Below are positions 1 through 64,000 of a stretch of DNA of 64,000 nucleotides, in pieces. The DNA is from Gemmatimonadota bacterium (GTDB lineage Bacteria > Gemmatimonadota > Gemmatimonadetes > Longimicrobiales > Gaopeijiaceae), in the NCBI GenBank assembly GCA_029863645.1, contig JAOTVA010000006.1, forward strand, positions 1 to 64,000, in the 5' to 3' direction. The position numbers and the translations under genes are program-made. Below the pieces are notes generated by a model. The model did not search any database and was not told where the DNA came from. It saw only the letters and a list, made by a program, of their open reading frames with translations. The stretch's first letter is position 1. The number at the start of each line of letters is the position of its first letter.

Positions 1-270
1 GTGGCGGTCGCGACGAATGTGCACCCGCTCTTGTTGATGATCCCCGCGACCCTGTCCGCGTCGTGCGCGTTCATGATGCCCGTGGCCACGCCGCCCAACG
101 CCATCGTCTTCGGAAGCGACCGCGTCCGGATTCCCGAGATGGCCAGGATCGGCCTCGTGCTGAACCTGATCGGGGCGTTGGTGGTCACGGTGGCGTTCAT
201 GGTGCTGGGCACCGCGATCTTCGGGATCGAGTCGGGGGTGATGCCGGATTGGGCGGTGTTGGGCGGGTAG
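1..270 (+). CDS. SLC13/DASS-type sodium:anion symporter, C-terminal fragment
   Basis: This is the last 89 residues of an inner-membrane sodium-coupled transporter for di- or tricarboxylates or sulfate; the 5' part lies outside the window, so the GTG at base 1 is not taken as the start. The sequence shows the family's second helix-hairpin signature, SASCAFMMPVATPPNAIVFG, near residues 20-39, followed by a hydrophobic segment (about 50-75) that would be the last membrane helix. Stop TAG at 268-270. The family call is firm, but the substrate cannot be read from this fragment. The next gene starts 20 nt downstream on the same strand. Confidence 0.85.
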   Translation: MAVATNVHPLLLMIPATLSASCAFMMPVATPPNAIVFGSDRVRIPEMARIGLVLNLIGALVVTVAFMVLGTAIFGIESGVMPDWAVLGG

Positions 271-290
271 GCCGCGAACCCAGGGGCGGC

Positions 291-794
291 ATGAAGACCG
301 AGCACACGACGTATCGAGAGCGCACCCCCGGGCCTGCTTGGGTTCGGGCGATCCTGTGGGGCGCCATCGTGCTGGGTTGCTATCCGCTCCTGATCGGCTC
401 TGACGTCGAAACTTCTTTGATGCCTCGCCTGGCGATCGTCGGCGCAGTGGTGTGCATGGGGGTGGCCGTGGAGGTCTTCTTGAACGGCCTTACGGTGCTC
501 GTCCAAGAAACGAGAGTCTTCATGTACCTCGGTATGTTTCCTCTCGTCCGCAGAAGCGTACCGCTGTCCGACATCGTCACCATGGAGTCGGTGCGGTACC
601 AGCCGATCCGAGAGTTCGGCGGGTGGGGCGTGCGGGGCTGGGGGAAAAGGAAGGCCTGGTCCGCCCGAGGCAGCCAGGCAGTCGCCTTGACCCTGGAGGG
701 CGAGAGGCTGCTGCTCATCGGCAGCGACCATCCCAGGCGACTCGAGGAACGGATTCGAGCCGCATCAGGGGAGTCGACGGCGAACTCGTCGTAG
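291..794 (+). CDS. Membrane protein with PH-like C-terminal domain
   Basis: A 167-residue protein of unknown function. ATG at 291 begins a sensible N-terminus; the reading frame is open further upstream but there it overlaps the transporter. Residues about 18-35 and 42-65 form two hydrophobic segments, so the protein is probably a membrane hairpin with a cytoplasmic C-terminal domain. That domain (about 75-155) has alternating beta strands ending in a helix and carries a YQPIREFGGWGVRG stretch resembling small bacterial PH-like domains found after two membrane helices. Its role is unknown. It ends 3 nt before the thioesterase start, so the two are probably co-transcribed. Confidence 0.6.
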   Translation: MKTEHTTYRERTPGPAWVRAILWGAIVLGCYPLLIGSDVETSLMPRLAIVGAVVCMGVAVEVFLNGLTVLVQETRVFMYLGMFPLVRRSVPLSDIVTMESVRYQPIREFGGWGVRGWGKRKAWSARGSQAVALTLEGERLLLIGSDHPRRLEERIRAASGESTANSS

Positions 795-797
795 GCC

Positions 798-1325
798 ATG
801 TGGACGGAGCCGGGTATATTCGCGCCTATGGTAGAGCGCGATACGTCCCCGAAGAGCCCTGCGGCGTCACAGTCGGTCGTGTCCGAGATGATGATGCCGC
901 ACCAGGTCAACAACCTGGGCCACGTATTCGGTGGTGAGATCCTCTCCATGGTAGACCGGGCGGCCGCCGTTGCGGCGATGCGGCACGCTGGTAGCCCGGT
1001 GGTCACGGTCTCTATCGACCGCGTGGACTTCAAGCAGCCTATCTATACTGGTGAGCTTGTCACCTGCACCGCCCGCGTGAACTTCGTGGGCCGTACCTCC
1101 ATGGAAGTGGGTGTGAGAGTCGAGGCCGAAAACCTCCTTAGCGGGCTCAAGCGACACACCAATACGTGTTGGCTCACGTTCGTGGCCATCGATCGCGACC
1201 ACAAACCGTGCCGGGTCCGGCCGCTGGACCTCGAGGATGCCGAGGATGAGCGCCGTTTTCACGAAGGCACTCGACGCCGTGAGGTGCGGGAGGCTCTGGA
1301 TCGGGAGTTAGACGAGGGGTCCTAG
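798..1325 (+). CDS. Hotdog-fold acyl-CoA thioesterase
   Basis: Predicted cytoplasmic acyl-CoA hydrolase of the YciA/ACOT group, releasing fatty acids and CoA. The 175-residue protein has the classic hotdog signature: NNLGHVFGGEILSMVDRAAA (about residues 36-55), where the Asp sits on the central helix, followed by VTVSIDRVDFKQPIYTGELV. The length suits a single hotdog domain with a charged C-terminal tail (about 145-175). The start at 798 is 3 nt after the previous stop; ATG at 828 is an alternative that would remove ten poorly conserved residues. Neither start has a strong ribosome-binding site. The fatty-acid role fits the FadI-type thiolase 4 kb away, although the two are not in one operon. 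Confidence 0.85.
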   Translation: MWTEPGIFAPMVERDTSPKSPAASQSVVSEMMMPHQVNNLGHVFGGEILSMVDRAAAVAAMRHAGSPVVTVSIDRVDFKQPIYTGELVTCTARVNFVGRTSMEVGVRVEAENLLSGLKRHTNTCWLTFVAIDRDHKPCRVRPLDLEDAEDERRFHEGTRRREVREALDRELDEGS

Positions 1326-1381
1326 AGCAGCCGGGGGAAGCCGGACAAGAGCATTGCGGCTGCGTCCGGGAGGGGCACAGT

Positions 1382-2524
1382 TTGGATATTATGCGATATA
1401 TGCCCCCAAACACTGCTCTAGCGCTCGTCGGGACGCTCGTCACGACGCTGTACGGGTGTCAGCAGGTCGATCAACTGCTGCCGTTCGAGATCGATCCGGC
1501 GCAAGGGCAAACTGTTACGGTGACGGCGAACGGCGGCGTCGTCAGCCTACCGCCGAACTTCTCCATAGAATTCTTTCCCGGCTCGCTCCCGGGCTCCGAA
1601 CTGGTGACCGCGCAGCAGCGCCTCGATGCCTTCCCGTTGGATGCCGGCTTGTCGGTTCCGGGTAGGGCATACGATGTCGGTCCAGCTGGGTTAGTGCTCT
1701 CCCCCAGTGCCCCGGCGCGCGTCCAGATCGCCGTACCCGACGAACTGCTCGAGGCGGGCGACGCTCTGACCCTGTCGGTCGCCGTGGTGAGGCCAGACAA
1801 CTCGATCGTGACGGACGCGACGAGTTACGACCTGTCGAACGGGATCCTGACCGCAGACGTCTACGAGCTCGGCCCCATGGCCGCCGTGGTGGCCACCGAC
1901 GCCATCCAGATCGGTGACATTGCGGACGTGCCTCCGCTTGACGGGGGTGCGATTACGCCGGTGTCACCGCCGCCGTCCGCTGGAGGTCCAGCGCGTTCAC
2001 ACCCCGGCGGAGTCGTCTTCTCGGCGAGCTGCTCACCGGGAGAGCGAAGCTGCTTCACGTCAGGCATTGCGAAGATCTGGGTCGACGACGTCGTGCGTCA
2101 GCGGCTTGGAAGCAACTTGGTGTTGCTCAACACGACGGTTGAAGCCAGCATCGACTTCTTCGCGTTCAACGTGAGTTCGCTGCCCGACAGTGCGGTCGGC
2201 TTTTTTCACATCGATGGAGACCTCCGCGCGCGCATCAATGAAGTCGTCGCGAGTCGCGAGGTCGGGGAGGAGATCGCCATTTTTACGGGCAACGGCTCCG
2301 ATCCGAACAATCCGGAAGCAACTGCGATCTCCATCAGCGGTGGCGACATGACCTTTGAGTTCACGTCTCAGGAAGATCCGGAAGTCATCGAGTTCGACGT
2401 CACCGGCGTGGGCACGAGCGACCTGCTCACCATTCAACTCGAAGGTGAGATCGAGTTCGACAACGGCCCGGGGGTGCCCAAGACGATGGGGGCGATCGTC
2501 GCCCACGTGAGGCTTCGCCGATGA
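1382..2524 (+). CDS. Lipoprotein with ZU5-like domain, first gene of outer-membrane trio
   Basis: A 380-residue predicted lipoprotein. I chose the TTG at 1382 because a GGGAGGGG ribosome-binding site lies 6 nt upstream; ATG codons at 1391 and 1400 are alternatives. The signal peptide ends in the lipobox TLYGC. Residues about 35-165 resemble a ZU5-type beta domain (GGVVSLPPNFSIEFFPGSLP, then DVGPAGLVLSPSAPARVQIA), as seen in other secreted bacterial proteins. A proline-rich linker (about 180-200) leads to a C-terminal beta-rich domain I do not recognise. Its stop overlaps the ATG of the barrel gene by 4 nt, which suggests translational coupling. Function unknown; probably surface-exposed or periplasmic. 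Confidence 0.65.
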   Translation: MDIMRYMPPNTALALVGTLVTTLYGCQQVDQLLPFEIDPAQGQTVTVTANGGVVSLPPNFSIEFFPGSLPGSELVTAQQRLDAFPLDAGLSVPGRAYDVGPAGLVLSPSAPARVQIAVPDELLEAGDALTLSVAVVRPDNSIVTDATSYDLSNGILTADVYELGPMAAVVATDAIQIGDIADVPPLDGGAITPVSPPPSAGGPARSHPGGVVFSASCSPGERSCFTSGIAKIWVDDVVRQRLGSNLVLLNTTVEASIDFFAFNVSSLPDSAVGFFHIDGDLRARINEVVASREVGEEIAIFTGNGSDPNNPEATAISISGGDMTFEFTSQEDPEVIEFDVTGVGTSDLLTIQLEGEIEFDNGPGVPKTMGAIVAHVRLRR

Positions 2525-3945
2525 GGCATTGGGCGGCGACTTGCACTGCGTGCCTCTTCGTTCTCTCGCCGAGCGTCGTAGCTGCTCAATTCTCTCCGGG
2601 TGCTCGGTCGGTTGCCATGGGCGGCGCGGGTATGGTGTACTCGTCGGGCGTCGACGCGATCGAGTGGAATCCGGCGAATCTGGCTCTCGAGAGCGGATGG
2701 AACGTCTCGGGTGAGTTCGGGATGTCGGGGCTGATGAGTGGCGTCTCGTGCGACGACATCGGGGCGATCCTCGGCTTCGGTCAGTGCGACTCCCAGCCCT
2801 GGGGATGGAACTTCGACGATGTCGGATGCGATGCGACGGTCACCGCGGGAATTCCCGACAATGGTGTGACCGTGAGCACCAACTCCGAGGGTTTCCTTAC
2901 CGCGTTCGGTGCGGACAAGGCGGGTCTTCCGAAACCCGGCTTGCCGCTGCCCACCATCGGCATCACTGTAGGTTCGGTCGGGGTGCGGGCGCGGAGCCGT
3001 GTCATGACCGAGACGACCGTGAGCAAAGAGCTCATGGGTCTCATGTGTGAAGGCTTCGATCCCGCCATGATCCAGCAGTACCAGGTCGGCAACACCGGCT
3101 TCCGGACGACGTCGTTCTCCGAGGTCACGGCAGGGTACGGTACCACGCTCGGCGGCCGACTCGGCGTCGGTGTTGGCGTGCGGTACGTCATGGGGCACTC
3201 GCTCACCCAGGGGCGCTTCTTCGAGCCGGTGTTGGACCTTACCAACGAGACCATCGAGGTGACCGGCATCGCGGTCGAGTCGACCGGGGGCAGCGGCTAC
3301 GGACTCGATGTCGGCCTCGCGCTCGACCTGATCGCCGGATTGAGGGTGTCAGTGTCAGGCACGAACATCATCCAGAAGATGAACTGGGATGAGTCGCTCG
3401 TGGCTCACGAGGCGACCTACACGGGTTGCTCCACCGGCTCCCCTTCGTGTCCCAATGGCGATGATTTCGACCAACTCGACTTCGAGGACTTCATCAACAG
3501 GTTCGAGGGGGAGCCCATTGCCGGTGGGTCCGTGAGTCTTCCGGTCTACCAGACCGCTCAGGAGCTCTTCAGGGCGGCCTACTTTCCCACCGTGTTTCGC
3601 GCCGGTGCGGGATGGAGGGCAGGTGGGACGACGGTGGAGCTCGTTGGGGCCTCCGTTTCTCCCCGCGGCCGCCAGAAGAACGAGTGGGATGAACGCATCT
3701 CGCTCGGCGTGGAGCAGTGGCTTTGGATTCTCGCGCTGCGCGCCGGCGGCGCCTTGGGGTCGGACGGCCTCCAGGCGATCAACGGTGGCATCGCCTTGGC
3801 GCTCGGTCCGGTCCATCTCGACGTAAGTGGTGGATTCATGTCGGGTGGCTTCGACTTCGCGAGCGGGGTGGTGACACCGCAGAATGTCGAGTACGCCGGT
3901 GCCCAGCTCACCGTGGCCCTGCAGCTTAAGGGAGGTGGCCGTTGA
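2521..3945 (+). CDS. Outer-membrane beta-barrel protein (PorV/FadL-like, DUF5723-like)
   Basis: A 474-residue predicted outer-membrane protein. The signal peptide ends near VVAAQF. Immediately after it comes FSPGARSVAMGGAGMVYSSG followed by a WNPANLA motif, the hallmark N-terminus of FadL/PorV/PorQ-like barrels. The rest is rich in glycine and alternating hydrophobic residues, typical of barrel strands, and ends with a strand-like VALQLKGGGR. Known relatives transport hydrophobic compounds or act as surface-protein shuttles in type IX secretion; which applies here is not determined. It overlaps both neighbours by 4 nt (start within the stop of the upstream lipoprotein, stop within the start of the downstream one), so the three are almost certainly made together. 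Confidence 0.75.
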   Translation: MRHWAATCTACLFVLSPSVVAAQFSPGARSVAMGGAGMVYSSGVDAIEWNPANLALESGWNVSGEFGMSGLMSGVSCDDIGAILGFGQCDSQPWGWNFDDVGCDATVTAGIPDNGVTVSTNSEGFLTAFGADKAGLPKPGLPLPTIGITVGSVGVRARSRVMTETTVSKELMGLMCEGFDPAMIQQYQVGNTGFRTTSFSEVTAGYGTTLGGRLGVGVGVRYVMGHSLTQGRFFEPVLDLTNETIEVTGIAVESTGGSGYGLDVGLALDLIAGLRVSVSGTNIIQKMNWDESLVAHEATYTGCSTGSPSCPNGDDFDQLDFEDFINRFEGEPIAGGSVSLPVYQTAQELFRAAYFPTVFRAGAGWRAGGTTVELVGASVSPRGRQKNEWDERISLGVEQWLWILALRAGGALGSDGLQAINGGIALALGPVHLDVSGGFMSGGFDFASGVVTPQNVEYAGAQLTVALQLKGGGR

Positions 3946-5306
3946 GGTTCCCGACTCGCCGCTTCGCCCTGCTGCTCGCTGTTGGTGTTGCCGCATGCTC
4001 CGATGGCGTGGGGCCTGTTGGGGAGCCGGGGATCGGACTGCAGTTCTCGGTCGAGGTGCCCGCCGCCGTGTCGGCCGCCGAGACTACGGCGCTCGGGACG
4101 GCCTTCGATCAGGTCGACTCGTATCGAATCACCGTGAGGGACAGCGTCACGGGGTCGATCCTCAAGGCGGACACCATTCCCGTCGGCTCTGGACTCACCC
4201 AGCACAGATTCGACTTTGACCTGCCACCTTCGGCGGTGGGCCTGCGGGCGCGGATCAACGTCGTCGGCTTCGCCGGCGCCACTGAGATGTATCGCGCGAC
4301 TGCCGTCACCACGATCCGGGCGGTAACCGGTAGTGCGGCGTCGGTCGTGCTCGCGGTTCGGTACACGGGCCCGGGTTTGCGGGGCACGGTCACCGATGAC
4401 GCCGGAACCGGTCTCGATGGAGTGAGCGTAGGCCTCTATCAGGCGGCGAACCTCATCACGAGCGTCAATACCGAGCCTGATGGCACGTATCTGTTCTTGA
4501 ACGTGACTGCCGGGGCTTACTCGGTAGAACCGACTCCACCCCCGAGCCTGTTCGTGTGCCCGGTCGGTCGTAACGTGGACTTCCAGGCCAGCGAGGCACT
4601 CGTCGCGGACTTCGTGGCCAGTGTCGCACCGTGCGAAATCAATCTGCTCGTCCTCGCCGGGGGTGACTTCGACAACACGCGGACGGTCGCCGACATGTTC
4701 GCCAACACACCGGGCGTCATCACGGACAGGTTCTTCTTCGTCAGCCGGACCCCTGGCCTGAGCACGCTCAGGCAGTACGACGTGGTTCTGCTGTTCACCA
4801 ACGGCATCTTCGACGAGACATCGGTGCTCGGATCGGAGCTCGAGCAGTACGTACAGGTCGGCGGAAACCTCGTGATCGGCTCCTTCTACTATCAGGGTCG
4901 GAGCGATAGCGGGTTCGGCGTGCCGGGCTGGGGAGGACTCGAGAACGTCGATCCGTTCACAGGCGATGTGGACCCGTTCACAGGCCGTGCCGGCGCGACC
5001 TATGCCGCGAATTCGTTGGACGGCGGCAGTATCGTCGCGCACCCGCTGACCCTGGGCGTCGGATCGCTCACTTCAGTCAGTGGCTATAGCGCCGGTGTCC
5101 TAGCCAAGCCGACCGCGACGGTGGTCGCCTCGTGGACCGACGGCGCGCCGCTAATCGGATATCGGATTCTCGGTGGCGGGCAGCGCGTGGTCGGCGTGAG
5201 TCTCTTCCCGGCCGCGGCGGACCCCACTGAGGTAACGGGGGACGTGCAGGTACTCTGGGAGAACGCGATTACCTGGGCGGGCATCGCCGGGGGCCCCACG
5301 CCGTAG
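3942..5306 (+). CDS. Lipoprotein with carboxypeptidase-regulatory-like and GATase-like domains
   Basis: A 454-residue predicted lipoprotein, starting at a TTG (3942) that overlaps the barrel gene's stop. The lipobox is GVAAC at residues 16-20. Residues about 25-140 form a beta-rich domain; about 145-195 is a carboxypeptidase-regulatory-like (CNA-B type) module with GTVTDDAGTGLDGVSVGLY; about 230-450 resembles a class-I glutamine-amidotransferase-like fold (INLLVLAGGD, then QYDVVLLFTNG and VQVGGNLVIGSF) used as a non-catalytic module in many secreted proteins. I see no Cys-His-Glu catalytic triad. A 21-nt tandem duplication encodes VDPFTGD-VDPFTGR. It is probably a surface protein partnering the upstream barrel; function unknown. 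Confidence 0.65.
   Translation: MRFPTRRFALLLAVGVAACSDGVGPVGEPGIGLQFSVEVPAAVSAAETTALGTAFDQVDSYRITVRDSVTGSILKADTIPVGSGLTQHRFDFDLPPSAVGLRARINVVGFAGATEMYRATAVTTIRAVTGSAASVVLAVRYTGPGLRGTVTDDAGTGLDGVSVGLYQAANLITSVNTEPDGTYLFLNVTAGAYSVEPTPPPSLFVCPVGRNVDFQASEALVADFVASVAPCEINLLVLAGGDFDNTRTVADMFANTPGVITDRFFFVSRTPGLSTLRQYDVVLLFTNGIFDETSVLGSELEQYVQVGGNLVIGSFYYQGRSDSGFGVPGWGGLENVDPFTGDVDPFTGRAGATYAANSLDGGSIVAHPLTLGVGSLTSVSGYSAGVLAKPTATVVASWTDGAPLIGYRILGGGQRVVGVSLFPAAADPTEVTGDVQVLWENAITWAGIAGGPTP
4947..4988 (+). repeat. 21-nt tandem duplication within a lipoprotein gene
   Basis: Two adjacent 21-nt units (4947-4967 and 4968-4988) share GATCCGTTCACAGGC/GACCCGTTCACAGGC cores and encode VDPFTGD then VDPFTGR. 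The reading frame is preserved. It looks like a simple slippage duplication in a loop of the GATase-like domain. Confidence 0.7.
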
Positions 5307-5314
5307 ACCGGTCG

Positions 5315-5342
5315 GGCGCCGCTGGCCTAGGTCAGCGGCGCC
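5315..5342. terminator. Bidirectional hairpin between convergent genes
   Basis: A perfect 10-bp stem (GGCGCCGCTG at 5315-5324 with CAGCGGCGCC at 5333-5342) encloses an 8-nt loop. It sits between the convergent lipoprotein and thiolase genes and overlaps the last codons and the stop of the thiolase. No clear T-run follows, so it may need Rho or act only as a stability element. Confidence 0.5.
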
Positions 5343-6609
5343 GCTCGACCACCATCGCGAAGCCCATCCCGCCAGCGGCGCACACGGTGATGAGCCCGAA
5401 CTCGACGTCGCGTCTCGCCATCTCGTTCAGGATCGTGAGGGTGAGACGACCGCCCGTAGCTCCGAACGGGTGACCGATCGAGAGTGAGCCGCCCATGACG
5501 TTGATCACGTCGATGTCGGGATGCCCGACGGCCTCGCTGCGGCCCAACTCCTCCTCCGCGAACTTCTTGGACGAGAGCGCCTGAAGGTTGGACAGCACCT
5601 GGGCGGCGAACGCTTCGTGCATCTCCATGAGTCCGATGTCGCGCATGGTGAGGCCCGCCCGGTCAAGCGCAAGCGGGGCCGCGTAAGCCGGTCCCTGGAG
5701 GAGCTGACCCGCAGGATCGAGCGCGGTCCACGCCCAGCTGCGCACGTAGCCCATGGGCTCGATGCCCTCCGCCGCGGCCAGATCGTCTCGCATGAGCACG
5801 AGCGCGGACGCCCCGTCGGTCAGCGGGGAGGCATTCCCCGCTGTGACGGAGCCGTGTTTTCTGTCGAAGACCGGCCGGAGCATCTCGAGCTTCTCCGGCG
5901 TCGTGTCCATGCGGATGCCGTTGTCCTTGACGATGACCTTCTCGAAGTCTGGCGGCACGTAGACCGGAACGATCTCGGCGGTAAGGCGCCCGTCCTGGGT
6001 GCCGGCCGCTGCCAGCCGATGGGACCGCAGCGCCCAGTCGTCCTGTGCCTCCCGTGAGATTCCGTTTTCCTTGGCCATTCGCTCGGCGGACTCACCCATC
6101 GATTCACCGGTCGTAGGCTCGGCGATCGCCGGCTGCACAGGGATCAGGTCCCTGGGCCGCACAGCGCGAAATGGGGAGAGCTTCTGGCCGAGCGTCTTGC
6201 CCTTCGAAGCCGCGACCAGGCTCTTCGAGAGTACGTCACTCACCGTAATCGGGACGTGCGAGAGTGACTCGGCTCCCCCCGCCATGACCACGTCCGCCTG
6301 TCCGACCTCGATCATCTGGACCGCGTCAGTGATCGCCTGGTTCGCCGATGAGCAGGCTCGCGACACAGTGACCGCCGGAACGGTCTTCGGAAGCACAGCG
6401 AGCCCAACCTCGCGCGCAATGTTCGGAGCCTTGGGGTCGTGTACCACCGTGCCGAATACGAGCTGGTCGATGCGGTCTCCCTTCAGGCCGCTCCGGGCCA
6501 ATGCGTCGCGGACGGCGACCTTGCCGAGCTCGATGGCCGATAGGTCGGCGAACACGGTTCCCGACCGAGAGAATGGAGTTCGGCATCCTGCGACGATGGC
6601 GGTCTTCAT
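5332..6609 (-). CDS. fadI: Acetyl-CoA acyltransferase (3-ketoacyl-CoA thiolase, FadI type)
   Basis: A 425-residue thiolase that cleaves 3-ketoacyl-CoA to acetyl-CoA and a shortened acyl-CoA in beta-oxidation. All catalytic elements are visible: nucleophilic Cys86 in SRACSSANQ, the MHEAFAAQ His, the GHPFGATGGR motif (His380) and the acid/base Cys410 in CAAGGMG. The length and the loop between the catalytic halves fit FadI (about 436 residues in E. coli) better than shorter biosynthetic acetyltransferases. A partner FadJ-type multifunctional subunit is not in the window. The gene stands alone on the minus strand; its upstream end faces the membrane-protein gene at 6730, so the 120-nt gap should hold divergent promoters. 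Confidence 0.9.
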   Translation of the reverse strand: MKTAIVAGCRTPFSRSGTVFADLSAIELGKVAVRDALARSGLKGDRIDQLVFGTVVHDPKAPNIAREVGLAVLPKTVPAVTVSRACSSANQAITDAVQMIEVGQADVVMAGGAESLSHVPITVSDVLSKSLVAASKGKTLGQKLSPFRAVRPRDLIPVQPAIAEPTTGESMGESAERMAKENGISREAQDDWALRSHRLAAAGTQDGRLTAEIVPVYVPPDFEKVIVKDNGIRMDTTPEKLEMLRPVFDRKHGSVTAGNASPLTDGASALVLMRDDLAAAEGIEPMGYVRSWAWTALDPAGQLLQGPAYAAPLALDRAGLTMRDIGLMEMHEAFAAQVLSNLQALSSKKFAEEELGRSEAVGHPDIDVINVMGGSLSIGHPFGATGGRLTLTILNEMARRDVEFGLITVCAAGGMGFAMVVERRR

Positions 6610-6729
6610 GTCCTGAAACTCGCGACGGCTCAGCGGTGAATCAAACGGTCCCCTCGGTTGTGGCCCGCCCTCCGGCCGTCTACAGTGGCGCTTGGGACAT
6701 CGGCGGATTCAGGCGACGGAGGGGACGAC

Positions 6730-7176
6730 GTGGACTCGGGCCCGATCGAACCAGTCGATTCCTCAACTTCGGCGCCCGCCCATCGGTCGAGGTCCATCGC
6801 GCTGGCTGCAAGACTGGGAGCATGGGGCTTCGTCGCCGCACTCATCCCCCCATTCGCGCAAGCTCTGAACGGACCTCGGTGGCTCGCGGACTTGGCGGTC
6901 CTGAGTGCCGTGGGCTTGCTCACGAGCGGGATAGGGATCGCCGCCGCCTCCGTCCTGGTCATCCGGGCGCTTCCGTCCGGCCTCAGCCCGTTAAAGGTGG
7001 CCGCCGTCGTCGGGATTCCCTTCGGTGCCACGTTGTGCCTTGGTGGCATTGCCATCGTGGCACCCCTCAGTCGCTTTGCGGGCGTCGTCGATGCGGGCGG
7101 ACCTCTCGTGCTCCTCTTGGGTGTACTCGTCGTCGTGATGTTATTGATCGAATTCCTGCGCGGGAGGAAGGCTTGA
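6730..7176 (+). CDS. Small integral membrane protein
   Basis: A 148-residue protein of unknown function. I start it at the GTG at 6730 because a GGAGGGG ribosome-binding site ends 5 nt upstream; the frame is open further 5' but that part is compositionally unlike protein. After about 20 charged/serine-rich residues there are four hydrophobic segments (roughly 30-48, 55-78, 85-108 and 118-138), ending in a positively charged FLRGRKA tail. No family motif is recognised. Its stop overlaps the TTG start of the following DinB-like gene, so the two are translated together. Confidence 0.6.
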   Translation: MDSGPIEPVDSSTSAPAHRSRSIALAARLGAWGFVAALIPPFAQALNGPRWLADLAVLSAVGLLTSGIGIAAASVLVIRALPSGLSPLKVAAVVGIPFGATLCLGGIAIVAPLSRFAGVVDAGGPLVLLLGVLVVVMLLIEFLRGRKA

Positions 7177-7721
7177 GTAGCCCGAGGCACGCGATCGCTT
7201 CGATCGAGGGTGAGTACCGGCGCTACAGATCTTTGGGAGAAGGAGTGATCGATCAGCTCAGCCAAGAGGAGTTGGTCGTCCATGGATCGAGCGAGAGCCT
7301 CTCGATCGCCACCCTTGTCTGGCACATCTCCGGCAACCTCGAGTCGCGCTTCACCGACTTCCTCACGGCGGATGGTGAAAAGCCGTGGAGGCACCGCGAG
7401 ACGGAGTTCGAGGACCGCCAGGTGAGCCGTGACGCGCTAATCGACAAGTGGGACCGGGGTTGGGCCGTGCTTTTCGAGGCTCTCGATCCTCTCGTAGACG
7501 AAGACTTGGCCCGATCCATCACCATCCGTGACGTGCCTCTCACCATTGCCGAGGCGCTGCATCGGTCACTCGCGCATGCCAGCTACCACGTTGGGCAGAT
7601 GGCGTACATAGGAAAGATGCTGCGCGGTGAAGAGTGGCATTACCTGAGTATTCCGCCCGGCGGCTCGGCGGCGTACAACGCGAACCCCACGCTGGAGAAG
7701 GGGCTAGGCGGGGCGCGGTGA
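7173..7721 (+). CDS. DinB-like (DUF1572) four-helix metal-binding protein
   Basis: A 182-residue protein of the DinB/YfiT-like superfamily, four-helix bundles that bind a metal through three His; some act as thiol transferases, but most are uncharacterised. It starts at TTG 7173, inside the stop of the preceding gene and 4 nt after GGGAGGAAG. Visible features are the N-terminal YRRYRSLGEGVIDQL helix, the LVWHISGNLESRFTDFL segment supplying the first His, and the C-terminal SLAHASYHVGQMAYIGKML helix with the paired His typical of DUF1572. The length is normal for the family. The frame is open from 6501, but the upstream part overlaps two other genes and is not coding. Confidence 0.75.
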   Translation: MSSPRHAIASIEGEYRRYRSLGEGVIDQLSQEELVVHGSSESLSIATLVWHISGNLESRFTDFLTADGEKPWRHRETEFEDRQVSRDALIDKWDRGWAVLFEALDPLVDEDLARSITIRDVPLTIAEALHRSLAHASYHVGQMAYIGKMLRGEEWHYLSIPPGGSAAYNANPTLEKGLGGAR

Positions 7722-7829
7722 GGTGCGAGCCCTGGCCGGGCTCGCCTGTCGGATACTTGGAGGGCATCTTCGTCCGACCCGGGCACCGGGGGAGAGGGCG
7801 TGGGGAAGGAGAACGAGCGGAGGGGCTGC

Positions 7830-8339
7830 TTGAGCGAACAGATCGATCGCAAGGTCCAGCACGTCCAGATCGCGGAGTATCGCTATCGGCACGAGGCCGA
7901 GCTCGCCGCGGGCTTTCTGGCCGACGCGGGGATCCCGTTCTACCTCCAGACCGACGACGCTGGGGGGGCCGACTTGGGATTGTCCATGCTCCGCCCTTCG
8001 CTCCTGTGGGTGCGCGCGGTCGACGCGGAGTTGGCGCGAGACCTGGTCGCAGGGGATGAAGTGTCGCCGCAGGCCCGACCTCCCGCTCCCGCCAAGGTTC
8101 GGCGCGTAGCGCCGGCGTCCGAACCGCGCCTGACGATTTTGGAACGGGTGGTTGCGGGGGGACTCGCGGTAGCCCTGCTGGCCGTGGCTCCCAATCTGCC
8201 TCCCTCTCAGCTACAGCCATGGTTGGTGGCCCTCTGCTACATCTCGGGCTTTCTCCTCCTGGGTGCCGCGGCGCTCGGCCGCGCTTGGGGCGTGCTTGGC
8301 AACCTCATCAGGATGTTGTCCGGGAGTCCGCCACGATGA
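7830..8339 (+). CDS. DUF2007-like protein with two C-terminal membrane segments
   Basis: A protein of about 169 residues. The start is set at TTG 7830 because GCGGAGGGG lies 5 nt upstream; GTG 7800 is an alternative. Residues about 10-75 resemble the small DUF2007 (putative signal-transducing) module: an AEYRYRHEAELAAGFLADAGIPFYL strand-helix-strand followed by WVRAVDAELARDLV. In that family the module often sits in front of other domains. A proline/alanine linker leads to two hydrophobic segments (about 108-126 and 133-155). The function is unknown. It lies 13 nt upstream of the zinc dehydrogenase and may belong to that operon. Confidence 0.55.
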   Translation: MSEQIDRKVQHVQIAEYRYRHEAELAAGFLADAGIPFYLQTDDAGGADLGLSMLRPSLLWVRAVDAELARDLVAGDEVSPQARPPAPAKVRRVAPASEPRLTILERVVAGGLAVALLAVAPNLPPSQLQPWLVALCYISGFLLLGAAALGRAWGVLGNLIRMLSGSPPR

Positions 8340-8352
8340 AGGGAATCGCCTA

Positions 8353-9609
8353 GTGCGCGCCGTCTCGTTCGACGTCTCCGTGCCTGGCTTCATCTTGGGC
8401 AAGACCCTCGGGCGGGTGACCGAAGCCGCCCTCTTCGGCGGCCTGAGCGGGCTGCGCTATGGCCAGGTCGACGAGCCAGGCCTGCCCGGGGACTCGTGGG
8501 TGCGACTCGACGTGATCAAAGCGGGCATCTGCGGCTCCGACATCGGAAACCTCACCTTCAAATCGAGTCCTGCGATGGAGCCGTTCGGGACGTTCCCGGC
8601 GGTGTTTGGTCACGAGGTCTTGGCCCGCGTCGCCGAGGTCGGCCCGGCGGTCCGGGGCGTTGAGGTGGGCCAGCGTGTTGCGGTCGACCCCGTCATCTCG
8701 TGCACCATGCGGGGCTTCGGGGGCGACGCTCGCTGTATCTCGTGTTCGAATGGACTGCCGGGCACCTGCGAGCGATCCGGCGAGGAAGGGACCGTCATGA
8801 TCGACGGCCGGGAGCTCAGGCCCGGGCTGACCATCGGGTACCAGGCCGATCTGCCAGGCGGCTGGTCGGAGCGGATGATTGTGCACGAGAGCCAGCTCTT
8901 TCCCGTCGACGATCGCCTGTCGGACCGCGCCGGCGTGCTCATGGAGCCCCTTGCCGTCGGCATGCACGCGGCCCTCCGCTCGCGGCCGTTCGGGGCGGGA
9001 CCGGTTCTCGTGATCGGGAGTGGCCCCATCGCGCTCGGCACCATTTGGGCGCTTCGGGCCACCGGCTACCAGGGCGAACTCGTGGCCCAGATCAAAAGGG
9101 GCCACGAGGCGGACATCGCTTATGCGTTCGGGGCTACCCACGTGGTTTCGCCGGGTGACGAGGCGCGACAGGCGTTGATCGACACCGGCGCGAGCGCCTA
9201 TATGCCCATCATCGGGGACGAGGTGTACTCCGGGGGCGGCTTCCCGCTCATCTTCGACTGCGTGGGGAGCGGGCAGACCATCAAGCAGGCACTCCGCTAT
9301 ACCGCGCCGCGCGGTGAGATCGTGATGTTGGGTTGCGCTGCGGAAATCCCGAAGCTCGACCTCACATTCGTGTGGGCCCGGGAAATTAGGATCCAGGGCT
9401 ACGTCTGCTACGGACTCGAGGAGTGGCGTGGTGAGACCGTCCACACCTTCCAGGTTACCGAAGCCCTTCTTCTGGAGACGGGCGCGCCGGTGGAGCGCAT
9501 GGTGACCCACGACTTCCCGCTGGCACAATATCGGGACGCACTATCCACCGCAGCCAACCGCCGTCGCACCGGATCGATCAAGGTCCTGCTGGATCCGTCT
9601 TCGGCTTGA
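8353..9609 (+). CDS. Zinc-dependent medium-chain dehydrogenase (threonine dehydrogenase-like)
   Basis: A protein of about 418 residues in the medium-chain alcohol dehydrogenase superfamily, NAD(P)-dependent, cytoplasmic. It shows the catalytic-zinc Cys in AGICGSD, the GHE motif, the structural-zinc lobe with four Cys (VISC...ARCISC...TC) and the Rossmann VLVIGSGPIALG. It is longer than typical family members (about 350) because of an extended N-terminus and an insert near the zinc lobe. The start is GTG 8353, with AAGGGA upstream. Its stop overlaps the start of the DadA-like gene, implying a shared catabolic pathway, probably oxidation of an amino or hydroxy acid; the true substrate cannot be read from sequence. 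Confidence 0.75.
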   Translation: MRAVSFDVSVPGFILGKTLGRVTEAALFGGLSGLRYGQVDEPGLPGDSWVRLDVIKAGICGSDIGNLTFKSSPAMEPFGTFPAVFGHEVLARVAEVGPAVRGVEVGQRVAVDPVISCTMRGFGGDARCISCSNGLPGTCERSGEEGTVMIDGRELRPGLTIGYQADLPGGWSERMIVHESQLFPVDDRLSDRAGVLMEPLAVGMHAALRSRPFGAGPVLVIGSGPIALGTIWALRATGYQGELVAQIKRGHEADIAYAFGATHVVSPGDEARQALIDTGASAYMPIIGDEVYSGGGFPLIFDCVGSGQTIKQALRYTAPRGEIVMLGCAAEIPKLDLTFVWAREIRIQGYVCYGLEEWRGETVHTFQVTEALLLETGAPVERMVTHDFPLAQYRDALSTAANRRRTGSIKVLLDPSSA

Positions 9610-10859
9610 GCGCCCCCAAGATCGTCGTCGTCGGCGGCGGAGTGATCGGAATTTCCTGCGCGTATTACTTGGCGAAGGACGGCGCAGAGGTCGTCGTGCT
9701 GGAGCGCGAGCGGGTGGGCGCCGGGGCCTCGGAGGGAAACGCGGGCACTGTGTCGCCCGGGCATCCGCCCCTGAACAAACCCGGCCGCGTGGCGGCGGCG
9801 CTTCGGCGGATGCTCGACCCTACCAGTCCGCTCTACATCCACCCGAGCTGGAATCCGGGGCTCTGGCGGTGGCTGATGGGCTTCGCGCGCCACTGCACCC
9901 TCGAGCACGTCGAGTCGTGCATGCGGATCATGGCGCCCCTGGGTAAAGATACGTTCGCGCTCTTCGACGAGCTCGTTCGCGAAGAACGCATCGAGTGCGA
10001 ATATCGTGCGGACGGATACTACGACGTGTGCGCGACCACAACAGGTCTCGAAGAGTCGCGGCAGGAAGCCGACATCCTCACGCGCCACGGCTACTCACCC
10101 GAACTCGTTGACGGAGACGAGCTGCGCAGGAGAGAGCCGGCGATGGGTCCCGGCCCGATTGGGGGGGTCTACTATCCCGAGGCGGCCACGCTCGACCCTG
10201 GGCTCTTCCTGACGCGCCTTGCTCGGGCGGCGCGTAGGCGGGGCGTCGACATCCGGGAGAGAGCCGGTGCGCGGTCGGTCGTGGTGCAGGGGGGGCGGGT
10301 GACAGGGGTGCGCCTCGAAGCGGGAGGGGTCGAAGGGTGCGACGCCGTGGTGCTAGCGACGGGACCCTACAGCCTTTCGATGGCCCGCCGGGTCGGGGTG
10401 CGTCTTCCTGTGCAGGCAGGGAAGGGATACCACCGCGATATCGCGATCGGGCCGAACGGTGCGCCGCCGCTGCGCATTGCTTGCGTGCTCAGTGAGTCGG
10501 CCGTGTTCTGCACGCCGCTCTATACGTTCGTGCGCTTCGCGGGCACGATGGAGTTCTCGGGTGTGAACCGGGTGATGCGGCCTCCGCGGCTCCGACAGCT
10601 CACGCAGGCGGCTCGGCAGACGTTCCCGGGGCTTGGTAGTGCGCGTGCGAGCTCGGAGTGGTGCGGGCTGCGACCGATGTCCGTCGATGGTCTGCCGATC
10701 GTGGGCCCCCTCGGCGACGTAGGCGGCCTCACGGTGGCTACGGGCCACGGCATGCTCGGCCTCACGCTGGCGCCCGTGACTGGGGAGATGATCGCCAGGC
10801 ATGTGCTGGGCTCTGGCGATCCGCGCATCGGGGCTCTGTCGCCGGCGCGTTTCACGTAG
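9606..10859 (+). CDS. FAD-dependent D-amino-acid dehydrogenase-like oxidoreductase
   Basis: A 417-residue flavoprotein of the DAO family, closest in layout to DadA, which oxidises D-amino acids to 2-oxo acids and passes electrons to the respiratory chain. The N-terminus is a perfect dinucleotide-binding motif, IVVVGGGVIGISCAYYLAKDGAEVVVLER, followed by the GASEGNAGTVSPG stretch typical of DadA relatives. The C-terminal half has EWCGLRPMSVDGLPIVGP and ATGHGMLGLTLAPVTGEMIA, which close the FAD site. It starts at TTG 9606 inside the stop of the zinc dehydrogenase. D-hydroxyproline or another D-amino or imino acid are possible substrates; no racemase or other pathway gene is nearby to decide. Confidence 0.8.
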   Translation: MSAPKIVVVGGGVIGISCAYYLAKDGAEVVVLERERVGAGASEGNAGTVSPGHPPLNKPGRVAAALRRMLDPTSPLYIHPSWNPGLWRWLMGFARHCTLEHVESCMRIMAPLGKDTFALFDELVREERIECEYRADGYYDVCATTTGLEESRQEADILTRHGYSPELVDGDELRRREPAMGPGPIGGVYYPEAATLDPGLFLTRLARAARRRGVDIRERAGARSVVVQGGRVTGVRLEAGGVEGCDAVVLATGPYSLSMARRVGVRLPVQAGKGYHRDIAIGPNGAPPLRIACVLSESAVFCTPLYTFVRFAGTMEFSGVNRVMRPPRLRQLTQAARQTFPGLGSARASSEWCGLRPMSVDGLPIVGPLGDVGGLTVATGHGMLGLTLAPVTGEMIARHVLGSGDPRIGALSPARFT

Positions 10860-10868
10860 TGGCGTGAG

Positions 10869-11411
10869 CTAGAGATCCAGCGGGATGACTTCCGGATGCA
10901 CCTTGCTTGTCGGCTTGGTTCCGTCGACGTCGATGCCCTCGAGCTTCAGGAGCGCCACCTTCGTTCGCAGCCCTCCCGCGAAGCCGGTGAGGCTGCGGTC
11001 CGACGCCACGACGCGATGACAGGGTACGACGATCGGTAGCGGGTTCGCGCCAACCGCCTGTCCTACGGCGCGGGCCATATCGGGCTTCCCGACTTCACGG
11101 GCGATCTGCCCGTATGAAGCCACATGGCCGTACTCGATCGCCAGGAGGCGGTCGTACACATCCCGCTGGAAGTCCGTGAGGGTGTCCGAAAAGTCGAGCG
11201 GCAGATCGAACGTCCGCCGAGACCGATCGAAGTACTCCTCGAGTTGGCCCACTGCCGTGCGGAGGATGTGCGGCCAGGCGTCGGGAGGATCCGTATGGTC
11301 CTCTCGGGGCAGGGCACCAAACTCGATCCTACGCACGCCGGCGGGTGAGACCCACACGGTCACAGGTCCCGCGCGCGTCTCGGCGAGATGCGCCGAATGG
11401 ACGTCTCCCAC
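10869..11411 (-). CDS. ogt: Methylated-DNA-[protein]-cysteine S-methyltransferase
   Basis: A suicide DNA-repair protein that transfers alkyl groups from O6-alkylguanine to its own Cys. The 180-residue protein has the invariant VPCHRVV site (Cys131), a preceding helix-turn-helix-like GQIAREVGKPDMARAVGQAVGANPLP, and GFAGGLRTKVALLKLEG after it. I place the start at GTG 11411, right after the sufU stop; the frame is open to 11483 but that would overlap sufU by 70 nt. It lies directly downstream of sufU and probably shares its transcript. The Ogt-type length (no Ada domain) and intact active site make the call firm. Confidence 0.9.
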   Translation of the reverse strand: MGDVHSAHLAETRAGPVTVWVSPAGVRRIEFGALPREDHTDPPDAWPHILRTAVGQLEEYFDRSRRTFDLPLDFSDTLTDFQRDVYDRLLAIEYGHVASYGQIAREVGKPDMARAVGQAVGANPLPIVVPCHRVVASDRSLTGFAGGLRTKVALLKLEGIDVDGTKPTSKVHPEVIPLDL

Positions 11412-11413
11412 GG

Positions 11414-11866
11414 TCAGCGAGGGTCTCCTGCGTGACCTTGCTTGAGCGCCTTCTGAAGCGCCTCGAAACCGAGTAGCGCGCATTTGATGCGAACAGGAAA
11501 CTTGCTCACGCCCGCGAGTGCCCTCAGGTCTCCCAAGGATTTGTCCTTCGCCGCTGCCTCATCGCCATGCATCATCTCTGTGAAGCGCTGGGCGACCCCT
11601 TGGGCTTCGTCCAACTGTTTGCCCTTGAGCAAACTGGTCATCATGCTGACCGCAGCTTGGGAAATGGAGCAGCCCTGGCCGGTGAACTTCACGTCGGCGA
11701 TATGGTCGTCCTCGATGCGGAGCTGCAACCGAATCTCGTCGCCGCAGACCGGGTTGTTGAGGTGTACCTCGACAGTCTTGTCCTCGAGCTCGGCCTTGTT
11801 TCGCGGCTTGCGATAATGCTCGAGAATGAGCTGCTGGTAGAGCGAGTTGAGCTGCGGCGTTTCCAT
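11414..11866 (-). CDS. sufU: SufU-type iron-sulfur cluster assembly protein
   Basis: A 150-residue protein that in Gram-positive-style SUF systems binds zinc and accepts sulfur from SufS. The three ligand cysteines are visible: Cys41 in NNPVCGDE (with Asp43), Cys66 in GQGCSISQAA and Cys129 in RIKCALLGF. The insertion between the second and third Cys (about residues 85-118) is the SufU hallmark and separates it from IscU. The start is ATG 11866; an upstream in-frame extension is arginine-rich and not conserved-looking. It is separated from the rest of the suf operon by the opposite-strand antiporter at 12000-14003, yet reads in the same direction as sufCBDS. Confidence 0.9.
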   Translation of the reverse strand: METPQLNSLYQQLILEHYRKPRNKAELEDKTVEVHLNNPVCGDEIRLQLRIEDDHIADVKFTGQGCSISQAAVSMMTSLLKGKQLDEAQGVAQRFTEMMHGDEAAAKDKSLGDLRALAGVSKFPVRIKCALLGFEALQKALKQGHAGDPR

Positions 11867-11999
11867 GGTCTGACCGTGTTCTGATGCGGGTCTCAATGTA
11901 GGCTCGGCACGACCGCCGACCAACCGTCCGCCGGCCATTCTCGGAAGCCATCTGCCGAGCGAACTTTAGGTTGTCGTCGCTCTCGTACCCCGCACGGTC

Positions 12000-14003
12000 A
12001 TGCACGCGTCCCTCCTCGCCGATGTCGTGATCCTGCTGGTGGTATCGATAGGGGTGCTCTATGGGTCCCGGGGCATCAAGCTCCCACCCGTCGTCGGGTT
12101 CCTGATCACTGGAATGCTCCTGGGGCCTCACGGCCTCGGGCTGGTACAAGGCGTCGAGGAGGTAGAGCAGCTCGCTGAAATCGGCGTCGTGCTCCTGCTG
12201 TTCACGATCGGCCTCGAGTTCTCGCTTGCCGAGCTCCTACGAATGCGGCGCGCCGTTCTTGTCGGTGGTTCGGTGCAGATCGTCGTGGTCACGACGGTCG
12301 CATGGGCAGGGCTCCTCGCGGCGGGGCTGCCGTCCAGGCAGGCCCTCTTCCTGGGAATGACGGCGTCGCTGAGCTCGACGGCGGTGGTTCTGCGCCTCCT
12401 TCAGCAGAGTGCCGAGGTCGAGGCTCCTCACGGGCGCATGAGCCTGGCGATCCTCGTCTATCAGGATCTGATGATCGTGCCCATGATGCTCCTCGTGCCG
12501 CTGCTCGCCGGAACAAGCGGCGGCGTGGTTCCGGCGCTCGGCGGTTTCGTGGCCCAGGCCACGGCGATACTGGTGCTGGTCGTCGTCCTCGCGCGCTTCA
12601 TCGTGCCTCAACTGCTCGGACGGGTCGTCCACACCCGCAGCCGTGACCTGTTTCTACTCACGGTGGTCACCGTGTGTTTGGGCGTCGCGTGGATGTCCTC
12701 GCTTGCGGGGCTCTCGCTTCCTCTGGGAGCGTTCTTGGCGGGTCTGCTGATCTCCGAGTCGGAGTACAGCCACCAGGCCTTGGCGGATATTCTCCCGTTC
12801 CGCGACCTCTTTGCGATTTTCTTCTTCATCAGTGTCGGCATGCTGCTCGACCTGGAGTTGGCAGCGAGCCAACCCCTGTTTCTCTTCGGGCTCGTGGTGG
12901 CCGTGCTGCTCCTGAAGAGCGTGGCTGCGGGTGTGGCTACACTGGTCGTGGGGTCGTCGCTCACGACCGGGGTGCAGACAGGCCTCGCCATGAGCCAGGT
13001 CGGGGAGTTTTCGTTCGTGCTGGCCGGGGTCGGTTTGGCTGCCGGCCTCATGACCGATCTCAGCTACCAGTGGTTCGTCGCAGTCGCCGTCGCGACGATC
13101 GGCGTCACACCTTTTCTCATGCGCGCGGCGCCTGCCTTCAGCGCCGCGGTGACTCGATTGCCACTGGTCGGTCGGCTGGAGTTTCGCGAGGGCTCACAGA
13201 ACACCGATGTACCGGAGGCTTCGGAGAACCACTTGGTGATCATCGGCTATGGCATCAATGGACAGAACGTTGCCCGGGCTGCCGCCGTCGCCAGCATTCC
13301 GCATCTGGTCGTCGACATGAACCCGACCCTCGTGGCCAGCGAGCGAGCCAGGGGTGTGCCCATCCACTATGGGGACGCGACGCGCCAAGCGCTGCTCGAG
13401 CACATGGGCGTGGCGCGGGCCCATGCGGTAGTCATCGTCCTATCCGACGCCGCGGCCACCCGGCAGGTCACGGCGCTGGCGCGAAGCCTCAACCCGGGTT
13501 GCTCCATCGTCGCGCGCACCAGATACGTGCGAGAAGTGGAGGCCCTCAAGGAGCTGGGCGCGGATACCGTCATCCCTGAAGAGCTCGAGACCTCGGTGGA
13601 GATCGTGTCGCGCGTGCTCGCGAGCTACATGGTGCCGCGCCGGGAGATCGAAGCGTTCGTCTCCGAGATGAGGGCAGGCGACTACGAGATGTGGCGAAGA
13701 CCGAGGGGTGACGCTCCCAGCCTGTTCGACCTCCGGCAGAGCCTCTCCGACGTGGAGATCACGACACTGCGGGTCGACCCGCGCAGCGCCATCGTCGGCC
13801 AGCGGCTCGCCGACTCGGAGTTGAGACGCATCTACGGTGTCACGGTCGTGGCGATTCGGCGCGGCGATGAGGTGCTGGCCAATCCCGGCGGAGATGAGCG
13901 GGTCAGCCCCGACGACCTTCTAGTCGTCCTCGGCCTCGGCGAGGAGATCGCCGCGGCGTCCGTTCTAGTCAGTTGCGACTCCGAGGCGGAGGCCGACGCG
14001 TAG
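12000..14003 (+). CDS. KefB-like cation:proton antiporter (CPA2) with RCK domain
   Basis: A 667-residue inner-membrane antiporter, probably for K+ or Na+. Residues about 1-385 contain a dozen hydrophobic segments with CPA2 signatures (VVGFLITGMLLGPHGL near residue 31, GVVLLLFTIGLEFS, SLSSTAVVLRLL, and AILVYQDLMIVP with the transport Asp). Residues about 410-530 form a TrkA-N/RCK nucleotide-binding domain (HLVIIGYGINGQNVARAAA, then VPIHYGDATRQALLEHMGV), and 570-655 a TrkA-C domain. The layout equals KefB/YbaL. The ATG at 12000 is 133 nt from the divergent sufU start; no partner KefG/F is present. It sits between sufU and sufS on the opposite strand. Confidence 0.88.
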   Translation: MHASLLADVVILLVVSIGVLYGSRGIKLPPVVGFLITGMLLGPHGLGLVQGVEEVEQLAEIGVVLLLFTIGLEFSLAELLRMRRAVLVGGSVQIVVVTTVAWAGLLAAGLPSRQALFLGMTASLSSTAVVLRLLQQSAEVEAPHGRMSLAILVYQDLMIVPMMLLVPLLAGTSGGVVPALGGFVAQATAILVLVVVLARFIVPQLLGRVVHTRSRDLFLLTVVTVCLGVAWMSSLAGLSLPLGAFLAGLLISESEYSHQALADILPFRDLFAIFFFISVGMLLDLELAASQPLFLFGLVVAVLLLKSVAAGVATLVVGSSLTTGVQTGLAMSQVGEFSFVLAGVGLAAGLMTDLSYQWFVAVAVATIGVTPFLMRAAPAFSAAVTRLPLVGRLEFREGSQNTDVPEASENHLVIIGYGINGQNVARAAAVASIPHLVVDMNPTLVASERARGVPIHYGDATRQALLEHMGVARAHAVVIVLSDAAATRQVTALARSLNPGCSIVARTRYVREVEALKELGADTVIPEELETSVEIVSRVLASYMVPRREIEAFVSEMRAGDYEMWRRPRGDAPSLFDLRQSLSDVEITTLRVDPRSAIVGQRLADSELRRIYGVTVVAIRRGDEVLANPGGDERVSPDDLLVVLGLGEEIAAASVLVSCDSEAEADA

Positions 14004-14018
14004 GTCGGTCGCGTCGGT

Positions 14019-15251
14019 TCAGCCGAAGATGCCGCCCACCGTCGAGAGCCCGGCGATCAGACGATCTACGTCGTCCTTCGTGTTGTACAGATAGAAGGAC
14101 GCCCGGGCCGTCGCGGCGATGCCGAAGTGCTTCATGACGAGTTGGGCGCAGTGATGGCCCGCGCGGATCGCGACGCCCTCGGCGTCCAGGATCGTGGAGA
14201 TATCGTGCGGGTGCGCGTCGCCTAGCGTGAACGAGACCACCGCGGAGTGCTCGTCGAGCGAGTCTGGTCCATAGACTCGGACGGCATCCACGGCGCGTAT
14301 CTGCTCGAGCGCATACTCCATCAGCTGGCGCTCGTGAGCCTGGATGGCGTCCATCCCGATGTCCGACAGATAGTCGACCGCAGCACCAAACCCGATCGCG
14401 CCCGCGATGTTGGGCGTGCCCGCCTCGAACTTGTGAGGCAGCTCGGCCCACGTGCTCTCGTCACGCCCGACCACGTGGATCATCTCCCCGCCGCCCTGAT
14501 AAGGCGACATGGCCTCGAGTAGGTCCCGGCGGCCCCAGAGGGCGCCGCAACCGGTCGGTCCACACATCTTGTGGCCGCTCAGCGCGTAGAAGTCGACTCC
14601 GAGCTCACGCACGTCGACGTCGGCGTGCACCGCGCCCTGTGCGCCATCCACAACGACCAGCGCGTCGACCTCGTGCGCTGCGGTGGCGATGTCCTTGACC
14701 GGGTTTACCGTGCCCAATGCGTTCGAAACGTGCGAGATCGCAACGATCTTCGTCCGCTCGGTGAGCAGCTTCGGAAGATCGTCGAGGATCAGCCGACCCT
14801 GGTCGTCCAGCTCGATGTAGCGGAGGCGGGCTCCGGTACGCTGCGCGAGGAGCTGCCACGGAACGATGTTCGAATGATGCTCGAGTACGGAGAGGACGAT
14901 CTCATCGCCCTCGTGAACGTTGTCGAGGCCCCATGCGGAGGCGACGAGATTGAGCGCCTCGGTGGTACCACGGGTCCAGATGACCTCGGCGGGATCGTCG
15001 GCACCGATCCATCCGGCGACCTTACCGCGGGCTCCCTCGAACGCTTCTGTCGAGCGGCGCGAGAGCTCGTGAATGCCGCGGTGCACGTTGGCGTTGTCGT
15101 GTTCGTAGTAGTGGTCCAGCGCGTCGAGGACCGCTTGTGGCTTCTGGGATGTGGCGGCGCTGTCCAGATAGATGAGCGGCTTCCCGTTCACCTCCTGATG
15201 GAGCGCCGGAAACTGCGCGCGAATTCGAGCCGGATCGAACGCCTTGGCCAT
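14019..15251 (-). CDS. sufS: SufS cysteine desulfurase
   Basis: A 410-residue PLP enzyme that takes sulfur from cysteine for Fe-S cluster assembly. It is a type II (SufS/CsdA) desulfurase: the PLP Lys is in ALSGHKMCGPTG, the substrate-binding stretch is EAGTPNIAGAIGFGAAVDYL, and the persulfide Cys368 is in IRAGHHCAQ, which carries the short active-site loop of this group. The start is ATG 15251 (MAKAFDPARIRAQFP), which matches the usual SufS N-terminus; a 16-residue upstream extension would overlap the Rieske gene. Last gene of the sufCBD-Rieske-sufS set; sufU lies beyond the antiporter gene and is the expected sulfur acceptor. Confidence 0.93.
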   Translation of the reverse strand: MAKAFDPARIRAQFPALHQEVNGKPLIYLDSAATSQKPQAVLDALDHYYEHDNANVHRGIHELSRRSTEAFEGARGKVAGWIGADDPAEVIWTRGTTEALNLVASAWGLDNVHEGDEIVLSVLEHHSNIVPWQLLAQRTGARLRYIELDDQGRLILDDLPKLLTERTKIVAISHVSNALGTVNPVKDIATAAHEVDALVVVDGAQGAVHADVDVRELGVDFYALSGHKMCGPTGCGALWGRRDLLEAMSPYQGGGEMIHVVGRDESTWAELPHKFEAGTPNIAGAIGFGAAVDYLSDIGMDAIQAHERQLMEYALEQIRAVDAVRVYGPDSLDEHSAVVSFTLGDAHPHDISTILDAEGVAIRAGHHCAQLVMKHFGIAATARASFYLYNTKDDVDRLIAGLSTVGGIFG

Positions 15252-15270
15252 TGATGCGCCCTGCGCGTCC

Positions 15271-15582
15271 CTACCCAACGTCGATGTAGATATCGCCATC
15301 CCTGACCTCCACCGGATACGACTTCACGGGCATCACGGCAGGTAGCGCCTTACGCGCCCCCGAACATGCGTCGAAACGAGCGCCGTGGTATACGCACACG
15401 ACGTCCTGTCCGTCGAGCTCACCATCGGAGAGCGGATACTCTTCGTGCGAGCACTGATCCCTGAGCGCGTAGACTGTGCCGTCGACATTGGCCAGGACCA
15501 CTGCGGTGTCTTCGGCCGTGACGCCCTTGATCTCGCCAACCGGGCAGTCCGCGAGCGCCGCCACCCGTGTCCATCTACTCAT
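15271..15582 (-). CDS. Rieske [2Fe-2S] ferredoxin-like protein in suf operon
   Basis: A protein of about 103 residues resembling the ferredoxin subunit of non-haem-iron dioxygenases. The Rieske ligands are complete: CSH near the middle and CVYHG 18 residues later, inside the usual DQCSHEEYPLSDGEL context. It lies between sufD and sufS; Rieske-like genes occur in many bacterial suf operons and may supply electrons or act as a client or carrier, but this role is not established. The start is ATG 15582 (MSRWTRVAALADCPVGE), typical for the family; an ATG at 15612 overlapping the sufD stop by 1 nt is a reasonable alternative giving ten extra residues. Confidence 0.82.
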   Translation of the reverse strand: MSRWTRVAALADCPVGEIKGVTAEDTAVVLANVDGTVYALRDQCSHEEYPLSDGELDGQDVVCVYHGARFDACSGARKALPAVMPVKSYPVEVRDGDIYIDVG

Positions 15583-15611
15583 GTCGTCGGGCGCGCAGCG
15601 CGCGAAGGCCA

Positions 15612-16950
15612 TCACCCATACTGGGCCAACTTCTCCTCTATGACGCGCGTCACTTTCTCCACGACGCCGCCGAGCGGCAGTCTCGCGAGCACCTCGCCCA
15701 AGAAGCCCATGACAACCAGACGCTCGGCCTGGATGCGGTCGAGTCCCCGCGACATCAAGTAGAACTTGGCCTCAGCGTCGAGCTCGCCGACTGTGGCTCC
15801 ATGGGAGCACTTCACGTCGTCGGCTTCGATCTCGAGGTTCGGGAGTGAATCCGCCCGGGCATTCGGTGACAGGAGCAGGTTGCGGTTCGTCTGGTACGCA
15901 TCGGTGCGCTGAGCGCCCGGATGTACCCGGATAATGCCCCTGAAGACCCCGCGGCTCGATCCGTCCAGCGCGCCCTTGTAGAGCAGGTCGCTCGATGTGT
16001 TCGGGCTTACGTGGTCCTGGCTCGTATTGAAGTCGAAGTGCTGGTCGCCGTCGCCGAAGTAGAGCCCCAACATGTCGGAATTCGCGCCGGGACCCAGGAG
16101 ACGAGCGTTGAGGTCGATGCGGCTGACCGAGGCTCCGAGGGCGACGTTCAGGGTGTCGAGGGTGGCGTCCCTTCCAGCGAGCGTGCGCTGGACGGCCTGA
16201 TAGAAGGCTCCCTTCCCGAGGCGCTGGACGGCCACGTACTGCACTTGGGCGCCGTCACGTGCGATGACCTCCACGGCCGTCGAAGTGAACATCTGCTGCG
16301 CGAAGTCGTCCGAGAGAACCTCGTCGACATACGAGACTTGGCTCTCGCGTTCCGCGACGATCAGCACGCGACTCAGGTACGCGGCACCAGGTTCGGTGAA
16401 CCAACGCGTGACCCGGACAGGTACCTCGAGTCGAACGCCCTTCGGTACGTAGAGGAAGACCCCATCGGCCCAAAGCGCCGCGTTGAGGGCGGCGAACTTC
16501 CCTTCCTCAGCTGGCACCGCATCGGTCGCGAGGTGCTTCTGCACGAGCGCCGGGTGCTCTTCTACCGCATCGTGCAGCGACATCACGATGACGCCCTGCT
16601 TCGCCAGGGACGCATCGACATCGGCATGCACCACGTGACCGTCAATGACCACGATGTGGCCGGAGGCTTCGCGGTCGGCGTCTAGTGCGGCCCGCAGCGG
16701 CTTGGGCCACGAGGCCCGATCGTCCGGCGCGGGTGCCCCCTGCGGGAGCCGTAGCGAATCGAGGTCGAGCTTCTTCTTCAGGTCGGTGTAGCGCCACTGT
16801 TCGAGCCGGGTGCTCGGCATGGGCGTGGCCTCGTAGACCGACCAGGCGTGAGCCCGCCGCTCCCGCAACCACTCCGGCTCGTCCCCGGCGATCCTCGAGA
16901 CGGCCTCCTCGTTGAGCGCTGCGGTAACGCCCTCAGTAAGCGCGACGGCG

Positions 16951-16958
<8 letters not shown>
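15612..16958 (-). CDS. sufD: SufD, Fe-S cluster scaffold subunit
   Basis: A 448-residue subunit of the SufBC2D scaffold. I start it at TTG 16958 because GGAGGG lies 5 nt upstream on the coding strand and the codon overlaps the sufB stop; the longer frame to 17000 would overlap sufB by 50 nt. The C-terminal SufBD core (about 150-430) is clear: [53 protein letters not shown] and [18 protein letters not shown]. The conserved late Cys-His (KCSHGA) contributes to the SufB/SufD interface site in E. coli. The N-terminal half diverges, as usual for SufD. Confidence 0.92.
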
Positions 16959-18366
<1,408 letters not shown>

Positions 18367-18383
18367 GACTGGTCTCCGTGGGG

Positions 18384-19184
18384 TCAGACGCCGGGGGCGC
18401 TGCCGTTCGTCGAGGCCTCTTCGAGGCCCTCGTACATCTTGTAACCCTCGGCCTCGAGCTCCAGCGCGACCTCGGGGCCTCCCGACCTGGCGATCCGGCC
18501 CGCGACCATCACGTGCACGAAATCGGGCTTGATGAAATTCAACAGACGCTGATAGTGCGTGATGAGGAGGATCGACATCTTGGGATCTTCCTCGATGAGC
18601 TTGTTCACGCCGCTCGCGACGATCTGAAGCGCGTCGATGTCCAGGCCCGAGTCAGTCTCGTCCATGACAGCGAGCTTCGGCTTGAGCATCGCCATCTGCA
18701 GAATCTCGTTGCGCTTCTTCTCGCCCCCGCTGAATCCGTCGTTCACGTGGCGCTCGGCGAATGTCACGTCCATGCCGAGCATCTCCATGCGCTCGGTGAG
18801 GTGATCGGAGAACTCGAAGATGTCGAGATCCTCGCCCTCAGGCTGACGAGCCTGGACCGCCGTACGCAGGAAGTTCGCGATGGAGACCCCTGGGATGTCG
18901 ACCGGGTACTGGAACGCGAGGAAGAGTCCGGCGAGCGAGCGTTCGTCGGGCTCCATGTCCAGGAGGTCCTGGCCCGCGAAGGTGACGCTGCCACCGGTGG
19001 CTTCGTAGCCGGGGTGGCCGGCCAAGACCTTGGCCAGCGTGCTCTTGCCCGAGGCGTTCGGGCCCATGATCGCATGGATCTCGCCGGGGGCGATTTCCAA
19101 GTCGAGTCCCTTCAAAATGCCAAGTTCGTCTTCTGCGACCTTGGCCCGGAGGTCCTCGATCTTCAGAATGGGGGCGTCGCTCAT
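18384..19184 (-). CDS. sufC: SufC, Fe-S assembly ABC-type ATPase
   Basis: A 266-residue soluble ABC ATPase that powers the SufBCD scaffold. Walker A is GPNASGKST, the signature is FSGGEKKR (with the EKKRNEIL form characteristic of SufC rather than transport ATPases), and Walker B reads [18 protein letters not shown]. An acidic C-terminal tail of about 20 residues goes beyond the usual 250-residue length. First gene of the minus-strand suf operon; the promoter should lie in 19185-19280, shared with the divergent patatin gene, where an AT-rich palindrome is found. Confidence 0.95.
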
Positions 19185-19226
19185 CCGTCTCTCGGGCAGG
19201 GGGGTGGCGCGGGACTGCGCTTATTA

Positions 19227-19237
19227 AGAATGATTCT
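19227..19237. promoter_or_regulatory. AT-rich palindrome, candidate suf operator
   Basis: AGAATGATTCT is a perfect 5-1-5 inverted repeat inside the only AT-rich patch of the sufC/patatin divergent gap, next to TTATTAA. On the minus strand the extended site, GAGAATCATTCTT, matches 10 of 13 positions of the Fur-type GATAATCATTATC core. It lies about 43 nt upstream of the sufC ATG, where an operator over a suf promoter would be. Which regulator binds (Fur, an Rrf2 protein or other) is not shown. Confidence 0.4.
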
Positions 19238-19280
19238 CGGTTTCAGTCCGTAAGGTAGGCCACGTCAAAAAGGGGGTCAA

Positions 19281-20150
19281 GTGGACCTGGGGGAACCGGA
19301 AAGCGACCGTCCTGTGCGGGATTTCGGAGGGTTCGGAGGCGGGTCGTCGCGCCCCTGGCTGGTGCTCGGCGGTGGGGGTCTGAAGGGCATGGCGCACGTC
19401 GGCGCATTCCAAGCGTTAGAGGAGGCAGGCGTCCGCCCCGCGGGAATCGTCGGGACCAGCATCGGCGCGCTCATCGGGGCGCTGGCCGCGAGCGGAATGT
19501 CGGCCGCCGAGATGCGTGAGCGCGCCCTCAGCCTGCGACGGCGAGACATCGTGCGACTGAACCGGGGAGCAGTTTGGATCAACGGCATCCGCGAAGTGAG
19601 CGTTTTCCGCGGGGATACCCTGCGCGAGTACTTCGAGGAACTGCTCCCTGCCGGCGGGTGGAACGCGCTCGCCATTCCCGTGCTCATCAACGCGGTCGAT
19701 CTGGGGGACGGATCGCTGCAGTGGTTCGGCCCAGGGGACCGCGACGACGTCTCGCTGTTGGACGCGGTGTACGCCTCGGCGGCCCTGCCGGTCTTCTATC
19801 CGCCCTTCGAGTTCGATGGGCGGGCCTACGTCGATGGAGGTATCAGCCGGAGCCTGCCGCTCGAGAAGGCACAGGAGGAGGGGGCGGAGCGCATCGTCGC
19901 AATCGATGTCGGCTCCGGAGAGACCGCCGATGCTGGCGAGGTCGTTAAGCAGGGAATGATCGGGATTCACCAGCGCGTGGTCTCGATCATGGCGTGGCAG
20001 CGACGTCACCAGATGGTCAGTCGCTGGCAGGGCGTCCCGCTCAAGTACGTCAGGCCGCGCCTGGACGGATACGGCACGTTCGACTTCGATCACGTCGCGT
20101 ACTTCCTGGAGGAAGGGTACCGCGCTACGCGGGAGGCCTTGGGCACGTGA
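19281..20150 (+). CDS. Patatin-like phospholipase (RssA/YchK type)
   Basis: A 289-residue serine lipase-fold protein predicted to hydrolyse acyl esters of phospholipids. The family's features are intact: oxyanion loop GGGGLKGMAHVG, nucleophile in GTSIGAL (GxSxG) and the catalytic Asp in VDGG, giving the Ser-Asp dyad. There is no clear signal peptide or membrane helix, so it is probably cytoplasmic or peripheral. The start is GTG 19281, with AGGGGG 4 nt upstream. Its stop overlaps the GTG of the next small lipoprotein gene (GTGA), which in turn overlaps the protease gene, so the three form one operon divergent from suf. Confidence 0.88.
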   Translation: MDLGEPESDRPVRDFGGFGGGSSRPWLVLGGGGLKGMAHVGAFQALEEAGVRPAGIVGTSIGALIGALAASGMSAAEMRERALSLRRRDIVRLNRGAVWINGIREVSVFRGDTLREYFEELLPAGGWNALAIPVLINAVDLGDGSLQWFGPGDRDDVSLLDAVYASAALPVFYPPFEFDGRAYVDGGISRSLPLEKAQEEGAERIVAIDVGSGETADAGEVVKQGMIGIHQRVVSIMAWQRRHQMVSRWQGVPLKYVRPRLDGYGTFDFDHVAYFLEEGYRATREALGT

Positions 20151-20524
20151 TAAGTGTTCGACGCGCGGTTCTGCTGACTATTACGGTCCTGGCGGGCTGC
20201 AGCGACGTGGGGCCGTCGAGCGGGCCAGGCACGCTCACGGCCACGCTCCGCTCGCCGAACGGGGACGAAGGAGCGGCGGTCATCTTCCTGCTGGGGGAGG
20301 GAGTCATCGAGGTGAACGCCGTCGGCGAAACCGAGGCGTACGCGGACACATCGGGCGAGACGACCCGGATCGTCCTGATCAACCGTGAGGGTGGCACGAT
20401 GTCGGTCGCCGTGGACGTGGAAGACCTAGGCCGGCCACTGGTCGCACTGGTACGGGAGGTAGCGGGACCGGACGACTTGCTTCGGGCCGACCTGGCAGGG
20501 TATCGCGTCGAGGTTGTCCAATGA
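20147..20524 (+). CDS. Small lipoprotein between patatin and M6 protease genes
   Basis: A 125-residue predicted lipoprotein of unknown function. It starts at GTG 20147, overlapping the patatin stop; GTG 20153 is equally possible. A short basic n-region (RR), a hydrophobic stretch and the lipobox VLAGC (about residues 14-18) are clear. The mature part has strand-like segments with SPNGDEGAAVIFL and resembles small secreted beta proteins, without a recognised family. It overlaps the downstream protease gene by 4 nt. Confidence 0.65.
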   Translation: MISVRRAVLLTITVLAGCSDVGPSSGPGTLTATLRSPNGDEGAAVIFLLGEGVIEVNAVGETEAYADTSGETTRIVLINREGGTMSVAVDVEDLGRPLVALVREVAGPDDLLRADLAGYRVEVVQ

Positions 20525-22422
20525 CCCCGGCGGTGACGGCTCGCACGAGGTGGGTCACCCTCCTGGGGCTCGCGGCGGCGGCAGTCTCCTCGGCTGCGTC
20601 AGTTGGTGCCCAAGACGTCGAAGCGGTGTCCGCGATGCGCGGGATTCCCCTGCCCGCCGCCTACTACGAGACAGTCGCCGCAGACCCGACCGCTTACACG
20701 TTCTCGAGGGCCCTCTTGGCCCGCGCTGGACCCGCCAGCGCAGGGGGGGTCGTCGGCACCGTGAGTATGCCGGTGGTGCTTGCCCTGTTCAGCGACTCAC
20801 CGGACCCCTCCATCTCCCGAGAGATGGTGCAGGCTGCGCTCTTCGACGGGCCCTCGCAGCACGGGACGATCACCGAGGCGTACCTCGAGATGTCGCGGGG
20901 GGCGCTCGACATCGGAGGATTGGTCTTCGACTGGGTGCGGACCAGCCACGCGCTAGGCGAGGTCGTCGGCACCAGTGCCGGGCTCGGCGGTGACGCCATG
21001 GTCGGTCCCTACTTCGCCGAGGCGCTGGACTCTCTCGACGCCGCGATCGACTTCTCGCTCTATGACAACGACGGCCCGGATGGCGTCCCGAACAGCGGGG
21101 ACGACGACGGCTATGTGGACGTAATCACCTTCGAGTATCTCGAGGTGGCGGCCTCGTGCGGGGGTCCCGCGATCTGGCCGCACCGTTGGCGAATCGCCGC
21201 CTGGAACGGGTCGGCTTATGCCACGGACGACATCGGGGTGGCCGGAGATACGATTCGTATCAACGACTACATCACGCAGGGCGTCACGGACTGCGAAGGC
21301 ATCGGTGTGCAGAACGCCAGCACCATCGCCCATGAGTTCGGGCACGCGCTGGGGCTGCCCGACTACTACCACTGGATCGACCGGGCCGCAGGGGCTCGGG
21401 GGCGGCGGTGGGTACTAGGGTGCTGGTCCCTGATGGCGGCGGGATCGTGGGGCTGTGGGCAGGTCGAGCAGCCACCTGACCTCTTCGGCCCGACGCACCT
21501 GACCGCGCATTCGAAGGTGCAGCTGGGCTGGGCCGAGTACCTCGATCCAGGGGAGGTGTGGAATCAGGAAGTCATACTCGGGCCGGTGCAGGCCACTGGG
21601 GTGGCCCTGCGGGTCCCCCTCGACGCCGCGGGTACGCAGTTCCTGATTGCCGAGTACCGAGCTCGAGAGGGCTTCGACGCGTCGCTTCCAGCCGACGGAG
21701 TCGTTTTCTACCGGCAGGATGGCAACGCCAGCCTGGCGCCGAATCCTTCCGGCTCCGATCCCTACTACCTGACCTTGCTCGAGCAGGACGGCAACGACGG
21801 GTTGCGCCGGACCTATTTCGAGGGCGGCAACAGGGGTGAAGCCGGGGACGCTTGGGGCGTGGGCGGGCTCCGGGGACGACTACACGCAGAGACCGCCACG
21901 CCGCTGCGCCTGAGCAACGGCGCCCCCAGCTCGGTGACGATCCACGAGGTCGCAGTGGAGGCGGGCAGCGCGCGGCTGGTGATCTCCACCTCCCCGGTGC
22001 CGAAGCTGATTGCGCCGTCTGGCTCGGTCGAGGTGGCTCAGGTCGTCCCGTTTCTCGAGTCCATCCGCATCGCCGGGGGAATGATGCCGTTCACGGCCCT
22101 GGGCACGGTGCCCTCGGGCCTGACGCTCGCCGCAGCGGGCGACGAGCTGGTCGTGACTGGATCCACATCTGATCCAGGTCCCGTCGAGTTGTTCCTGTGG
22201 GTACGGGACTCCTCCGGAGCCACGTCCGAGCCGGTCGTGATCTCCCTCTCTGCTCCGGTCGCGTGGTCCGTCCCGTTGGGCGAGCTCCTACGTCCCTTCC
22301 TGGACGATCCCGGCGACTCGCTGTCCGTCGAGGAGATGCAGTATCTCGACGATCGCGGGAATCAGAACGGCGAGTACGACGTGGGCGACCTGAGAAGGTG
22401 GCTGCGCGAGCAGGGCTCATAA
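20521..22422 (+). CDS. Secreted M6-like zinc metalloprotease with dockerin-like C-terminus
   Basis: A 633-residue protein resembling immune-inhibitor-A-type (M6) proteases. The signal peptide ends near ASVGAQ (residues 26-31). The metal site is HEFGHALGLPD: His271, Glu272 and His275 with Asp281 as probable extra ligand. Before it, a YDNDGPDGVPNSGDDDGYVD stretch (181-200) looks like the calcium-binding insertion common in this family. Residues about 500-600 look like an Ig-like domain, and the last 30 residues (DDRGNQNGEYDVGDLRRWL) form one dockerin/EF-hand-like calcium loop. Probably exported and possibly surface-anchored; the protein substrate is unknown. It overlaps the upstream lipoprotein gene, and a hairpin follows its stop. 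Confidence 0.85.
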   Translation: MTPAVTARTRWVTLLGLAAAAVSSAASVGAQDVEAVSAMRGIPLPAAYYETVAADPTAYTFSRALLARAGPASAGGVVGTVSMPVVLALFSDSPDPSISREMVQAALFDGPSQHGTITEAYLEMSRGALDIGGLVFDWVRTSHALGEVVGTSAGLGGDAMVGPYFAEALDSLDAAIDFSLYDNDGPDGVPNSGDDDGYVDVITFEYLEVAASCGGPAIWPHRWRIAAWNGSAYATDDIGVAGDTIRINDYITQGVTDCEGIGVQNASTIAHEFGHALGLPDYYHWIDRAAGARGRRWVLGCWSLMAAGSWGCGQVEQPPDLFGPTHLTAHSKVQLGWAEYLDPGEVWNQEVILGPVQATGVALRVPLDAAGTQFLIAEYRAREGFDASLPADGVVFYRQDGNASLAPNPSGSDPYYLTLLEQDGNDGLRRTYFEGGNRGEAGDAWGVGGLRGRLHAETATPLRLSNGAPSSVTIHEVAVEAGSARLVISTSPVPKLIAPSGSVEVAQVVPFLESIRIAGGMMPFTALGTVPSGLTLAAAGDELVVTGSTSDPGPVELFLWVRDSSGATSEPVVISLSAPVAWSVPLGELLRPFLDDPGDSLSVEEMQYLDDRGNQNGEYDVGDLRRWLREQGS

Positions 22423-22429
22423 GCGCATC

Positions 22430-22461
22430 GAGCCCCGCCCGACTCTTGCCGGACGGGGCTC
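22430..22461 (+). terminator. Hairpin after the M6-like protease gene
   Basis: GAGCCCCG (22430-22437) pairs perfectly with CGGGGCTC (22454-22461) 7 nt after the stop codon of the protease gene; the loop is 16 nt. There is no T-run. It lies between convergent genes and may end transcription from either side. Confidence 0.5.
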
Positions 22462-22509
22462 TAGGCGAGCCCGCTTAGGTGCGTGAGATCAGCGGAACTC
22501 GCGAATCAC

Positions 22510-23046
22510 CTATCGGAGTTGCCGCGGGATCTCTCCGCGTATGCGCGCGTCTCTCAGGGATGCCCTCGGTGGCCCGCGGAGAGGGCGTTGAGACCCACGT
22601 ACCCCCGCGCGCCCGCTAGGAGCGAACCCGGGTCCATCCGTACCCGGGCGGCCACCAGGGCGTACGCCCATGCGACCAGAACGCCGTCGCATCTCCTGCA
22701 CCCTTTCGAGCTGGCTCTCGTCGAGCACCGCCGCCAACTGCTCACGCCGCTGTTCTGCGATCGCCTGACGTGCCTCACGGCGGTCTTCCATGAACGCCAT
22801 GACCTCGCTGCGCTGAATCTGGCCCGCATCGAGCTGCGACCTGAGCTCTTGCATCTGGGCCAGTTCGGTCGTCCGCTCCTGAACGGCCTCCCGACGAATA
22901 ACCTCCAAGCCTTCGAGCTGGCTCTCTGTAAGTTCGAGGCGCTCGCGCGCCCTCATGATCGACTCGATGTCCTGAGCCGCGACCTGCGCCGCGCCCAAGA
23001 CCGCTAGCGCGCCCACAGCGATGATTCCGCTCCGTATCACGTTCAT
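22510..23046 (-). CDS. Spy/CpxP-like periplasmic helical protein
   Basis: A 178-residue exported protein. ATG 23046 is chosen because GGGGAGTT lies 8 nt upstream and it opens directly on a signal peptide (MNVIRSGIIAVGALAVLGAA, cleaved after QVAAQ). The mature part is a charged amphipathic helix bundle with LELTESQLEGLEVIRREAVQ, EVMAFMEDRREARQAIAEQR and LDESQLERVQEM, reminiscent of the LTxxQ repeats of Spy and CpxP chaperones. The last 50 residues are Gly/Arg/Pro-rich and look disordered. Spy relatives buffer periplasmic folding or metal stress; here the role is inferred only from this likeness. No two-component regulator is adjacent. Confidence 0.65.
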   Translation of the reverse strand: MNVIRSGIIAVGALAVLGAAQVAAQDIESIMRARERLELTESQLEGLEVIRREAVQERTTELAQMQELRSQLDAGQIQRSEVMAFMEDRREARQAIAEQRREQLAAVLDESQLERVQEMRRRSGRMGVRPGGRPGTDGPGFAPSGRAGVRGSQRPLRGPPRASLRDARIRGEIPRQLR

Positions 23047-23250
23047 CTTCCAACTCCCCACGCACCATCCGGTTTCCGGGGCCGACGGGTTGCCGTACCC
23101 CTAGACAGTTCAAGGCGAGAAAACGCTGACGCGTAAAGCAATGACTGGTCGCGGAGCGTTTCTCGGACTCCCCTTGCCTACGACTACTGGAGGGCTCACG
23201 GGCGTCCTGCGTTAAAAGACCAGCCCGCTAGCGTTGCCTTCAGCCCACGT

Positions 23251-23853
23251 TCACGTCGCGGATGCCGCCGGCTCATCGACCACAACACAGACGAGGCGTC
23301 CCGGACCGTGCACCCCCGTCACCAAGGTCTGCGCGATGTCAGCCGACTTGGAGGGGCCTGAATGGAGTCCGATTGCGGACGGCAGCTCGCTCCGTATCGC
23401 GAGAAGCGCGTCTCGGAACGTCACGTGTACGTCTTCCGCCCGCACGAAGACCACGTGCGTGGGGGCCAGTAGCTGGCTCTTGCGGCCGTCGCGCGCACTC
23501 ATGACGAGGGATCCCGTCTCGGCGATCGCGGCGCGTGCCATGGAGATGCCCAGGGCGGCTTCGTGGGCCCCACGCGTACTGATTGCTGGACGCAGCACAT
23601 GGGGCACCGTCACGCCGATCGTGACGCTCTCGAAGTCCATCGCGAACCTCCTCAGCCAGACCCCGGCGCTGTTCGTGCCGGAGAGGTGCACGACCTCGGC
23701 ACCCGCCGCCTCCAGCATCGACGTCAGCTGGTCCAGCGGAGTCCGTTCAACGGCTTCCGGTCGCCAGCCCTCGAAGTGCCCAGGGTGCTCGGGCCGCTCC
23801 CGACCCTCAAGTGCTTCCCGGACGCGGCCCAGGATCCGGTCCCGCCCCCTCAC
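23251..23853 (-). CDS. lutC: LutC, lactate utilisation protein (LUD domain)
   Basis: A 200-residue component of the LutABC L-lactate oxidation complex. GTG 23853 overlaps the lutB stop by 4 nt and gives the normal N-terminus (RDRILGRVREAL); a longer frame to 23871 exists. The LUD-domain end GPSKSADIAQTLVTGVHGPG is intact, as is the AAIAETGSLV segment that matches the equivalent part of LutB. Last gene of a five-gene minus-strand operon. Confidence 0.9.
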   Translation of the reverse strand: MRGRDRILGRVREALEGRERPEHPGHFEGWRPEAVERTPLDQLTSMLEAAGAEVVHLSGTNSAGVWLRRFAMDFESVTIGVTVPHVLRPAISTRGAHEAALGISMARAAIAETGSLVMSARDGRKSQLLAPTHVVFVRAEDVHVTFRDALLAIRSELPSAIGLHSGPSKSADIAQTLVTGVHGPGRLVCVVVDEPAASAT

Positions 23854-25247
23854 TCGATGCCGTCCTTCCACATGGCCTGGAAGCTCTGCGGACTCGGCGT
23901 CGGAGCGTCACGCTCCTGCATCCACCCACTCAGGATCGGAAGCGCCCGCCCTCCGGACTTCCAGGGCGTCGAACGCATGAGTGCAGCCCCAGTCTTGAAA
24001 AGGACGGGGTGCGAGGCGGCGGCTGTGAAGGCCTTCAAACCGAGTCGCTCTGTCGTAGGCGTGAGTCCTTCCTCAACCGCCCGCTCCCGCCAGTGCACCA
24101 GCAGCTCCGGAATGGGAATGCGCACTGGGCAGACGTCGGCACAGGCACCGCACAGGCTCGACGCGTACGGCAGCGGCATCGCCTCTTCGAGCCCGAGAAT
24201 GCCGGGCGCGATGATGGCGCCGATCGGACCGGAGTAGGTAAAGCCGTACGCGTGGCCTCCCGTTTGGCGGTAGACAGGGCAGATGTTCAGACATGCCCCG
24301 CAGCGTACACAGCGGAGGGCCTCCCAGGCCGCATCATCGGCGAGGAGATTCGTGCGGCCGTTGTCCACGAGCACGACGTGCACCTCTTCCGGCCCGTCCA
24401 CCTCATCGCTCTTCCGCGGGCCCTGGATAAACGAGACGTAGTTGCCGATCGGCTGGCCCGTGGCGGCACGCGCCGTCAGCTGGATGAAGCCAGCGAGGTC
24501 TTCGAAGCGCGGAATCAGCTTCTCGATGCCCACGAAGGCGACATGCACACGTGGGAGAGAGGTACTGAGGCGGATGTTGCCCTCGTTCTCGATGAGGGCG
24601 ACGGTGCCGGTCTCGGCCACCAGGAAGTTGCCGCCGGATATTCCGAGGTCTGCCGCCAGGAACTCCTCACGCAGTGCCACGCGAGCCGCAGCAACCAGCA
24701 CCTCGGGCGCACCGTCCAGCGGCGTACCGAACCGCTTGTGGAACAGTCGCCGGCAGTCGTCCAGGCTCAGGTGCATCGCCGGGCCGACGATGTGGCTCGG
24801 AGGCTGACCCAAGACCTGCACGATGTACTCGCCGAGATCGGTTTCTCGCACGTGCACGGCCAGCTTCTCGAGGTGCTCGTTCACGCCCAGCTCTTCGCTG
24901 AGCATGCTCTTTGCCTTCACGACGGACTTCACGCCGTGCTCGCGGACGATCCCCCGAAGTATGGTCAGCGCGTCGTCCGCCTTCTCCGCCCAATGCACGC
25001 GGACGCCGTTCGCCAGCAGGTTCCGCTCAGCCTCCTCGAGGTAACGATCGAGATGCGCGAGCGTGTGCGTCTTTACGTCCCGGCCCCAGTCCCGCCAGCG
25101 ATCGCTATCGATCTCGGCGTAGGCATGGTTCCGGTGACCGTTGGCCAGGTCTGTTCCAGCCAGCACCGAGTCGCGCACCTGAGGCTCGTCCCGGATCGTA
25201 CGGGCCGATTGCTCGCGGTACCCACCTGGCGTGTCGGTGCTGCTCAT
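23850..25247 (-). CDS. lutB: LutB, iron-sulfur lactate utilisation protein
   Basis: A 465-residue cytoplasmic protein combining an N-terminal LUD domain with a ferredoxin-like domain that carries two [4Fe-4S] motifs: CVRCGACLNICPVY and CGACADVCPV (about residues 300-370). The LUD part shows VVKAKSMLSEELGVNEHLE and the LVAETGTVALIENEGN segment. Together with LutA and LutC it oxidises L-lactate to pyruvate in many aerobes; the electron acceptor is unknown. ATG 25247 overlaps the lutA stop (ATGA), and its own stop overlaps lutC. The frame is open to 25496, but that part lies over lutA. Confidence 0.93.
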   Translation of the reverse strand: MSSTDTPGGYREQSARTIRDEPQVRDSVLAGTDLANGHRNHAYAEIDSDRWRDWGRDVKTHTLAHLDRYLEEAERNLLANGVRVHWAEKADDALTILRGIVREHGVKSVVKAKSMLSEELGVNEHLEKLAVHVRETDLGEYIVQVLGQPPSHIVGPAMHLSLDDCRRLFHKRFGTPLDGAPEVLVAAARVALREEFLAADLGISGGNFLVAETGTVALIENEGNIRLSTSLPRVHVAFVGIEKLIPRFEDLAGFIQLTARAATGQPIGNYVSFIQGPRKSDEVDGPEEVHVVLVDNGRTNLLADDAAWEALRCVRCGACLNICPVYRQTGGHAYGFTYSGPIGAIIAPGILGLEEAMPLPYASSLCGACADVCPVRIPIPELLVHWRERAVEEGLTPTTERLGLKAFTAAASHPVLFKTGAALMRSTPWKSGGRALPILSGWMQERDAPTPSPQSFQAMWKDGIE

Positions 25248-25948
25248 CCGCGCACCCCTTCCCAGAGGACGCTCGCCAGGTGGCGAAACGGCGGGCCGAG
25301 CCGGCGCTTGGACGCCCGCCCGGACAGCTGGAGGAGACAACCGCCGTCCGTGGAGGTCACGAAGTCGACGTCCGGCAGGGTGTCCAGCTTGCGGTCGGCC
25401 ATCGCAGCCGACACCTCCGGAAGCTTGGCGCTGAAGAGGCCGCCGAAGCCGCAACACTCCTCGGCGGCCTTCCACTCCAACACCTCGGCCCCGCATCCGG
25501 CGAGGAGAGATAGCGGCGCGTCCTTGATGTCCATCTCCCGGAGCGCGTGGCAGCTGTGGTGATAGGCTACGCGCTTCCCCGCGAGTCCATCGCCCAGATG
25601 ATCGACGCCCAACACGTCCATTACGAACTGTGACAGCTCGTACGTGCGGGTCGCGAGCGCCTCGGCCTGGGCGCCGAGAAGCTCAGGGTAGAAGCAGCGG
25701 ATCATCCCAGCACAACTTCCTGAGGGGAGCACTACGTAGTCGGTATCGCGCAGAACGTCGGCCGTCTGTCGGGCCATGCTCACGGCGTCCGCTCGCCTCC
25801 CCGCGTTGTACGCAGGCTGTCCGCAACACGTCTGGCCCTTGGGCACATCGACTTCTGCACCGAGGTGGCGCAAGAGACGGACGGTGTCTGCGCAGGCGTC
25901 AGCGTAGAACTGGTCGCCGAGGCAGGTGGCGAAGAGCGAGACGCGCAC
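25244..25948 (-). CDS. lutA: LutA, (Fe-S)-binding CCG-motif subunit
   Basis: A 234-residue protein with two CCG domains, like GlpC/HdrB-type subunits: the first Cys cluster is ATCLGDQFYADA...QTCCGQPAYN, the second is HHSCHALRE...EECCGFGGLFS. Such motifs bind a non-cubane or [4Fe-4S] cluster and pass electrons between substrate and acceptor. The start is GTG 25948, with GAAGG 5 nt upstream overlapping the desaturase stop. Together with LutB and LutC it forms the L-lactate oxidation set; other 2-hydroxy acids are possible. Confidence 0.92.
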   Translation of the reverse strand: MRVSLFATCLGDQFYADACADTVRLLRHLGAEVDVPKGQTCCGQPAYNAGRRADAVSMARQTADVLRDTDYVVLPSGSCAGMIRCFYPELLGAQAEALATRTYELSQFVMDVLGVDHLGDGLAGKRVAYHHSCHALREMDIKDAPLSLLAGCGAEVLEWKAAEECCGFGGLFSAKLPEVSAAMADRKLDTLPDVDFVTSTDGGCLLQLSGRASKRRLGPPFRHLASVLWEGVRG

Positions 25949-25955
25949 CGGCCTT

Positions 25956-26978
25956 CTAGGCCGCCCGACGCGCCTTCAGGTCACGGAAGCGGATCAGCCG
26001 GCGGTTCTCCTCATCCCACAGCGCCAGGTTGATCAGCTTCAGCGTATCTCGGAACCGAACTTTGGCGACCACGTGGAACTCAGGGTTCTCGTCGTGCACC
26101 TGCTGCAGCTTGTAGTTCGGTATGCGAGCGCTCATGTGGTGAACGTGATGCACGCCGATGTTGCCGGACAGCCACTGAAGCGCCTTCGGTAAGACGAGAT
26201 AGGAGCTGCCGTAGAGCGAAGCGTCGTAGTAATCCCACTTCTCGTGCCAGTGCCAATACGTGTCTTCGTACTGGTGCTGCACGTAAAACATCCACACGCC
26301 GATCGTCGACGCGAGCATGGTCACCGGCACCTGGACGAGCAGGAAATTCTTGATGCCAATCGTCGCCCACATCAACGCCACCACGCCCACGATCGCGAGG
26401 TTGGTCCACCATACGCTGCGCCACGCGGTCTTCCATCGCCTGGGGATGTCGGCCGGGAAGCGGTGTTTGATGAAGAACTGATAGAAGGGCGCGACTCCGA
26501 AGAGCACCAGCGGATGTCGGTATAGCCGGTAGCGGATCCGTTTGCTCTTGGGCCACGACAGGTACTCGGCGACGGTGTAGGTGTCCACGTCGCCGAAGCC
26601 TCGGAAATCCAGATCGCCGGAGTGCGCGTGGTGATACGCGTGGGTGCGCTTCCAGTAGTCGTAGGGGGTCAGCAGCAATACGCCGATGCATCGGCCCACC
26701 CAGTCGCGAGCGGTTCGTGACTTGAAGAAGGAACCATGACCGCAGTCGTGCTGGATGATGAACATCCGGATCAAGAATCCGGAGGTCGGAATCACGAGCA
26801 ACAGTGTCAGCCAGTAGCTGACCGACAAGCTCAGGTAGGCCAGGTACCAGAGCACGGCGAACGGGATCACCGACGTCAGGATCTGGGTCACGCTGCGACG
26901 CGTGTCGGCGCCAAGGTAGGGCTCCAGAATCCTGTTCCATCGCTCGATCGTTTCACGATCAGGCTTGGCGAGGCTCAT
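25956..26978 (-). CDS. Membrane fatty-acid desaturase
   Basis: A 340-residue integral membrane di-iron desaturase of the acyl-lipid type (DesA/OLE-like), which introduces double bonds into fatty-acyl chains. The three histidine boxes are present: HDCGH (about residue 83), HAYHHAHSG (about 119) and HHVHH near the C-terminus, with hydrophobic segments at about 35-75 and 190-235. The ATG at 26978 overlaps the stop of the upstream DUF5117 protease (ATGA), and lutA follows 7 nt after its own stop, so it sits mid-operon between proteolysis and lactate oxidation. Electron donor and position specificity are unknown. Confidence 0.88.
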   Translation of the reverse strand: MSLAKPDRETIERWNRILEPYLGADTRRSVTQILTSVIPFAVLWYLAYLSLSVSYWLTLLLVIPTSGFLIRMFIIQHDCGHGSFFKSRTARDWVGRCIGVLLLTPYDYWKRTHAYHHAHSGDLDFRGFGDVDTYTVAEYLSWPKSKRIRYRLYRHPLVLFGVAPFYQFFIKHRFPADIPRRWKTAWRSVWWTNLAIVGVVALMWATIGIKNFLLVQVPVTMLASTIGVWMFYVQHQYEDTYWHWHEKWDYYDASLYGSSYLVLPKALQWLSGNIGVHHVHHMSARIPNYKLQQVHDENPEFHVVAKVRFRDTLKLINLALWDEENRRLIRFRDLKARRAA

Positions 26979-29482
26979 CGCGACGCCGCGCTCGGGTCGG
27001 TGATGCGATCGATCTCGGCTCGAACATCGCGGAGATGAATCCGCGTCATCGCGTCCGCTGCCCGATCTTCGGCTCCTTCGGCGAGAGGGTATAGCTCCGA
27101 GAGCTCCGCCCTGAGCACAGCTCGGATGTCGGACGCCCATGGCCCCTCCTCCCCGTCCCCGTCGGAAGGATTGAGGCGCCGGTCGACGGCGTCGAGGAAC
27201 GCTCGTTGCACGTTGCGGCGATAGGCATTCACCTGAACGCTCGGGTCGTTCAACTCACCCCACACCCCGACGCGAAGGTCGTCCATGAGGTCGGCGAGCG
27301 AGTACGCGACGGATGGGCCACTGGCCATCGCTTCGAACTCGATGAGTCTCTCGAGGCGCGACTGACTGAGCAGTCCATCCAGGACGCGCGCTTGTTGCGT
27401 TCTGAATCGGGCGACGACCCCGTCCGGCTCGATTCTCCGCAGGACTTGGGCGTCGAGAAACATTTGGGGCACATGGAAGGCAGCCTCGCCGAGGTACGTG
27501 ACGGCCTCCCGTTGGCGCTCGCGTGGCACTGCCTCGAAGCGAGGTCCGGTGCCATAGCGTTCCTGACTGTACGCACCGCCGACGATGGCGGTCACGTGGC
27601 CCATGTACCGACCCCATTGTGCCACAGCTTCGCCGTAGAGCGCTTCCAACTGGTCATAGCTCTCGCCTGGCTTCTCGGCGACCCTGAGGAGCATTGCCAT
27701 GACGCGCTCGAGATTGAGCATCCCATAGCTCGTCGACTTCACAGCATCTGCGTCGCCGACGGCTTCAGTGAGTGCTTCCAAATCCGAGCCGCGCGCATCA
27801 GCCGTCGTGAAACGTAGCCAGGGGTACTTGTCCTGCTCGCGTGCCCACGCGTCGAGCGTCGGCCGCTCCTCATCGGGTGTGCCGGCCCCTTGAATCGGAG
27901 CGTACCCCCAATGCACGGCGAAGAAGTCGTACGGTCCCACCTTCGGGATCAGGTATTCCGGGGGGATGCTGTCTTCGGGTTGGGCAACGTAGTTGAAGCG
28001 GGAGTAGTCCATCAGCGTGGCCACGTGGCTTCCACCCATCGCCTGTAGAAACGGGAGGCTACGCAGAGAATCCGCGGGATACATGGACGAGGCCTTGAAG
28101 TTGTGCGGAAACCCGATCGCATGTCCGACCTCGTGCGTAACCACGTACTCCACGAGTCTGCCCATGAGCGAGTCGGGTATCGGAAGCTGTTGCGCGCGTG
28201 TATCCAGCGGCCCGACCTGAATGAAGTACCAGTTTTTCTGCAGCTCCATGATGTTGTGATACATGTTGACTTCGCCCTTCAGGATCTCCCCCGACCGAGG
28301 ATCCACTACCTGGCCGCCCGTCGCGTTGGCAACCGTGGAAGGCCGCCAGTAGATCGCGGAGTTGCGCACGTCGAACAGAGAAAAGTCGGGGTCCTCGACC
28401 GCTGTTGGAGCGATGCGTCCCTCGATGGCGTTGGAGAAGCCGGCTCCCTCGAAGACGGGCTGCCAGGCATTGACGCCCTTCACGATCCAGGGCTGAAGCC
28501 ACTCTGGCGTGGCAGGGTCGATCCAATAGACGATCGGCTTGATCGGATCCGAGACTTCTGCGCCGGGATCGAGCTTCTCTAGCCTGTGCCGATGGATCAT
28601 GCGTACCTGCTCGAGCCGGTTGTCCGGGCGCGTGAAGTCCCATGAACGGCTCGAGTTGAAGCCGACGCGCTCGTCATGCCACCGTGGCATCATCGGCTCT
28701 TCGGGCAGGCGAGCCATGCTGTACAGCACTGTTTCTGTCTGAGAGAGCGCCGCGCCGCGTCCACCACCACCGCGTCCACCAGGGGGCGCAGCCCGTCCAC
28801 TCTGGACGACCCGCACGTTGACGGCCTCGTCGAAGGCCGCCGTATGCTCCACCCAGCTTCTGTTCGACTGCAGGCCGTCGATGGCGTCGAACTCGGGAAT
28901 GCTCGACAAGAACAGATCGGAGGCGTCGATCACGGCAGAGCTGTCCGGTCCGAACACCTCGATGTCGAACGTCGCCAAGATGGGTCCACGCCTGAACCCT
29001 CCGACGGCACCCCACACGGCGGCGGTCGTGTCGGCAACGAGGTTGTAGCTCTTCTGCCGTAGCAGGATGCGATCGTCGTCGCGTTCCCACTGCACGATCA
29101 CCCGTGGCCCGCCCGGGAAGAACGATGCCGGGTCCTGAAGCGTCGACTCGACGGTTCTCTTGATGAGCACCATCTCTCTTCCGAGCTCGCTCACTGGGAT
29201 CTCGAAGAAGAGGTCGTCATCTACCTCGTGCACGTCGAACAGACCCCGCTTCGTCACTGCGTCGTCGGTGATGACGTCTGAGTACTCTGGGCCGCCACCT
29301 TCTGCCTGCGGCTGGCCGCCGGGCCCCCGGTCGGAGTCGGGTGCACCGCGCCCCCTGGCGCCGGGGCGCTGCTGGAAGGCCTCGATGGGCGTTGGGGCCG
29401 TGGCCGACAGCTCGGCCGGAAGGGTCAGCACGGCCAGAATCAGCGCAGAGAGGATCAAGATGCCGGGCGGTCTACGAATCAT
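26975..29482 (-). CDS. Secreted zinc metalloprotease (DUF5117/DUF5118 type)
   Basis: An 835-residue exported protein. It starts with a signal peptide (residues 1-28) and a Pro/Gly/Gln-rich linker, followed by the N-terminal DUF5118-like and DUF5117-like blocks (KRGLFDVHEVDDDLFFEIP, GREMVLIKRTV, FNSSRSWDF). The zinc site is HEVGHAIGFPHN (His450, Glu451, His454 with His460), preceded by TEYVVT-like sequence. The family is common in Bacteroidota and Gemmatimonadota; physiological substrates are mostly unknown. Methionine ligands or inhibitors are not recognised. It is the first gene of a five-gene operon with desaturase and lutABC. Confidence 0.85.
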   Translation of the reverse strand: MIRRPPGILILSALILAVLTLPAELSATAPTPIEAFQQRPGARGRGAPDSDRGPGGQPQAEGGGPEYSDVITDDAVTKRGLFDVHEVDDDLFFEIPVSELGREMVLIKRTVESTLQDPASFFPGGPRVIVQWERDDDRILLRQKSYNLVADTTAAVWGAVGGFRRGPILATFDIEVFGPDSSAVIDASDLFLSSIPEFDAIDGLQSNRSWVEHTAAFDEAVNVRVVQSGRAAPPGGRGGGGRGAALSQTETVLYSMARLPEEPMMPRWHDERVGFNSSRSWDFTRPDNRLEQVRMIHRHRLEKLDPGAEVSDPIKPIVYWIDPATPEWLQPWIVKGVNAWQPVFEGAGFSNAIEGRIAPTAVEDPDFSLFDVRNSAIYWRPSTVANATGGQVVDPRSGEILKGEVNMYHNIMELQKNWYFIQVGPLDTRAQQLPIPDSLMGRLVEYVVTHEVGHAIGFPHNFKASSMYPADSLRSLPFLQAMGGSHVATLMDYSRFNYVAQPEDSIPPEYLIPKVGPYDFFAVHWGYAPIQGAGTPDEERPTLDAWAREQDKYPWLRFTTADARGSDLEALTEAVGDADAVKSTSYGMLNLERVMAMLLRVAEKPGESYDQLEALYGEAVAQWGRYMGHVTAIVGGAYSQERYGTGPRFEAVPRERQREAVTYLGEAAFHVPQMFLDAQVLRRIEPDGVVARFRTQQARVLDGLLSQSRLERLIEFEAMASGPSVAYSLADLMDDLRVGVWGELNDPSVQVNAYRRNVQRAFLDAVDRRLNPSDGDGEEGPWASDIRAVLRAELSELYPLAEGAEDRAADAMTRIHLRDVRAEIDRITDPSAASR

Positions 29483-29648
29483 GGATCTCGAGCGGTGGGA
29501 CGACTTCGGCGCGGAGGGCGGCTTCCGACGGTAGAGGGGGGTACCTCAACGGACAAGTATGAGGTCCTCCCTGTTGGCCGGCCTTGCACCTGACGTAACG
29601 TGAGGGCTTGGCGTCTCGCCATAGCTGGAACGAACCATCGAGGCCACC

Positions 29649-29935
29649 ATGAACTACGAGAAGTACTACACACCCGAGCAGCTGAAGCAGCTGGAGCAAC
29701 GACGCCAGGCCATCGGACCGGAACGAATCGCCGCAGTCCAGAACGAGTGGCAGGAACTCTTCGCTGCCTACACCGAGGCGATGAACGCAGGTCTGGATGA
29801 ATCGCGGCCTCACTAGGGGCGATGTACCAGTCGGAGGGAGCCGAGAACGTGATGCAGGAGCACGGGATGTCCACGGCTCCAGGCCTGAGGGAGTACATGG
29901 GGCGGGCGACCGCCGCCCTGGGGGAGTCTAAGTAA
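29649..29935 (+). pseudogene. Broken TipAS-domain (MerR effector-type) gene
   Basis: Two in-order pieces of one TipAS domain lie in different frames. The first (29649-29816, 55 codons) reads MNYEKYYTPEQLKQLEQRRQ... up to EAMNAGLDESRPH, the start of the antibiotic-recognition helix bundle. The second (29822-29935) reads MYQSEGAENVMQEHGM... to the domain's typical end, EYMGRATAAL. About 30 residues normally between the two (the segment carrying the long middle helix) are missing and the frame shifts, so the gene has lost an internal piece. No MerR DNA-binding domain precedes it. It could alternatively be translated as two small proteins, which I consider less likely. Confidence 0.6.
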
Positions 29936-29993
29936 GCGCCCAGTCCGCCAGCCACTTCGCGTTCTCCGACGCGGATGGCACATTGAGCGCGTG

Positions 29994-30731
29994 ATGACGC
30001 TCGAGCCATACTCCGAGGTCCTGCTCTTCTCGAGCCTGGCCGCAGCAACCGCGGTGCTCGGAATCGCTCCTGAAGCGTTCGGCCGCGCCCCCTCGCGGGC
30101 CGCGATCGGATGGGCCAACGCGCTGGCGTGTGGGCTCATGATCGGCGTCGCATACGTGCTCCTGACAGAGGGACTCTCGGGGGCGTTGATCGCCGGTGGT
30201 CTGGGTACGCTCCTGGGTGTCGGCTTCGTGCGGGCCAGCCACGCCGCGGCGGGAACCGGAGAGCTGGACGTGGATCGCCTGGAGTCTTCGGGTCCTGGGG
30301 ACGGCTACAAAGCGATCCTCGTGGACGCGCTTCACGCGGCGGACGAAGGGGTCGCGATCGGAGTCGCGATGGCAGTGTCGATGCCACTGGGCATCGCGAT
30401 GGCCGCGACCTTGGCCGTCCATAACATCCCTGAGGCGATGGTCCTCAGCACCGTACTGACGCGCAGAGGACTCAGCGTCCCGCGCGCCGCGGTGGTGACG
30501 GTCGCCGTCAACGCGAGCCAGGTCGTGTTGGCGGTTGCTTCGTTCGGCGTCCTGGGGTTCGTCCCGGGTGCCCTGCCGGTGGTCGCGGGCTTCGCGGTCG
30601 GCGCCTTGATGTACCGATCGCTCGTCGAGTTGTTGCCGGAGTCCTACCATCAGGCCGGCGAAACGAGCATCGCCGTAGTGACGCTCCTTGCCATGGGTGT
30701 GGTCGTGTTTCTGGCGGGGGTGGCGCCATGA
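29994..30731 (+). CDS. ZIP-family metal transporter, first of a tandem pair
   Basis: A 245-residue membrane protein with about eight hydrophobic segments, related to ZIP divalent-metal (Zn/Fe) transporters. The two metal-site helices are recognisable but altered: DALHAADEGVAIGVA in helix 4 (HAADEG instead of HSxxEG) and AVHNIPEAMVLS in helix 5 (HNxPEA instead of HNxPEG). The short loop between helices 3 and 4 (about residues 80-105) is acidic rather than His-rich. ATG 29994 is preceded by a GTG at 29991. Its stop overlaps the start of a second ZIP gene. Direction and metal are unknown. Confidence 0.78.
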   Translation: MTLEPYSEVLLFSSLAAATAVLGIAPEAFGRAPSRAAIGWANALACGLMIGVAYVLLTEGLSGALIAGGLGTLLGVGFVRASHAAAGTGELDVDRLESSGPGDGYKAILVDALHAADEGVAIGVAMAVSMPLGIAMAATLAVHNIPEAMVLSTVLTRRGLSVPRAAVVTVAVNASQVVLAVASFGVLGFVPGALPVVAGFAVGALMYRSLVELLPESYHQAGETSIAVVTLLAMGVVVFLAGVAP

Positions 30732-31465
30732 ACGAGGTGCTCCTCGTCTTTCTCTATGCGCTCTTCACCGCGGTCGCGACGGGCTTCGGTGCGATCCCCT
30801 TCGCATTCGTGCGGGAGATATCCGAGCGCGTCACCGCGTACTCCTCAGCGATCGCAGGCGGGCTCATGCTGGGGGCCAGCTTCGGCCTCGTTGCTGAGGG
30901 CACCGTCTACGGCCGTGGCGAAACGCTTATCGGCGCCCTCCTAGGTGTCGCGTTCATCTTGGTCACTCAACTTCTTCTTCGTGAGTACGACAGTCAGGAT
31001 CTGGTATTCGGTGCCGCCACCGGTGAAGGGGCGAAGAAGATGCTCCTCATGGTCATCGTCATGACCGTGCATTCGTTCGCAGAGGGCGTGGCTGTCGGTG
31101 TGTCGTTCGGCGGCGGAGTCACGCTCGGGGCAGTCATCACGATTGCCATCGCGCTGCACAACGTCCCCGAGGGTGTCGCGATCTCCGCCGTGTTGCGCCC
31201 GCAGGGGGTCTCCGTCGCGCGATGCGCGGGGTGGAGCGTCTTCTCTTCGCTCCCCCAGCCACTCATGGCAGTCCCGGCCTTCCTATTCGTCGAGACGTTT
31301 CGGACTGCCCTTCCCTATGGTCTCGGCTTCGCCGCGGGGGCGATGGTCTTCATGGTGCTCGTCGAGCTGCTCCCTGAGGCGTATGAGCACGGAGATCGGG
31401 CGCAGGTCGCGACCGTCGCAACCCTCTCGGCCGTAGGAATGGTGCTCTTTCAGCAGTGGCTCTGA
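30728..31465 (+). CDS. ZIP-family metal transporter, second of a tandem pair
   Basis: A 245-residue ZIP relative with canonical metal-binding helices: TVHSFAEGVAVGVS (HSxxEG) and ALHNVPEGVAISAV (HNxPEG). About eight membrane segments; the cytoplasmic loop (about residues 84-104) is short. It overlaps the upstream paralogue by 4 nt (ATGA), so both proteins are made together and could form a heterodimer, since ZIP proteins dimerise. The pair shares only the general fold and motifs, so the duplication is old. No metal regulator is adjacent. Confidence 0.85.
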   Translation: MNEVLLVFLYALFTAVATGFGAIPFAFVREISERVTAYSSAIAGGLMLGASFGLVAEGTVYGRGETLIGALLGVAFILVTQLLLREYDSQDLVFGAATGEGAKKMLLMVIVMTVHSFAEGVAVGVSFGGGVTLGAVITIAIALHNVPEGVAISAVLRPQGVSVARCAGWSVFSSLPQPLMAVPAFLFVETFRTALPYGLGFAAGAMVFMVLVELLPEAYEHGDRAQVATVATLSAVGMVLFQQWL

Positions 31466-31486
31466 CCGCCTGACGGTCCGAGCCTC

Positions 31487-31951
31487 CTACATCATGGGCG
31501 AGAAATCCGTGGGGTCGAGCCACAAGCGGACGACGCCTGACACAATGCGACCGTCGCGCTGGGACTCCTCCGACACCTGCTGCCACTCCGGGTCCGCGCC
31601 GAAGTCACGCCATGCCTGCTCGCCCGCTTCGCGCGAAGGGTGCGCAAGTAGGTAGACCAGGGTGTTCTGACGAAGCTCGGGATCTTGAGGGAGCCAGTAG
31701 CCGACGTTCGTCATGCCGTGCTTCTCGAAGATCCGCATGGTGTGGTTGCGAAACCGTGCAAGAAGGTCGTCGAGCTTTCCCTCGGGCGCCGTGTAGGTCC
31801 GCAGCTCGAAGACCTGACGCTCCTGCGCCAGCGGCATTGGGCTGGCCTCTGCACTCGCGACGAGGTCCGGTGCGTCGGCGTTCCCAAGCGCGTACCCTGC
31901 GCCAAAGAGAATGGTCATGAGGCCCATCGTGATCAGCCGCTTCGCAGCCAT
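31487..31951 (-). CDS. NIPSNAP-family protein with N-terminal membrane anchor
   Basis: A 154-residue protein. The start at ATG 31951 has AAGGAG 8 nt upstream. Residues 1-22 look like a signal peptide or anchor (AKRLITMGLMTILFGAGYAL). The rest is one NIPSNAP-type ferredoxin-like alpha/beta barrel domain: VFELRTYTAPEGKLDDLLAR, then FEKHGMTNVGYWLPQ and NTLVYLLAHPSREAGEQAWRDF. The family is widespread and of unclear biochemical function. It stands alone between the ZIP pair (convergent) and the M28 peptidase gene. Confidence 0.8.
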   Translation of the reverse strand: MAAKRLITMGLMTILFGAGYALGNADAPDLVASAEASPMPLAQERQVFELRTYTAPEGKLDDLLARFRNHTMRIFEKHGMTNVGYWLPQDPELRQNTLVYLLAHPSREAGEQAWRDFGADPEWQQVSEESQRDGRIVSGVVRLWLDPTDFSPMM

Positions 31952-32032
31952 GGGAGTCGCTCCTTGTAAAGAGGTCCTGCTTCGCATCGCACATTCGGGG
32001 GCGTTGCGCGGATCAGCAAGCAGGAGCAGGGC

Positions 32033-34747
32033 TCAGCGCAGAGAATCGGCTGGCGGCGGGAGGGAGTCGTTCGACGCCGCCGGCGGTTCGGAGGGTTCAG
32101 GCGCGGGCGCCGCGGGTGGCGAAGCAATCGCTCCTGGCATGAACGCATGCCTGGGATCGACATATGCAGCCACCGAGTAGCTGAACACAGCCCGGTCGCT
32201 CATGGCGCTGACATCGGGAGCCAGATCATCTGGACGCTCGAAAGGGGCTGGTCCGAGGAGTTCACGTGGTCTCAACAAGTGCTCGACGATGTAGAGTCCG
32301 ATCGGGTCCGTCGCCGCCATGCGCAGCTGTAATACGATGCCTGCACTGTCGGGTTGGCCGATGTGTTCAGCCCACTCCAGGCGAGCCGGTTCTTCGATGT
32401 CCATCCCGTTGATGGAGAGCAGGCGCGTACGACCCGGCGGATCGAGGCGGAAGCGGATCGACTCGGCTCCCAGAATGGAGCGAACCGAGAGCGATACGTT
32501 CCGGACCGGCCCCTCGATGGAGTCGGACAAGATGGTCACCTGGGGAGGGGGAGCGCTCACCACACGTGCGTCGGTCACGGGCATGGGCCCGGCCGGGTAG
32601 CCGAAGTCGGACATGTCACGAGTCCGCGAAAACGACGACCCGGCGCCCGCCGCGGCCCATTCGATCGCCTCGGCATCCAGGACGGAGTCCGCCCCCGCGT
32701 TCGTGACCCAGAACGCGCTGCCGGTACCGTGCTGGTACGCGTAGATGAGTGTGCTCGGGGCGCGTCGATCGGCACTTGGTTGGGCAGACCGGACGGCCAT
32801 TCCGAAAAAACCAGCAGCCGCGACCAAGCCCGCTGTGGGCGCCCACCAAGAGTTTGGGTGGCGGAGTGCGTCCAAGGCGGGAAGACAGAGGTGGAGCGTC
32901 AGGGCCATGACGACCGCGAGCGGACCGATCAGCTGGATGGTCATGGCCAACCAGATCAGCTCCGTGAGCGGGACCAGGAGCGCGAGGACGGGAGTGGCGA
33001 GCGCCACGGTCAGGAGCCAACCCACTGCGCCCGACGCTCTCGCGCCGAGCAGGGCGACGAGTGTGCCGGCGAGGAGCGCTGCCGCGACGGGCCATTGCAG
33101 GTTCATGGCGGCGAGTGGAGCAACAAGGCTGAGCCACACCCCGAGCCCCAGAGGTACCATCACCGCTCCGAGCGACAGTTCCGCTGAAGAGAGCCACCGG
33201 CGAGCGATTCCATGGAGTGCCGTCACGATGAACAGCGTGCCGGCCGCGGCGGTCAGTACCCACCAGCCCTCACTGTGCAGGATCGACCCGGACAGGCTGC
33301 CGGCTTCAGGGTAGAACCCGAGAATCCACGTACGAAGCCAAAGTGCGAAGCCGAACGAGCCCGTCGCGCCAAGAAGCGCGAGCCCGAGGCCGGTCACGAC
33401 GCCCGACACGCGAGCGCCACGGACCCGTGCGGTGATCAGCGCGAGAAGGGCGAGTGCGAGAAGAGCGCCTGAAATGGGGACGACCCACGAACCCGGGTAC
33501 ACCACGAGGCCCGCCCCGGGCATCGTGAAGTAGACCACGTCCGGGCCGTCTACTGTCTGCAGGTCGGCGGCACCCAGATAGCGGAGTCCGGCGAGCGCGC
33601 GCAGGCCATGATGCTGAAGCGTGGCCTCGGAGAGGTTGTCGGGTCGGTCGGTCGATTGGTGGTAGACGTGGGCTCGGTCGATCGCCGCGAAGTTCAGCCC
33701 CTGCTTGCCTGCCTCCCGGAATTCGGTGAAGTCGGTGCCGTTCGGCATGCGCCGATAGACCTCGGACGACATCGAGTTTGCGAACGGGCGCGTGTCGAAC
33801 TCCTTCAGTGCGCGCACGATCCAACCGTTCTGCTCGTTCGTCTCGAACATGATAGAGGGCCCGCCGGCGCCCCTCATCTCGAACGAGAGCACCACCGAGA
33901 CGTCGTCGATCCACGGATGCTGATCGACGAAGGCCTGCGCACCACAGAGGCATGGCTCTTCGGCGTCACTAAAGAGGACGATCAGGTCATTGCTCAGCGG
34001 GGGCCCCGCCCGGAGCGCCCTGATCGCCTCGAGGATCGTGACCAGTCCGGAGCCGTCGTCCGCGGCTCCCGGCGAAAGCTCCCGGCTGTCGTAGTGCGCC
34101 GTGATGAGCACGGCGCCCGTCGAGGCGGTGCCCGGAATGCGGGCCAGAATGTTTCGCACGGTGACGGCGCGAGCGGAATCGGTCGTCTGCGCCATGGCCG
34201 AGGCGACCTGGACCTCGGGATCCATACCGAGGGCGCGGAGTCTATCCATGAGGAGCTCGCGGACCCGTGCGTGCTCTGGAGATCCTGTCGGATGCGGCTG
34301 CCGCGCGATCTCGATGAGCGTCGCCATAGCGCGGGCGGACGAGAACTGCGTGTCCGGAGCGTTGGCCGGTACCGGCCGGGGGATCCCGGTCCTGGTGCTT
34401 GCCACCACCGCCAGTCCGATCAGGATCGCCAGCGTGACCGGTCCCCTCCAGCGACTCCGCGGTCCTTCCGATACCCTCCGCGGAGGAGGCGTCCCCGCGG
34501 TTCCCGCGCCCTTTGGCTCTTCCTTGGCCGCAGCCGCGCCCCGGGCCGTACGCCGCGCCCGCCAACCCATGCCCGGCTTCTTCTGGGTTTTCGCGTCGGA
34601 TGGCGCGTCCCCAAGGAGCGCCAATAGCTCCTGGGCGCTGAGCTCCGGACCGTCGGCGGGAGCGTCCTCCTCGAGCGCCTTGCGGTCTTCGTCGGTGATG
34701 CCGAGCTCCTCGTCGGAGGGCAGCTCGGGAAGCCGAAAATCGCTCAT
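32033..34747 (-). CDS. Membrane-anchored M28 family metallopeptidase
   Basis: A 904-residue protein built like Fxna/ERMP1-type enzymes. Residues 1-100 are acidic then Lys/Arg-rich and probably cytoplasmic; one membrane helix lies at about 103-118. The M28 aminopeptidase domain follows (about 135-395) with all dizinc ligands visible: His218 in TAHYDSRE, Asp230 in GAADDGSG, Glu263-Glu264 in SDAEEP, Glu290 and His363 in VYHQSTD. Residues about 410-650 contain a series of hydrophobic helices, and a soluble beta-rich domain ends the protein. It lies 12 nt downstream of the AraC/PBP4 fusion gene on the same strand, suggesting one transcript with a cell-envelope theme. Confidence 0.85.
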   Translation of the reverse strand: MSDFRLPELPSDEELGITDEDRKALEEDAPADGPELSAQELLALLGDAPSDAKTQKKPGMGWRARRTARGAAAAKEEPKGAGTAGTPPPRRVSEGPRSRWRGPVTLAILIGLAVVASTRTGIPRPVPANAPDTQFSSARAMATLIEIARQPHPTGSPEHARVRELLMDRLRALGMDPEVQVASAMAQTTDSARAVTVRNILARIPGTASTGAVLITAHYDSRELSPGAADDGSGLVTILEAIRALRAGPPLSNDLIVLFSDAEEPCLCGAQAFVDQHPWIDDVSVVLSFEMRGAGGPSIMFETNEQNGWIVRALKEFDTRPFANSMSSEVYRRMPNGTDFTEFREAGKQGLNFAAIDRAHVYHQSTDRPDNLSEATLQHHGLRALAGLRYLGAADLQTVDGPDVVYFTMPGAGLVVYPGSWVVPISGALLALALLALITARVRGARVSGVVTGLGLALLGATGSFGFALWLRTWILGFYPEAGSLSGSILHSEGWWVLTAAAGTLFIVTALHGIARRWLSSAELSLGAVMVPLGLGVWLSLVAPLAAMNLQWPVAAALLAGTLVALLGARASGAVGWLLTVALATPVLALLVPLTELIWLAMTIQLIGPLAVVMALTLHLCLPALDALRHPNSWWAPTAGLVAAAGFFGMAVRSAQPSADRRAPSTLIYAYQHGTGSAFWVTNAGADSVLDAEAIEWAAAGAGSSFSRTRDMSDFGYPAGPMPVTDARVVSAPPPQVTILSDSIEGPVRNVSLSVRSILGAESIRFRLDPPGRTRLLSINGMDIEEPARLEWAEHIGQPDSAGIVLQLRMAATDPIGLYIVEHLLRPRELLGPAPFERPDDLAPDVSAMSDRAVFSYSVAAYVDPRHAFMPGAIASPPAAPAPEPSEPPAASNDSLPPPADSLR

Positions 34748-34759
34748 GGAGTGCCGCGC

Positions 34760-37021
34760 CTACCGCGCGAGCACGCGGACCACGCTGTCGATCGCGTCAC
34801 GCATTTCCTCGGCCGGGAGTCCGGAGCCGTTGGAGAGGATCGAGAAGATCACGTCAGTGCCGTCCTCCCGTACGAGATAACCTGACAAAGAGTTCACGTT
34901 CGAGATGGATCCGGTCTTGGCGAACACTCGACCCTCGAGGCCCGCGAGGCGTTCCTCGAGGGTCGAATCGAACTCGCCCGGCTCGGCCATCGCCGAGCGA
35001 TACGAAGCCGCGTCGTCCCGAGCGTCCATGTACCGCAGAACCCGCACGATCGCCCGTGGTGTTACCAAGTTGTACGCGGAGAGGCCGGAGCCGTCTCGCG
35101 CGGAGACGTCCAAGCTGTCGACGCCGACCTCTTCCATCAGGAAGCGCTGGATCACGGCGACGCCCTCCTCCCAGCTGCCCCGTTCACCGCGCTCTGCGCC
35201 CAGTGTCAGTGTGAGTTGTTCCGCCATCCAGTTCTGACTCGGTCCCAGGACACCAGCGACCAGTTCGGAGAGGGGAGGAGACTCGAGCACCGCCACGAGG
35301 CGAGCTCCTGGACATTCACGCATCTTACCCGCTTCGCACCCGGGTGCGATCGGCTCTCCTGCGCCCCACTTCACCTCCCAACCACCCTCGATGATGACGC
35401 CCGCGCGTTCGATCGCGTTCGAGAAGGCCGCTCCCGCCTGGCGGACAGGGTCGCGCTGGGCGAAGGCGAGTGTGTCGGTAGCTCCGAGCGCTACGTGGCC
35501 CTCCAGGACGAGTCGCTTCGTCTCTGGGAGGTACCTGGCCGTGACTCGGGTGCTGCTGTCTGACACGGTCGTCGTCACGGCCGACTGCACATACCCCGCC
35601 GTGCCTACGGGCGACCAACTGACCGCAGCCGGCGAACCGACCGAGGGTCCCGACACCGCGATGACTTCCAGCTCCCCTTCGGCGATGGCGAACGCACCCC
35701 CGGTCGACCCGTACGCGTAAGCCAGGTCCTCGACCTCGCGAGTCGGCGCGACAGTCGCAGAGTCCCACGCCGCAACGTCGACGATCAGCGATCCCGTCAC
35801 ATGTCCGGGCCCACGCGCGCGCAGGCTGTCGGCGAGCGCAGCCAGGGCCGCGGTGTCGTTGTCCCAGTACCGCGCCGACAGCGAGGGATCTCCTGAGCCG
35901 ATCAGCACGAGGTCGCCATCGAGGTGACTCGAGTCGAACGGCCCGGTGGCCCATACCTCGGTGCGAAAGCGGTAGTCCGGGCCCAGAAGGGACCACGCCG
36001 CCGCAGTCACCAAGATCTTCTGATTCGACGCCGGCACGAACCATTGCTGACTGTTTCTGGCGTAGAGAGTCCGACCGGAGCGTGCGTCCGCCGCGAGCAG
36101 ACCGAAGTGGGCCCTGTCCATGGGCGATGCCTCGAGCACCGCATCGATCGCGCCGCGGTCAACGCGGGGTCCACCGACACCGAACGTCGCACAGCCGGAG
36201 GCGATGACGGCCCCCAGCGCGATCGAGGCGAGCCTGCCGAGGTGCTTTCGCGGCCGTCCGCGCTCGTCGCGTTCCGTGAACAGGACGTCGCGGACGCGGT
36301 CCATTCCACCGTCGGCCGAGACTTCGCGCGGGGTGAGCCCCGTCTGCCGCTTCATTGCTCGCGCCAAGGACGTAGCAGTGGAGTACCCGAGCGAGAACGC
36401 GACCTCTTCCACCGTCCGACCGTCGCGACTGAGCCGCGCGCCCGCCAGCAGGAGCCGGCCCCAGAGGAGCACGCGCGTGGGTCCCGGGAAACCAGCTTCC
36501 TCGAGGGCCTGCCGCAGGGTCCGGGGCGTGTGTCCCAGCGCGGCCGCCAGCTTCTCTACGCTCGTGTCGTTGCCGGCGTTCTCGACGGCCCACTCGATGG
36601 CATCTGGCCCGGGCGCGGCGTAGCGGCCCCTCAGGACACGCGCGATCCGAGCGGCGCGTGCGGTAGCGAGCGCGTCGTCGATGATGGACCGAACTCTGGC
36701 GTGCTGGAGCGAACCCGAAGGCAATATTCCGTCGACACCGATCTCGCCGAGGTCGAAGTATCCCTGGCCGTGCTGGACTTCGATGCAGGCTATGATCGCC
36801 AGCCCGGGGAAGCGGTCACGCAGACCCGCGATCTCTCGAGTCGCCGCGTCGCGGCTCGGGTGCTCCGCATCGACCAGGCATCCGTCGCACGATTCGCGAG
36901 TCAGGAGTCGGCCCAGCTCGTTCCATGTCGGGCACACGACGACCGTGTGGTCGGCGCTCAAGGCTCCCGACAGCCGCGCCGCCACCCGTGTATCCGCCTG
37001 AAGAATCGCCAATACCGCCAA
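34760..37021 (-). CDS. AraC-type regulator fused to PBP4-like D-Ala-D-Ala carboxypeptidase (S13)
   Basis: A 753-residue protein in one uninterrupted frame from TTG 37021 (GGGAAAG upstream). Residues 1-120 resemble a response-regulator receiver, with Asp51 in CLVDAEHP at the usual phosphosite. Residues about 140-238 are an AraC DNA-binding domain with both helix-turn-helices (VEKLAAALGHTPRTLRQALE; VEEVAFSLGYSTATSLARAM). Residues 263-277 are a short hydrophobic segment ending in SGC, like a lipobox or membrane anchor. Residues about 285-753 are a penicillin-binding protein 4-type domain with all catalytic motifs: Ser332-x-x-Lys335, Ser595-Gln-Asn597 and Lys702-Thr-Gly704. A cytoplasmic regulator is thus joined to a periplasmic peptidoglycan enzyme. 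An internal ATG at 36304 could also yield a separate PBP4 lipoprotein. Confidence 0.8.
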   Translation of the reverse strand: MAVLAILQADTRVAARLSGALSADHTVVVCPTWNELGRLLTRESCDGCLVDAEHPSRDAATREIAGLRDRFPGLAIIACIEVQHGQGYFDLGEIGVDGILPSGSLQHARVRSIIDDALATARAARIARVLRGRYAAPGPDAIEWAVENAGNDTSVEKLAAALGHTPRTLRQALEEAGFPGPTRVLLWGRLLLAGARLSRDGRTVEEVAFSLGYSTATSLARAMKRQTGLTPREVSADGGMDRVRDVLFTERDERGRPRKHLGRLASIALGAVIASGCATFGVGGPRVDRGAIDAVLEASPMDRAHFGLLAADARSGRTLYARNSQQWFVPASNQKILVTAAAWSLLGPDYRFRTEVWATGPFDSSHLDGDLVLIGSGDPSLSARYWDNDTAALAALADSLRARGPGHVTGSLIVDVAAWDSATVAPTREVEDLAYAYGSTGGAFAIAEGELEVIAVSGPSVGSPAAVSWSPVGTAGYVQSAVTTTVSDSSTRVTARYLPETKRLVLEGHVALGATDTLAFAQRDPVRQAGAAFSNAIERAGVIIEGGWEVKWGAGEPIAPGCEAGKMRECPGARLVAVLESPPLSELVAGVLGPSQNWMAEQLTLTLGAERGERGSWEEGVAVIQRFLMEEVGVDSLDVSARDGSGLSAYNLVTPRAIVRVLRYMDARDDAASYRSAMAEPGEFDSTLEERLAGLEGRVFAKTGSISNVNSLSGYLVREDGTDVIFSILSNGSGLPAEEMRDAIDSVVRVLAR

Positions 37022-37142
37022 TTTCTTTCCCGACGAGGACGCGTTCTCGCAGAGGGTCCGTCGGTTTCACTGGCCCGTGGCGAGCCGTGCCGAACCGAAC
37101 TGCCAGCGAAGATGCCCGGCCGGACACCGCAACTGCAAGCAA

Positions 37143-37466
37143 TTAGTCGAGCGCTTCCAACTTGACCGCGGTGCCGTAGCACAGCATTTCGGCCGCTCCT
37201 TGCATCACCTCGGAGGTCTGGAAGCGCACCACGACGACGGCGTCGGCACCGAGCGCCTGCGCTTCCTCGATCATGCGGTCGATCGCCTGTTCTCGAGCCT
37301 CAGCAAGCATTTTCGTGTATTCCTTCACCTCACCGCCGGCGATGTTGCGCAGGTGGGCGGCGATGTCGCTCCCTAGGTGCCTCGCGCGGACCGAACTCCC
37401 CCTGACCAACCCCAGCGTTTCCGTGATGCGACTGCCGAAGACGTCCGGCGAGGTGACCACGATCAT
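37143..37466 (-). CDS. YbjQ/UPF0145 family protein
   Basis: A 107-residue protein of the widespread YbjQ family, which forms homo-pentamers of unknown function. Diagnostic stretches are ETLGLVRGSSVRARHLG, EYTKMLAEAREQAIDRMIEE and GADAVVVVRF. ATG 37466 overlaps the stop of the anti-sigma gene (ATGA), so it is the third gene of the sigma-factor operon. Its presence there suggests an envelope or stress role, but this is inference. Confidence 0.85.
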   Translation of the reverse strand: MIVVTSPDVFGSRITETLGLVRGSSVRARHLGSDIAAHLRNIAGGEVKEYTKMLAEAREQAIDRMIEEAQALGADAVVVVRFQTSEVMQGAAEMLCYGTAVKLEALD

Positions 37467-37885
37467 CGGTGGACGTCCCGATACGGGTCGTTCTGCCACT
37501 CTCGGTAACGCTCCCAAATGACCGAGGCCAGCAAAGTCAGAATCCCGATGGCGATGGCGCCGGTCGCGAGCTTCTCCCAAGGATTAGTAGGCGCAGTTGC
37601 CAAGACGTAGGCGCCATAACTCGTCCAGGCGGTCGCGCCCATAGCCAAGAGGATCCACCCGATCGGGCGCGTGACTCGTTGGTTCACCCGGTCCCACACC
37701 GACTCTCGGTACTGGGCGGGGTGGAAGCTCAGCTGCTGGAAGTCGGACTTGAGTGCCCGGAAGATCGCGAGCTCGCGTCGCAGCTCGGTCGAGGCGGCCA
37801 ACTCGGCGTCTACCTTCGCGCGCTCCTCGGGCGCCATCTCGCCGTCGAGGTACCGCATGAGGTCGTCGGACGAGACCGGGGGCAT
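37463..37885 (-). CDS. Putative anti-sigma factor, two-helix membrane protein
   Basis: A 140-residue protein directly after the ECF sigma gene (start ATG 37885 sharing one base with its stop; GTG 37888 is an alternative). Residues 1-60 form an anti-sigma-like helical head: SSDDLMRYLDGEMAPEERAKVDAELAAS, as in the MucA/RsgI-type N-termini. The His-x3-Cys-x2-Cys zinc site of ZAS anti-sigma factors is absent. Two membrane segments follow (about 81-99 and 108-124), with a basic tail. It probably holds the sigma factor at the membrane until a signal releases it. Confidence 0.72.
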   Translation of the reverse strand: MPPVSSDDLMRYLDGEMAPEERAKVDAELAASTELRRELAIFRALKSDFQQLSFHPAQYRESVWDRVNQRVTRPIGWILLAMGATAWTSYGAYVLATAPTNPWEKLATGAIAIGILTLLASVIWERYREWQNDPYRDVHR

Positions 37886-38454
37886 CACTGGGGAAACTCC
37901 GGGTTCATCTCGACGAGCGCGTCGCGCAGTGCATGCCGGGCGTGGTACAGCCGGCTGGCGACGGTTCCTTCCGGAATCTCGAGGATCTGAGCGATCTCGG
38001 TGTAACGAAACCCTTCCAGCTCCTTGAGAACGAGAATCTCTCGGTGCTCCGTGCCGATGCGCTCCAGGCCTTGCCACAGCATCTCGCGGGCTGCGCTGCG
38101 CTCGTGGGAGCGCTCCGGGCCGCGCTCTCGATCGGCAGGCCTGTGGTCGAGCTTTTCGTCTAGTGCTTCCACTTTGAACTTCGCCTTTCGGCTGCGCAGC
38201 AAGTCACGGCATTGGTTCCGCAGAATCTGGAAGAACCAGGGGCCGAACGGCTTTTGCAGGTCGAACCGATGCAGGGTGTCGAATGTCTTGATGAACGCTT
38301 CTTGCAGCGCGTCCTCGGCGTCTTCGTTGTTTCCCATCATTGCTACGGCCAGCCGGAGGCCCGCCGGCTCGTAGGCCCGCACCAAGGGCTCGTAGAAGCG
38401 GGCATCCCCTGCCTTGCACTTCCGAATCAGTTGTCGCTCCAAGTCCGGCTGCAA
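37885..38454 (-). CDS. ECF-type RNA polymerase sigma factor
   Basis: A 189-residue sigma-70 family factor with regions 2 and 4 only. Region 2 shows YEPAGLRLAVAMMGNNEDAEDALQEAFIKTFDTLHRF and PFGPWFFQILRNQCRDLLR; region 4 shows HREILVLKELEGFRYTEIAQILEIPEGTVASRLYHARHAL. I moved the start from GTG 38475 to TTG 38454 because AAAGGA sits 6 nt before it and the shorter N-terminus fits the family. A TATAAG at 38514-38519 is a possible -10 element within the 65-nt gap upstream. The linker between regions is long and acidic/basic (EALDEKLDHRPADRERG). Target promoters are unknown. Confidence 0.9.
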   Translation of the reverse strand: MQPDLERQLIRKCKAGDARFYEPLVRAYEPAGLRLAVAMMGNNEDAEDALQEAFIKTFDTLHRFDLQKPFGPWFFQILRNQCRDLLRSRKAKFKVEALDEKLDHRPADRERGPERSHERSAAREMLWQGLERIGTEHREILVLKELEGFRYTEIAQILEIPEGTVASRLYHARHALRDALVEMNPEFPQ

Positions 38455-38540
38455 TCGTTGTCCTTTCAGAGCCACCTGTCGCGGACGACAGAAGCGCCGA
38501 CGGTGCTCTCGAGCTTATACGGGAGCGGCGGATGGTTTCT

Positions 38541-39722
38541 TCACGTTCGCAGGATGTCGCGCAGTGCGTCGATCACCTCGTCCACCTCGGCCTCCGAGTT
38601 GTAGTAGTGCGGGGAGATGCGCAGTGCGCCATCGACCCCCTTCTCTCCGTAGTCGATGACGGCGTCGATGGCGGTCTGAGACGACGTGTTGATCCCTCTC
38701 TCCCGGAGCGCTTGGCCCAGGGCGGCCGTCTGCCAACCAATGGCGGACACCGTAACCGTGGCGCCGAGCTCGCCGCCCCGGTCCAGCACCGTGACGCCCC
38801 CGATCTCGGCCAACCCGGTGCGAAGCATGGTTGCGAGGGTGCGCGCCCGATCACGAATCGACGCCAGGCCGATGTCGGTCGCGTATGAAGCTGCTGCGCC
38901 CATCCCTAGCACCAAGCCCCAGGCGAACTCCCAGGACTCGAAGCGACGTGCATCGGGCGCCGGCTGGTATAGATCCTCGGCGATCCAGTCGGCGCCACGC
39001 ATGTCCAGGAAGAGCGGCTCGAGATCGGAGGCCAGAATACGGTCCGACACGTACAGAAAGCCCACGCCCCTGGGTCCCCGCATGTACTTCCGCGCCGTCC
39101 CTGACAGGAAGTCGCAGCCGATCTGTTCGGCGTCGATAGGCATCTGCCCGACGGACTGGCACCCGTCCACCAGGTACAGTATGTCTCGCGCTCGACACAT
39201 CGCGCCGACGCTCGATACGTCCTGAATCAGTCCCGAGTTGCTCGGTGCGTGCGTCACGGCCACCAGCTTCGGACGCCTTCGATGGATGATGGCCTCCATG
39301 GAGTGGAGGTCCACCCCGCCCTCCGGGGCGTCCTCGGCCCGCACGACTTCCACGCCGTAGCGGTGCTGCAGCGAGAGATAGGCGATCTGGTTGGACACGT
39401 AGTCCGCGCGCGTGGTGGCGATGACGTCGCCCGGGTCGAGCTTGACCGAGGAAAGGGCTGCCGCGAACGCCGCGGTGGCGTGCGGCATGAACGCGACCTG
39501 TTCGGCCGTCGCGCCCAGCAGAGTGCCAAGCGCCGCCCGCGATGATTCGATGCGATCCCTGGCCTCGGCTTCGGCTTCGTAACCGCCGATCTCGATCTCT
39601 CGCTCGAAGTGGCCCATGAGCGCCTGCACGACGGGGCGCGGCATGAGCGAGGCGCCCGCGTTGTTCAGGTGGATCCGATGTTCGCAACCGGGCGTGTCGG
39701 CTCTTAGCGACGCGAGATCCAC
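38541..39722 (-). CDS. Class V aminotransferase-fold PLP enzyme
   Basis: A 393-residue fold-type I PLP enzyme. The PLP Lys lies in SGTARKYMRGPRGVGFLYV, the cofactor-binding Asp in YLVDGCQSVGQ and the His in AVTHAPSNSGLIQD; the N-terminus HRIHLNNAGASLMPRPVVQAL is the typical class V opening. It resembles isopenicillin-N-epimerase-like and EgtE-like enzymes rather than SufS, since no persulfide Cys loop is present. Reaction unknown. The start is GTG 39722 with GAGGA 8 nt upstream. It lies upstream of the sigma operon on the same strand. Confidence 0.78.
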   Translation of the reverse strand: MDLASLRADTPGCEHRIHLNNAGASLMPRPVVQALMGHFEREIEIGGYEAEAEARDRIESSRAALGTLLGATAEQVAFMPHATAAFAAALSSVKLDPGDVIATTRADYVSNQIAYLSLQHRYGVEVVRAEDAPEGGVDLHSMEAIIHRRRPKLVAVTHAPSNSGLIQDVSSVGAMCRARDILYLVDGCQSVGQMPIDAEQIGCDFLSGTARKYMRGPRGVGFLYVSDRILASDLEPLFLDMRGADWIAEDLYQPAPDARRFESWEFAWGLVLGMGAAASYATDIGLASIRDRARTLATMLRTGLAEIGGVTVLDRGGELGATVTVSAIGWQTAALGQALRERGINTSSQTAIDAVIDYGEKGVDGALRISPHYYNSEAEVDEVIDALRDILRT

Positions 39723-39825
39723 TATGCGTTCCTCTTCGGCGGCTGCGCGACCCGTCGGAACGACGGATGTGGAAGGGTGTGGGGGCTCTGTGTCCCGCTC
39801 AAGGGGGCATTGGCTCCGGCCCTAG

Positions 39826-41954
<2,129 letters not shown>

Positions 41955-41955
<1 letters not shown>

Positions 41956-43718
41956 TGGAGAACCTCGACATCGCCCGCACGCTGACGCTCCTGGCGGACC
42001 TCCTCGAGATTCAGGGGGCCAACCCGTTCCGGATTCGGGCCTACCGAACCGCAGTGAATACGGTGAACGGGCTCAGCAAGCCGCTGCACTCAATGGTCGA
42101 AGCGGGCGAGGACCTCACGGCACTGCCTGGCGTCGGCAAGAACGTGGCCTCTCATATAGTCGAGCTGCTCGGGACCGGAACCATCGGGCGCCTCGAGGAA
42201 GTGGAGGCCGAAATTCCTCGAACGCTTGCCGAGTTGATGGCGCTGGACGGGGTGGGTCCGAAGAAGGCGAAGAGGCTCTTCGATGAGCTGGGCGTGCGTA
42301 CGGTCCAGGACCTCGACGACGCGTTGGAGGCGAAGAAGGTCGAGGGGCTGGAGGGCTTCGGCGTGCGGAGCGCGGAGAAGATCCGGGTCGCGATCGCGGA
42401 GCATCGCCAACACACAGGCCGCTTTCGCATCGACGAAGTGGAGAAGTTGATCGCGGGCTTGCTCTCGCATGTCGCCGATGCGCCCGGAGCCGAACGGGTC
42501 GAGGTCGCGGGGAGTCTGCGGCGAAGGAAAGAGACGATCGGGGACGTCGACATCCTGGTGCAATGCAGAGGCGACGGGACTCCTGTCACCGAGCATTTCG
42601 TGGCGTTCGAGGGCGCGGCGCGAGCCGAATCAGCCGGGCCCACGAAGGGGAGCATCGTGCTCCACTCGGGCCTGCAGGTGGATCTGAGGGTCGTACCGCC
42701 CGCGTCGTTCGGTGCTGCGCTCGTGTACTTCACCGGCTCCAAGGATCACAACGTGGCCATCCGAACCCGCGCGGTACGGGAGCGCCTACGTGTGAACGAA
42801 TGGGGAGTCTTTCGTGTGCCCGAGGGCGTCGATCCGGAGACGCTCGGCAAGGATGAGGGCGAACGTCTCGCAGGCGAGACCGAGGAGGGCGTCTACGAGT
42901 CGTTGGGCATGCGTTGGGTGCCGCCTGTTCTGCGCGAGAGTCGAGGCGAGATCGAGGCAAGCCGCGAGGGCACCCTCCCTCGTCTCGTGGAGCTGGGCGA
43001 CATCAGGGGTGACCTGCAGATGCACTCGACGTGGAGCGACGGGAATACGTCCATCGAGGAGATGGCCCGCGCCTGCGCTGGACTCGGCTACGAGTACCTT
43101 GCCGTGACGGACCACAGCCAGGCGATGGCGATGGTGCAAGGGCTCACACCCGAGCGGGCGCGTGCCCAGTGGGAAGAGGTCGCCGAGGTGCGAAAGTTGG
43201 TCCCGGAGATCGAGATCCTCACGAGCGCCGAGGTGGATATCCTCAAGCACGGCGAGCTCGATCTGCCGGACGACATTCTCGACGTTTTGGACCTGGTCGT
43301 AATCTCGGTGCACTCGCTCATGGATCAGGACCGGAAGACCATGACCGACAGGGTGCTACGCGCGATGGCGCATCCCTCGGTCGATATATTGGCTCACCCC
43401 ACCGGTCGGAGGATCAACCGACGAGAACCCTTCGAGCTCGACGTCGAGGCCGTGCTCGAGGCAGCGGCGGAACACTCCGTAGCCGTGGAGCTCAATGCCA
43501 ACCCGAGGCGGCTCGACTTGAACGAAGTGCACGTGCACCGCGCGAAGGATCTCGGCGTCCCGGTCGTGATCAGCACCGATGCGCACTCACCGGCAGGGCT
43601 TATGGATATGCGGTTCGGGGTGGACCAGGCCCGCCGGGGTTGGCTGGAAGCATCGGATGTCTTGAACACGCGGCCGCTCTCCGAGTTCAGGGCATGGCTC
43701 GGCCGGCGCTCGTCGTGA
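41955..43718 (+). CDS. polX: PolX family DNA polymerase/3'-5' exonuclease
   Basis: A 587-residue bacterial PolX, a repair polymerase with gap-filling and PHP-domain exonuclease activity. Helix-hairpin-helix motifs (LPGVGKNVASHI, LDGVGPKKAKRL) precede the nucleotidyltransferase core with GSLRRRKETIGDVDILV and its catalytic Asp pair, then VDLRVV and FTGSKDHN. The PHP domain (about residues 345-580) carries DLQMHSTWSDG, VTDHS, HPTGRR and STDAHS metal ligands. The full-length layout is normal. Its ATG overlaps the ligA stop by 1 nt (TGATG), so ligase and gap-filling polymerase are translated together. Confidence 0.93.
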
Positions 43719-43727
43719 GGAACTGAC

Positions 43728-44693
43728 GTGGCCGGGCTGACGCTCGACGTCTTGCTCCTGGTCTTCGGCATCGGCGTCCTCTACTTCGGGGCCGAGTGGT
43801 TGGTGCGGGGTTCCGCTCGACTGGCCGGATCGCTCGGCGTGAGCCCCATGGTAGTGGGCCTGACGGTCGTCTCATTCGGGACCTCTGCGCCGGAACTCGT
43901 CGTCGGCACCGTGGCGGCATGGGGCGGCAACCCTGATCTGGCTATCGGCAACGTGATGGGCTCGAACCTCGCCAACATCGGATTGATACTCGGCCTCACC
44001 AGCATCGTCCGTCCCCTCGATGTGCAGTCACGCGTCGTGTGGCGCGAGATGCCCATCATGTTCGGCATCACCTTGTTGCTATACCCCCTCGTTTGGGACC
44101 TGGAGCTCACAGGCAGTGACGGCTTCATCTTGCTCCTTTCCCTGCTCGGGTACCTGATCTTCGTGTTCCAGTCCGTCGGGAGTGAGACCCCAAGCGTGGT
44201 GGGCGAGTACGAAGACTTCATCAAGGCGGCGGGGGACGACCAGAGTCACCTTCATCTGTCCGACGTGGGCCTTGTGGTGGTGGGATCCGCAGGGCTCGTC
44301 CTGGGCGGTTATTGTATCGTCGAAGGCGCGGTGCAGGTCGCCGCGGCACTGGGAATTTCCCAGGTCGTCATCGGGCTCACCGTGGTTGCCGTGGGCACGT
44401 CGCTTCCCGAGCTGGCGACGTCCCTCGTCGCGGCGGCGCGACGAGAGTCGGACATTGCGGTTGGAAACGTGATTGGCTCGAACATCTTCAACGTTGCCGG
44501 GATCTTGGGCGTGGCCTCGTTGGTCGAGACGATCCCCATCCGTCCCGCGCTGCTAACCGAAGAGCTGCCGGTGCTCCTGCTCGTCTCGCTTCTCCTCTTT
44601 CCCGTGCTGCGAAGCGGATGGCGCATCCGACGCTGGGAAGGGGCGATCTTGGTGGCCGCATACGCTGCAGCGGGAATCTTCCTCCTTCGTTAG
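43728..44693 (+). CDS. Calcium/sodium (cation/proton) exchanger, YrbG-like
   Basis: A 321-residue inner-membrane CaCA-superfamily antiporter. Two internal repeats carry the alpha-repeat signatures: [26 protein letters not shown] and [17 protein letters not shown] in the first half, [20 protein letters not shown] and [16 protein letters not shown] in the second. The GTSxPEL motifs hold the acidic ion-binding residues. A short cytoplasmic loop separates the halves. The start is GTG 43728, 9 nt after the polX stop, so it may be on the same transcript. Ion specificity (Ca2+/Na+ or Ca2+/H+) is not determinable. Confidence 0.9.
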
Positions 44694-44740
44694 CCGATCT
44701 CGTAGTTTTCCGCGGGTCACACAACAGGAGTGCTCAAGAC

Positions 44741-45637
44741 ATGCTGTCGATCGATCTGACGGGCAAGCGCGCCTTCGTGGCGGGCGTAGCCGACGACCGG
44801 GGGTACGGATGGGCGATCGTCCGGGCACTCGCCCAGGCGGGAGCGACCGTCTGCGTCGGCACCTGGCCACCCACGCTGAGGATTTTTACGAAGAGCCTCG
44901 AGCGCGGGAAGCTCGACATGTCGCTACCCGGCGGGGGCACGATCGAACTCGAGAAGATCTATCCGCTCGATGCGGTGTTCGACCTGCCCGAAGACGTCCC
45001 TGAGGACATCAGCTCGGACAAGCGATATGTCGAACTCACCGGCTACACGATTCAGGAAGTGGCCGATCAGCTGCGCACCGACTTCGGTGAGTCTTGCCTG
45101 GACATCATTGTTCACTCTCTCGCGAACGGGCCCGAAGTGCAAAACGATCTGTTGGATACGAGTAGGAGCGGATATCTTGCGGCCATCAGCGCGAGCGCGT
45201 ACTCGATGGTGAGCCTCCTGCAGCGGTTCGCTCCTTTGGTCCGCCCTGGAGGATCACTCGTATCGCTTTCCTATCTTGCCGCGGAGCGGGTCGTACCCGG
45301 CTACGGCGGAGGCATGAGCTCCGCGAAATCGGCCCTCGAGAGCGACACGCGGACGCTGGCCTGGGAGGCGGGTCGCAAGTACGGGATTCGCGTGAACACG
45401 ATCAGCGCAGGTCCTTTGGCGAGCCGAGCGGCCAAGGCCATCGGTACCATAGAGCGGATGGTCGACTACTACGTGCAGAACTCGCCACTGCCGGAGGCGA
45501 TCACGGCGGACGAGGTCGGTACTGTGGCGGCCTTTCTGTGCTCTCCACTCGCATCCGGCATCACCGGCGAGACGCTGCACGTAGACAAGGGCTACCACGC
45601 AATGGGGATGCAGGCGGACACGCCGCTTTCCGAGTGA
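44741..45637 (+). CDS. fabI: Enoyl-ACP reductase FabI, plant/chlamydial type
   Basis: A 298-residue NADH-dependent reductase for the last step of fatty-acid elongation. It resembles the plant and chlamydial type: there is a 30-40-residue insertion ([31 protein letters not shown]) after the first Rossmann strand, and the catalytic Tyr-Lys region reads [27 protein letters not shown]. The cofactor motif is [12 protein letters not shown], and [17 protein letters not shown] follows. Start ATG 44741, with GGAG about 11 nt upstream. The class III aminotransferase gene follows 4 nt later. Confidence 0.92.
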
Positions 45638-45641
45638 GTCT

Positions 45642-47006
45642 GTGGCAGTGAGTCCCGAAGACGAACTGGGGTCACTGCTCCCCCGGGTCGGCATCCGTCC
45701 GCCGGGGCCCGCCTCGCGAGCACTCGCCGAGAGACTGCGCTCGGTGGAGTCCCGGAACGTCACCTTCTTGGCGGATGACTGGCCCGTCTTCTGGGAAGAA
45801 GCAGTGGGAACCAACGTCCGGGACGCCGACGGGAACGTGTACCTGGACTTCACCGGGGGGTTCGGCGTTGCCCTGCTCGGCCATTCCAGCCCGCCGGTCG
45901 TGGCCGCTTTGTGCGAGCAGGCCGGCCGGCTCATGCACGGGATGGGCGACGTGCATCCGCCGAGCCTGAAAGTCGATCTATTGGAGCGCCTGACGGCACT
46001 GTGCCCTTGGAACGAATCAGTCGGCGTGTTGGCCTCGACGGGCTCCGAAGCTGTGGAGATCGCCCTCAAGACTGCCCTTCTGGCGACCGGCCGACCGGGA
46101 ATCGTCGCCTTCGAAGGCGGATATCACGGTCTGACCCTGGGATCGCTGGCGGCGACGTCGCGAGCGCTCTTTCGGAAGTCCTTCGAGGAGCGGCTCTACC
46201 CCGGGGTGGCGTTCGCGCCCTTCCCCGAACCGTGGCGTGCCGGAGGCACCTCGGCTGAGGAGTGTCTGGACCGGGTAGGCCAGCTACTCAAGTCGGGCGC
46301 GCCGAACGGCGACCCCGTCGGCACCCTACTGGTCGAGCCAATTCAGGGGCGTGCGGGGGTGCGCATCCCGCCCGATGGATTCATGGAGGCCCTGTCCGAC
46401 CTCGCGGCCGATGCGAACGTCCTGGTCGTCGCGGACGAAGTCTTTACCGGAATGGGTCGGTGCGGCCCGATGTTCGCGTCGGAGTTGGTAGGGTTGAGGC
46501 CCGACGTCATCTGCATCGGGAAGGCCCTCGGGGCTGGGCTGCCGCTCTCGGCGTGTCTCGCCGGCCGCTCGATCATGAGCGCCTGGCCCGAGAGCGAAGG
46601 AGAGGCGGTACATACGAGCACGTTCCTCGGTCACCCCGTGGCATGCGCCGCCGCCATCGCGGCGTTGAGGGCCCTAGATCCTGCGACGCGCGGGGAGCGG
46701 GTGGCCGAGAGGGGGGCGCGCCTCATGCGCCAGCTCAAGCGGCGCCTTTCAGATGCACCTGGTGTGGGGGACATTCGTGGCGCGGGTCTCCTCATCGGCA
46801 TCGAGCTGGTTGAGGACGACTCGACTACTCCTGCCCACGGGGCGGCAGCGCGGGTCGCCGCGATCGCTTTGCGGCGGGGCTTGTTGGTCCTGCCGGCCGG
46901 GGAGGCGGGCCAGGTGGTCGAACTGACGCCCGCGGTGGTGGTCACGGACGAGCAGATCGATTTCGCGGTGGAGGTCTTGGTGGCCGCAGTGGAACCAGGC
47001 GGCTAG
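45642..47006 (+). CDS. Class III PLP aminotransferase
   Basis: A 454-residue omega-type aminotransferase. It shows GTNVRDADGNVYLDFTGGFG, the STGSEAVEIALKTA cofactor-phosphate region, FEGGYHGLTLGSL, the VVADEVFTGMGR Asp, and the PLP Lys in CIGKALGAGLP. This covers acetylornithine, 4-aminobutyrate, diaminobutyrate and taurine transaminases, and the substrate cannot be fixed. The start is GTG 45642, 4 nt after the fabI stop. The stop codon overlaps the stop of the convergent pterin dehydratase gene by 3 nt. Confidence 0.85.
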   Translation: MAVSPEDELGSLLPRVGIRPPGPASRALAERLRSVESRNVTFLADDWPVFWEEAVGTNVRDADGNVYLDFTGGFGVALLGHSSPPVVAALCEQAGRLMHGMGDVHPPSLKVDLLERLTALCPWNESVGVLASTGSEAVEIALKTALLATGRPGIVAFEGGYHGLTLGSLAATSRALFRKSFEERLYPGVAFAPFPEPWRAGGTSAEECLDRVGQLLKSGAPNGDPVGTLLVEPIQGRAGVRIPPDGFMEALSDLAADANVLVVADEVFTGMGRCGPMFASELVGLRPDVICIGKALGAGLPLSACLAGRSIMSAWPESEGEAVHTSTFLGHPVACAAAIAALRALDPATRGERVAERGARLMRQLKRRLSDAPGVGDIRGAGLLIGIELVEDDSTTPAHGAAARVAAIALRRGLLVLPAGEAGQVVELTPAVVVTDEQIDFAVEVLVAAVEPGG

Positions 47007-47308
47007 TTGGCGGATGTTGCGAAGTCGATCTGCTCGGCCAATGCCAGGTCCTTCTCGGTGATCCCGCCCGCGTCGTGTGTCGACAGCGTGATGGTCACCG
47101 TCGAGTAGCGGACGTCGATATCAGGGTGATGATCGAAGTGATCTGCCAGCGTCGCCACTCGGTTCACGAACACGATGGAGTCCCGAAAGGACGGGAAGTC
47201 GAACGCCTTGGTCAGCGTGTTCGAACGCCGCTTCCATCCCTCTCGCTGTTGCAGCCAGCCCCTGACGGACTCCGCATTAAGCTTTTCGGGTGCTTTGGCC
47301 CGGGCCAT
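47003..47308 (-). CDS. 4a-hydroxytetrahydrobiopterin dehydratase
   Basis: A 101-residue pterin-4a-carbinolamine dehydratase, which recycles the pterin cofactor of aromatic-amino-acid hydroxylases and also occurs where no hydroxylase is known. The signature is visible: WKRRSNTLTKAFDFPSF, then ADHFDHHPDIDVRYSTVTITLSTHDAGG with the His-His catalytic pair. ATG 47308 gives the normal family length; the frame is open further upstream without support. No phenylalanine hydroxylase gene is in the window. Confidence 0.9.
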   Translation of the reverse strand: MARAKAPEKLNAESVRGWLQQREGWKRRSNTLTKAFDFPSFRDSIVFVNRVATLADHFDHHPDIDVRYSTVTITLSTHDAGGITEKDLALAEQIDFATSAN

Positions 47309-47440
47309 CGGCGCAACCTCGTGTCTATGAACGGGATACCTGTCATCTTCGACACGCCACCGCGGCTGGCCGTTGAGGGGTTGACCTTCGAGAAGGCCCA
47401 TCTTTAAGATTTGAGCCCTTCCGCCACGAAGGGTGGCGTC

Positions 47441-47513
47441 GCCCCCATCGTCTAGTGGCCTAGGATATCGCCCTCTCACGGCGAAGACCGGGGTTCGAGT
47501 CCCCGTGGGGGTA
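47441..47513 (+). tRNA. tRNA-Glu (CTC)
   Basis: A 73-nt cloverleaf: acceptor GCCCCCA pairs with TGGGGGT (first pair G-U), the anticodon loop CTCTCAC is closed by TCGCC/GGCGA with anticodon CTC at 47475-47477, and the T arm is CGGGG-TTCGAGT-CCCCG. The discriminator is A; CCA is not encoded. Confidence 0.95.
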
Positions 47514-47570
47514 CTGTGCGAGGCGTGAGGTCCGGGCCGTGAGTCCGGGCCTCGCGCATCGGGATGTCTG

Positions 47571-47643
47571 GGTCGCTTAGCTCAGTTGGTAGAGCGCCAC
47601 GTTCACATCGTGGATGTCGCAGGTTCGAGTCCTGCAGCGACCA
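47571..47643 (+). tRNA. tRNA-Val (CAC)
   Basis: A 73-nt cloverleaf starting GGTCGCT, pairing with AGCGACC, with the D arm GCTCAGTTGGTAGAGC, the anticodon stem CCACG/CGTGG enclosing TTCACAT (anticodon CAC, valine) and the T arm GCAGG-TTCGAGT-CCTGC. Discriminator A, no encoded CCA. It lies 57 nt after tRNA-Glu; the two are probably co-transcribed. Confidence 0.95.
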
Positions 47644-47677
47644 TGCGTGTCACGTTTTCCGGACCCGAACCGTTGTC

Positions 47678-48976
47678 ATGGTCATGAGCGTCCGATTGCC
47701 GTCCCGTCTTCCCCTCCGCTGCGTGCTCCTCGCAGCCCTGCTGGGTGTACCAGCCTGCTCGGACGCATCAGCTCCGTCCCCCGGGCCGATCACGCAGCTG
47801 CCGCGCGACCTCAGCGCCGTCGAGCGAAGCGTCATTTCCGCCTCGAACGCCTTTGGGCTCGACTTGATGGGGCGGGTTTCAGGCGAGGACCCCCGACTCA
47901 ATGTGGTTCTGTCCCCGATCAGCGCGTCGATGGCGCTCGGCATGACGCTCAATGGAGCGAGCTCCACCACGTTCGACGCCATGCGCTCCGCGCTGGGCTT
48001 CGGCTCCCTTACGCAGGACCAGATCAACGACTCCTACCGTGAGCTCATCGACCTGCTCACCGACCTCGACCCGGCCGTGCGCTTCGATATCGCCAACGCG
48101 ATATGGGCCAACGAGAACGTGCCTTTCCACGCGGCGTTCTTCGAGGCCGTCTCCGCTGCGTTCGACGCACGCGCCGAGTCCCGTGACTTCGGCGATCCAG
48201 CGACGGTGGTCGCGATCAACGATTGGGTGCAGGAAAACACGGGCGGGCTGATCGACTCTATCGTGGACAGCCTCGATCCGAGCCTGGTCATGCTGCTCGT
48301 CAACGCGATCTACCTGGACGCTGCTTGGACCGTCCAGTTCGACCCAGAGGATACATACGGGGCCGTATTCGCACGAGAGGACGGATCCTCGGTGCCGGTC
48401 GACATGATGTCACGCTCAGACGCACAGGTCCCTTTCGCGAGTACCTCGGAGTATGTCGCGGTCGAGCTACCCTACGGCGGAGCGGCGTTTTCGATGGTGA
48501 TCGTAGTGCCGACGCTGGGGGTGACGGTGCGGAACTTCCTGCTGGGCCTCGACGCCCCTGCCTGGCAAGCCCTGGTGTCCGGCCTGGCCGAGAGGGAGCT
48601 AGGGCAGGTAGGGCTCCCCAAGTTCACACTCACCTACGACGGCTTCTTGAACGACGCCCTCAAGGCGATGGGAATGGAAGTGGCGTTCGCTCCTGGCGCA
48701 GACTTCACCCGGATGTCCCCGATTGGCGATGAACTCTGCATCAGCTTCGTGCGCCAGAAGACGTTCATCGAGGTCGACGAGCGGGGCACCCGGGCCGCCG
48801 CGGTGACTGGGGTCGGCGTTGGCGTTACGTCGGCGCCACCTTCGTTCGTGGCCGACCGACCCTTCTTCTTCGCCATCCGAGAGCGACTGTCGGGGACGCT
48901 CTTGTTCACCGGCGTCGTCGGTGATCCCACGGCCGAGGATCCGGGCCCTGAAACTTTCACGACGGATTGCGGATAA
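47678..48976 (+). CDS. Serpin-family protease inhibitor, predicted lipoprotein
   Basis: A protein of about 432 residues, starting 34 nt after tRNA-Val (ATG 47678 or 47684). The signal peptide ends in a Cys (GVPACSD), suggesting a lipoprotein facing the periplasm or surface. The full serpin fold is present: NVVLSPISASMALGMTLNGAS, IANAIWANE, LVNAIYLDAAWTVQFD, YGGAAFSMVIVVP, and the hinge FIEVDERGTRAAAVTG leading to a reactive loop VGVGVTSAPPSF and then ADRPFFFAIRE. By standard hinge spacing, P1-P1' would be Thr-Ser, fitting an inhibitor of elastase- or subtilisin-like enzymes; P13 is Arg instead of the usual Glu. Inhibitory activity is inference. Confidence 0.9.
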   Translation: MVMSVRLPSRLPLRCVLLAALLGVPACSDASAPSPGPITQLPRDLSAVERSVISASNAFGLDLMGRVSGEDPRLNVVLSPISASMALGMTLNGASSTTFDAMRSALGFGSLTQDQINDSYRELIDLLTDLDPAVRFDIANAIWANENVPFHAAFFEAVSAAFDARAESRDFGDPATVVAINDWVQENTGGLIDSIVDSLDPSLVMLLVNAIYLDAAWTVQFDPEDTYGAVFAREDGSSVPVDMMSRSDAQVPFASTSEYVAVELPYGGAAFSMVIVVPTLGVTVRNFLLGLDAPAWQALVSGLAERELGQVGLPKFTLTYDGFLNDALKAMGMEVAFAPGADFTRMSPIGDELCISFVRQKTFIEVDERGTRAAAVTGVGVGVTSAPPSFVADRPFFFAIRERLSGTLLFTGVVGDPTAEDPGPETFTTDCG

Positions 48977-48998
48977 CTAACGGTGTGCGGACGGCGCG

Positions 48999-49352
48999 CT
49001 ACGAAGACTTATAGAGGATGACGCGAGCGCGCTCCATTGTGATCAAGCCGCTCCCAATCATGTCGTCGAGTTGAGGTAGCATACGCTGCAGGTTCTCCTC
49101 TTCGTCCACGACCTCGACGATTACGGGAAGGTCGTTCGAGAGGCGCAGGACCTTGCCCGTGTGGAGCTTGGCGCTGGCGCCGAACCCTGCAATGGCGCGC
49201 ACGACGGTCGCCCCCGCGCAGCCCTCCTCCCGGAGTGTGAGGAGGATGGCTTCGTAGAGGGGCTTCCCCTTGTGAGGACCGGACTCGCAGCGGTCGCCCT
49301 CACCGAGGAAGATTCGCATGAGGGTGCGTTCGCCCTTGAAGCCGTGCGGCAT
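48999..49352 (-). CDS. DUF190 family protein
   Basis: A 117-residue protein of the DUF190 family, small alpha/beta proteins resembling PII-like regulators and often next to crcB. Visible are MRIFLGEGDRCESGPHKGKP-type N-terminus, LYEAILLTLREEGCAGATVVRAIAGFGAS and LSNDLPVIVEVVDEEENL. The ATG at 49352 has AGGAG 6 nt upstream and lies 1 nt after the crcB stop. Third gene of the hydrolase-crcB-DUF190 operon. Function not established. Confidence 0.85.
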   Translation of the reverse strand: MPHGFKGERTLMRIFLGEGDRCESGPHKGKPLYEAILLTLREEGCAGATVVRAIAGFGASAKLHTGKVLRLSNDLPVIVEVVDEEENLQRMLPQLDDMIGSGLITMERARVILYKSS

Positions 49353-49353
49353 G

Positions 49354-49737
49354 TCAGCTCCTGGCTTGAGAGACGGCAGCGGCGAGAAACGCGCCCAGCG
49401 TGACCGCCAGCAGGCCGAGTACGACGGATCCGGCGGTGTAGCCGCCCGCACGCCACCATTCCCCATCACGCAGCATGGCGACGGTCTCGTAGCTGAACGT
49501 GCTGAACGTGGTAAACGAACCCAGGAACCCAATGGTGATCAGGTCGCGGAGCTCCGCGGACGAGGTGGTCGATTGGAGCCAAACCATGACGAAGCCCAGC
49601 ACGAGCGAACCCGCGACGTTCACGGCCATGGTACCCCACGGGAAGAAGGCGCCCGTGACCGTCTGCACCCAGCCACTGGCGACGTAGCGGGACACGGCGC
49701 CGAACGCCCCGCCAATCCCGATGACCAGGTACGTCAC
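49354..49737 (-). CDS. crcB: CrcB/Fluc fluoride ion channel
   Basis: A 127-residue four-helix membrane protein of the CrcB/Fluc family, which exports fluoride as a dual-topology dimer. The signature GFLGSFTTFSTFSYE is intact (with the Phe box), as is GGAFGAVSRYVASGW at the N-terminus and GTMAVNVAGSLVLGF with its conserved Asn. GTG 49737 overlaps the stop of the haloalkane-dehalogenase-like gene (GTGA). I saw no fluoride riboswitch upstream. Typical length. Confidence 0.92.
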   Translation of the reverse strand: MTYLVIGIGGAFGAVSRYVASGWVQTVTGAFFPWGTMAVNVAGSLVLGFVMVWLQSTTSSAELRDLITIGFLGSFTTFSTFSYETVAMLRDGEWWRAGGYTAGSVVLGLLAVTLGAFLAAAVSQARS

Positions 49738-50639
49738 GTCGCCGAGCTCCGCTTGGACTGACCCGCCTCGAGGAACGAGGAGATCGCCGCAGCGATCTCG
49801 CCCGGGGCGTCTTCCTGGATGTAATGCTTGGCGTCCAAGCGTCGCACCGTGGCCATGTGAAAGTCCTCCCGAAACCGCTCGAGATACTGCTTCCCGAAGG
49901 CGATGTCATGGACTCCCCAGGTGAGGAGTAGGGGGACGTTGCTGAGCCTCTCCCGCACCGCGTCCTCGAGATCGCCGAGCCATGCCGATGCCTCCATCAG
50001 CTGCCGGGGAAACTCGGCCGCGCCGACTCGACTGCTGGGCGTGGGGAGCGCCTCGCGGTAATGCTCCATGACTTCATCGGCGAGGGTGTGTTTCACCCCG
50101 ATCGGCATGATCCGCTCGACGAAGAAGTTCTTGTTCACGATCTGAGACTGCATGGGCGCCATCGACAGGACGTACGAGAATGCCTTCGCCTGCCAGTCGT
50201 CGAGCGGCCAGTACCAGGTGTTGCCCATGACGAGTGAGCGCAGTCTGTCCACCTCGTCCACGGCGACCCGCAGACCGATCGGGCCTCCCCAATCCTGACC
50301 CATGATGGTGAGCCCTTCGAGATCGAGGTGCCGCACGAGGTCGCGGACGACTGATGCGTGCTCACTCGGCGTATACCCGTAGCCGTCGGGCCGGACCGAC
50401 AGGCCGAAGCCCGGATAGTCCAGGGCGATGCAGCGAAACTTCGGCTTCAGCCGAATGACGATGCCCCGGTAGAGGAAGCTCCAGGTGGGATTCCCGTGTA
50501 GGAAGAGGATCGGGTCCCCTCCTCCCTCGTCGATGTAGTGCACGGGCCCCACCCCGCTCTCGAACCACCGCGACTGGAACGGAAAGAGCCGGGGGTCCGG
50601 GGTGAACGGGGGGACGTGGGCCAAGAGCTGCTCCGGCAT
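49734..50639 (-). CDS. Haloalkane dehalogenase-like alpha/beta hydrolase
   Basis: A 301-residue cytoplasmic alpha/beta hydrolase. The nucleophile is Asp116 in IMGQDWGGP, followed by Trp117; Asn50 lies in LHGNPTWS, so the Asn+Trp halide pair of haloalkane dehalogenases is present. The GNTWYWP stretch near residue 140 is typical of subfamily III. Asp245 and His272 (AKHYIQED) complete the catalytic triad. These enzymes hydrolyse C-halogen bonds to alcohols. The Asp-Trp motif differs from fluoroacetate dehalogenases (Asp-Arg). ATG 50639; first gene of an operon with the fluoride channel crcB. The natural substrate is unknown. Confidence 0.8.
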   Translation of the reverse strand: MPEQLLAHVPPFTPDPRLFPFQSRWFESGVGPVHYIDEGGGDPILFLHGNPTWSFLYRGIVIRLKPKFRCIALDYPGFGLSVRPDGYGYTPSEHASVVRDLVRHLDLEGLTIMGQDWGGPIGLRVAVDEVDRLRSLVMGNTWYWPLDDWQAKAFSYVLSMAPMQSQIVNKNFFVERIMPIGVKHTLADEVMEHYREALPTPSSRVGAAEFPRQLMEASAWLGDLEDAVRERLSNVPLLLTWGVHDIAFGKQYLERFREDFHMATVRRLDAKHYIQEDAPGEIAAAISSFLEAGQSKRSSAT

Positions 50640-50716
50640 CGATCGACGGGACGGCGAAGGATGAGCGAAGCCGGCGCGCGCCGAAAGGCCGCCGCGACCG
50701 CTTAGACGAAACTCTG

Positions 50717-50754
50717 GGTCCGTGCCGCCCGAGAGTGGCTGGGCGGCACGGACC
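50717..50754. terminator. Perfect 14-bp hairpin between OmpA and dehalogenase genes
   Basis: GGTCCGTGCCGCCC (50717-50730) pairs fully with GGGCGGCACGGACC (50741-50754) around a 10-nt loop. It lies 20 nt after the OmpA gene's stop on the minus strand and is followed on that strand by a weak T-rich stretch, so it most likely ends the OmpA transcript before the dehalogenase operon. Confidence 0.65.
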
Positions 50755-50774
50755 TCACGGAGCTCGGCTGGACC

Positions 50775-51449
50775 CTAGCTGATCGGTGCCCGCAGTACTG
50801 GGGGCTCACCGTCGTGGTCGATGACCAGGACGACTCGCCGGTTCTCCCAACCCGGGGCTCCGGGGCCCCAGCCCTGGGGCATCACGAGGCGCCGAGTGTC
50901 CTCACCGTAGCTGACGGCGCGGACGCGCTCGTCGCTCAACTCCGAGGATCCGAGGAGGTAGGCGGCTACTGCAGCGGCGCGCCGCTGTCCGAGCTGAAGG
51001 TTGTAGTCCGCGCTGCCCGATGGGTCCGTGAAGCCTTCGACGGTGATGAGGGCATCGGGATAGTACTCGCGAGCAACGGATCCGAAGCGGTTCAGGACGG
51101 CCTCGTCTTCGGCCTCGACCGTTGCGTCGTCGAAGGCGAAGTACACGGGGACGTTGAAGCGCAGCTGGTCCTCGAGCCGTGCGATCGACACCTCGAAGTC
51201 TTGCTCCATCTGCTGGAGGTCGGACTCCATGGCTGCCATGCGGCGCTCGACGGCGGCGATGCGACCGCCAAGCTGGTCAGAAACCGAGGCGTCGCCGGCC
51301 TGCATCTCCTGCATCATCTCAGCGCGGAGCGCTTGGAGACCGGTGTCCATCTCGTCCGGGCTCACCGTTGAGCAGGCCGTTGATGCGCCCGCCAGGCTCA
51401 GCACAGCCAAGAGGCTGAGTCCCTTCGAGTTCAGTGTGGTCGTGAACAT
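50775..51449 (-). CDS. OmpA-family lipoprotein with coiled coil
   Basis: A 224-residue lipoprotein. ATG 51449 has AAGGAG 8 nt upstream. The lipobox is ASTAC (about residue 25). Residues about 35-95 form a long coiled coil ([38 protein letters not shown]). The C-terminal OmpA domain (about 100-210) shows [55 protein letters not shown] and ENRRVVLVI with the peptidoglycan-binding Asp and Arg. It is probably a periplasmic spacer between outer membrane and peptidoglycan, Lpp- or Pal-like. It is divergent from the quinoprotein gene. Confidence 0.85.
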
Positions 51450-51637
51450 GCTTCGAGCTCCTTGGTGGCGTTGCGTTGAAACGTGCTCACTCAGTAATGC
51501 AGGAAGGGTGCCAGAACATGAGGAGGCAGTTCTCGCCTGTGGCCCTAGCGCACGCCGATGGGCGGGGCCTCTCGCGCCCCGGGCTCCCAGGCCCCCTATT
51601 TCCCACGTCGCAACTGATCGCACCGGAGGGTTACCCG

Positions 51638-53785
51638 ATGAAGTCCCGCTCCCAGGCTCTCGCCGCCACCGTCCTCCTCACCGCATGGATCATCCCTGCG
51701 CCTGCGGCCTCTCAACGGGCAGTCACATACACCGCCGAGCAGGCCGCGGCGGGGGCGGCGGCCTACGAGGAGCACTGCGCGGGGTGTCACCTCTCGACGA
51801 TGGCCGGCTCCTTCGAGGCGCCGCAGCTCGCCGGGCCCAACTTCCTGAGCTTCTGGGGCGACGAGCCGGTGGACGGTCTGTTGGAGATGACAACCCTCAT
51901 GCCGCCCGATGCCGAGGGCTCACTCGGTGACGAGGTCTACGCCAACATCGTGGCCTACATCCTGTCGCGGAATGGCTTTCCCATGGGCGGCGATCCCCTG
52001 ACCATGGCCTCGAACGGTATCCTCTCTGGGGCAACGGGGGTGTCGGCGACGGTCGCGGCTCCCACGGCCGGACGAGGCGGAGGTGGGGGCGGCAGAGGCT
52101 CCGCGGGCCGGAGCGGCCCGCCTCCTGGCGGGACCGAAACGTATGCGGCCATCACGAACTTCCGTCCGGTCTCCGACGCCGAGCTCGCCTCACCAAATGC
52201 GGGCGACTGGCTCATGTACCGCCGCACGTATGACGCCCAGGGGTACAGCCCTCTGGACCAGATCGACCGCGGCAACGTGGCCGACCTGAGTCTCGCTTGG
52301 GTCTGGGCGATGGATGAGGGTTCGAGCCAACCGACTCCGCTGGTACGGGACGGCGTCATGTACCTGACCCATCCTGAGAACAAGATCCAGGCGATCGACG
52401 CGGCGAGCGGCGAGTTGCTCTGGGAGTACCGTCGGGACTTCCCGGAGGGGTATCCGGGGGGTGGGTTCACTCATCTTCGCTCCATCGCCATTCGGGATGA
52501 CAAGATCTACATCCCGACTAAGGACGCGGCGCTCGTGGCGATCAGCGCTAGAACGGGCGAACAGATCTGGGAGACCAGGGTCGCTGACTTCACGAAGGGC
52601 TACACCTACGTGGCCGGACCGCTGGTCGTGCGTGGCAAGGTGATCTCCGGTATCAACGGATGCGGGCAGTTCTACGAAGACTCGTGCTTCATCACGGCGC
52701 ACGACGCAGAGACGGGCGCAGAGCTATGGCGCACCTACACGATTCCGCGACCGGGTGAGCCGGGCGACGACACCTGGGGCGACCTCCCCTTCGAGCTCCG
52801 GGGCGGGGTCGATGCCTGGATCACCGGGAGCTACGATCCCCAACTCGACCTCATCTACTGGGGCACGGCGCAGGCGAAGCCCTGGGTCCCCGCGAGCCGT
52901 GGGCTCACGACCGCTGACGCCGCGCTGTACAGCAATTCGACGCTCGCGCTCGATCCGGACGACGGACACATCGTCTGGTACCGGCAGCACGTCCCGGGCG
53001 AGGCCCTCGATCTCGACGAGGTGTTCGAGCGGGTGCTGATCGACCGGAACGGTGAGCGTCTCGTATTCACCATCGGCAAGCACGGCATCCTTTGGAAGCT
53101 CGATCGCGCTTCGGGGGAATTCTTCGGCTACAAGGAGACGGTCTACCAGAACGCGTTTTCGGACATCGACCCGAACACGGGTGCGGTGACCTATCGCGAG
53201 GATATTCAGCGCGCGGGCATCGGCGATTGGGTCTCCGTGTGCCCCAGCACGGCAGGAGGCCACAACTGGCCCGCCATGGGCTATAGCCCTGAGGCCAGCG
53301 CCCTGGTGATTCCGCTCAGCCAGAGCTGTCTAGAGATGTCCGGGCGAGACATCGCTCTACAAGTGGGCTCGGGCGGGGTGGGTGCCGATCGCAACTTCAT
53401 CGACATGCCGGGATCCAACGGCAATCTCGGAAAGCTGGCTGCGTACAATGTGGACACCCTGGAAGAGCTCTGGAGCGTCGAGCAGCCCGCGGCGTTCCTC
53501 ACGGCGGCCCTGACCACCGGTGGCGAGCTGGTCTTTGCGGGCGATCTCGATCGCTACTTCCGCGCCTTCGACGTCTTCACTGGTGAGGTATTGTGGGAGA
53601 CGCGGCTGGGGACGTCGGTTCAGGGCTTCCCGGTTTCATTCACCGCGGGTGGCGAGCAATACATCGCGGTGCCGGCCGGCGTGGGCGGAGGAAGTCCCCG
53701 AGGCGTCCCGCGTGCGCTCACGCCGCAGATCCATCACCCCAACAACGGCAACGCCCTTTACGTGTTCAAACTACGCCAGCGTTGA
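51638..53785 (+). CDS. Quinoprotein (PQQ-type) dehydrogenase with N-terminal haem c domain
   Basis: A 715-residue exported protein. The ATG at 51638 has GGAGGG 7 nt upstream; the signal peptide ends after APAAS. A cytochrome c domain follows at residues about 30-105 with Cys47-x-x-Cys50-His51 (HCAGCH), then a Gly-rich linker and an eight-bladed beta-propeller (about 150-715) with tryptophan-docking-like repeats ([43 protein letters not shown]). Quinoprotein alcohol dehydrogenases oxidise alcohols and reduce cytochrome c. The haem domain is N-terminal, not C-terminal as in type II enzymes, no adjacent Cys-Cys pair is present, and the usual GDN segment at the active site is altered ([10 protein letters not shown]), so substrate and cofactor use are uncertain. 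Confidence 0.78.
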
Positions 53786-53823
53786 GGGTGGAGTGACCGG
53801 GCGGTTTACCACGGACGTCAGGT

Positions 53824-54555
53824 CTAGCGCCGCTTCGTCTTGACGACAATGACCCCGTTTGTGGCGTATGGATATCGATGGGCGGCCGTGGTTCCGCGCA
53901 GCACTTCGATCGACTCTACGTCGTTGGCGGGGATCTGGCTCAACACCTCCAGCGGAGGCCGCTCGCCCGTCACGGCTACATCGTCAATGACGACGAGCGG
54001 GTTGCCGTCCTGCGTGATGCTATTGAACCCACGTAGCCGAACCCATCCCATATTGGTGCCCACGCTGCCCGTGGACCTCATTGAGATACTAGGAATCTTG
54101 ATCGCGAGGAGATCGAGCGCGGATCCCGCTTCCGACGATGCCACGTCCGGGTCCACAACCACGACGATTACGTCGTCCAATACCGTTCCTACGTCTTCTG
54201 GCATGCGAAACTGAACGAAGACGATTCCGTCCTCGGTGATCTCAACCTGGTCGCGCACGCTCGGAAAGCCGGGCGCCGAGACACGGACCCACACTTTCCC
54301 TAGCGGAGCGTCGAGGATCGCGAAGTCACCCAGAGAACCGGTTTGGGTCTCGATGTCGGTGTCGATGATGGAAACCGTCGCGCCGATGATCGCCTCGAAA
54401 GTCGACTCCACGACGACCACCCCCTGCAAACGAGCGGACGACGTCGCAGAGCGTTCCTGACCATGCACCGGACCCGTTGCGGCGAGCGCCGCGGTCAGCA
54501 AGAGGGTCGTAAGAGCGGTGCTGCCAAGCGATTTCGCGGACGGCGCGTATGACAT
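53824..54555 (-). CDS. Barrel-less TonB plug-domain protein
   Basis: A 243-residue exported protein. ATG 54555 opens on a signal peptide ending near PVHGQ. Residues about 38-120 form a carboxypeptidase-regulatory-like domain (GVVVVESTFEAIIGATVSIID, then GSLGDFAILDAPLGKVWVRVSAPGF). Residues about 155-243 are a TonB receptor plug (MGWVRLRGFNSITQDGNPLVVIDDVAVTG, LSQIPANDVESIEVLRGTTAAHRYPYATNGVIVVKTK), as at the N-terminus of SusC-like receptors, but the protein stops where the 22-strand barrel would begin. It may be a periplasmic accessory. No TonB box is obvious. Confidence 0.8.
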   Translation of the reverse strand: MSYAPSAKSLGSTALTTLLLTAALAATGPVHGQERSATSSARLQGVVVVESTFEAIIGATVSIIDTDIETQTGSLGDFAILDAPLGKVWVRVSAPGFPSVRDQVEITEDGIVFVQFRMPEDVGTVLDDVIVVVVDPDVASSEAGSALDLLAIKIPSISMRSTGSVGTNMGWVRLRGFNSITQDGNPLVVIDDVAVTGERPPLEVLSQIPANDVESIEVLRGTTAAHRYPYATNGVIVVKTKRR

Positions 54556-54827
54556 AGCGCGATCTCCGTAAGGCCGTTGCCGTCTGCTGCGCGGGCGCGT
54601 AGTCCCGGTCGGCCGGAGCGTTCGGGAAATACTACCCCGAAACCGCAGAATGGAGCCTCGGATCCTGCGGAGCAAGAGGACTCCTGTCCGCCGAAGCCCA
54701 GTGACCTCGACGGGTTAAGTTCCCTAGAACCGCCGTTCCTTGATCGTTAGGATTCGCGATGCTCAGTCGAAGACCGCGGAAGAGACGGGGGTTCCTGGGC
54801 GGCAGACGGGCACGGGAGAGACGGTAG

Positions 54828-57800
54828 GTGACAGCAAAGGTGAAGGAGTTCGAGCGGGTGATGGCCGCGAATCGCGGGGAGATCGCGATTCGTGTCTTCC
54901 GTGCGTGCACCGAGCTGGGGAAGCGGACCATCGCCTTGTACAGCGAGGAGGACTCGCTCGCGCTGCACCGCTACAAGGCAGACGAGGCTTATCTGATCCC
55001 TTCCGAGCTGGGTCCCGTCGAGGCCTATCTCGACATCGAAGCCATCGTTTCGCTTGCCGTCGAGAAGAAGGTCGACGCGATCCACCCAGGGTACGGGTTT
55101 CTGTCCGAGAACGCCGACTTCGCACGGCGCTGCGCCGAGGAGGGCATCGTCTTCATCGGCCCCTCTCCGGAGCAGCTGAACCTCTTCGGAGACAAGATCA
55201 GCGCTCGGGAGCTCGCGCTCGCGGCCGGCCTTCCGGTCGTGCCGGGCACTCCAGAACCGGTGGACGACGACGAAGCGATCGCGTTCGCCGAGGAGATCGG
55301 CTACCCGGTCATGGTCAAGGCCGCGGCAGGTGGTGGGGGGAGGGGAATGCGGCGCGCGAAAGACCTTGACGAGCTCCGTCAAATGCTTCCCGTCGCCCGG
55401 CGTGAAGCCACCACGGCGTTCGGCCGAGGCGATCTGTACGTCGAGAAGCTCGTGCGGAATCCGCGTCACATCGAGGTTCAGATCCTGGCCGACAAGCATG
55501 GCCGGGTCGAGCACCTCTGGGAGCGGGATTGCTCGATCCAGCGTCGGCACCAGAAGGTGGTAGAGATCGCCCCGGCGATGGGCCTGGACCCCGACGTTCG
55601 CATGCGGATCTGTACGTCGGCGAAGGAACTCATGCTCCACGCCGGCTATCAGGGCGCCGGCACGGTGGAGTTCCTCCTCGAGCCCAACGGCGACTTCTTC
55701 TTCATCGAGGTGAATCCGCGCATCCAGGTCGAGCATACCGTCACGGAGCTCGTCATGGGCGTGGATCTCGTGCAGGCTCAGATCAAGGTTGCGGAGGGCT
55801 CGTCGCTCGCCGACATCGGCATCCCCGACGAGATCCCCGAGCCTAACGGCTACGCGATCCAGTGCCGCGTGACCACGGAGGATCCCGAGAACGACTTCCT
55901 GCCAGACGCGGGAAGGATCACCCACTATCGGTCACCCGGGGGGTTCGGGGTCCGCCTGGACGGCGCGACGGCCTTCACCGGAGCGATCGTGAGTCCCCAT
56001 TACGACTCGCTCCTCGTGAAGGTGTGCACTTATGCGCTCAGCTTCGAGGACGCGATCCGCAAGATGCGCCGCGCCCTCATGGAGTTCCGGATCCGCGGGC
56101 TCAAGACGAACATCCGGTTCCTCGAGAAGGTCGTCACGCATCCGGACTTCGCGGTCGGCGATTCCGACACGGGCTTCATCGCGGCGCACCCGGAGCTGCT
56201 GGACTTCCTGCCCCGACGGGACCGTGGCACGCGGTTGCTCCGCTACATCGGGCACATCGCGGTCAATGGCCAGGTCGAAGGTCCAAAGGGACGCACCAAG
56301 CCAGACTTCCGCGTGGCGCCGCTCCCGGCACCTGCGCCGGGATGGACGCCGCCGACGGATACCCTGAAGCGGGTCTTGGACTCGGAAGGGCCGGCGGCCG
56401 TTGTGGAGCGGCTTAAGAAGCAGAAGCAGGTCCTGTTCATGGACACGACCTTCCGAGATGCACACCAGTCGCTTCTCGCGACCCGGATGCGCTCGTTCGA
56501 CTTGCAGGCCGTCGCACGTGACACCGGGCGGCTGGCTCCCAACCTGTTTTCCATGGAGGTGTGGGGAGGGGCCACGTTCGACACCTCCTACCGCTTCCTG
56601 AAAGAGGATCCGTGGGAACGCCTGGCCAAGCTCCGCGAACGCATCCCGCACATCATGTTCCAGATGCTGCTGCGGGGCCAAAGCCTGGTGGGGTACTCCG
56701 CCTATCCGGACAACGCCGTGCAGGCGTTCGTGAAGGAGGCGGCTGACGCGGGAATCGATGTGTTCCGCATCTTCGATTCCCTGAACTGGGTGCCGAACAT
56801 GCAGATCTCGATCGACGCCGTACGGGCCCAGGGCAAGATCGCCGAGGTTGCGCTCTGTTATACGGGAGACGTGCTCGACAAGAGTCGCACACGTTATGAC
56901 CTGGCCTACTACGTGGCGCTTGCTCAGGAGATAGAGAAGGCAGGCGCGGACATCCTTGCGATCAAGGACATGGCGGGGCTGCTCAAGCCGGGTGCGGCCA
57001 AGATGCTGATCGAGGCCCTGCGCGACGCGACGGACTTGCCGGTTCACTTGCACACGCACGACAGCACCGGCGTGGGTGTCGCGACCTCTGTTCAAGCGGC
57101 GCTGGCCGGTGCCGCGGTCGTGGATGGATGTATCGACTCGCTTGCTGGAGGTACGTCTCAGCCGAGCCTGAGGGCGATCGCCGCCGCGTTGCAGGGGTCG
57201 GAACGGGAGTCCGATCTCGACTTGGATGCCCTCCAGCCGCTCAACGAATACTGGTCGACAGTCCGCAGCTACTACTCCTTCCTTGAGCGCGGCTCGATGG
57301 CACCGGACGCGCATGTCTTCCGCACTCAGGTGCCGGGTGGGCAATTCACCAACCTGAAGCACCAGGCCGAGGCCCTGGGACTTCTCGGCCAGTGGCGACA
57401 GGTCGTGCGCAGCTACCGTGAAGCCGACGCACTATTGGGCGAGCTCATCAAGGTGACCCCCTCGTCCAAAGCCGTAGGAGATCTCGCGCTCTTCATGGTC
57501 CAGAACGACCTGGATGGTGAGGAGCTGCTGCGGCGAGCGCCGGAGCTGAGCTTCCCCGAGTCGGTCGTCGGCCTGCTCAAGGGCCGCTTGGGCCGGCCTC
57601 CATACGGCTTCCCCGAGCAGTTACAGGCGGCGGTGTTGAGAGGCGAGAAGCCGCTCGAGGATCGTCCCGGTGCCTACCTGGACCCCGTGGACTTCGACGC
57701 CGTCCGCCGCGAGGTCACCGAGCTCATGGAGGACGAGCCGGTTACCCGGCCGGTCACCGATCGGGAAGTGCTGTCACGGATCATGTTCCCGGAGGTGTAC

Positions 57801-58310
57801 CGTGAGTTCGCAGCCCATCGGGCTGCGCACGGAGACACCTCGGCGCTGGACACGCCCACGTTCTTCTATGGGCCGGCCGTAGGGTCTCGGGTGGCCGTCG
57901 ACATCGAAGAGGGCAAGACGCTCATCATCCGGCTCATCTCCATCGGTGATGTCCATGCCGATGGCACGCGGCCGGTGGTCTTCGAGCTGAATGGCCATGC
58001 ACGTGAAGTCCGCATTCGCGACCTCGAAGTATCCATCGCCGCCCACGTGCGGGCGAAGGCGGAGCCCGGGAATTGGCAGGAAGTCGGGGCCTCGATGCCC
58101 GGCAAGGTGGTCAAGATCCTCGTGCAGGCCGGCGAGACCGTTCCCAAGGGTGGAGATCTTCTGGTGACCGAGGCGATGAAGATGGAGACGAGCCTAAGGT
58201 CTCCGCGTCACGCCGTGGTCGAGGAAGTCCTGACCCAGCAAGGCGACGCCGTGGACGCAGGCGACCTCCTCATGCGCCTGGGACCCGTGCCCGAGACCGA
58301 AGAAGTCTAG
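54828..58310 (+). CDS. pyc: Pyruvate carboxylase
   Basis: An 1160-residue single-chain biotin enzyme that makes oxaloacetate from pyruvate and bicarbonate (anaplerosis). The domains are in the usual order: biotin carboxylase (about 8-455; AAAGGGGRGMR, EVNPRIQVEHTVTE), carboxyltransferase (about 530-830; FMDTTFRDAHQSLLATRMR with metal ligands, HTHDSTGVGVATSV with HxH), and the C-terminal biotinyl domain (VTEAMKMETSLRSP). Length and order match PycA from aerobes. The start is GTG 54828 with GGGAGAG upstream. The gene is alone, with divergent promoters in the 272-nt gap to the plug-protein gene. Confidence 0.95.
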   Translation: MTAKVKEFERVMAANRGEIAIRVFRACTELGKRTIALYSEEDSLALHRYKADEAYLIPSELGPVEAYLDIEAIVSLAVEKKVDAIHPGYGFLSENADFARRCAEEGIVFIGPSPEQLNLFGDKISARELALAAGLPVVPGTPEPVDDDEAIAFAEEIGYPVMVKAAAGGGGRGMRRAKDLDELRQMLPVARREATTAFGRGDLYVEKLVRNPRHIEVQILADKHGRVEHLWERDCSIQRRHQKVVEIAPAMGLDPDVRMRICTSAKELMLHAGYQGAGTVEFLLEPNGDFFFIEVNPRIQVEHTVTELVMGVDLVQAQIKVAEGSSLADIGIPDEIPEPNGYAIQCRVTTEDPENDFLPDAGRITHYRSPGGFGVRLDGATAFTGAIVSPHYDSLLVKVCTYALSFEDAIRKMRRALMEFRIRGLKTNIRFLEKVVTHPDFAVGDSDTGFIAAHPELLDFLPRRDRGTRLLRYIGHIAVNGQVEGPKGRTKPDFRVAPLPAPAPGWTPPTDTLKRVLDSEGPAAVVERLKKQKQVLFMDTTFRDAHQSLLATRMRSFDLQAVARDTGRLAPNLFSMEVWGGATFDTSYRFLKEDPWERLAKLRERIPHIMFQMLLRGQSLVGYSAYPDNAVQAFVKEAADAGIDVFRIFDSLNWVPNMQISIDAVRAQGKIAEVALCYTGDVLDKSRTRYDLAYYVALAQEIEKAGADILAIKDMAGLLKPGAAKMLIEALRDATDLPVHLHTHDSTGVGVATSVQAALAGAAVVDGCIDSLAGGTSQPSLRAIAAALQGSERESDLDLDALQPLNEYWSTVRSYYSFLERGSMAPDAHVFRTQVPGGQFTNLKHQAEALGLLGQWRQVVRSYREADALLGELIKVTPSSKAVGDLALFMVQNDLDGEELLRRAPELSFPESVVGLLKGRLGRPPYGFPEQLQAAVLRGEKPLEDRPGAYLDPVDFDAVRREVTELMEDEPVTRPVTDREVLSRIMFPEVYREFAAHRAAHGDTSALDTPTFFYGPAVGSRVAVDIEEGKTLIIRLISIGDVHADGTRPVVFELNGHAREVRIRDLEVSIAAHVRAKAEPGNWQEVGASMPGKVVKILVQAGETVPKGGDLLVTEAMKMETSLRSPRHAVVEEVLTQQGDAVDAGDLLMRLGPVPETEEV

Positions 58311-58358
58311 GCTCACTCCTGCTGGCGCCCTTCGCGCTGGAGGGTCAGAATAACCGTC

Positions 58359-58377
58359 CCGGCCATGGCTCGGCCGG
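58359..58377 (+). terminator. Weak hairpin after pyruvate carboxylase gene
   Basis: CCGGCC (58359-58364) and GGCCGG (58372-58377) can form a 6-bp stem 48 nt after the pyc stop. It is short and lacks a T-run; it may be a terminator or nothing. Confidence 0.25.
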
Positions 58378-58412
58378 TGCCGAGTCTGCCTCCGCTCCAC
58401 AGGAGTGTCGCC

Positions 58413-59291
58413 ATGAAACGTGTGCCGTATTTGCTATGCGGCCTGCTCGCATGTGCCCTGCCGGTTGCGGCGCAGGACTTCGACCAGATCCAGATCACTA
58501 CCACGCCCGTTCGGGGCTCGATCTACATGCTCCAGGGAAGTGGCGGCAATATCGGAGTCTCCATCGGTGACGACGGGACGATGATTGTCGACGACCAGTT
58601 CGGTCCTCTGACGCAGAAGATTACGGCGGCCATTGCGAGGCTCACGCCGAATCCCGTGAACTACGTGGTCAACTCCCACTGGCACTACGACCACTCCGAC
58701 GGGAACGTGAACTTCGGCCGCGCCGGTGCGACGATCGTGGCGCACGAAAACAGCCGCACGCGCATGATGTCCGACCAGATCGTGTCGCTGAGCAACCGCC
58801 TGCAGGAGGCCTACTCGGAAGAGGGGCTTCCCAAGATCACGTTCTATCGATCGATGCGCTTTCACTACAACGACGACGCAATCGACGTCGTGCATCTCGG
58901 GCCAGCCCACACGAACGGAGACGCGTTCGTCTACTTCCGTGACACCAACGTGATCCACACGGGTGATGTCTACGTCCGCTACGGCTTGCCCTTCATCGAC
59001 AATCCGAACGGCGGCTCCATTAGCGGCATGATCGAGTCCGTGTGGACCATCGCTGGCATGATCGACGACGACACGATCGTCATCCCTGGCCACGGTCAGC
59101 TCTCGAACCGCGACGACATGCTGGCGTATAGGGCCATGCTCGTAACGATTCGCGACCGCATGCAGACGCTGATGGATCAGGGCCGCACGCCCGACCAGAT
59201 CGTCGCCGCCAACCCGACGCGGGGATACGCGGAACCAGGACCGGGGACCGAGCGCTGGATCAGGGCTGCCTTCGACGACCTCTCCCGATGA
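58413..59291 (+). CDS. Exported metallo-beta-lactamase-fold hydrolase
   Basis: A 292-residue protein. ATG 58413 has AGGAG 7 nt upstream and a signal peptide ending at ALPVAAQ. The metal site is NSHWHYDHSDGN (HxHxDH), with a second His in LGPAHTNGDAFVYF, an Asp in HTGDVYVRYGLPF and the His of VIPGHGQL: a complete dizinc MBL-fold site. Family members of this exported type (including quinoprotein relay/SoxH- and cyclase-like groups) hydrolyse diverse esters and amides, so the substrate is not known. Its stop overlaps the ATG of the haloacid-dehalogenase-like gene, heading a seven-gene operon with an ABC importer. Confidence 0.85.
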   Translation: MKRVPYLLCGLLACALPVAAQDFDQIQITTTPVRGSIYMLQGSGGNIGVSIGDDGTMIVDDQFGPLTQKITAAIARLTPNPVNYVVNSHWHYDHSDGNVNFGRAGATIVAHENSRTRMMSDQIVSLSNRLQEAYSEEGLPKITFYRSMRFHYNDDAIDVVHLGPAHTNGDAFVYFRDTNVIHTGDVYVRYGLPFIDNPNGGSISGMIESVWTIAGMIDDDTIVIPGHGQLSNRDDMLAYRAMLVTIRDRMQTLMDQGRTPDQIVAANPTRGYAEPGPGTERWIRAAFDDLSR

Positions 59292-60103
59292 GCGGGCGCC
59301 CGCTCGAGCGGCGAGAGTTTCTTTCGGTCGGAGCGCTTTCTGTGGCCGGTGCGCTCGCTCCTGATGAGGCCCGGGTCGAAGCGCGACCCCAGGTCGCCAG
59401 CCAAGTGAAGGCGCTTACGTTCGACGTGTTCGGCACGGTGGTCGACTGGAGAACTTCGCTCATACGCGAAGGCCAGCAGTTGACGCGCACACACGGGATC
59501 CAAGCGGACTGGGAGGCCTTCGCCGATGGCTGGCGGTCGGGCTACGGCCCCGCCATGAACCGAGTGAGAACCGGCGAGCTCCCGTGGACCAAGATCGACG
59601 ACCTGCATCGCATGATCTTGGACGATCTCCTGGTCGAGTTCTCGATCCGGGGTCTTTCCGAGGCTGAGATCGACAACCTCAATCGGGCCTGGCATCGCCT
59701 CATACCCTGGTCGGACAGCGTTACGGGTCTATACCGACTCAAGTCGCGGTATGTGATCAGCACGCTGTCCAACGGTAACGTCTCCCTGTTGACGAACATG
59801 GCCAAGAATGCCGGCCTCCCTTGGGACTGTGTGCTTTCTGCGGAGCTGACCGGTCACTACAAGACCGATCCCGAGGTGTACGAGAAGGCGGCGGATCTGT
59901 TGAGCCTTCCACCGACCGAGGTCATGATGGTGGCGGCGCATCGGGGTGACCTCGTCGCTGCCAAGGCGATCGGATTCAAGACGGCACTCGTGCACAGGCC
60001 CCTCGAGTATGGGCCGAACCGCGAGGTCGATCTGAGCCCTGACCCGCGCTTCGATTACAACGCGATGAGCTTCATCGAGCTAGCGGAGCAAATGGGCATT
60101 TGA
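59288..60103 (+). CDS. Haloacid dehalogenase type II-like enzyme with Tat-type signal
   Basis: A 271-residue HAD-superfamily protein resembling L-2-haloacid dehalogenases, which replace halide by hydroxyl on 2-haloacids. Nucleophile Asp46 is in LTFDVFGTVVDW; the motif II TLSNGN, the motif III Lys in GHYKTDPEVYEKA, and the late acidic loop VAAHRGDLVAAKAIGF are in place. The N-terminus (LERREFLSVGALSVAGALA) fits a Tat signal with twin Arg at 8-9, so the enzyme is probably exported folded, which is unusual. It overlaps its neighbours on both sides (ATGA and TTGA). Other HAD reactions, such as phosphatase activity, are possible. Confidence 0.75.
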   Translation: MSGRPLERREFLSVGALSVAGALAPDEARVEARPQVASQVKALTFDVFGTVVDWRTSLIREGQQLTRTHGIQADWEAFADGWRSGYGPAMNRVRTGELPWTKIDDLHRMILDDLLVEFSIRGLSEAEIDNLNRAWHRLIPWSDSVTGLYRLKSRYVISTLSNGNVSLLTNMAKNAGLPWDCVLSAELTGHYKTDPEVYEKAADLLSLPPTEVMMVAAHRGDLVAAKAIGFKTALVHRPLEYGPNREVDLSPDPRFDYNAMSFIELAEQMGI

Positions 60104-61332
60104 GCCCCGGGATGAGACGCATCAGGCGGAGATCAGGTTCTGCGGGCAGGCTCGTTCTGTTGGCGAGCGTGGTATTCCTAGCCGGCGCGTGCGGTGGTGA
60201 AGGGGGCGCGGGCGAGGACGGCCTGGAAGTGGTCCCCATCGGCTTCGCTGGGCCGCTGAGCGGCGGCGCCGCGTACTATGGGCGTAACGTCCTGCGTGGG
60301 CTGCAGATGGCGTCCGACGAGATCGCCGAGTCGGGTGGCTTCATGGTGGACGGGCGGGCTCATCGCTTCGAGATCGTTACCGCCGATGACCGCTACCTGC
60401 CGTACGAGACTTCAACGGCGGCGCGACGCTTGCTACAGCAGAACCAACCGGCCGTCATTCTCGTGCCCCACGCCGGGGGAATTCGCGCACTGCAGGAGAT
60501 CAACCTGCGGGAGCCGAAATTCCTGCTGTTGGCGTACAGCAGCGAGCCCAGCATTCTCGAGGCGCAGAACCCGCTCATGGTGATGCTGCCGCCGCGCTTC
60601 GATGGCTACCAGGAGCCGTTTATCGACGTGCTGATGCCTCGTTTCGGTAACAGGCTTGCTCTCTTGGGCACGACTACGGCCTACGGGCGAGCGTGGACTG
60701 AAAGTGTCACGGCCGAGTGGACCAGCCGCGGCGGGACGGTGGGCCGCGACCACGGCGTCGACTACAACACGACGACGGATTTCACGGGCGCGGTGAGCCG
60801 CGCGTTGGCAGACAACCCGGACGTCCTGTTCATCGGTGGGCCTTCTCAGCCGACGGCTCTCGTGATCCGGGCCGCTCGTGAGCAGGGCTTCGGGGGCGGA
60901 TTCCTCATTATGGACCAGGCCAAGTTCATGGAGATGCTCGACATCGTCTCCATGGAGGCGCTCGAGGGCGCGGTGGGTGTGTATCCGCAGTCGCTCTACC
61001 CTACGGAGGGCACTCCTGGCTGGGTCGCGCGTTATCACGAGCGCTTTGGACAGGACTTTCAGGTGCCGACGAGCGAAGTGGCGATCAACTACCAGGGCCT
61101 GCACCTGGTCGCTCGTGCGATGGAGCTGGCCGGGACGACCACCGACCCGGAGGCCATCCGCGCGCGTATCGGCGAAGCGGCGCGCACGATGCCTGACGAA
61201 CTCCGGATCTTCGATATGGGGGGCGTCACGGATGCCGGGCACCTGACCCGAGCCGTGTTCGCAGCCCACGTGTTGAACGGCGAGTTCATCGCCGTGCCGA
61301 TTCCGGTGCCCGCCAGCACCCAGCTCCGGTAG
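60100..61332 (+). CDS. Liv-type ABC importer substrate-binding lipoprotein
   Basis: A 410-residue predicted lipoprotein of periplasmic-binding-protein type I, as in branched-chain amino acid importers (LivJ/K). The lipobox FLAGAC is at about residues 27-32; the mature part has IGFAGPLSGGAAYYGRNVLRGLQMASDEI, typical of the family, and DDRYLPYETSTAARRLLQQ. The start is TTG 60100, overlapping the stop of the HAD gene; ATG 60112 is an alternative. It precedes two permeases and two ATPases of the same system. The substrate is unknown; Leu/Ile/Val, amides, urea or aromatic acids are all possible in the family. Confidence 0.88.
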   Translation: MSPGMRRIRRRSGSAGRLVLLASVVFLAGACGGEGGAGEDGLEVVPIGFAGPLSGGAAYYGRNVLRGLQMASDEIAESGGFMVDGRAHRFEIVTADDRYLPYETSTAARRLLQQNQPAVILVPHAGGIRALQEINLREPKFLLLAYSSEPSILEAQNPLMVMLPPRFDGYQEPFIDVLMPRFGNRLALLGTTTAYGRAWTESVTAEWTSRGGTVGRDHGVDYNTTTDFTGAVSRALADNPDVLFIGGPSQPTALVIRAAREQGFGGGFLIMDQAKFMEMLDIVSMEALEGAVGVYPQSLYPTEGTPGWVARYHERFGQDFQVPTSEVAINYQGLHLVARAMELAGTTTDPEAIRARIGEAARTMPDELRIFDMGGVTDAGHLTRAVFAAHVLNGEFIAVPIPVPASTQLR

Positions 61333-61344
61333 AAGCGCCGGCGC

Positions 61345-62205
61345 TTGACGCTCTTTGCCCAGCAGTTCGTCAACGGCATAGCACTGGGCAGCGTATACGC
61401 TCTCGTCGCCCTCGGGCTAACGCTGGTCTACGGTGTGCTCAAAGTGCCGAACTTCGCCCACGGGGCGCTCTACATGGCCGGCGCGTACGTCGTGTACGTG
61501 ATGCTGACGGCGGTGGGCGGGTCGTATGCGCTCGCGATCGCCGTCGCCGTCGTCGTGATCGCGGTGATGGGCGCGGCCATGGAGTTCGTTGTATTTCGCA
61601 GGCTCGAGGGGAAGTCGTCCGTGCACGCGATGATCGCCGCACTGGGTGTGCTCTTCTTTCTCGAGGGCACCGCCGACGTGATCTGGGGCCCAGACTTCAG
61701 GCCGGTCCCTACGCCGCTCGATGGCGTCGTGACCGCCTTCGGTATCAACATCACCGAGCAGCGCATCCTTGTGATCGTAGCGGCCATCGTCGCTATGGCG
61801 GGCCTGTACTTCCTGCTGAAGCGCACACTCGTCGGAATGAGCATCGAGGCCATGGCCCAGGACCGCGAAGGCGCGCTTCTGGTGGGCATCGACACCCGCC
61901 GCGTGGCGCTGATCACGTTCGCGATCTCGGGGGCCTTGGCGGCGATCGCCGGCGCGCTCATTGCGCCGCTCGTCCTGGTATTCCCGACCATGGGTGCGGT
62001 CATCATCCTCAAGGCATTCGTAATCGTGATCTTGGGAGGCATGGGGAGCGTGCCAGGCGCCATCCTGGGGGGATACCTCCTCGCGTTGGCCGAGACGATG
62101 GCCGGCACCTACGTGGCCTTCGCTTTTTCCGAGTTGATCGCGTTCGCCCTGCTCGTGTTGGTGCTGGTCTTCCGGCCGACGGGCCTGTTCCAGAAGGGTG
62201 TGTGA
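61345..62205 (+). CDS. livH: Liv-type ABC importer permease (LivH)
   Basis: A 286-residue inner-membrane permease with about eight membrane helices. It shows LVALGLTLVYGVLKVPNFAHGALYM, the family's N-terminal signature, and the coupling-loop region AQDREGALLVGIDTRRVALITFAISGALAAIAGAL, then LKAFVIVILGGMGSVPGAILGGYLLALAE. The start is TTG 61345, 12 nt after the stop of the binding-protein gene. It forms a dimer with LivM. Confidence 0.92.
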   Translation: MTLFAQQFVNGIALGSVYALVALGLTLVYGVLKVPNFAHGALYMAGAYVVYVMLTAVGGSYALAIAVAVVVIAVMGAAMEFVVFRRLEGKSSVHAMIAALGVLFFLEGTADVIWGPDFRPVPTPLDGVVTAFGINITEQRILVIVAAIVAMAGLYFLLKRTLVGMSIEAMAQDREGALLVGIDTRRVALITFAISGALAAIAGALIAPLVLVFPTMGAVIILKAFVIVILGGMGSVPGAILGGYLLALAETMAGTYVAFAFSELIAFALLVLVLVFRPTGLFQKGV

Positions 62206-62206
62206 G

Positions 62207-63172
62207 GTGGGCTCGGCTCATGTGAGACGGGCGGTCGCCCTCGGGGTGCCCCTCGTGCTCGCGATCCTCTTTCCGCTCTTGGTGAACAACCCGTATCTGG
62301 TGAGCGTCGCGGTGTCGGCTTACGTGACCGCGATCGCGGTGTACGGACTGAACGTGATGCTCGGGTACACGGGTCAGCTCTCGCTGGCTCACGCCGGCTT
62401 CTACGGCATCGGCGGCTACACCGTCGGCATACTCACCTCGGACTACGGGTTCTCGTTCTGGCTCGCGCTTCCTATCGCGCTCGCGTTCACCAGCCTGCTG
62501 GGTCACCTCATCGGGCTGGCCGCCCTCCGTACGCGGCACGACTACTTCGCCATTTTTACGCTCGCGGTGGGCGTGATGATCGTCATCGTCATCGAGCGAT
62601 GGGAGAGCCTCACCGGCGGTACCGACGGGCTGATTGGGATTCCGGCCCCCGGCAGCATCGGACCGCTGAGTTTCACTTCGCTGAACTCTCAGTACTACCT
62701 CGCCCTCGCCTTCCTGGTCTTCACCATTTACGTGGTGTGGAGCCTGATGCACTCGCTGGTCGGGCGAACGTTTCTCGCCGTGCGAAACAGCGAAGAGCTC
62801 GCGCGCGCCGTCGGCATCGACGCCGGACGCACGCACCAACTTTCGTTCGTGATCTCCGCAGCGCTGGCGGCCCTGGGTGGCGGGCTGTATGCGGCGTTCT
62901 CGGGTTCGATCGGGCCTGACGTGGGCGACGTTCCCATGACCTTCAACATGCTGGTCTATCTAATGATCGGCGGCGTGGCTTCGCTGCCCGGCCCCCTTGT
63001 AGGCACGATCCTCATCATGGGTCTCATGCAGGCCCTGCAGGCGTTCCAGGAATACACACTGATGATCCTGGGCCCCATCCTAATCCTTGTCGTCGTCTTC
63101 TTCCCAGGTGGGCTGGCCGGACAGGGTAAGGTCCTGTTCGAGAGGCTCACGCGTCGCGAGGCGGACCAATGA
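62207..63172 (+). CDS. livM: Liv-type ABC importer permease (LivM)
   Basis: A 321-residue permease with about nine hydrophobic segments. It shows GLNVMLGYTGQLSLAHAGFYGIGGY, the LivM signature, and the coupling region AVRNSEELARAVGIDAGRTHQLSFVISAALAALGGGLYA. I chose GTG 62207, with GAAGGG upstream; GTG 62198 and 62222 are alternatives. It follows livH by 1 nt and overlaps livG by 4 nt. Length is normal. Confidence 0.92.
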   Translation: MGSAHVRRAVALGVPLVLAILFPLLVNNPYLVSVAVSAYVTAIAVYGLNVMLGYTGQLSLAHAGFYGIGGYTVGILTSDYGFSFWLALPIALAFTSLLGHLIGLAALRTRHDYFAIFTLAVGVMIVIVIERWESLTGGTDGLIGIPAPGSIGPLSFTSLNSQYYLALAFLVFTIYVVWSLMHSLVGRTFLAVRNSEELARAVGIDAGRTHQLSFVISAALAALGGGLYAAFSGSIGPDVGDVPMTFNMLVYLMIGGVASLPGPLVGTILIMGLMQALQAFQEYTLMILGPILILVVVFFPGGLAGQGKVLFERLTRREADQ

Positions 63173-63948
63173 GCGGTGCGGCCACGCTGCGCGTCGAGCA
63201 GCTCGGAATGAGCTTCGGCGGCTTGAAGGCCGTCGACCAGGTCGATCTGGAGGTCCCGGCGGGCAAGATCACCGCGATCATCGGTCCGAACGGCGCTGGC
63301 AAGACGACGTTCTTCAATGTGGTGGCAGGCTTCTATGCACCTACAGCCGGTAGGGTGCTCATCGACGACGAGGACGTATCAGGCCTACCGCCACACAAGG
63401 TCGCGCGACTGGGGGTGGCTCGGACGTTCCAAACGACGCAGCTGTTCCCCGCCGCTTCCGTCCTGGACAACGTAATCGTGGGCCGGCGCCTGCATACGCG
63501 CAGCAACGTGTTCGACGCGGTCCTGCGCTCCCGTCGCCACCGTCGTGAGGAGGCGGAGAGCCGCGAGAACGCGCTCGAGGCGTTGGAGTTTACGGGAGCT
63601 CGGGACCTCGCAGACGTCCTGGTGGCCAACATTTCCCAGGAGGCACGCAAGCGCGTGGCCGTCGCGCTGGCGCTCGCGACCGAGCCCCGTGTGCTCCTCC
63701 TGGACGAGCCCGCTGCGGGCATCAATCCGCACGAGACAGAGGGGCTGACCGCGCTCATACGCTCGGTAGCCGTCGAGCGCGGTGTCACCGTGTGTCTCGT
63801 AGAGCATAAGATGCGCATGGTCATGGACCTGGCCGACCACGTGGCAGTCCTCAACTACGGCAAGAAGATCGCCGAGGGCCCGCCCGCAAAGATCCGCAGC
63901 GACCCCAAGGTCATCGATGCGTACCTGGGGGCCGACCACGATGCTTGA
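63169..63948 (+). CDS. livG: Liv-type ABC importer ATPase (LivG)
   Basis: A 259-residue ATPase. Walker A is GPNGAGKTT (residues 39-47), the Q-loop is RTFQTTQLFP, Walker B is RVLLLDEPAAGINP (174-187) and the H-loop is CLVEHKM. The ABC signature is non-canonical: NISQEARKR at 154-162 instead of the usual LSxGQQR. The remaining motifs are intact, so it is probably functional. Its ATG overlaps the livM stop, and its end overlaps the livF start by 8 nt. Confidence 0.92.
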   Translation: MSGAATLRVEQLGMSFGGLKAVDQVDLEVPAGKITAIIGPNGAGKTTFFNVVAGFYAPTAGRVLIDDEDVSGLPPHKVARLGVARTFQTTQLFPAASVLDNVIVGRRLHTRSNVFDAVLRSRRHRREEAESRENALEALEFTGARDLADVLVANISQEARKRVAVALALATEPRVLLLDEPAAGINPHETEGLTALIRSVAVERGVTVCLVEHKMRMVMDLADHVAVLNYGKKIAEGPPAKIRSDPKVIDAYLGADHDA

Positions 63949-64000
63949 GATCCGTGGCCTGCGTGTGCGTTTCGGGTCCTTCGACGCGCTGAGCGGAGTG
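63941..64000 (+). CDS. livF: Liv-type ABC importer ATPase (LivF), 5' fragment
   Basis: The first 20 codons (MLEIRGLRVRFGSFDALSGV) of the second ATPase, which is expected after livG; the fragment shows the A-loop-type aromatic start (RFGSFDAL). It begins at ATG 63941, inside the livG end, and runs off the window. Confidence 0.8.
   Translation, partial: MLEIRGLRVRFGSFDALSGV

Follow-up and report, generated by a model that had tools for sequence, protein, structure and literature searches.

Introduction

Within the 64 000-nucleotide stretch of Gemmatimonadota DNA analysed here (hereafter the window; the source draft genome comprises 3.9 Mb in 269 contigs and is 86% complete), three consecutive genes, A, B and C, each overlap the next by a few nucleotides. 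A and C encode lipoproteins and B encodes an outer-membrane barrel. The locus raises the question of whether the three products work together and, if so, as what kind of assembly. By analogy, the trio is most likely to be a surface or outer-membrane complex in which a lipoprotein would dock to a barrel in the manner of BamH and BamG, without being BamG–BamH itself. The trio probably forms such a complex at the cell surface, and the best-known relatives of this kind have only recently been found in other bacteria.

In most phyla outside Proteobacteria and Bacteroidota it is an open question how lipoproteins arrive at the outward side of the outer membrane and are retained there, and a pair of genes in which the lipoprotein has a short, private and conserved tail offers a compact case for a direct test of tail recognition.

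Arrangement of the genes

Genes A (1391–2524), B (2521–3945) and C (3942–5306) all lie on the + strand with successive 4 nt overlaps, and the ORF coordinates bear out the initial annotation on this point. The ATG at 1391 is a likelier start for A than the TTG at 1382, as the cross-genome alignment begins at the ATG. The features of the locus are as follows.

1391–2524, + strand: gene A, encoding a 377-aa lipoprotein that is weakly ZU5-like (ORF, orthologues)
2521–2524, + strand: A/B overlap, 4 nt (ATGA), read from the ORFs and recurring in other genomes
2521–3945, + strand: gene B, encoding a 474-aa outer-membrane barrel of the FadL fold with DUF5723 (Pfam, structure model)
3930–3935, + strand: GGGAGG, Shine–Dalgarno-like, within the end of B and separated by 6 nt from the TTG start of C (direct reading)
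3942–3945, + strand: B/C overlap, 4 nt (TTGA), read from the ORFs and recurring in other genomes
3942–5306, + strand: gene C, encoding a 454-aa lipoprotein, with a TTG start and lipidated Cys19 (ORF, orthologues)
5310–5350, no strand assigned: strong hairpin without a T run between C and the convergent thiolase gene (−33.5 kcal/mol, z −3.17)

A promoter scan found nothing. The hairpin at 5310–5350, which the terminator scan did not list, is a possible candidate for a bidirectional terminator.

Among the ten genomes in which the junctions were read, the overlap is 4 nt at 10/10 A/B junctions and at 9/10 B/C junctions, the exception being G133 with a B/C overlap of 1 nt. All three genes are under purifying selection, with dN/dS values of 0.18–0.28 for A, 0.14–0.18 for B and 0.16–0.29 for C that are only rough owing to a dS of about 1 or more; the adjacent thiolase gene gives 0.06–0.08. 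With its recurring overlaps and purifying selection, the three-gene arrangement exceeds chance.

Distribution, neighbourhood and loss

A is found at 200 bits or more in 14 of the 154 genomes of the order, including G017, in which it has an internal stop. B is adjacent to A in 11 of these 14 (G000, G001, G002, G011, G131, G132, G133, G136, G137, G044 and G151), and A stands without an adjacent B in three: G039, where B lies elsewhere on another contig, G038, where a fragment of B is left, and G017. In G135, a contig carrying B and C stops short of A. Ten genomes, from three genera of one family, have C after B (G000–G002, G011, G131–G133 and G135–G137), with the contig ending inside C in G131 and G133 and with C broken in G002 (by a frame change plus a stop) and in G137.

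Of 395 genomes sampled from the phylum, 25 have a match to A with an E value of 1e-12 or better. The only long match outside the order (101 bits) is in G296, from a different family, and there too B follows A; 13 other genomes outside the order contain partial matches, mostly to the ZU5-like part. The G296 pair (L156:7012–9448) sits between genes that we take to be ruvA-like and ruvB-like. The ruvA and ruvB genes usually adjoin, and the position of the pair suggests that A–B moves as a unit. Since A–B occurs alone in two other families with differing neighbours, while the order A–B–C is found in the three genera of one family, the A–B core is the older part, to which C was added later. Conservation of gene order, which the initial annotation had put forward as a check on a three-part unit, is thus seen for the core pair A–B, and the three-part unit is confined to a single family.

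In two genera the module is flanked by thioesterase and thiolase genes (Pfam); A–B carriers elsewhere lie in several unrelated neighbourhoods. G003 retains both flanking genes around a relic (L052:6787–8100) in which the first part of A is fused to a mid-portion of C with two stops, A and B having been lost. G017 and G091 each have a scrap of C at the thioesterase/thiolase site and a broken A at a second site, which is the place where G011 carries an intact module; these pieces at two places (L051 and L054 in G017; L118 and L119 in G091) point to two former copies. Both A and B are broken in G147. Relics are present in at least five genomes, so that the module is dispensable and has been lost repeatedly. 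The thioesterase and thiolase were considered as functional partners and rejected, as both persist after loss of the module in G003, G017 and G091.

The barrel and the case for uptake

B matches DUF5723 (Pfam PF18990) with 41.6 bits, above the gathering score of 26.8, and the domain is present in 17/17 aligned B members. The structure model of B (mean pLDDT of 77.5) has the FadL, TodX, CymD and TbuX channels as its top structural matches, with Z scores of 25–29 for FadL-family channels, 26 for PorV, 23–25 for BamG and 18 or less for other barrels. The model therefore upholds the FadL fold of what had initially been described as a PorV/FadL-like barrel. The genome's best PorV/PorQ match is another protein (L154:695–1693). 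Similarity of the modelled fold to FadL cannot separate a transporter from a scaffold, because PorV and BamG score close by. At the sequence level B is 10–16% identical to the FadL, TodX and CymD channels, and Pfam Toluene_X matches only 2/17 members of the B family, with E values of 0.23 or worse. One short motif is strictly kept and resembles the NPA motif of FadL itself, which is placed in the N-terminal region by the titles of PDB mutant entries:

2668–2682, + strand: NPANL in B, invariant in 24 B rows

In a tree of 25 B proteins, linkage to A requires at least two changes, and none of 500 shuffles (0/500) gave a number as low. The sisters of A-linked B proteins in this tree are solo B genes, several of which adjoin genes that are presumably lepA-like. 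A search for residues characteristic of A-linked B proteins, from which G048 (near-identical to G050 and one of ten solo tree rows) was left out, gave three sites (F234, E235 and G383) versus five in the reverse control and hence no signal. Residues 234–235 are FE at a strand end and occur in at least 12 of the 13 A-linked rows, in G039 and also in one solo B.

These properties of B bear on the main rival to a docking complex, according to which B would be a FadL-type uptake channel, A and C would capture a hydrophobic substrate, and the thioesterase and thiolase would use the product. The top structural matches and the invariant NPANL agree with such a role, as does the fact that B has no N-terminal extension of the BamG kind to occupy the lateral opening; B thus shares with the FadL, TodX and CymD channels the fold, the conserved NPA and the absence of an extension, but differs from them in that two lipoproteins share its operon. 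The enzyme genes stand beside the module in two genera, yet they persist where it has been lost (G003, G017 and G091) and other carriers have other neighbours. With the fold similarity itself ambiguous, PorV and BamG scoring close by, we consider uptake to be rather unlikely.

The conserved tail of A

Gene A encodes a lipobox (...TLYG followed by Cys, by direct reading), in agreement with its initial description as a ZU5-like lipoprotein. The ZU5 part of that description is weak: Pfam ZU5 matches 5/13 members of the A family at E values of up to 1 (best E of 0.002), the window's A not among them, and an A profile searched against the PDB matched the ZU5 domain of ZO-1 weakly, at E 0.19. Two features of A are distinguished.

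1457–1486, + strand: lipidated Cys and tail C-x-Q-x-x-Q-x-L-P-F of A (alignment conservation)
1523–1726, + strand: ZU5-like stretch of A, residues 45–112 (weak profile matches)

The conserved tail of A, as read from the alignment, is the strongest new clue to the module. Residues 23–32, from the lipidated Cys onward, form the top ten-residue window of A, with a mean column conservation of 0.746 compared with 0.48–0.57 in the remaining mature regions. The controls were C and the remaining windows of A, and the equivalent window of C has a conservation of 0.55 versus a mean of 0.634, ranking about 340th of 445. The corresponding DNA pattern derives from the alignment of A proteins, which makes its presence in A expected; the result is its absence elsewhere. 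In 154 genomes the pattern has 13 matches, 12 of which are A or A relics (the relics being in G017 and G091), while the 13th is not a lipoprotein start and has no preceding signal peptide; the pattern read backward, as a control, has two matches. With one non-A match in 154 genomes, a role of the tail as a general sorting signal is ruled out. The full-length A genes of G136, G038 and G151 fall outside the pattern, whose match cannot be expected in G135, where A lies beyond the contig.

The same data weigh on the proposal that A and C are ordinary lipoproteins, facing the periplasm or acting independently, that merely share an operon with a barrel. That A has no B next to it in G038, G039 and G017, and that the A–B pairs of other families lack C, would fit this proposal. 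The private tail, however, is unusually conserved, the overlaps are kept, and A–B adjacency recurs in unrelated neighbourhoods; moreover, in G038, where the adjacent B is only a fragment, the tail of A has drifted to CEPEASLLPS (n = 1). We regard ordinary lipoproteins as quite unlikely.

The second lipoprotein, C

C has a lipobox of the form ...GVAA followed by Cys (direct reading) and two further domains.

4377–4580, + strand: CarboxypepD_reg/SdrD-B-like domain of C, residues 146–213 (profile matches)
4632–5291, + strand: ThuA/GATase1/IFT52-like domain of C, residues 231–450, without the nucleophile Cys (structure model)

CarboxypepD_reg and SdrD_B match 9/9 C members. In the model of C (pLDDT of 79.0), residues 231–450 match STM3548 (Z of 19.8), ThuA-like 1t0b (18.1), GATase1-like 3rht (17.7) and IFT52 (15.8). 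The only cysteines of C are the lipid site and residues 206 and 231, with one further Cys in the signal peptide of G011. The nucleophile-elbow Cys is absent, as no Cys follows C231 in the C-terminal domain in 9/9 rows (two of them truncated at contig ends, and one representing the part of a broken gene that is still open), and amidotransferase chemistry is therefore unlikely. Although the fold is common to the GATase1-like domains of ThuA, STM3548 and IFT52 (Z of 15.8–19.8), that of C differs in being part of a lipoprotein and, lacking the Cys, in being unlikely to have an enzymatic role. The carboxypeptidase-regulatory and catalytically incomplete GATase-like domains initially assigned to C are thus both recovered, the former by profile in 9/9 members and the latter by the model.

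Named records with relatives of C are Gemmatimonadota MAGs at 6/7 loci; the seventh locus is from Neomarinimicrobiota and has only the C-terminal domain in common. There, a secreted protein (L126:2907–3752) has a domain with 39% identity to that of C, with no A or B on its short contig.

Comparison with BamG–BamH and type IX secretion

In the excerpts of two reports from 2025 (PMC12611786, PMC12578637), BamG is described as a FadL-family barrel, BamH as a surface lipoprotein that inserts its conserved N terminus as a wedge between strands of BamG, and BamG2–BamH2 as forming a putative operon in Bacteroidota. The module likewise combines a FadL-fold barrel with a lipoprotein that has a highly conserved lipid-proximal N terminus. 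The resemblance, which we treat as an analogy, lies in the arrangement: unlike BamG–BamH, the A–B module is sporadic, and A and C carry other domains. The B model superimposes on BamG (9n2d_B) with a Z of 24.6 and an r.m.s.d. of 4.3 for 316 aligned residues. It lacks the N-terminal extension of BamG (residues 23–37 in BtBamG, as given in the excerpt of PMC12578637), residue 22 of B, at about the predicted mature start, aligning with BamG residue 35 or 38.

Membership of B in the BamG family was rejected and BamG kept as an analogy, given the weak score against the NCBI BamG model (E 0.16, 11 bits, below the 250-bit cut-off) and a better candidate elsewhere in the genome (L155:3981–5150, the best match, at 62 bits also under the 250-bit cut-off). 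Profile comparison of B with this candidate gave no similarity (probability of 1.9). A was likewise rejected as a relative of BamH, as hhalign against the lipoprotein neighbouring the BamG candidate found nothing (probability of 0.4). According to the excerpt of PMC12578637, surface lipoproteins of Bacteroidota carry two or more acidic residues among the six that follow the Cys, versus one each in the window's A (CQQVDQL) and C (CSDGVGP); some A and C orthologues have two or three. This feature may not hold in Gemmatimonadota.

PorV and PorQ of type IX secretion (T9SS) have the same FadL fold as B. The N-terminal region of B matches the PorV/PorQ family with an E value of 6.5e-9 and 35.8 bits, below the 90-bit cut-off, and B reaches 19.8 of the 250 bits of the PorV equivalog, also below the cut-off. 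Assignment of B as PorV was rejected on these scores and because a family member lies elsewhere in the genome; PorV, like BamG, was kept as an analogy. No T9SS gene was seen beside A–B–C. A barrel acting as a surface anchor has a precedent in PorP/SprF-like barrels, which anchor type B CTD proteins (excerpt of PMC9143113); their partners are T9SS cargo with CTDs, whereas those of B are lipoproteins. It is very unlikely that the module is an alternative BAM or T9SS accessory (BamG2H2-like) assembling a few surface proteins: B shares its fold class with BamG and PorV, and a BamG candidate, a PorV/PorQ-family protein and an SprA-like fragment are also encoded in the genome, but the module is sporadic and often lost, unlike a core machine, the BamG model gives B an E value of only 0.16, and no conserved client gene was seen beside A–B.

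A literature search on DUF5723 found no paper, and the sole match for a bacterial ZU5 domain with an outer-membrane lipoprotein concerns polymorphic toxins. Among the matches listed for Gemmatimonadota FadL/PorV, none contains the word Gemmatimonadota. No named three-part system was found in the literature on DUF5723, ZU5 lipoproteins, Gemmatimonadota FadL/PorV or GATase-like/IFT52/GIFT.

A possible docking complex

The reading we prefer, held tentatively and with somewhat less than even confidence, is that A–B–C is an accessory outer-membrane complex in which the barrel would dock A by its tail and C would serve as a head. B would provide a FadL-fold transmembrane platform, and A would be held on it by its acylated, conserved N-terminal tail, just as BamH wedges into BamG. 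C, which joined the pair in one family, would be a second lipoprotein presenting a non-enzymatic ThuA/IFT52-like head on a β-sandwich stalk, the head probably binding a ligand or glycan. The stoichiometric complex envisaged in the initial annotation is plausible. The annotation's further suggestion, of a barrel delivering lipoproteins to the surface, seems, by analogy, to fit the sequence evidence less well than tail docking in the style of BamH and BamG.

The docking complex is favoured by the adjacency of A and B in 11 of the 14 genomes of the order that carry a full-length A and in G296, in several unrelated neighbourhoods, and by the kept overlaps, the conserved private tail and the FadL fold common to BamG and PorV. 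Counted against it are the lack in B of the BamG extension and of profile likeness to the BamG candidate, the single acidic residues of the window's A and C, the three of 14 genomes with A and no adjacent B, and the number of A-linked B residues (three), which is no larger than in the reverse control (five).

It is unlikely, although worth stating, that A and B are instead a private FadL-fold pair outside BAM and T9SS, in which B would recognise the tail and export or lock A, with C as an exchangeable head; if true, the pair would be a small self-contained surface-display module outside Bacteroidota. Under the preferred docking complex, the idea of the barrel as a scaffold (BamG, PorV, PorP) would extend beyond core machines to dispensable accessory modules.

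Related loci in the genome

Three other loci of the genome have related components. The BamG candidate (L155:2608–5150, G000:C171) overlaps an upstream lipoprotein gene by 4 nt, a layout like that of A–B, and the locus adjoins two MiaB-family genes. The PorV/PorQ-family protein (L154:695–1693, G000:C215) scores just above the family cut-off at 90.8 bits. The SprA-like fragment (L153:2–2281, G000:C49) stands at a contig start beside a PilB gene and matches TIGR04189 with an E value of 4.2e-17 (60.7 of 200 bits, under the cut-off); its sequence gives a hint of a T9SS-like translocon in Gemmatimonadota.

Follow-up and report, generated by a model that had tools for sequence, protein, structure and literature searches.

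Organization of the locus

The window, a 64,000-nucleotide stretch of DNA from a Gemmatimonadota bacterium, carries on its reverse strand a gene that joins an AraC-type regulator to a penicillin-binding enzyme of the PBP4 type, in the following surroundings. Genomes used for comparison are designated by numbers with the prefix G.

38518..38543 (-), promoter-like element of ECF type, TGAAGAA-N15-CGTA, ahead of the ECF gene
37885..38475 (-), gene for the ECF sigma factor, which opens the operon (profile match and synteny)
37463..37894 (-), anti-sigma-like membrane protein
37143..37580 (-), YbjQ-family protein (profile match and synteny)
34760..37021 (-), AraC-PBP4 fusion gene, 753 codons, TTG start, stop included
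36647..37021 (-), receiver-fold (pseudo-receiver) domain, residues 1-125 (AlphaFold and Foldseek)
36869..36871 (-), Asp51, receiver phospho-acceptor position (Glu in G135, Ala in G009)
36320..36550 (-), AraC/XylS DNA-binding domain (HTH_18), residues 158-234, with the strongest conservation in the protein (Pfam)
36242..36307 (-), basic linker, residues 239-260, loosely constrained; site of the AraC stop and PBP4 start in relatives whose two genes are separate
36302..36304 (-), internal ATG, codon 240 (ACG in G003, not ATG in G024 and G011)
36191..36241 (-), lipoprotein-type signal segment, residues 261-277, ending S-G-C277
34766..36151 (-), PBP4-type D-Ala-D-Ala carboxypeptidase domain (Peptidase_S13), residues 291-752 (Pfam, TIGR00666, solved relatives)
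36017..36028 (-), SxxK catalytic motif, residues 332-335, invariant
35231..35239 (-), SxN motif, residues 595-597, invariant
34910..34918 (-), KTG motif, residues 702-704, invariant
32033..34747 (-), membrane M28-type peptidase, next downstream, 12 bases past the fusion stop (synteny)

The longest open reading frame of the anti-sigma gene (37463-38077, reverse strand) overlaps the ECF gene, and since relatives align from about its residue 62, the true start is probably near 37894. The order class V aminotransferase, ECF sigma factor, anti-sigma, YbjQ, AraC, PBP4 is conserved, and the M28 peptidase is present in most close relatives. An ECF sigma/anti-sigma pair and an M28 peptidase had been named as neighbours in the original prediction and were found there, the YbjQ-family gene separating the fusion from the anti-sigma gene.

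The motif TGAAG[AG]A-15 bases-CGTA was present upstream of the ECF gene with identical spacing in 10 of the 10 genomes read, and the exact 15-base-spaced pattern occurred a single time in the window's own genome, at this operon. By its sequence it looks like an ECF-type autoregulated promoter. Together with the conserved gene order it suggests that expression of the fusion is probably that of an operon controlled by the ECF sigma factor. A scan for an ECF regulon yielded few matches beyond the operon's own site, not clearly above the reversed control, and alignment of the DNA upstream of the fusion revealed no clear operator.

The joined reading frame

The reading frame is uninterrupted over 753 amino acids, with no internal stops, and encodes a receiver-fold domain, an AraC/XylS DNA-binding domain, a lipoprotein-type signal ending at Cys277 and a PBP4/S13 enzyme, in this order. 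The same one-frame fusion was found in 11 other Gemmatimonadota genomes at 49-70% identity (G001, G002, G003 (same genus), G024, G121, G130, G135, G136, G011, G017 and G009). Two of these copies are shortened: about 65 residues are deleted between receiver and HTH in G017, and the HTH is deleted in G009, where receiver and PBP4 remain in frame. In the public collection, the copies that bear names come from Gemmatimonadota metagenome-assembled genomes of many projects.

At a GC content of 65% a random stretch of 35 codons is free of stops 58% of the time, so that openness in a single genome would be weak evidence by itself; however, the joined frame recurs in twelve genomes from many assemblies at the identities given above, and it is kept although the length of the linker varies, which rules out an assembly error as its source and leaves a sequencing error, or a frame kept open by chance at this high GC content, with next to no probability. 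AraC-PBP4 is thus confirmed as a real gene fusion. The original prediction had proposed exactly this domain order in one frame and had advised a check for an assembly error; the order recurs in the relatives and the check was clean.

Domains of the fusion protein

The first 125 residues of the window protein had no Pfam match, Response_reg included, and only 2 of 29 relatives matched Response_reg, the best with an E value of 0.024. AlphaFold on the 29 relatives modelled this region as a (beta-alpha)5 fold followed by the AraC helices, with a mean pLDDT of 90, and placed Asp51 where strand 3 ends. Foldseek matched it to receivers with TM-scores of up to 0.87 of the target, and also to AraC domains; a viral structure search with the domain added nothing. 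The remainder of the canonical phosphorylation set is incomplete: when active-site residues were assigned by strand order against a canonical receiver, not by structural superposition, the positions of the acidic pair after strand 1 were Q8 and A9, C79 lay near the Thr/Ser site after strand 4, and the lysine after strand 5 was absent. A receiver domain lacking any one of the five residues has been defined as a pseudo-receiver (PMC12632262). As the acidic pair and the lysine are absent, the modelled N-terminal domain is a pseudo-receiver by this definition, its identity as a receiver being one of fold only. Ordinary phosphorylation of the aspartate is therefore unlikely as judged from the sequence, and an ordinary phosphorylated receiver was rejected on the active-site residues.

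HTH_18 was matched at residues 158-234 with 51.7 bits against a curated cut-off of 33.6 (E 1.1e-13), and it was found in 11 of the 12 fusions, the exception being G009. Between pairs of fused genes the dN/dS of the HTH was 0.03-0.16, the lowest or nearly the lowest among the parts, compared with 0.11-0.22 for the S13 domain, 0.14-0.37 for the receiver and 0.13-0.66 for the linker (NG86; some dS values are near saturation). These low ratios suggest that the DNA-binding part is very probably in use.

The enzyme part matched Peptidase_S13 with 277.6 bits (cut-off 22.8, E 2.2e-82) and the NCBIfam PBP4 equivalog TIGR00666 with 224.7 bits (cut-off 107.8). Its best solved relatives were DacC of B. 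subtilis (1w5d), the R39 carboxypeptidase (1w79) and PBP4 of E. coli (2ex2), with E values of 4e-39 to 5e-34. Ser332, Lys335, Ser595, Asn597, Lys702, Thr703 and Gly704 are invariant in all twelve fusions, and so is Cys277.

The earlier reading of the sequence, which had seen a receiver-like N-terminus with Asp51, an AraC DNA-binding domain, a short hydrophobic segment ending in SGC at position 277 and an enzyme with intact SxxK, SxN and KTG motifs, was accurate in each of these parts; the receiver-like call was correct by fold.

The signal segment

In all twelve fusions a basic region is followed by a hydrophobic segment and the lipobox cysteine. The same segment forms the N-terminal signal of PBP4 in unfused relatives; in the fusion it lies internally, 260 residues into the chain. 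Given the invariant lipobox, lipidation at Cys277 and cleavage before it, between the two halves, are predicted from the sequence. The predicted distribution of the AraC part to the cytoplasm and of PBP4 to the periplasm, on which the original prediction relied, is supported as implied by the internal signal. For the complete chain AlphaFold gave a poor model (pLDDT 70, pTM 0.39; 12 sequences) that was uninformative on topology.

Origin of the fusion and loss of its halves

In a tree of five proteins of the locus, with short rows for some taxa, all twelve fusions fell into one clade of 26 taxa (SH-aLRT 100; FastTree 1.000). Outside this clade, AraC and PBP4 were found as separate tandem genes in the same ECF-sigma/anti-sigma/YbjQ locus (G022, G033, G101, G102, G014, G008, G094 and G098). 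G022 is the nearest of these; its AraC gene ends with TGA, followed by two bases and the ATG of PBP4. None of the 26 taxa within the clade had both halves as separate genes. The seven changes of the fused state on the tree are compatible with one gain and six losses. Since all fusions lie in one supported clade with tandem genes outside it, the fusion most likely arose once. Relatives with a stop between separate AraC and PBP4 genes had been named at the outset as an observation that would speak against the fusion. Such relatives exist, but as they lie outside the fusion clade they date the fusion and do not refute it.

Within the clade PBP4 was left without its AraC half on at least five occasions (G004; G028/G122/G123; G134; G137; G127/G128/G129/G131/G138), and AraC without its PBP4 half on two (G132 and G133, both of which retain a second, distant S13 gene). 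The genomes of the clade are draft assemblies of varying completeness (the named ones metagenome-assembled), and some absences may be gaps; the losses cited here were read within continuous contigs. As either half was lost separately, each half is of value by itself. The AraC gene of G133 ends in a signal-like hydrophobic tail without the lipobox cysteine and with no PBP4 behind it (L066, 2980-3420), which can be taken as a remnant of the fusion. This protein is also a natural candidate for a tail-anchored AraC regulator. In G091 the HTH is reduced to a truncated relic that shares its frame with PBP4; here the ECF, anti-sigma and YbjQ genes are missing, and the relic-PBP4 gene directly follows the aminotransferase (L114, 4600-5080). 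In G129 the S13 gene was matched in two pieces with a break between query residues 238 and 259 (L126, 3409-5134), which may reflect disruption of the gene or a fault of the assembly.

No fusion was seen in other families among the matches listed from 395 genomes sampled across the phylum, and none outside the Gemmatimonadota among the best 78 loci of a search of genome contigs. The regulator family is nevertheless linked to S13 enzymes beyond the fusion. Contig C121 of G000 (L034) carries a second, distant AraC/pseudo-receiver gene (4962-5783, forward strand) convergent with a second S13 gene (6072-8024, reverse strand), whose product has a LysM-like C-terminus, and the convergent arrangement was also present in G002, G010, G014, G022, G024, G017 and G104.

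Comparison with known systems

The catalytic domain and its motifs are like those of PBP4/DacB of family S13 (TIGR00666), whereas the lipoprotein-type signal and the AraC regulator fused before it set the fusion apart. YesN-type response regulators have an AraC output, and the DNA-binding domain of ToxR and CadC is an OmpR-type winged helix. With the former, and with pseudo-receiver regulators (PMC12632262), the fusion shares a receiver fold followed by an AraC domain; it differs in the absent acidic pair and lysine, in the variable Asp51 and in its C-terminal export signal and enzyme. Membrane-spanning regulators of the ToxR/CadC kind, with domains in the periplasm, are known (PMC7496328, PMC5936718), and HigX is an envelope-regulating membrane transcription factor (PMC13384398). 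In common with these proteins, the fusion has a DNA-binding domain predicted to be cytoplasmic, one predicted hydrophobic segment and a C-terminal domain predicted to be periplasmic, the topology of HigX being compared in outline. The domain order and hydrophobicity of the fusion match the ToxR/CadC layout, with a single span predicted from sequence, but its DNA-binding domain is of the AraC and not of the OmpR type, its hydrophobic segment ends in a lipobox, and a complete enzyme is predicted outside.

In the rhizobial fbcH cytochrome b/c1 polyprotein, two neighbouring genes are fused in frame via an internal signal peptide and signal peptidase splits the product. This is the best mechanistic parallel for the fusion known to us, although the parts of fbcH belong to one respiratory complex, while the fusion joins a regulator to an enzyme across a predicted LspA site. 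The open-licence papers searched contained nothing relevant on an AraC-PBP4 fusion or on a polyprotein with a lipoprotein signal, and to this extent the architecture is, as originally suspected, not a described system.

Discussion

The reading preferred here, with a probability of about 0.5, is that the fusion product is a precursor, and that a cut at Cys277 separates the AraC regulator from a PBP4 that carries the lipid. The ribosome would make a single chain, of which the 255-residue pseudo-receiver/AraC part would remain in the cytoplasm. The internal lipoprotein signal (residues 261-276), preceded by basic residues, would insert with its N-terminus in and its C-terminus out, bringing the PBP4 part to the periplasm, where Lgt would lipidate Cys277 and LspA would cut before it. 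One product would be a lipid-anchored PBP4 acting as D-Ala-D-Ala carboxypeptidase/endopeptidase. The other, made in a 1:1 ratio, would be the AraC regulator, its hydrophobic tail either kept on the inner membrane or trimmed off, and its targets would be envelope genes of the operon driven by the ECF factor. The literature searched held no example of cleavage by LspA after an N-terminal region of 276 residues, and Cys277 may be retained by descent or for some other reason.

The original prediction proposed an undivided sensor like ToxR/CadC: the protein would stay uncut across the inner membrane, and binding of peptidoglycan stems or beta-lactams by PBP4 would alter the activity of the cytoplasmic AraC domain. 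One frame does combine a DNA-binding part predicted to be cytoplasmic, a single hydrophobic segment and an intact enzyme predicted to be periplasmic; the AraC domain is strongly constrained and no re-split pairs occur in the clade. The related AraC genes that adjoin other S13 genes also point to linked functions, and loss of PBP4 is a known signal elsewhere, as inactivation of dacB in P. aeruginosa activates the CreBC system (PMC2654508). The invariant lipobox cysteine, however, predicts a cut between sensor and output, either half has been lost without the other, G009 retains receiver and PBP4 without an HTH, and the loosely constrained linker is unlike a signal-transmitting helix. The repeated losses and the invariant lipobox fit a precursor better than a permanent transmembrane sensor, and the undivided sensor is not supported as the likeliest reading and is regarded as unlikely.

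A low probability was also assigned to two independent products, in which read-through would be incidental and PBP4 would come mainly from an ATG or GTG near codons 238-243. In all the fused genes an ATG or GTG lies 33-49 residues ahead of the cysteine, in some of them preceded by a GGAG-like stretch, and in G091 PBP4 must start internally, since the start of AraC is gone and a stop precedes the HTH relic. On the other hand, the ATG at codon 240, named in the original prediction as a possible second start, is not conserved, and was therefore rejected as proof of two products. At the ordinary position for a signal-peptide start, 12-30 residues before the cysteine, a start codon was found in 3 of 12 fusions compared with 16 of 20 unfused relatives (p 0.0035, indicative only, as related taxa are not independent). 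With such a start missing from nine of the twelve, PBP4 seems to depend on upstream translation in the fusions. Moreover, none of the 11 fusions that keep the HTH has a stop in the linker, where stops would be tolerated if internal starts sufficed.

As a point against the precursor, the persistence of the fusion may mean that the joined form matters, because an overlapping gene pair would suffice for mere co-production. It is conceivable, if somewhat doubtful, that the transcription factor is wired to the state of the cell wall or envelope through the attached PBP4, either by direct sensing of peptidoglycan or beta-lactams in an uncut chain or with LspA maturation itself as the signal; in the latter variant the AraC regulator would be set free or held back by export and lipidation of PBP4.

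A chain that stays whole would be a sensor leading directly from a penicillin-binding protein to DNA, with no kinase or protease between. If it is cut at the lipobox, one precursor would yield a regulator/enzyme pair and possibly a read-out of lipoprotein maturation. The family supplies natural controls, mostly in one operon context, in its fused, tandem, AraC-only, PBP4-only and HTH-less forms. The hybrid offers a natural test between a direct wall-to-DNA sensor and a precursor cut into two working parts.
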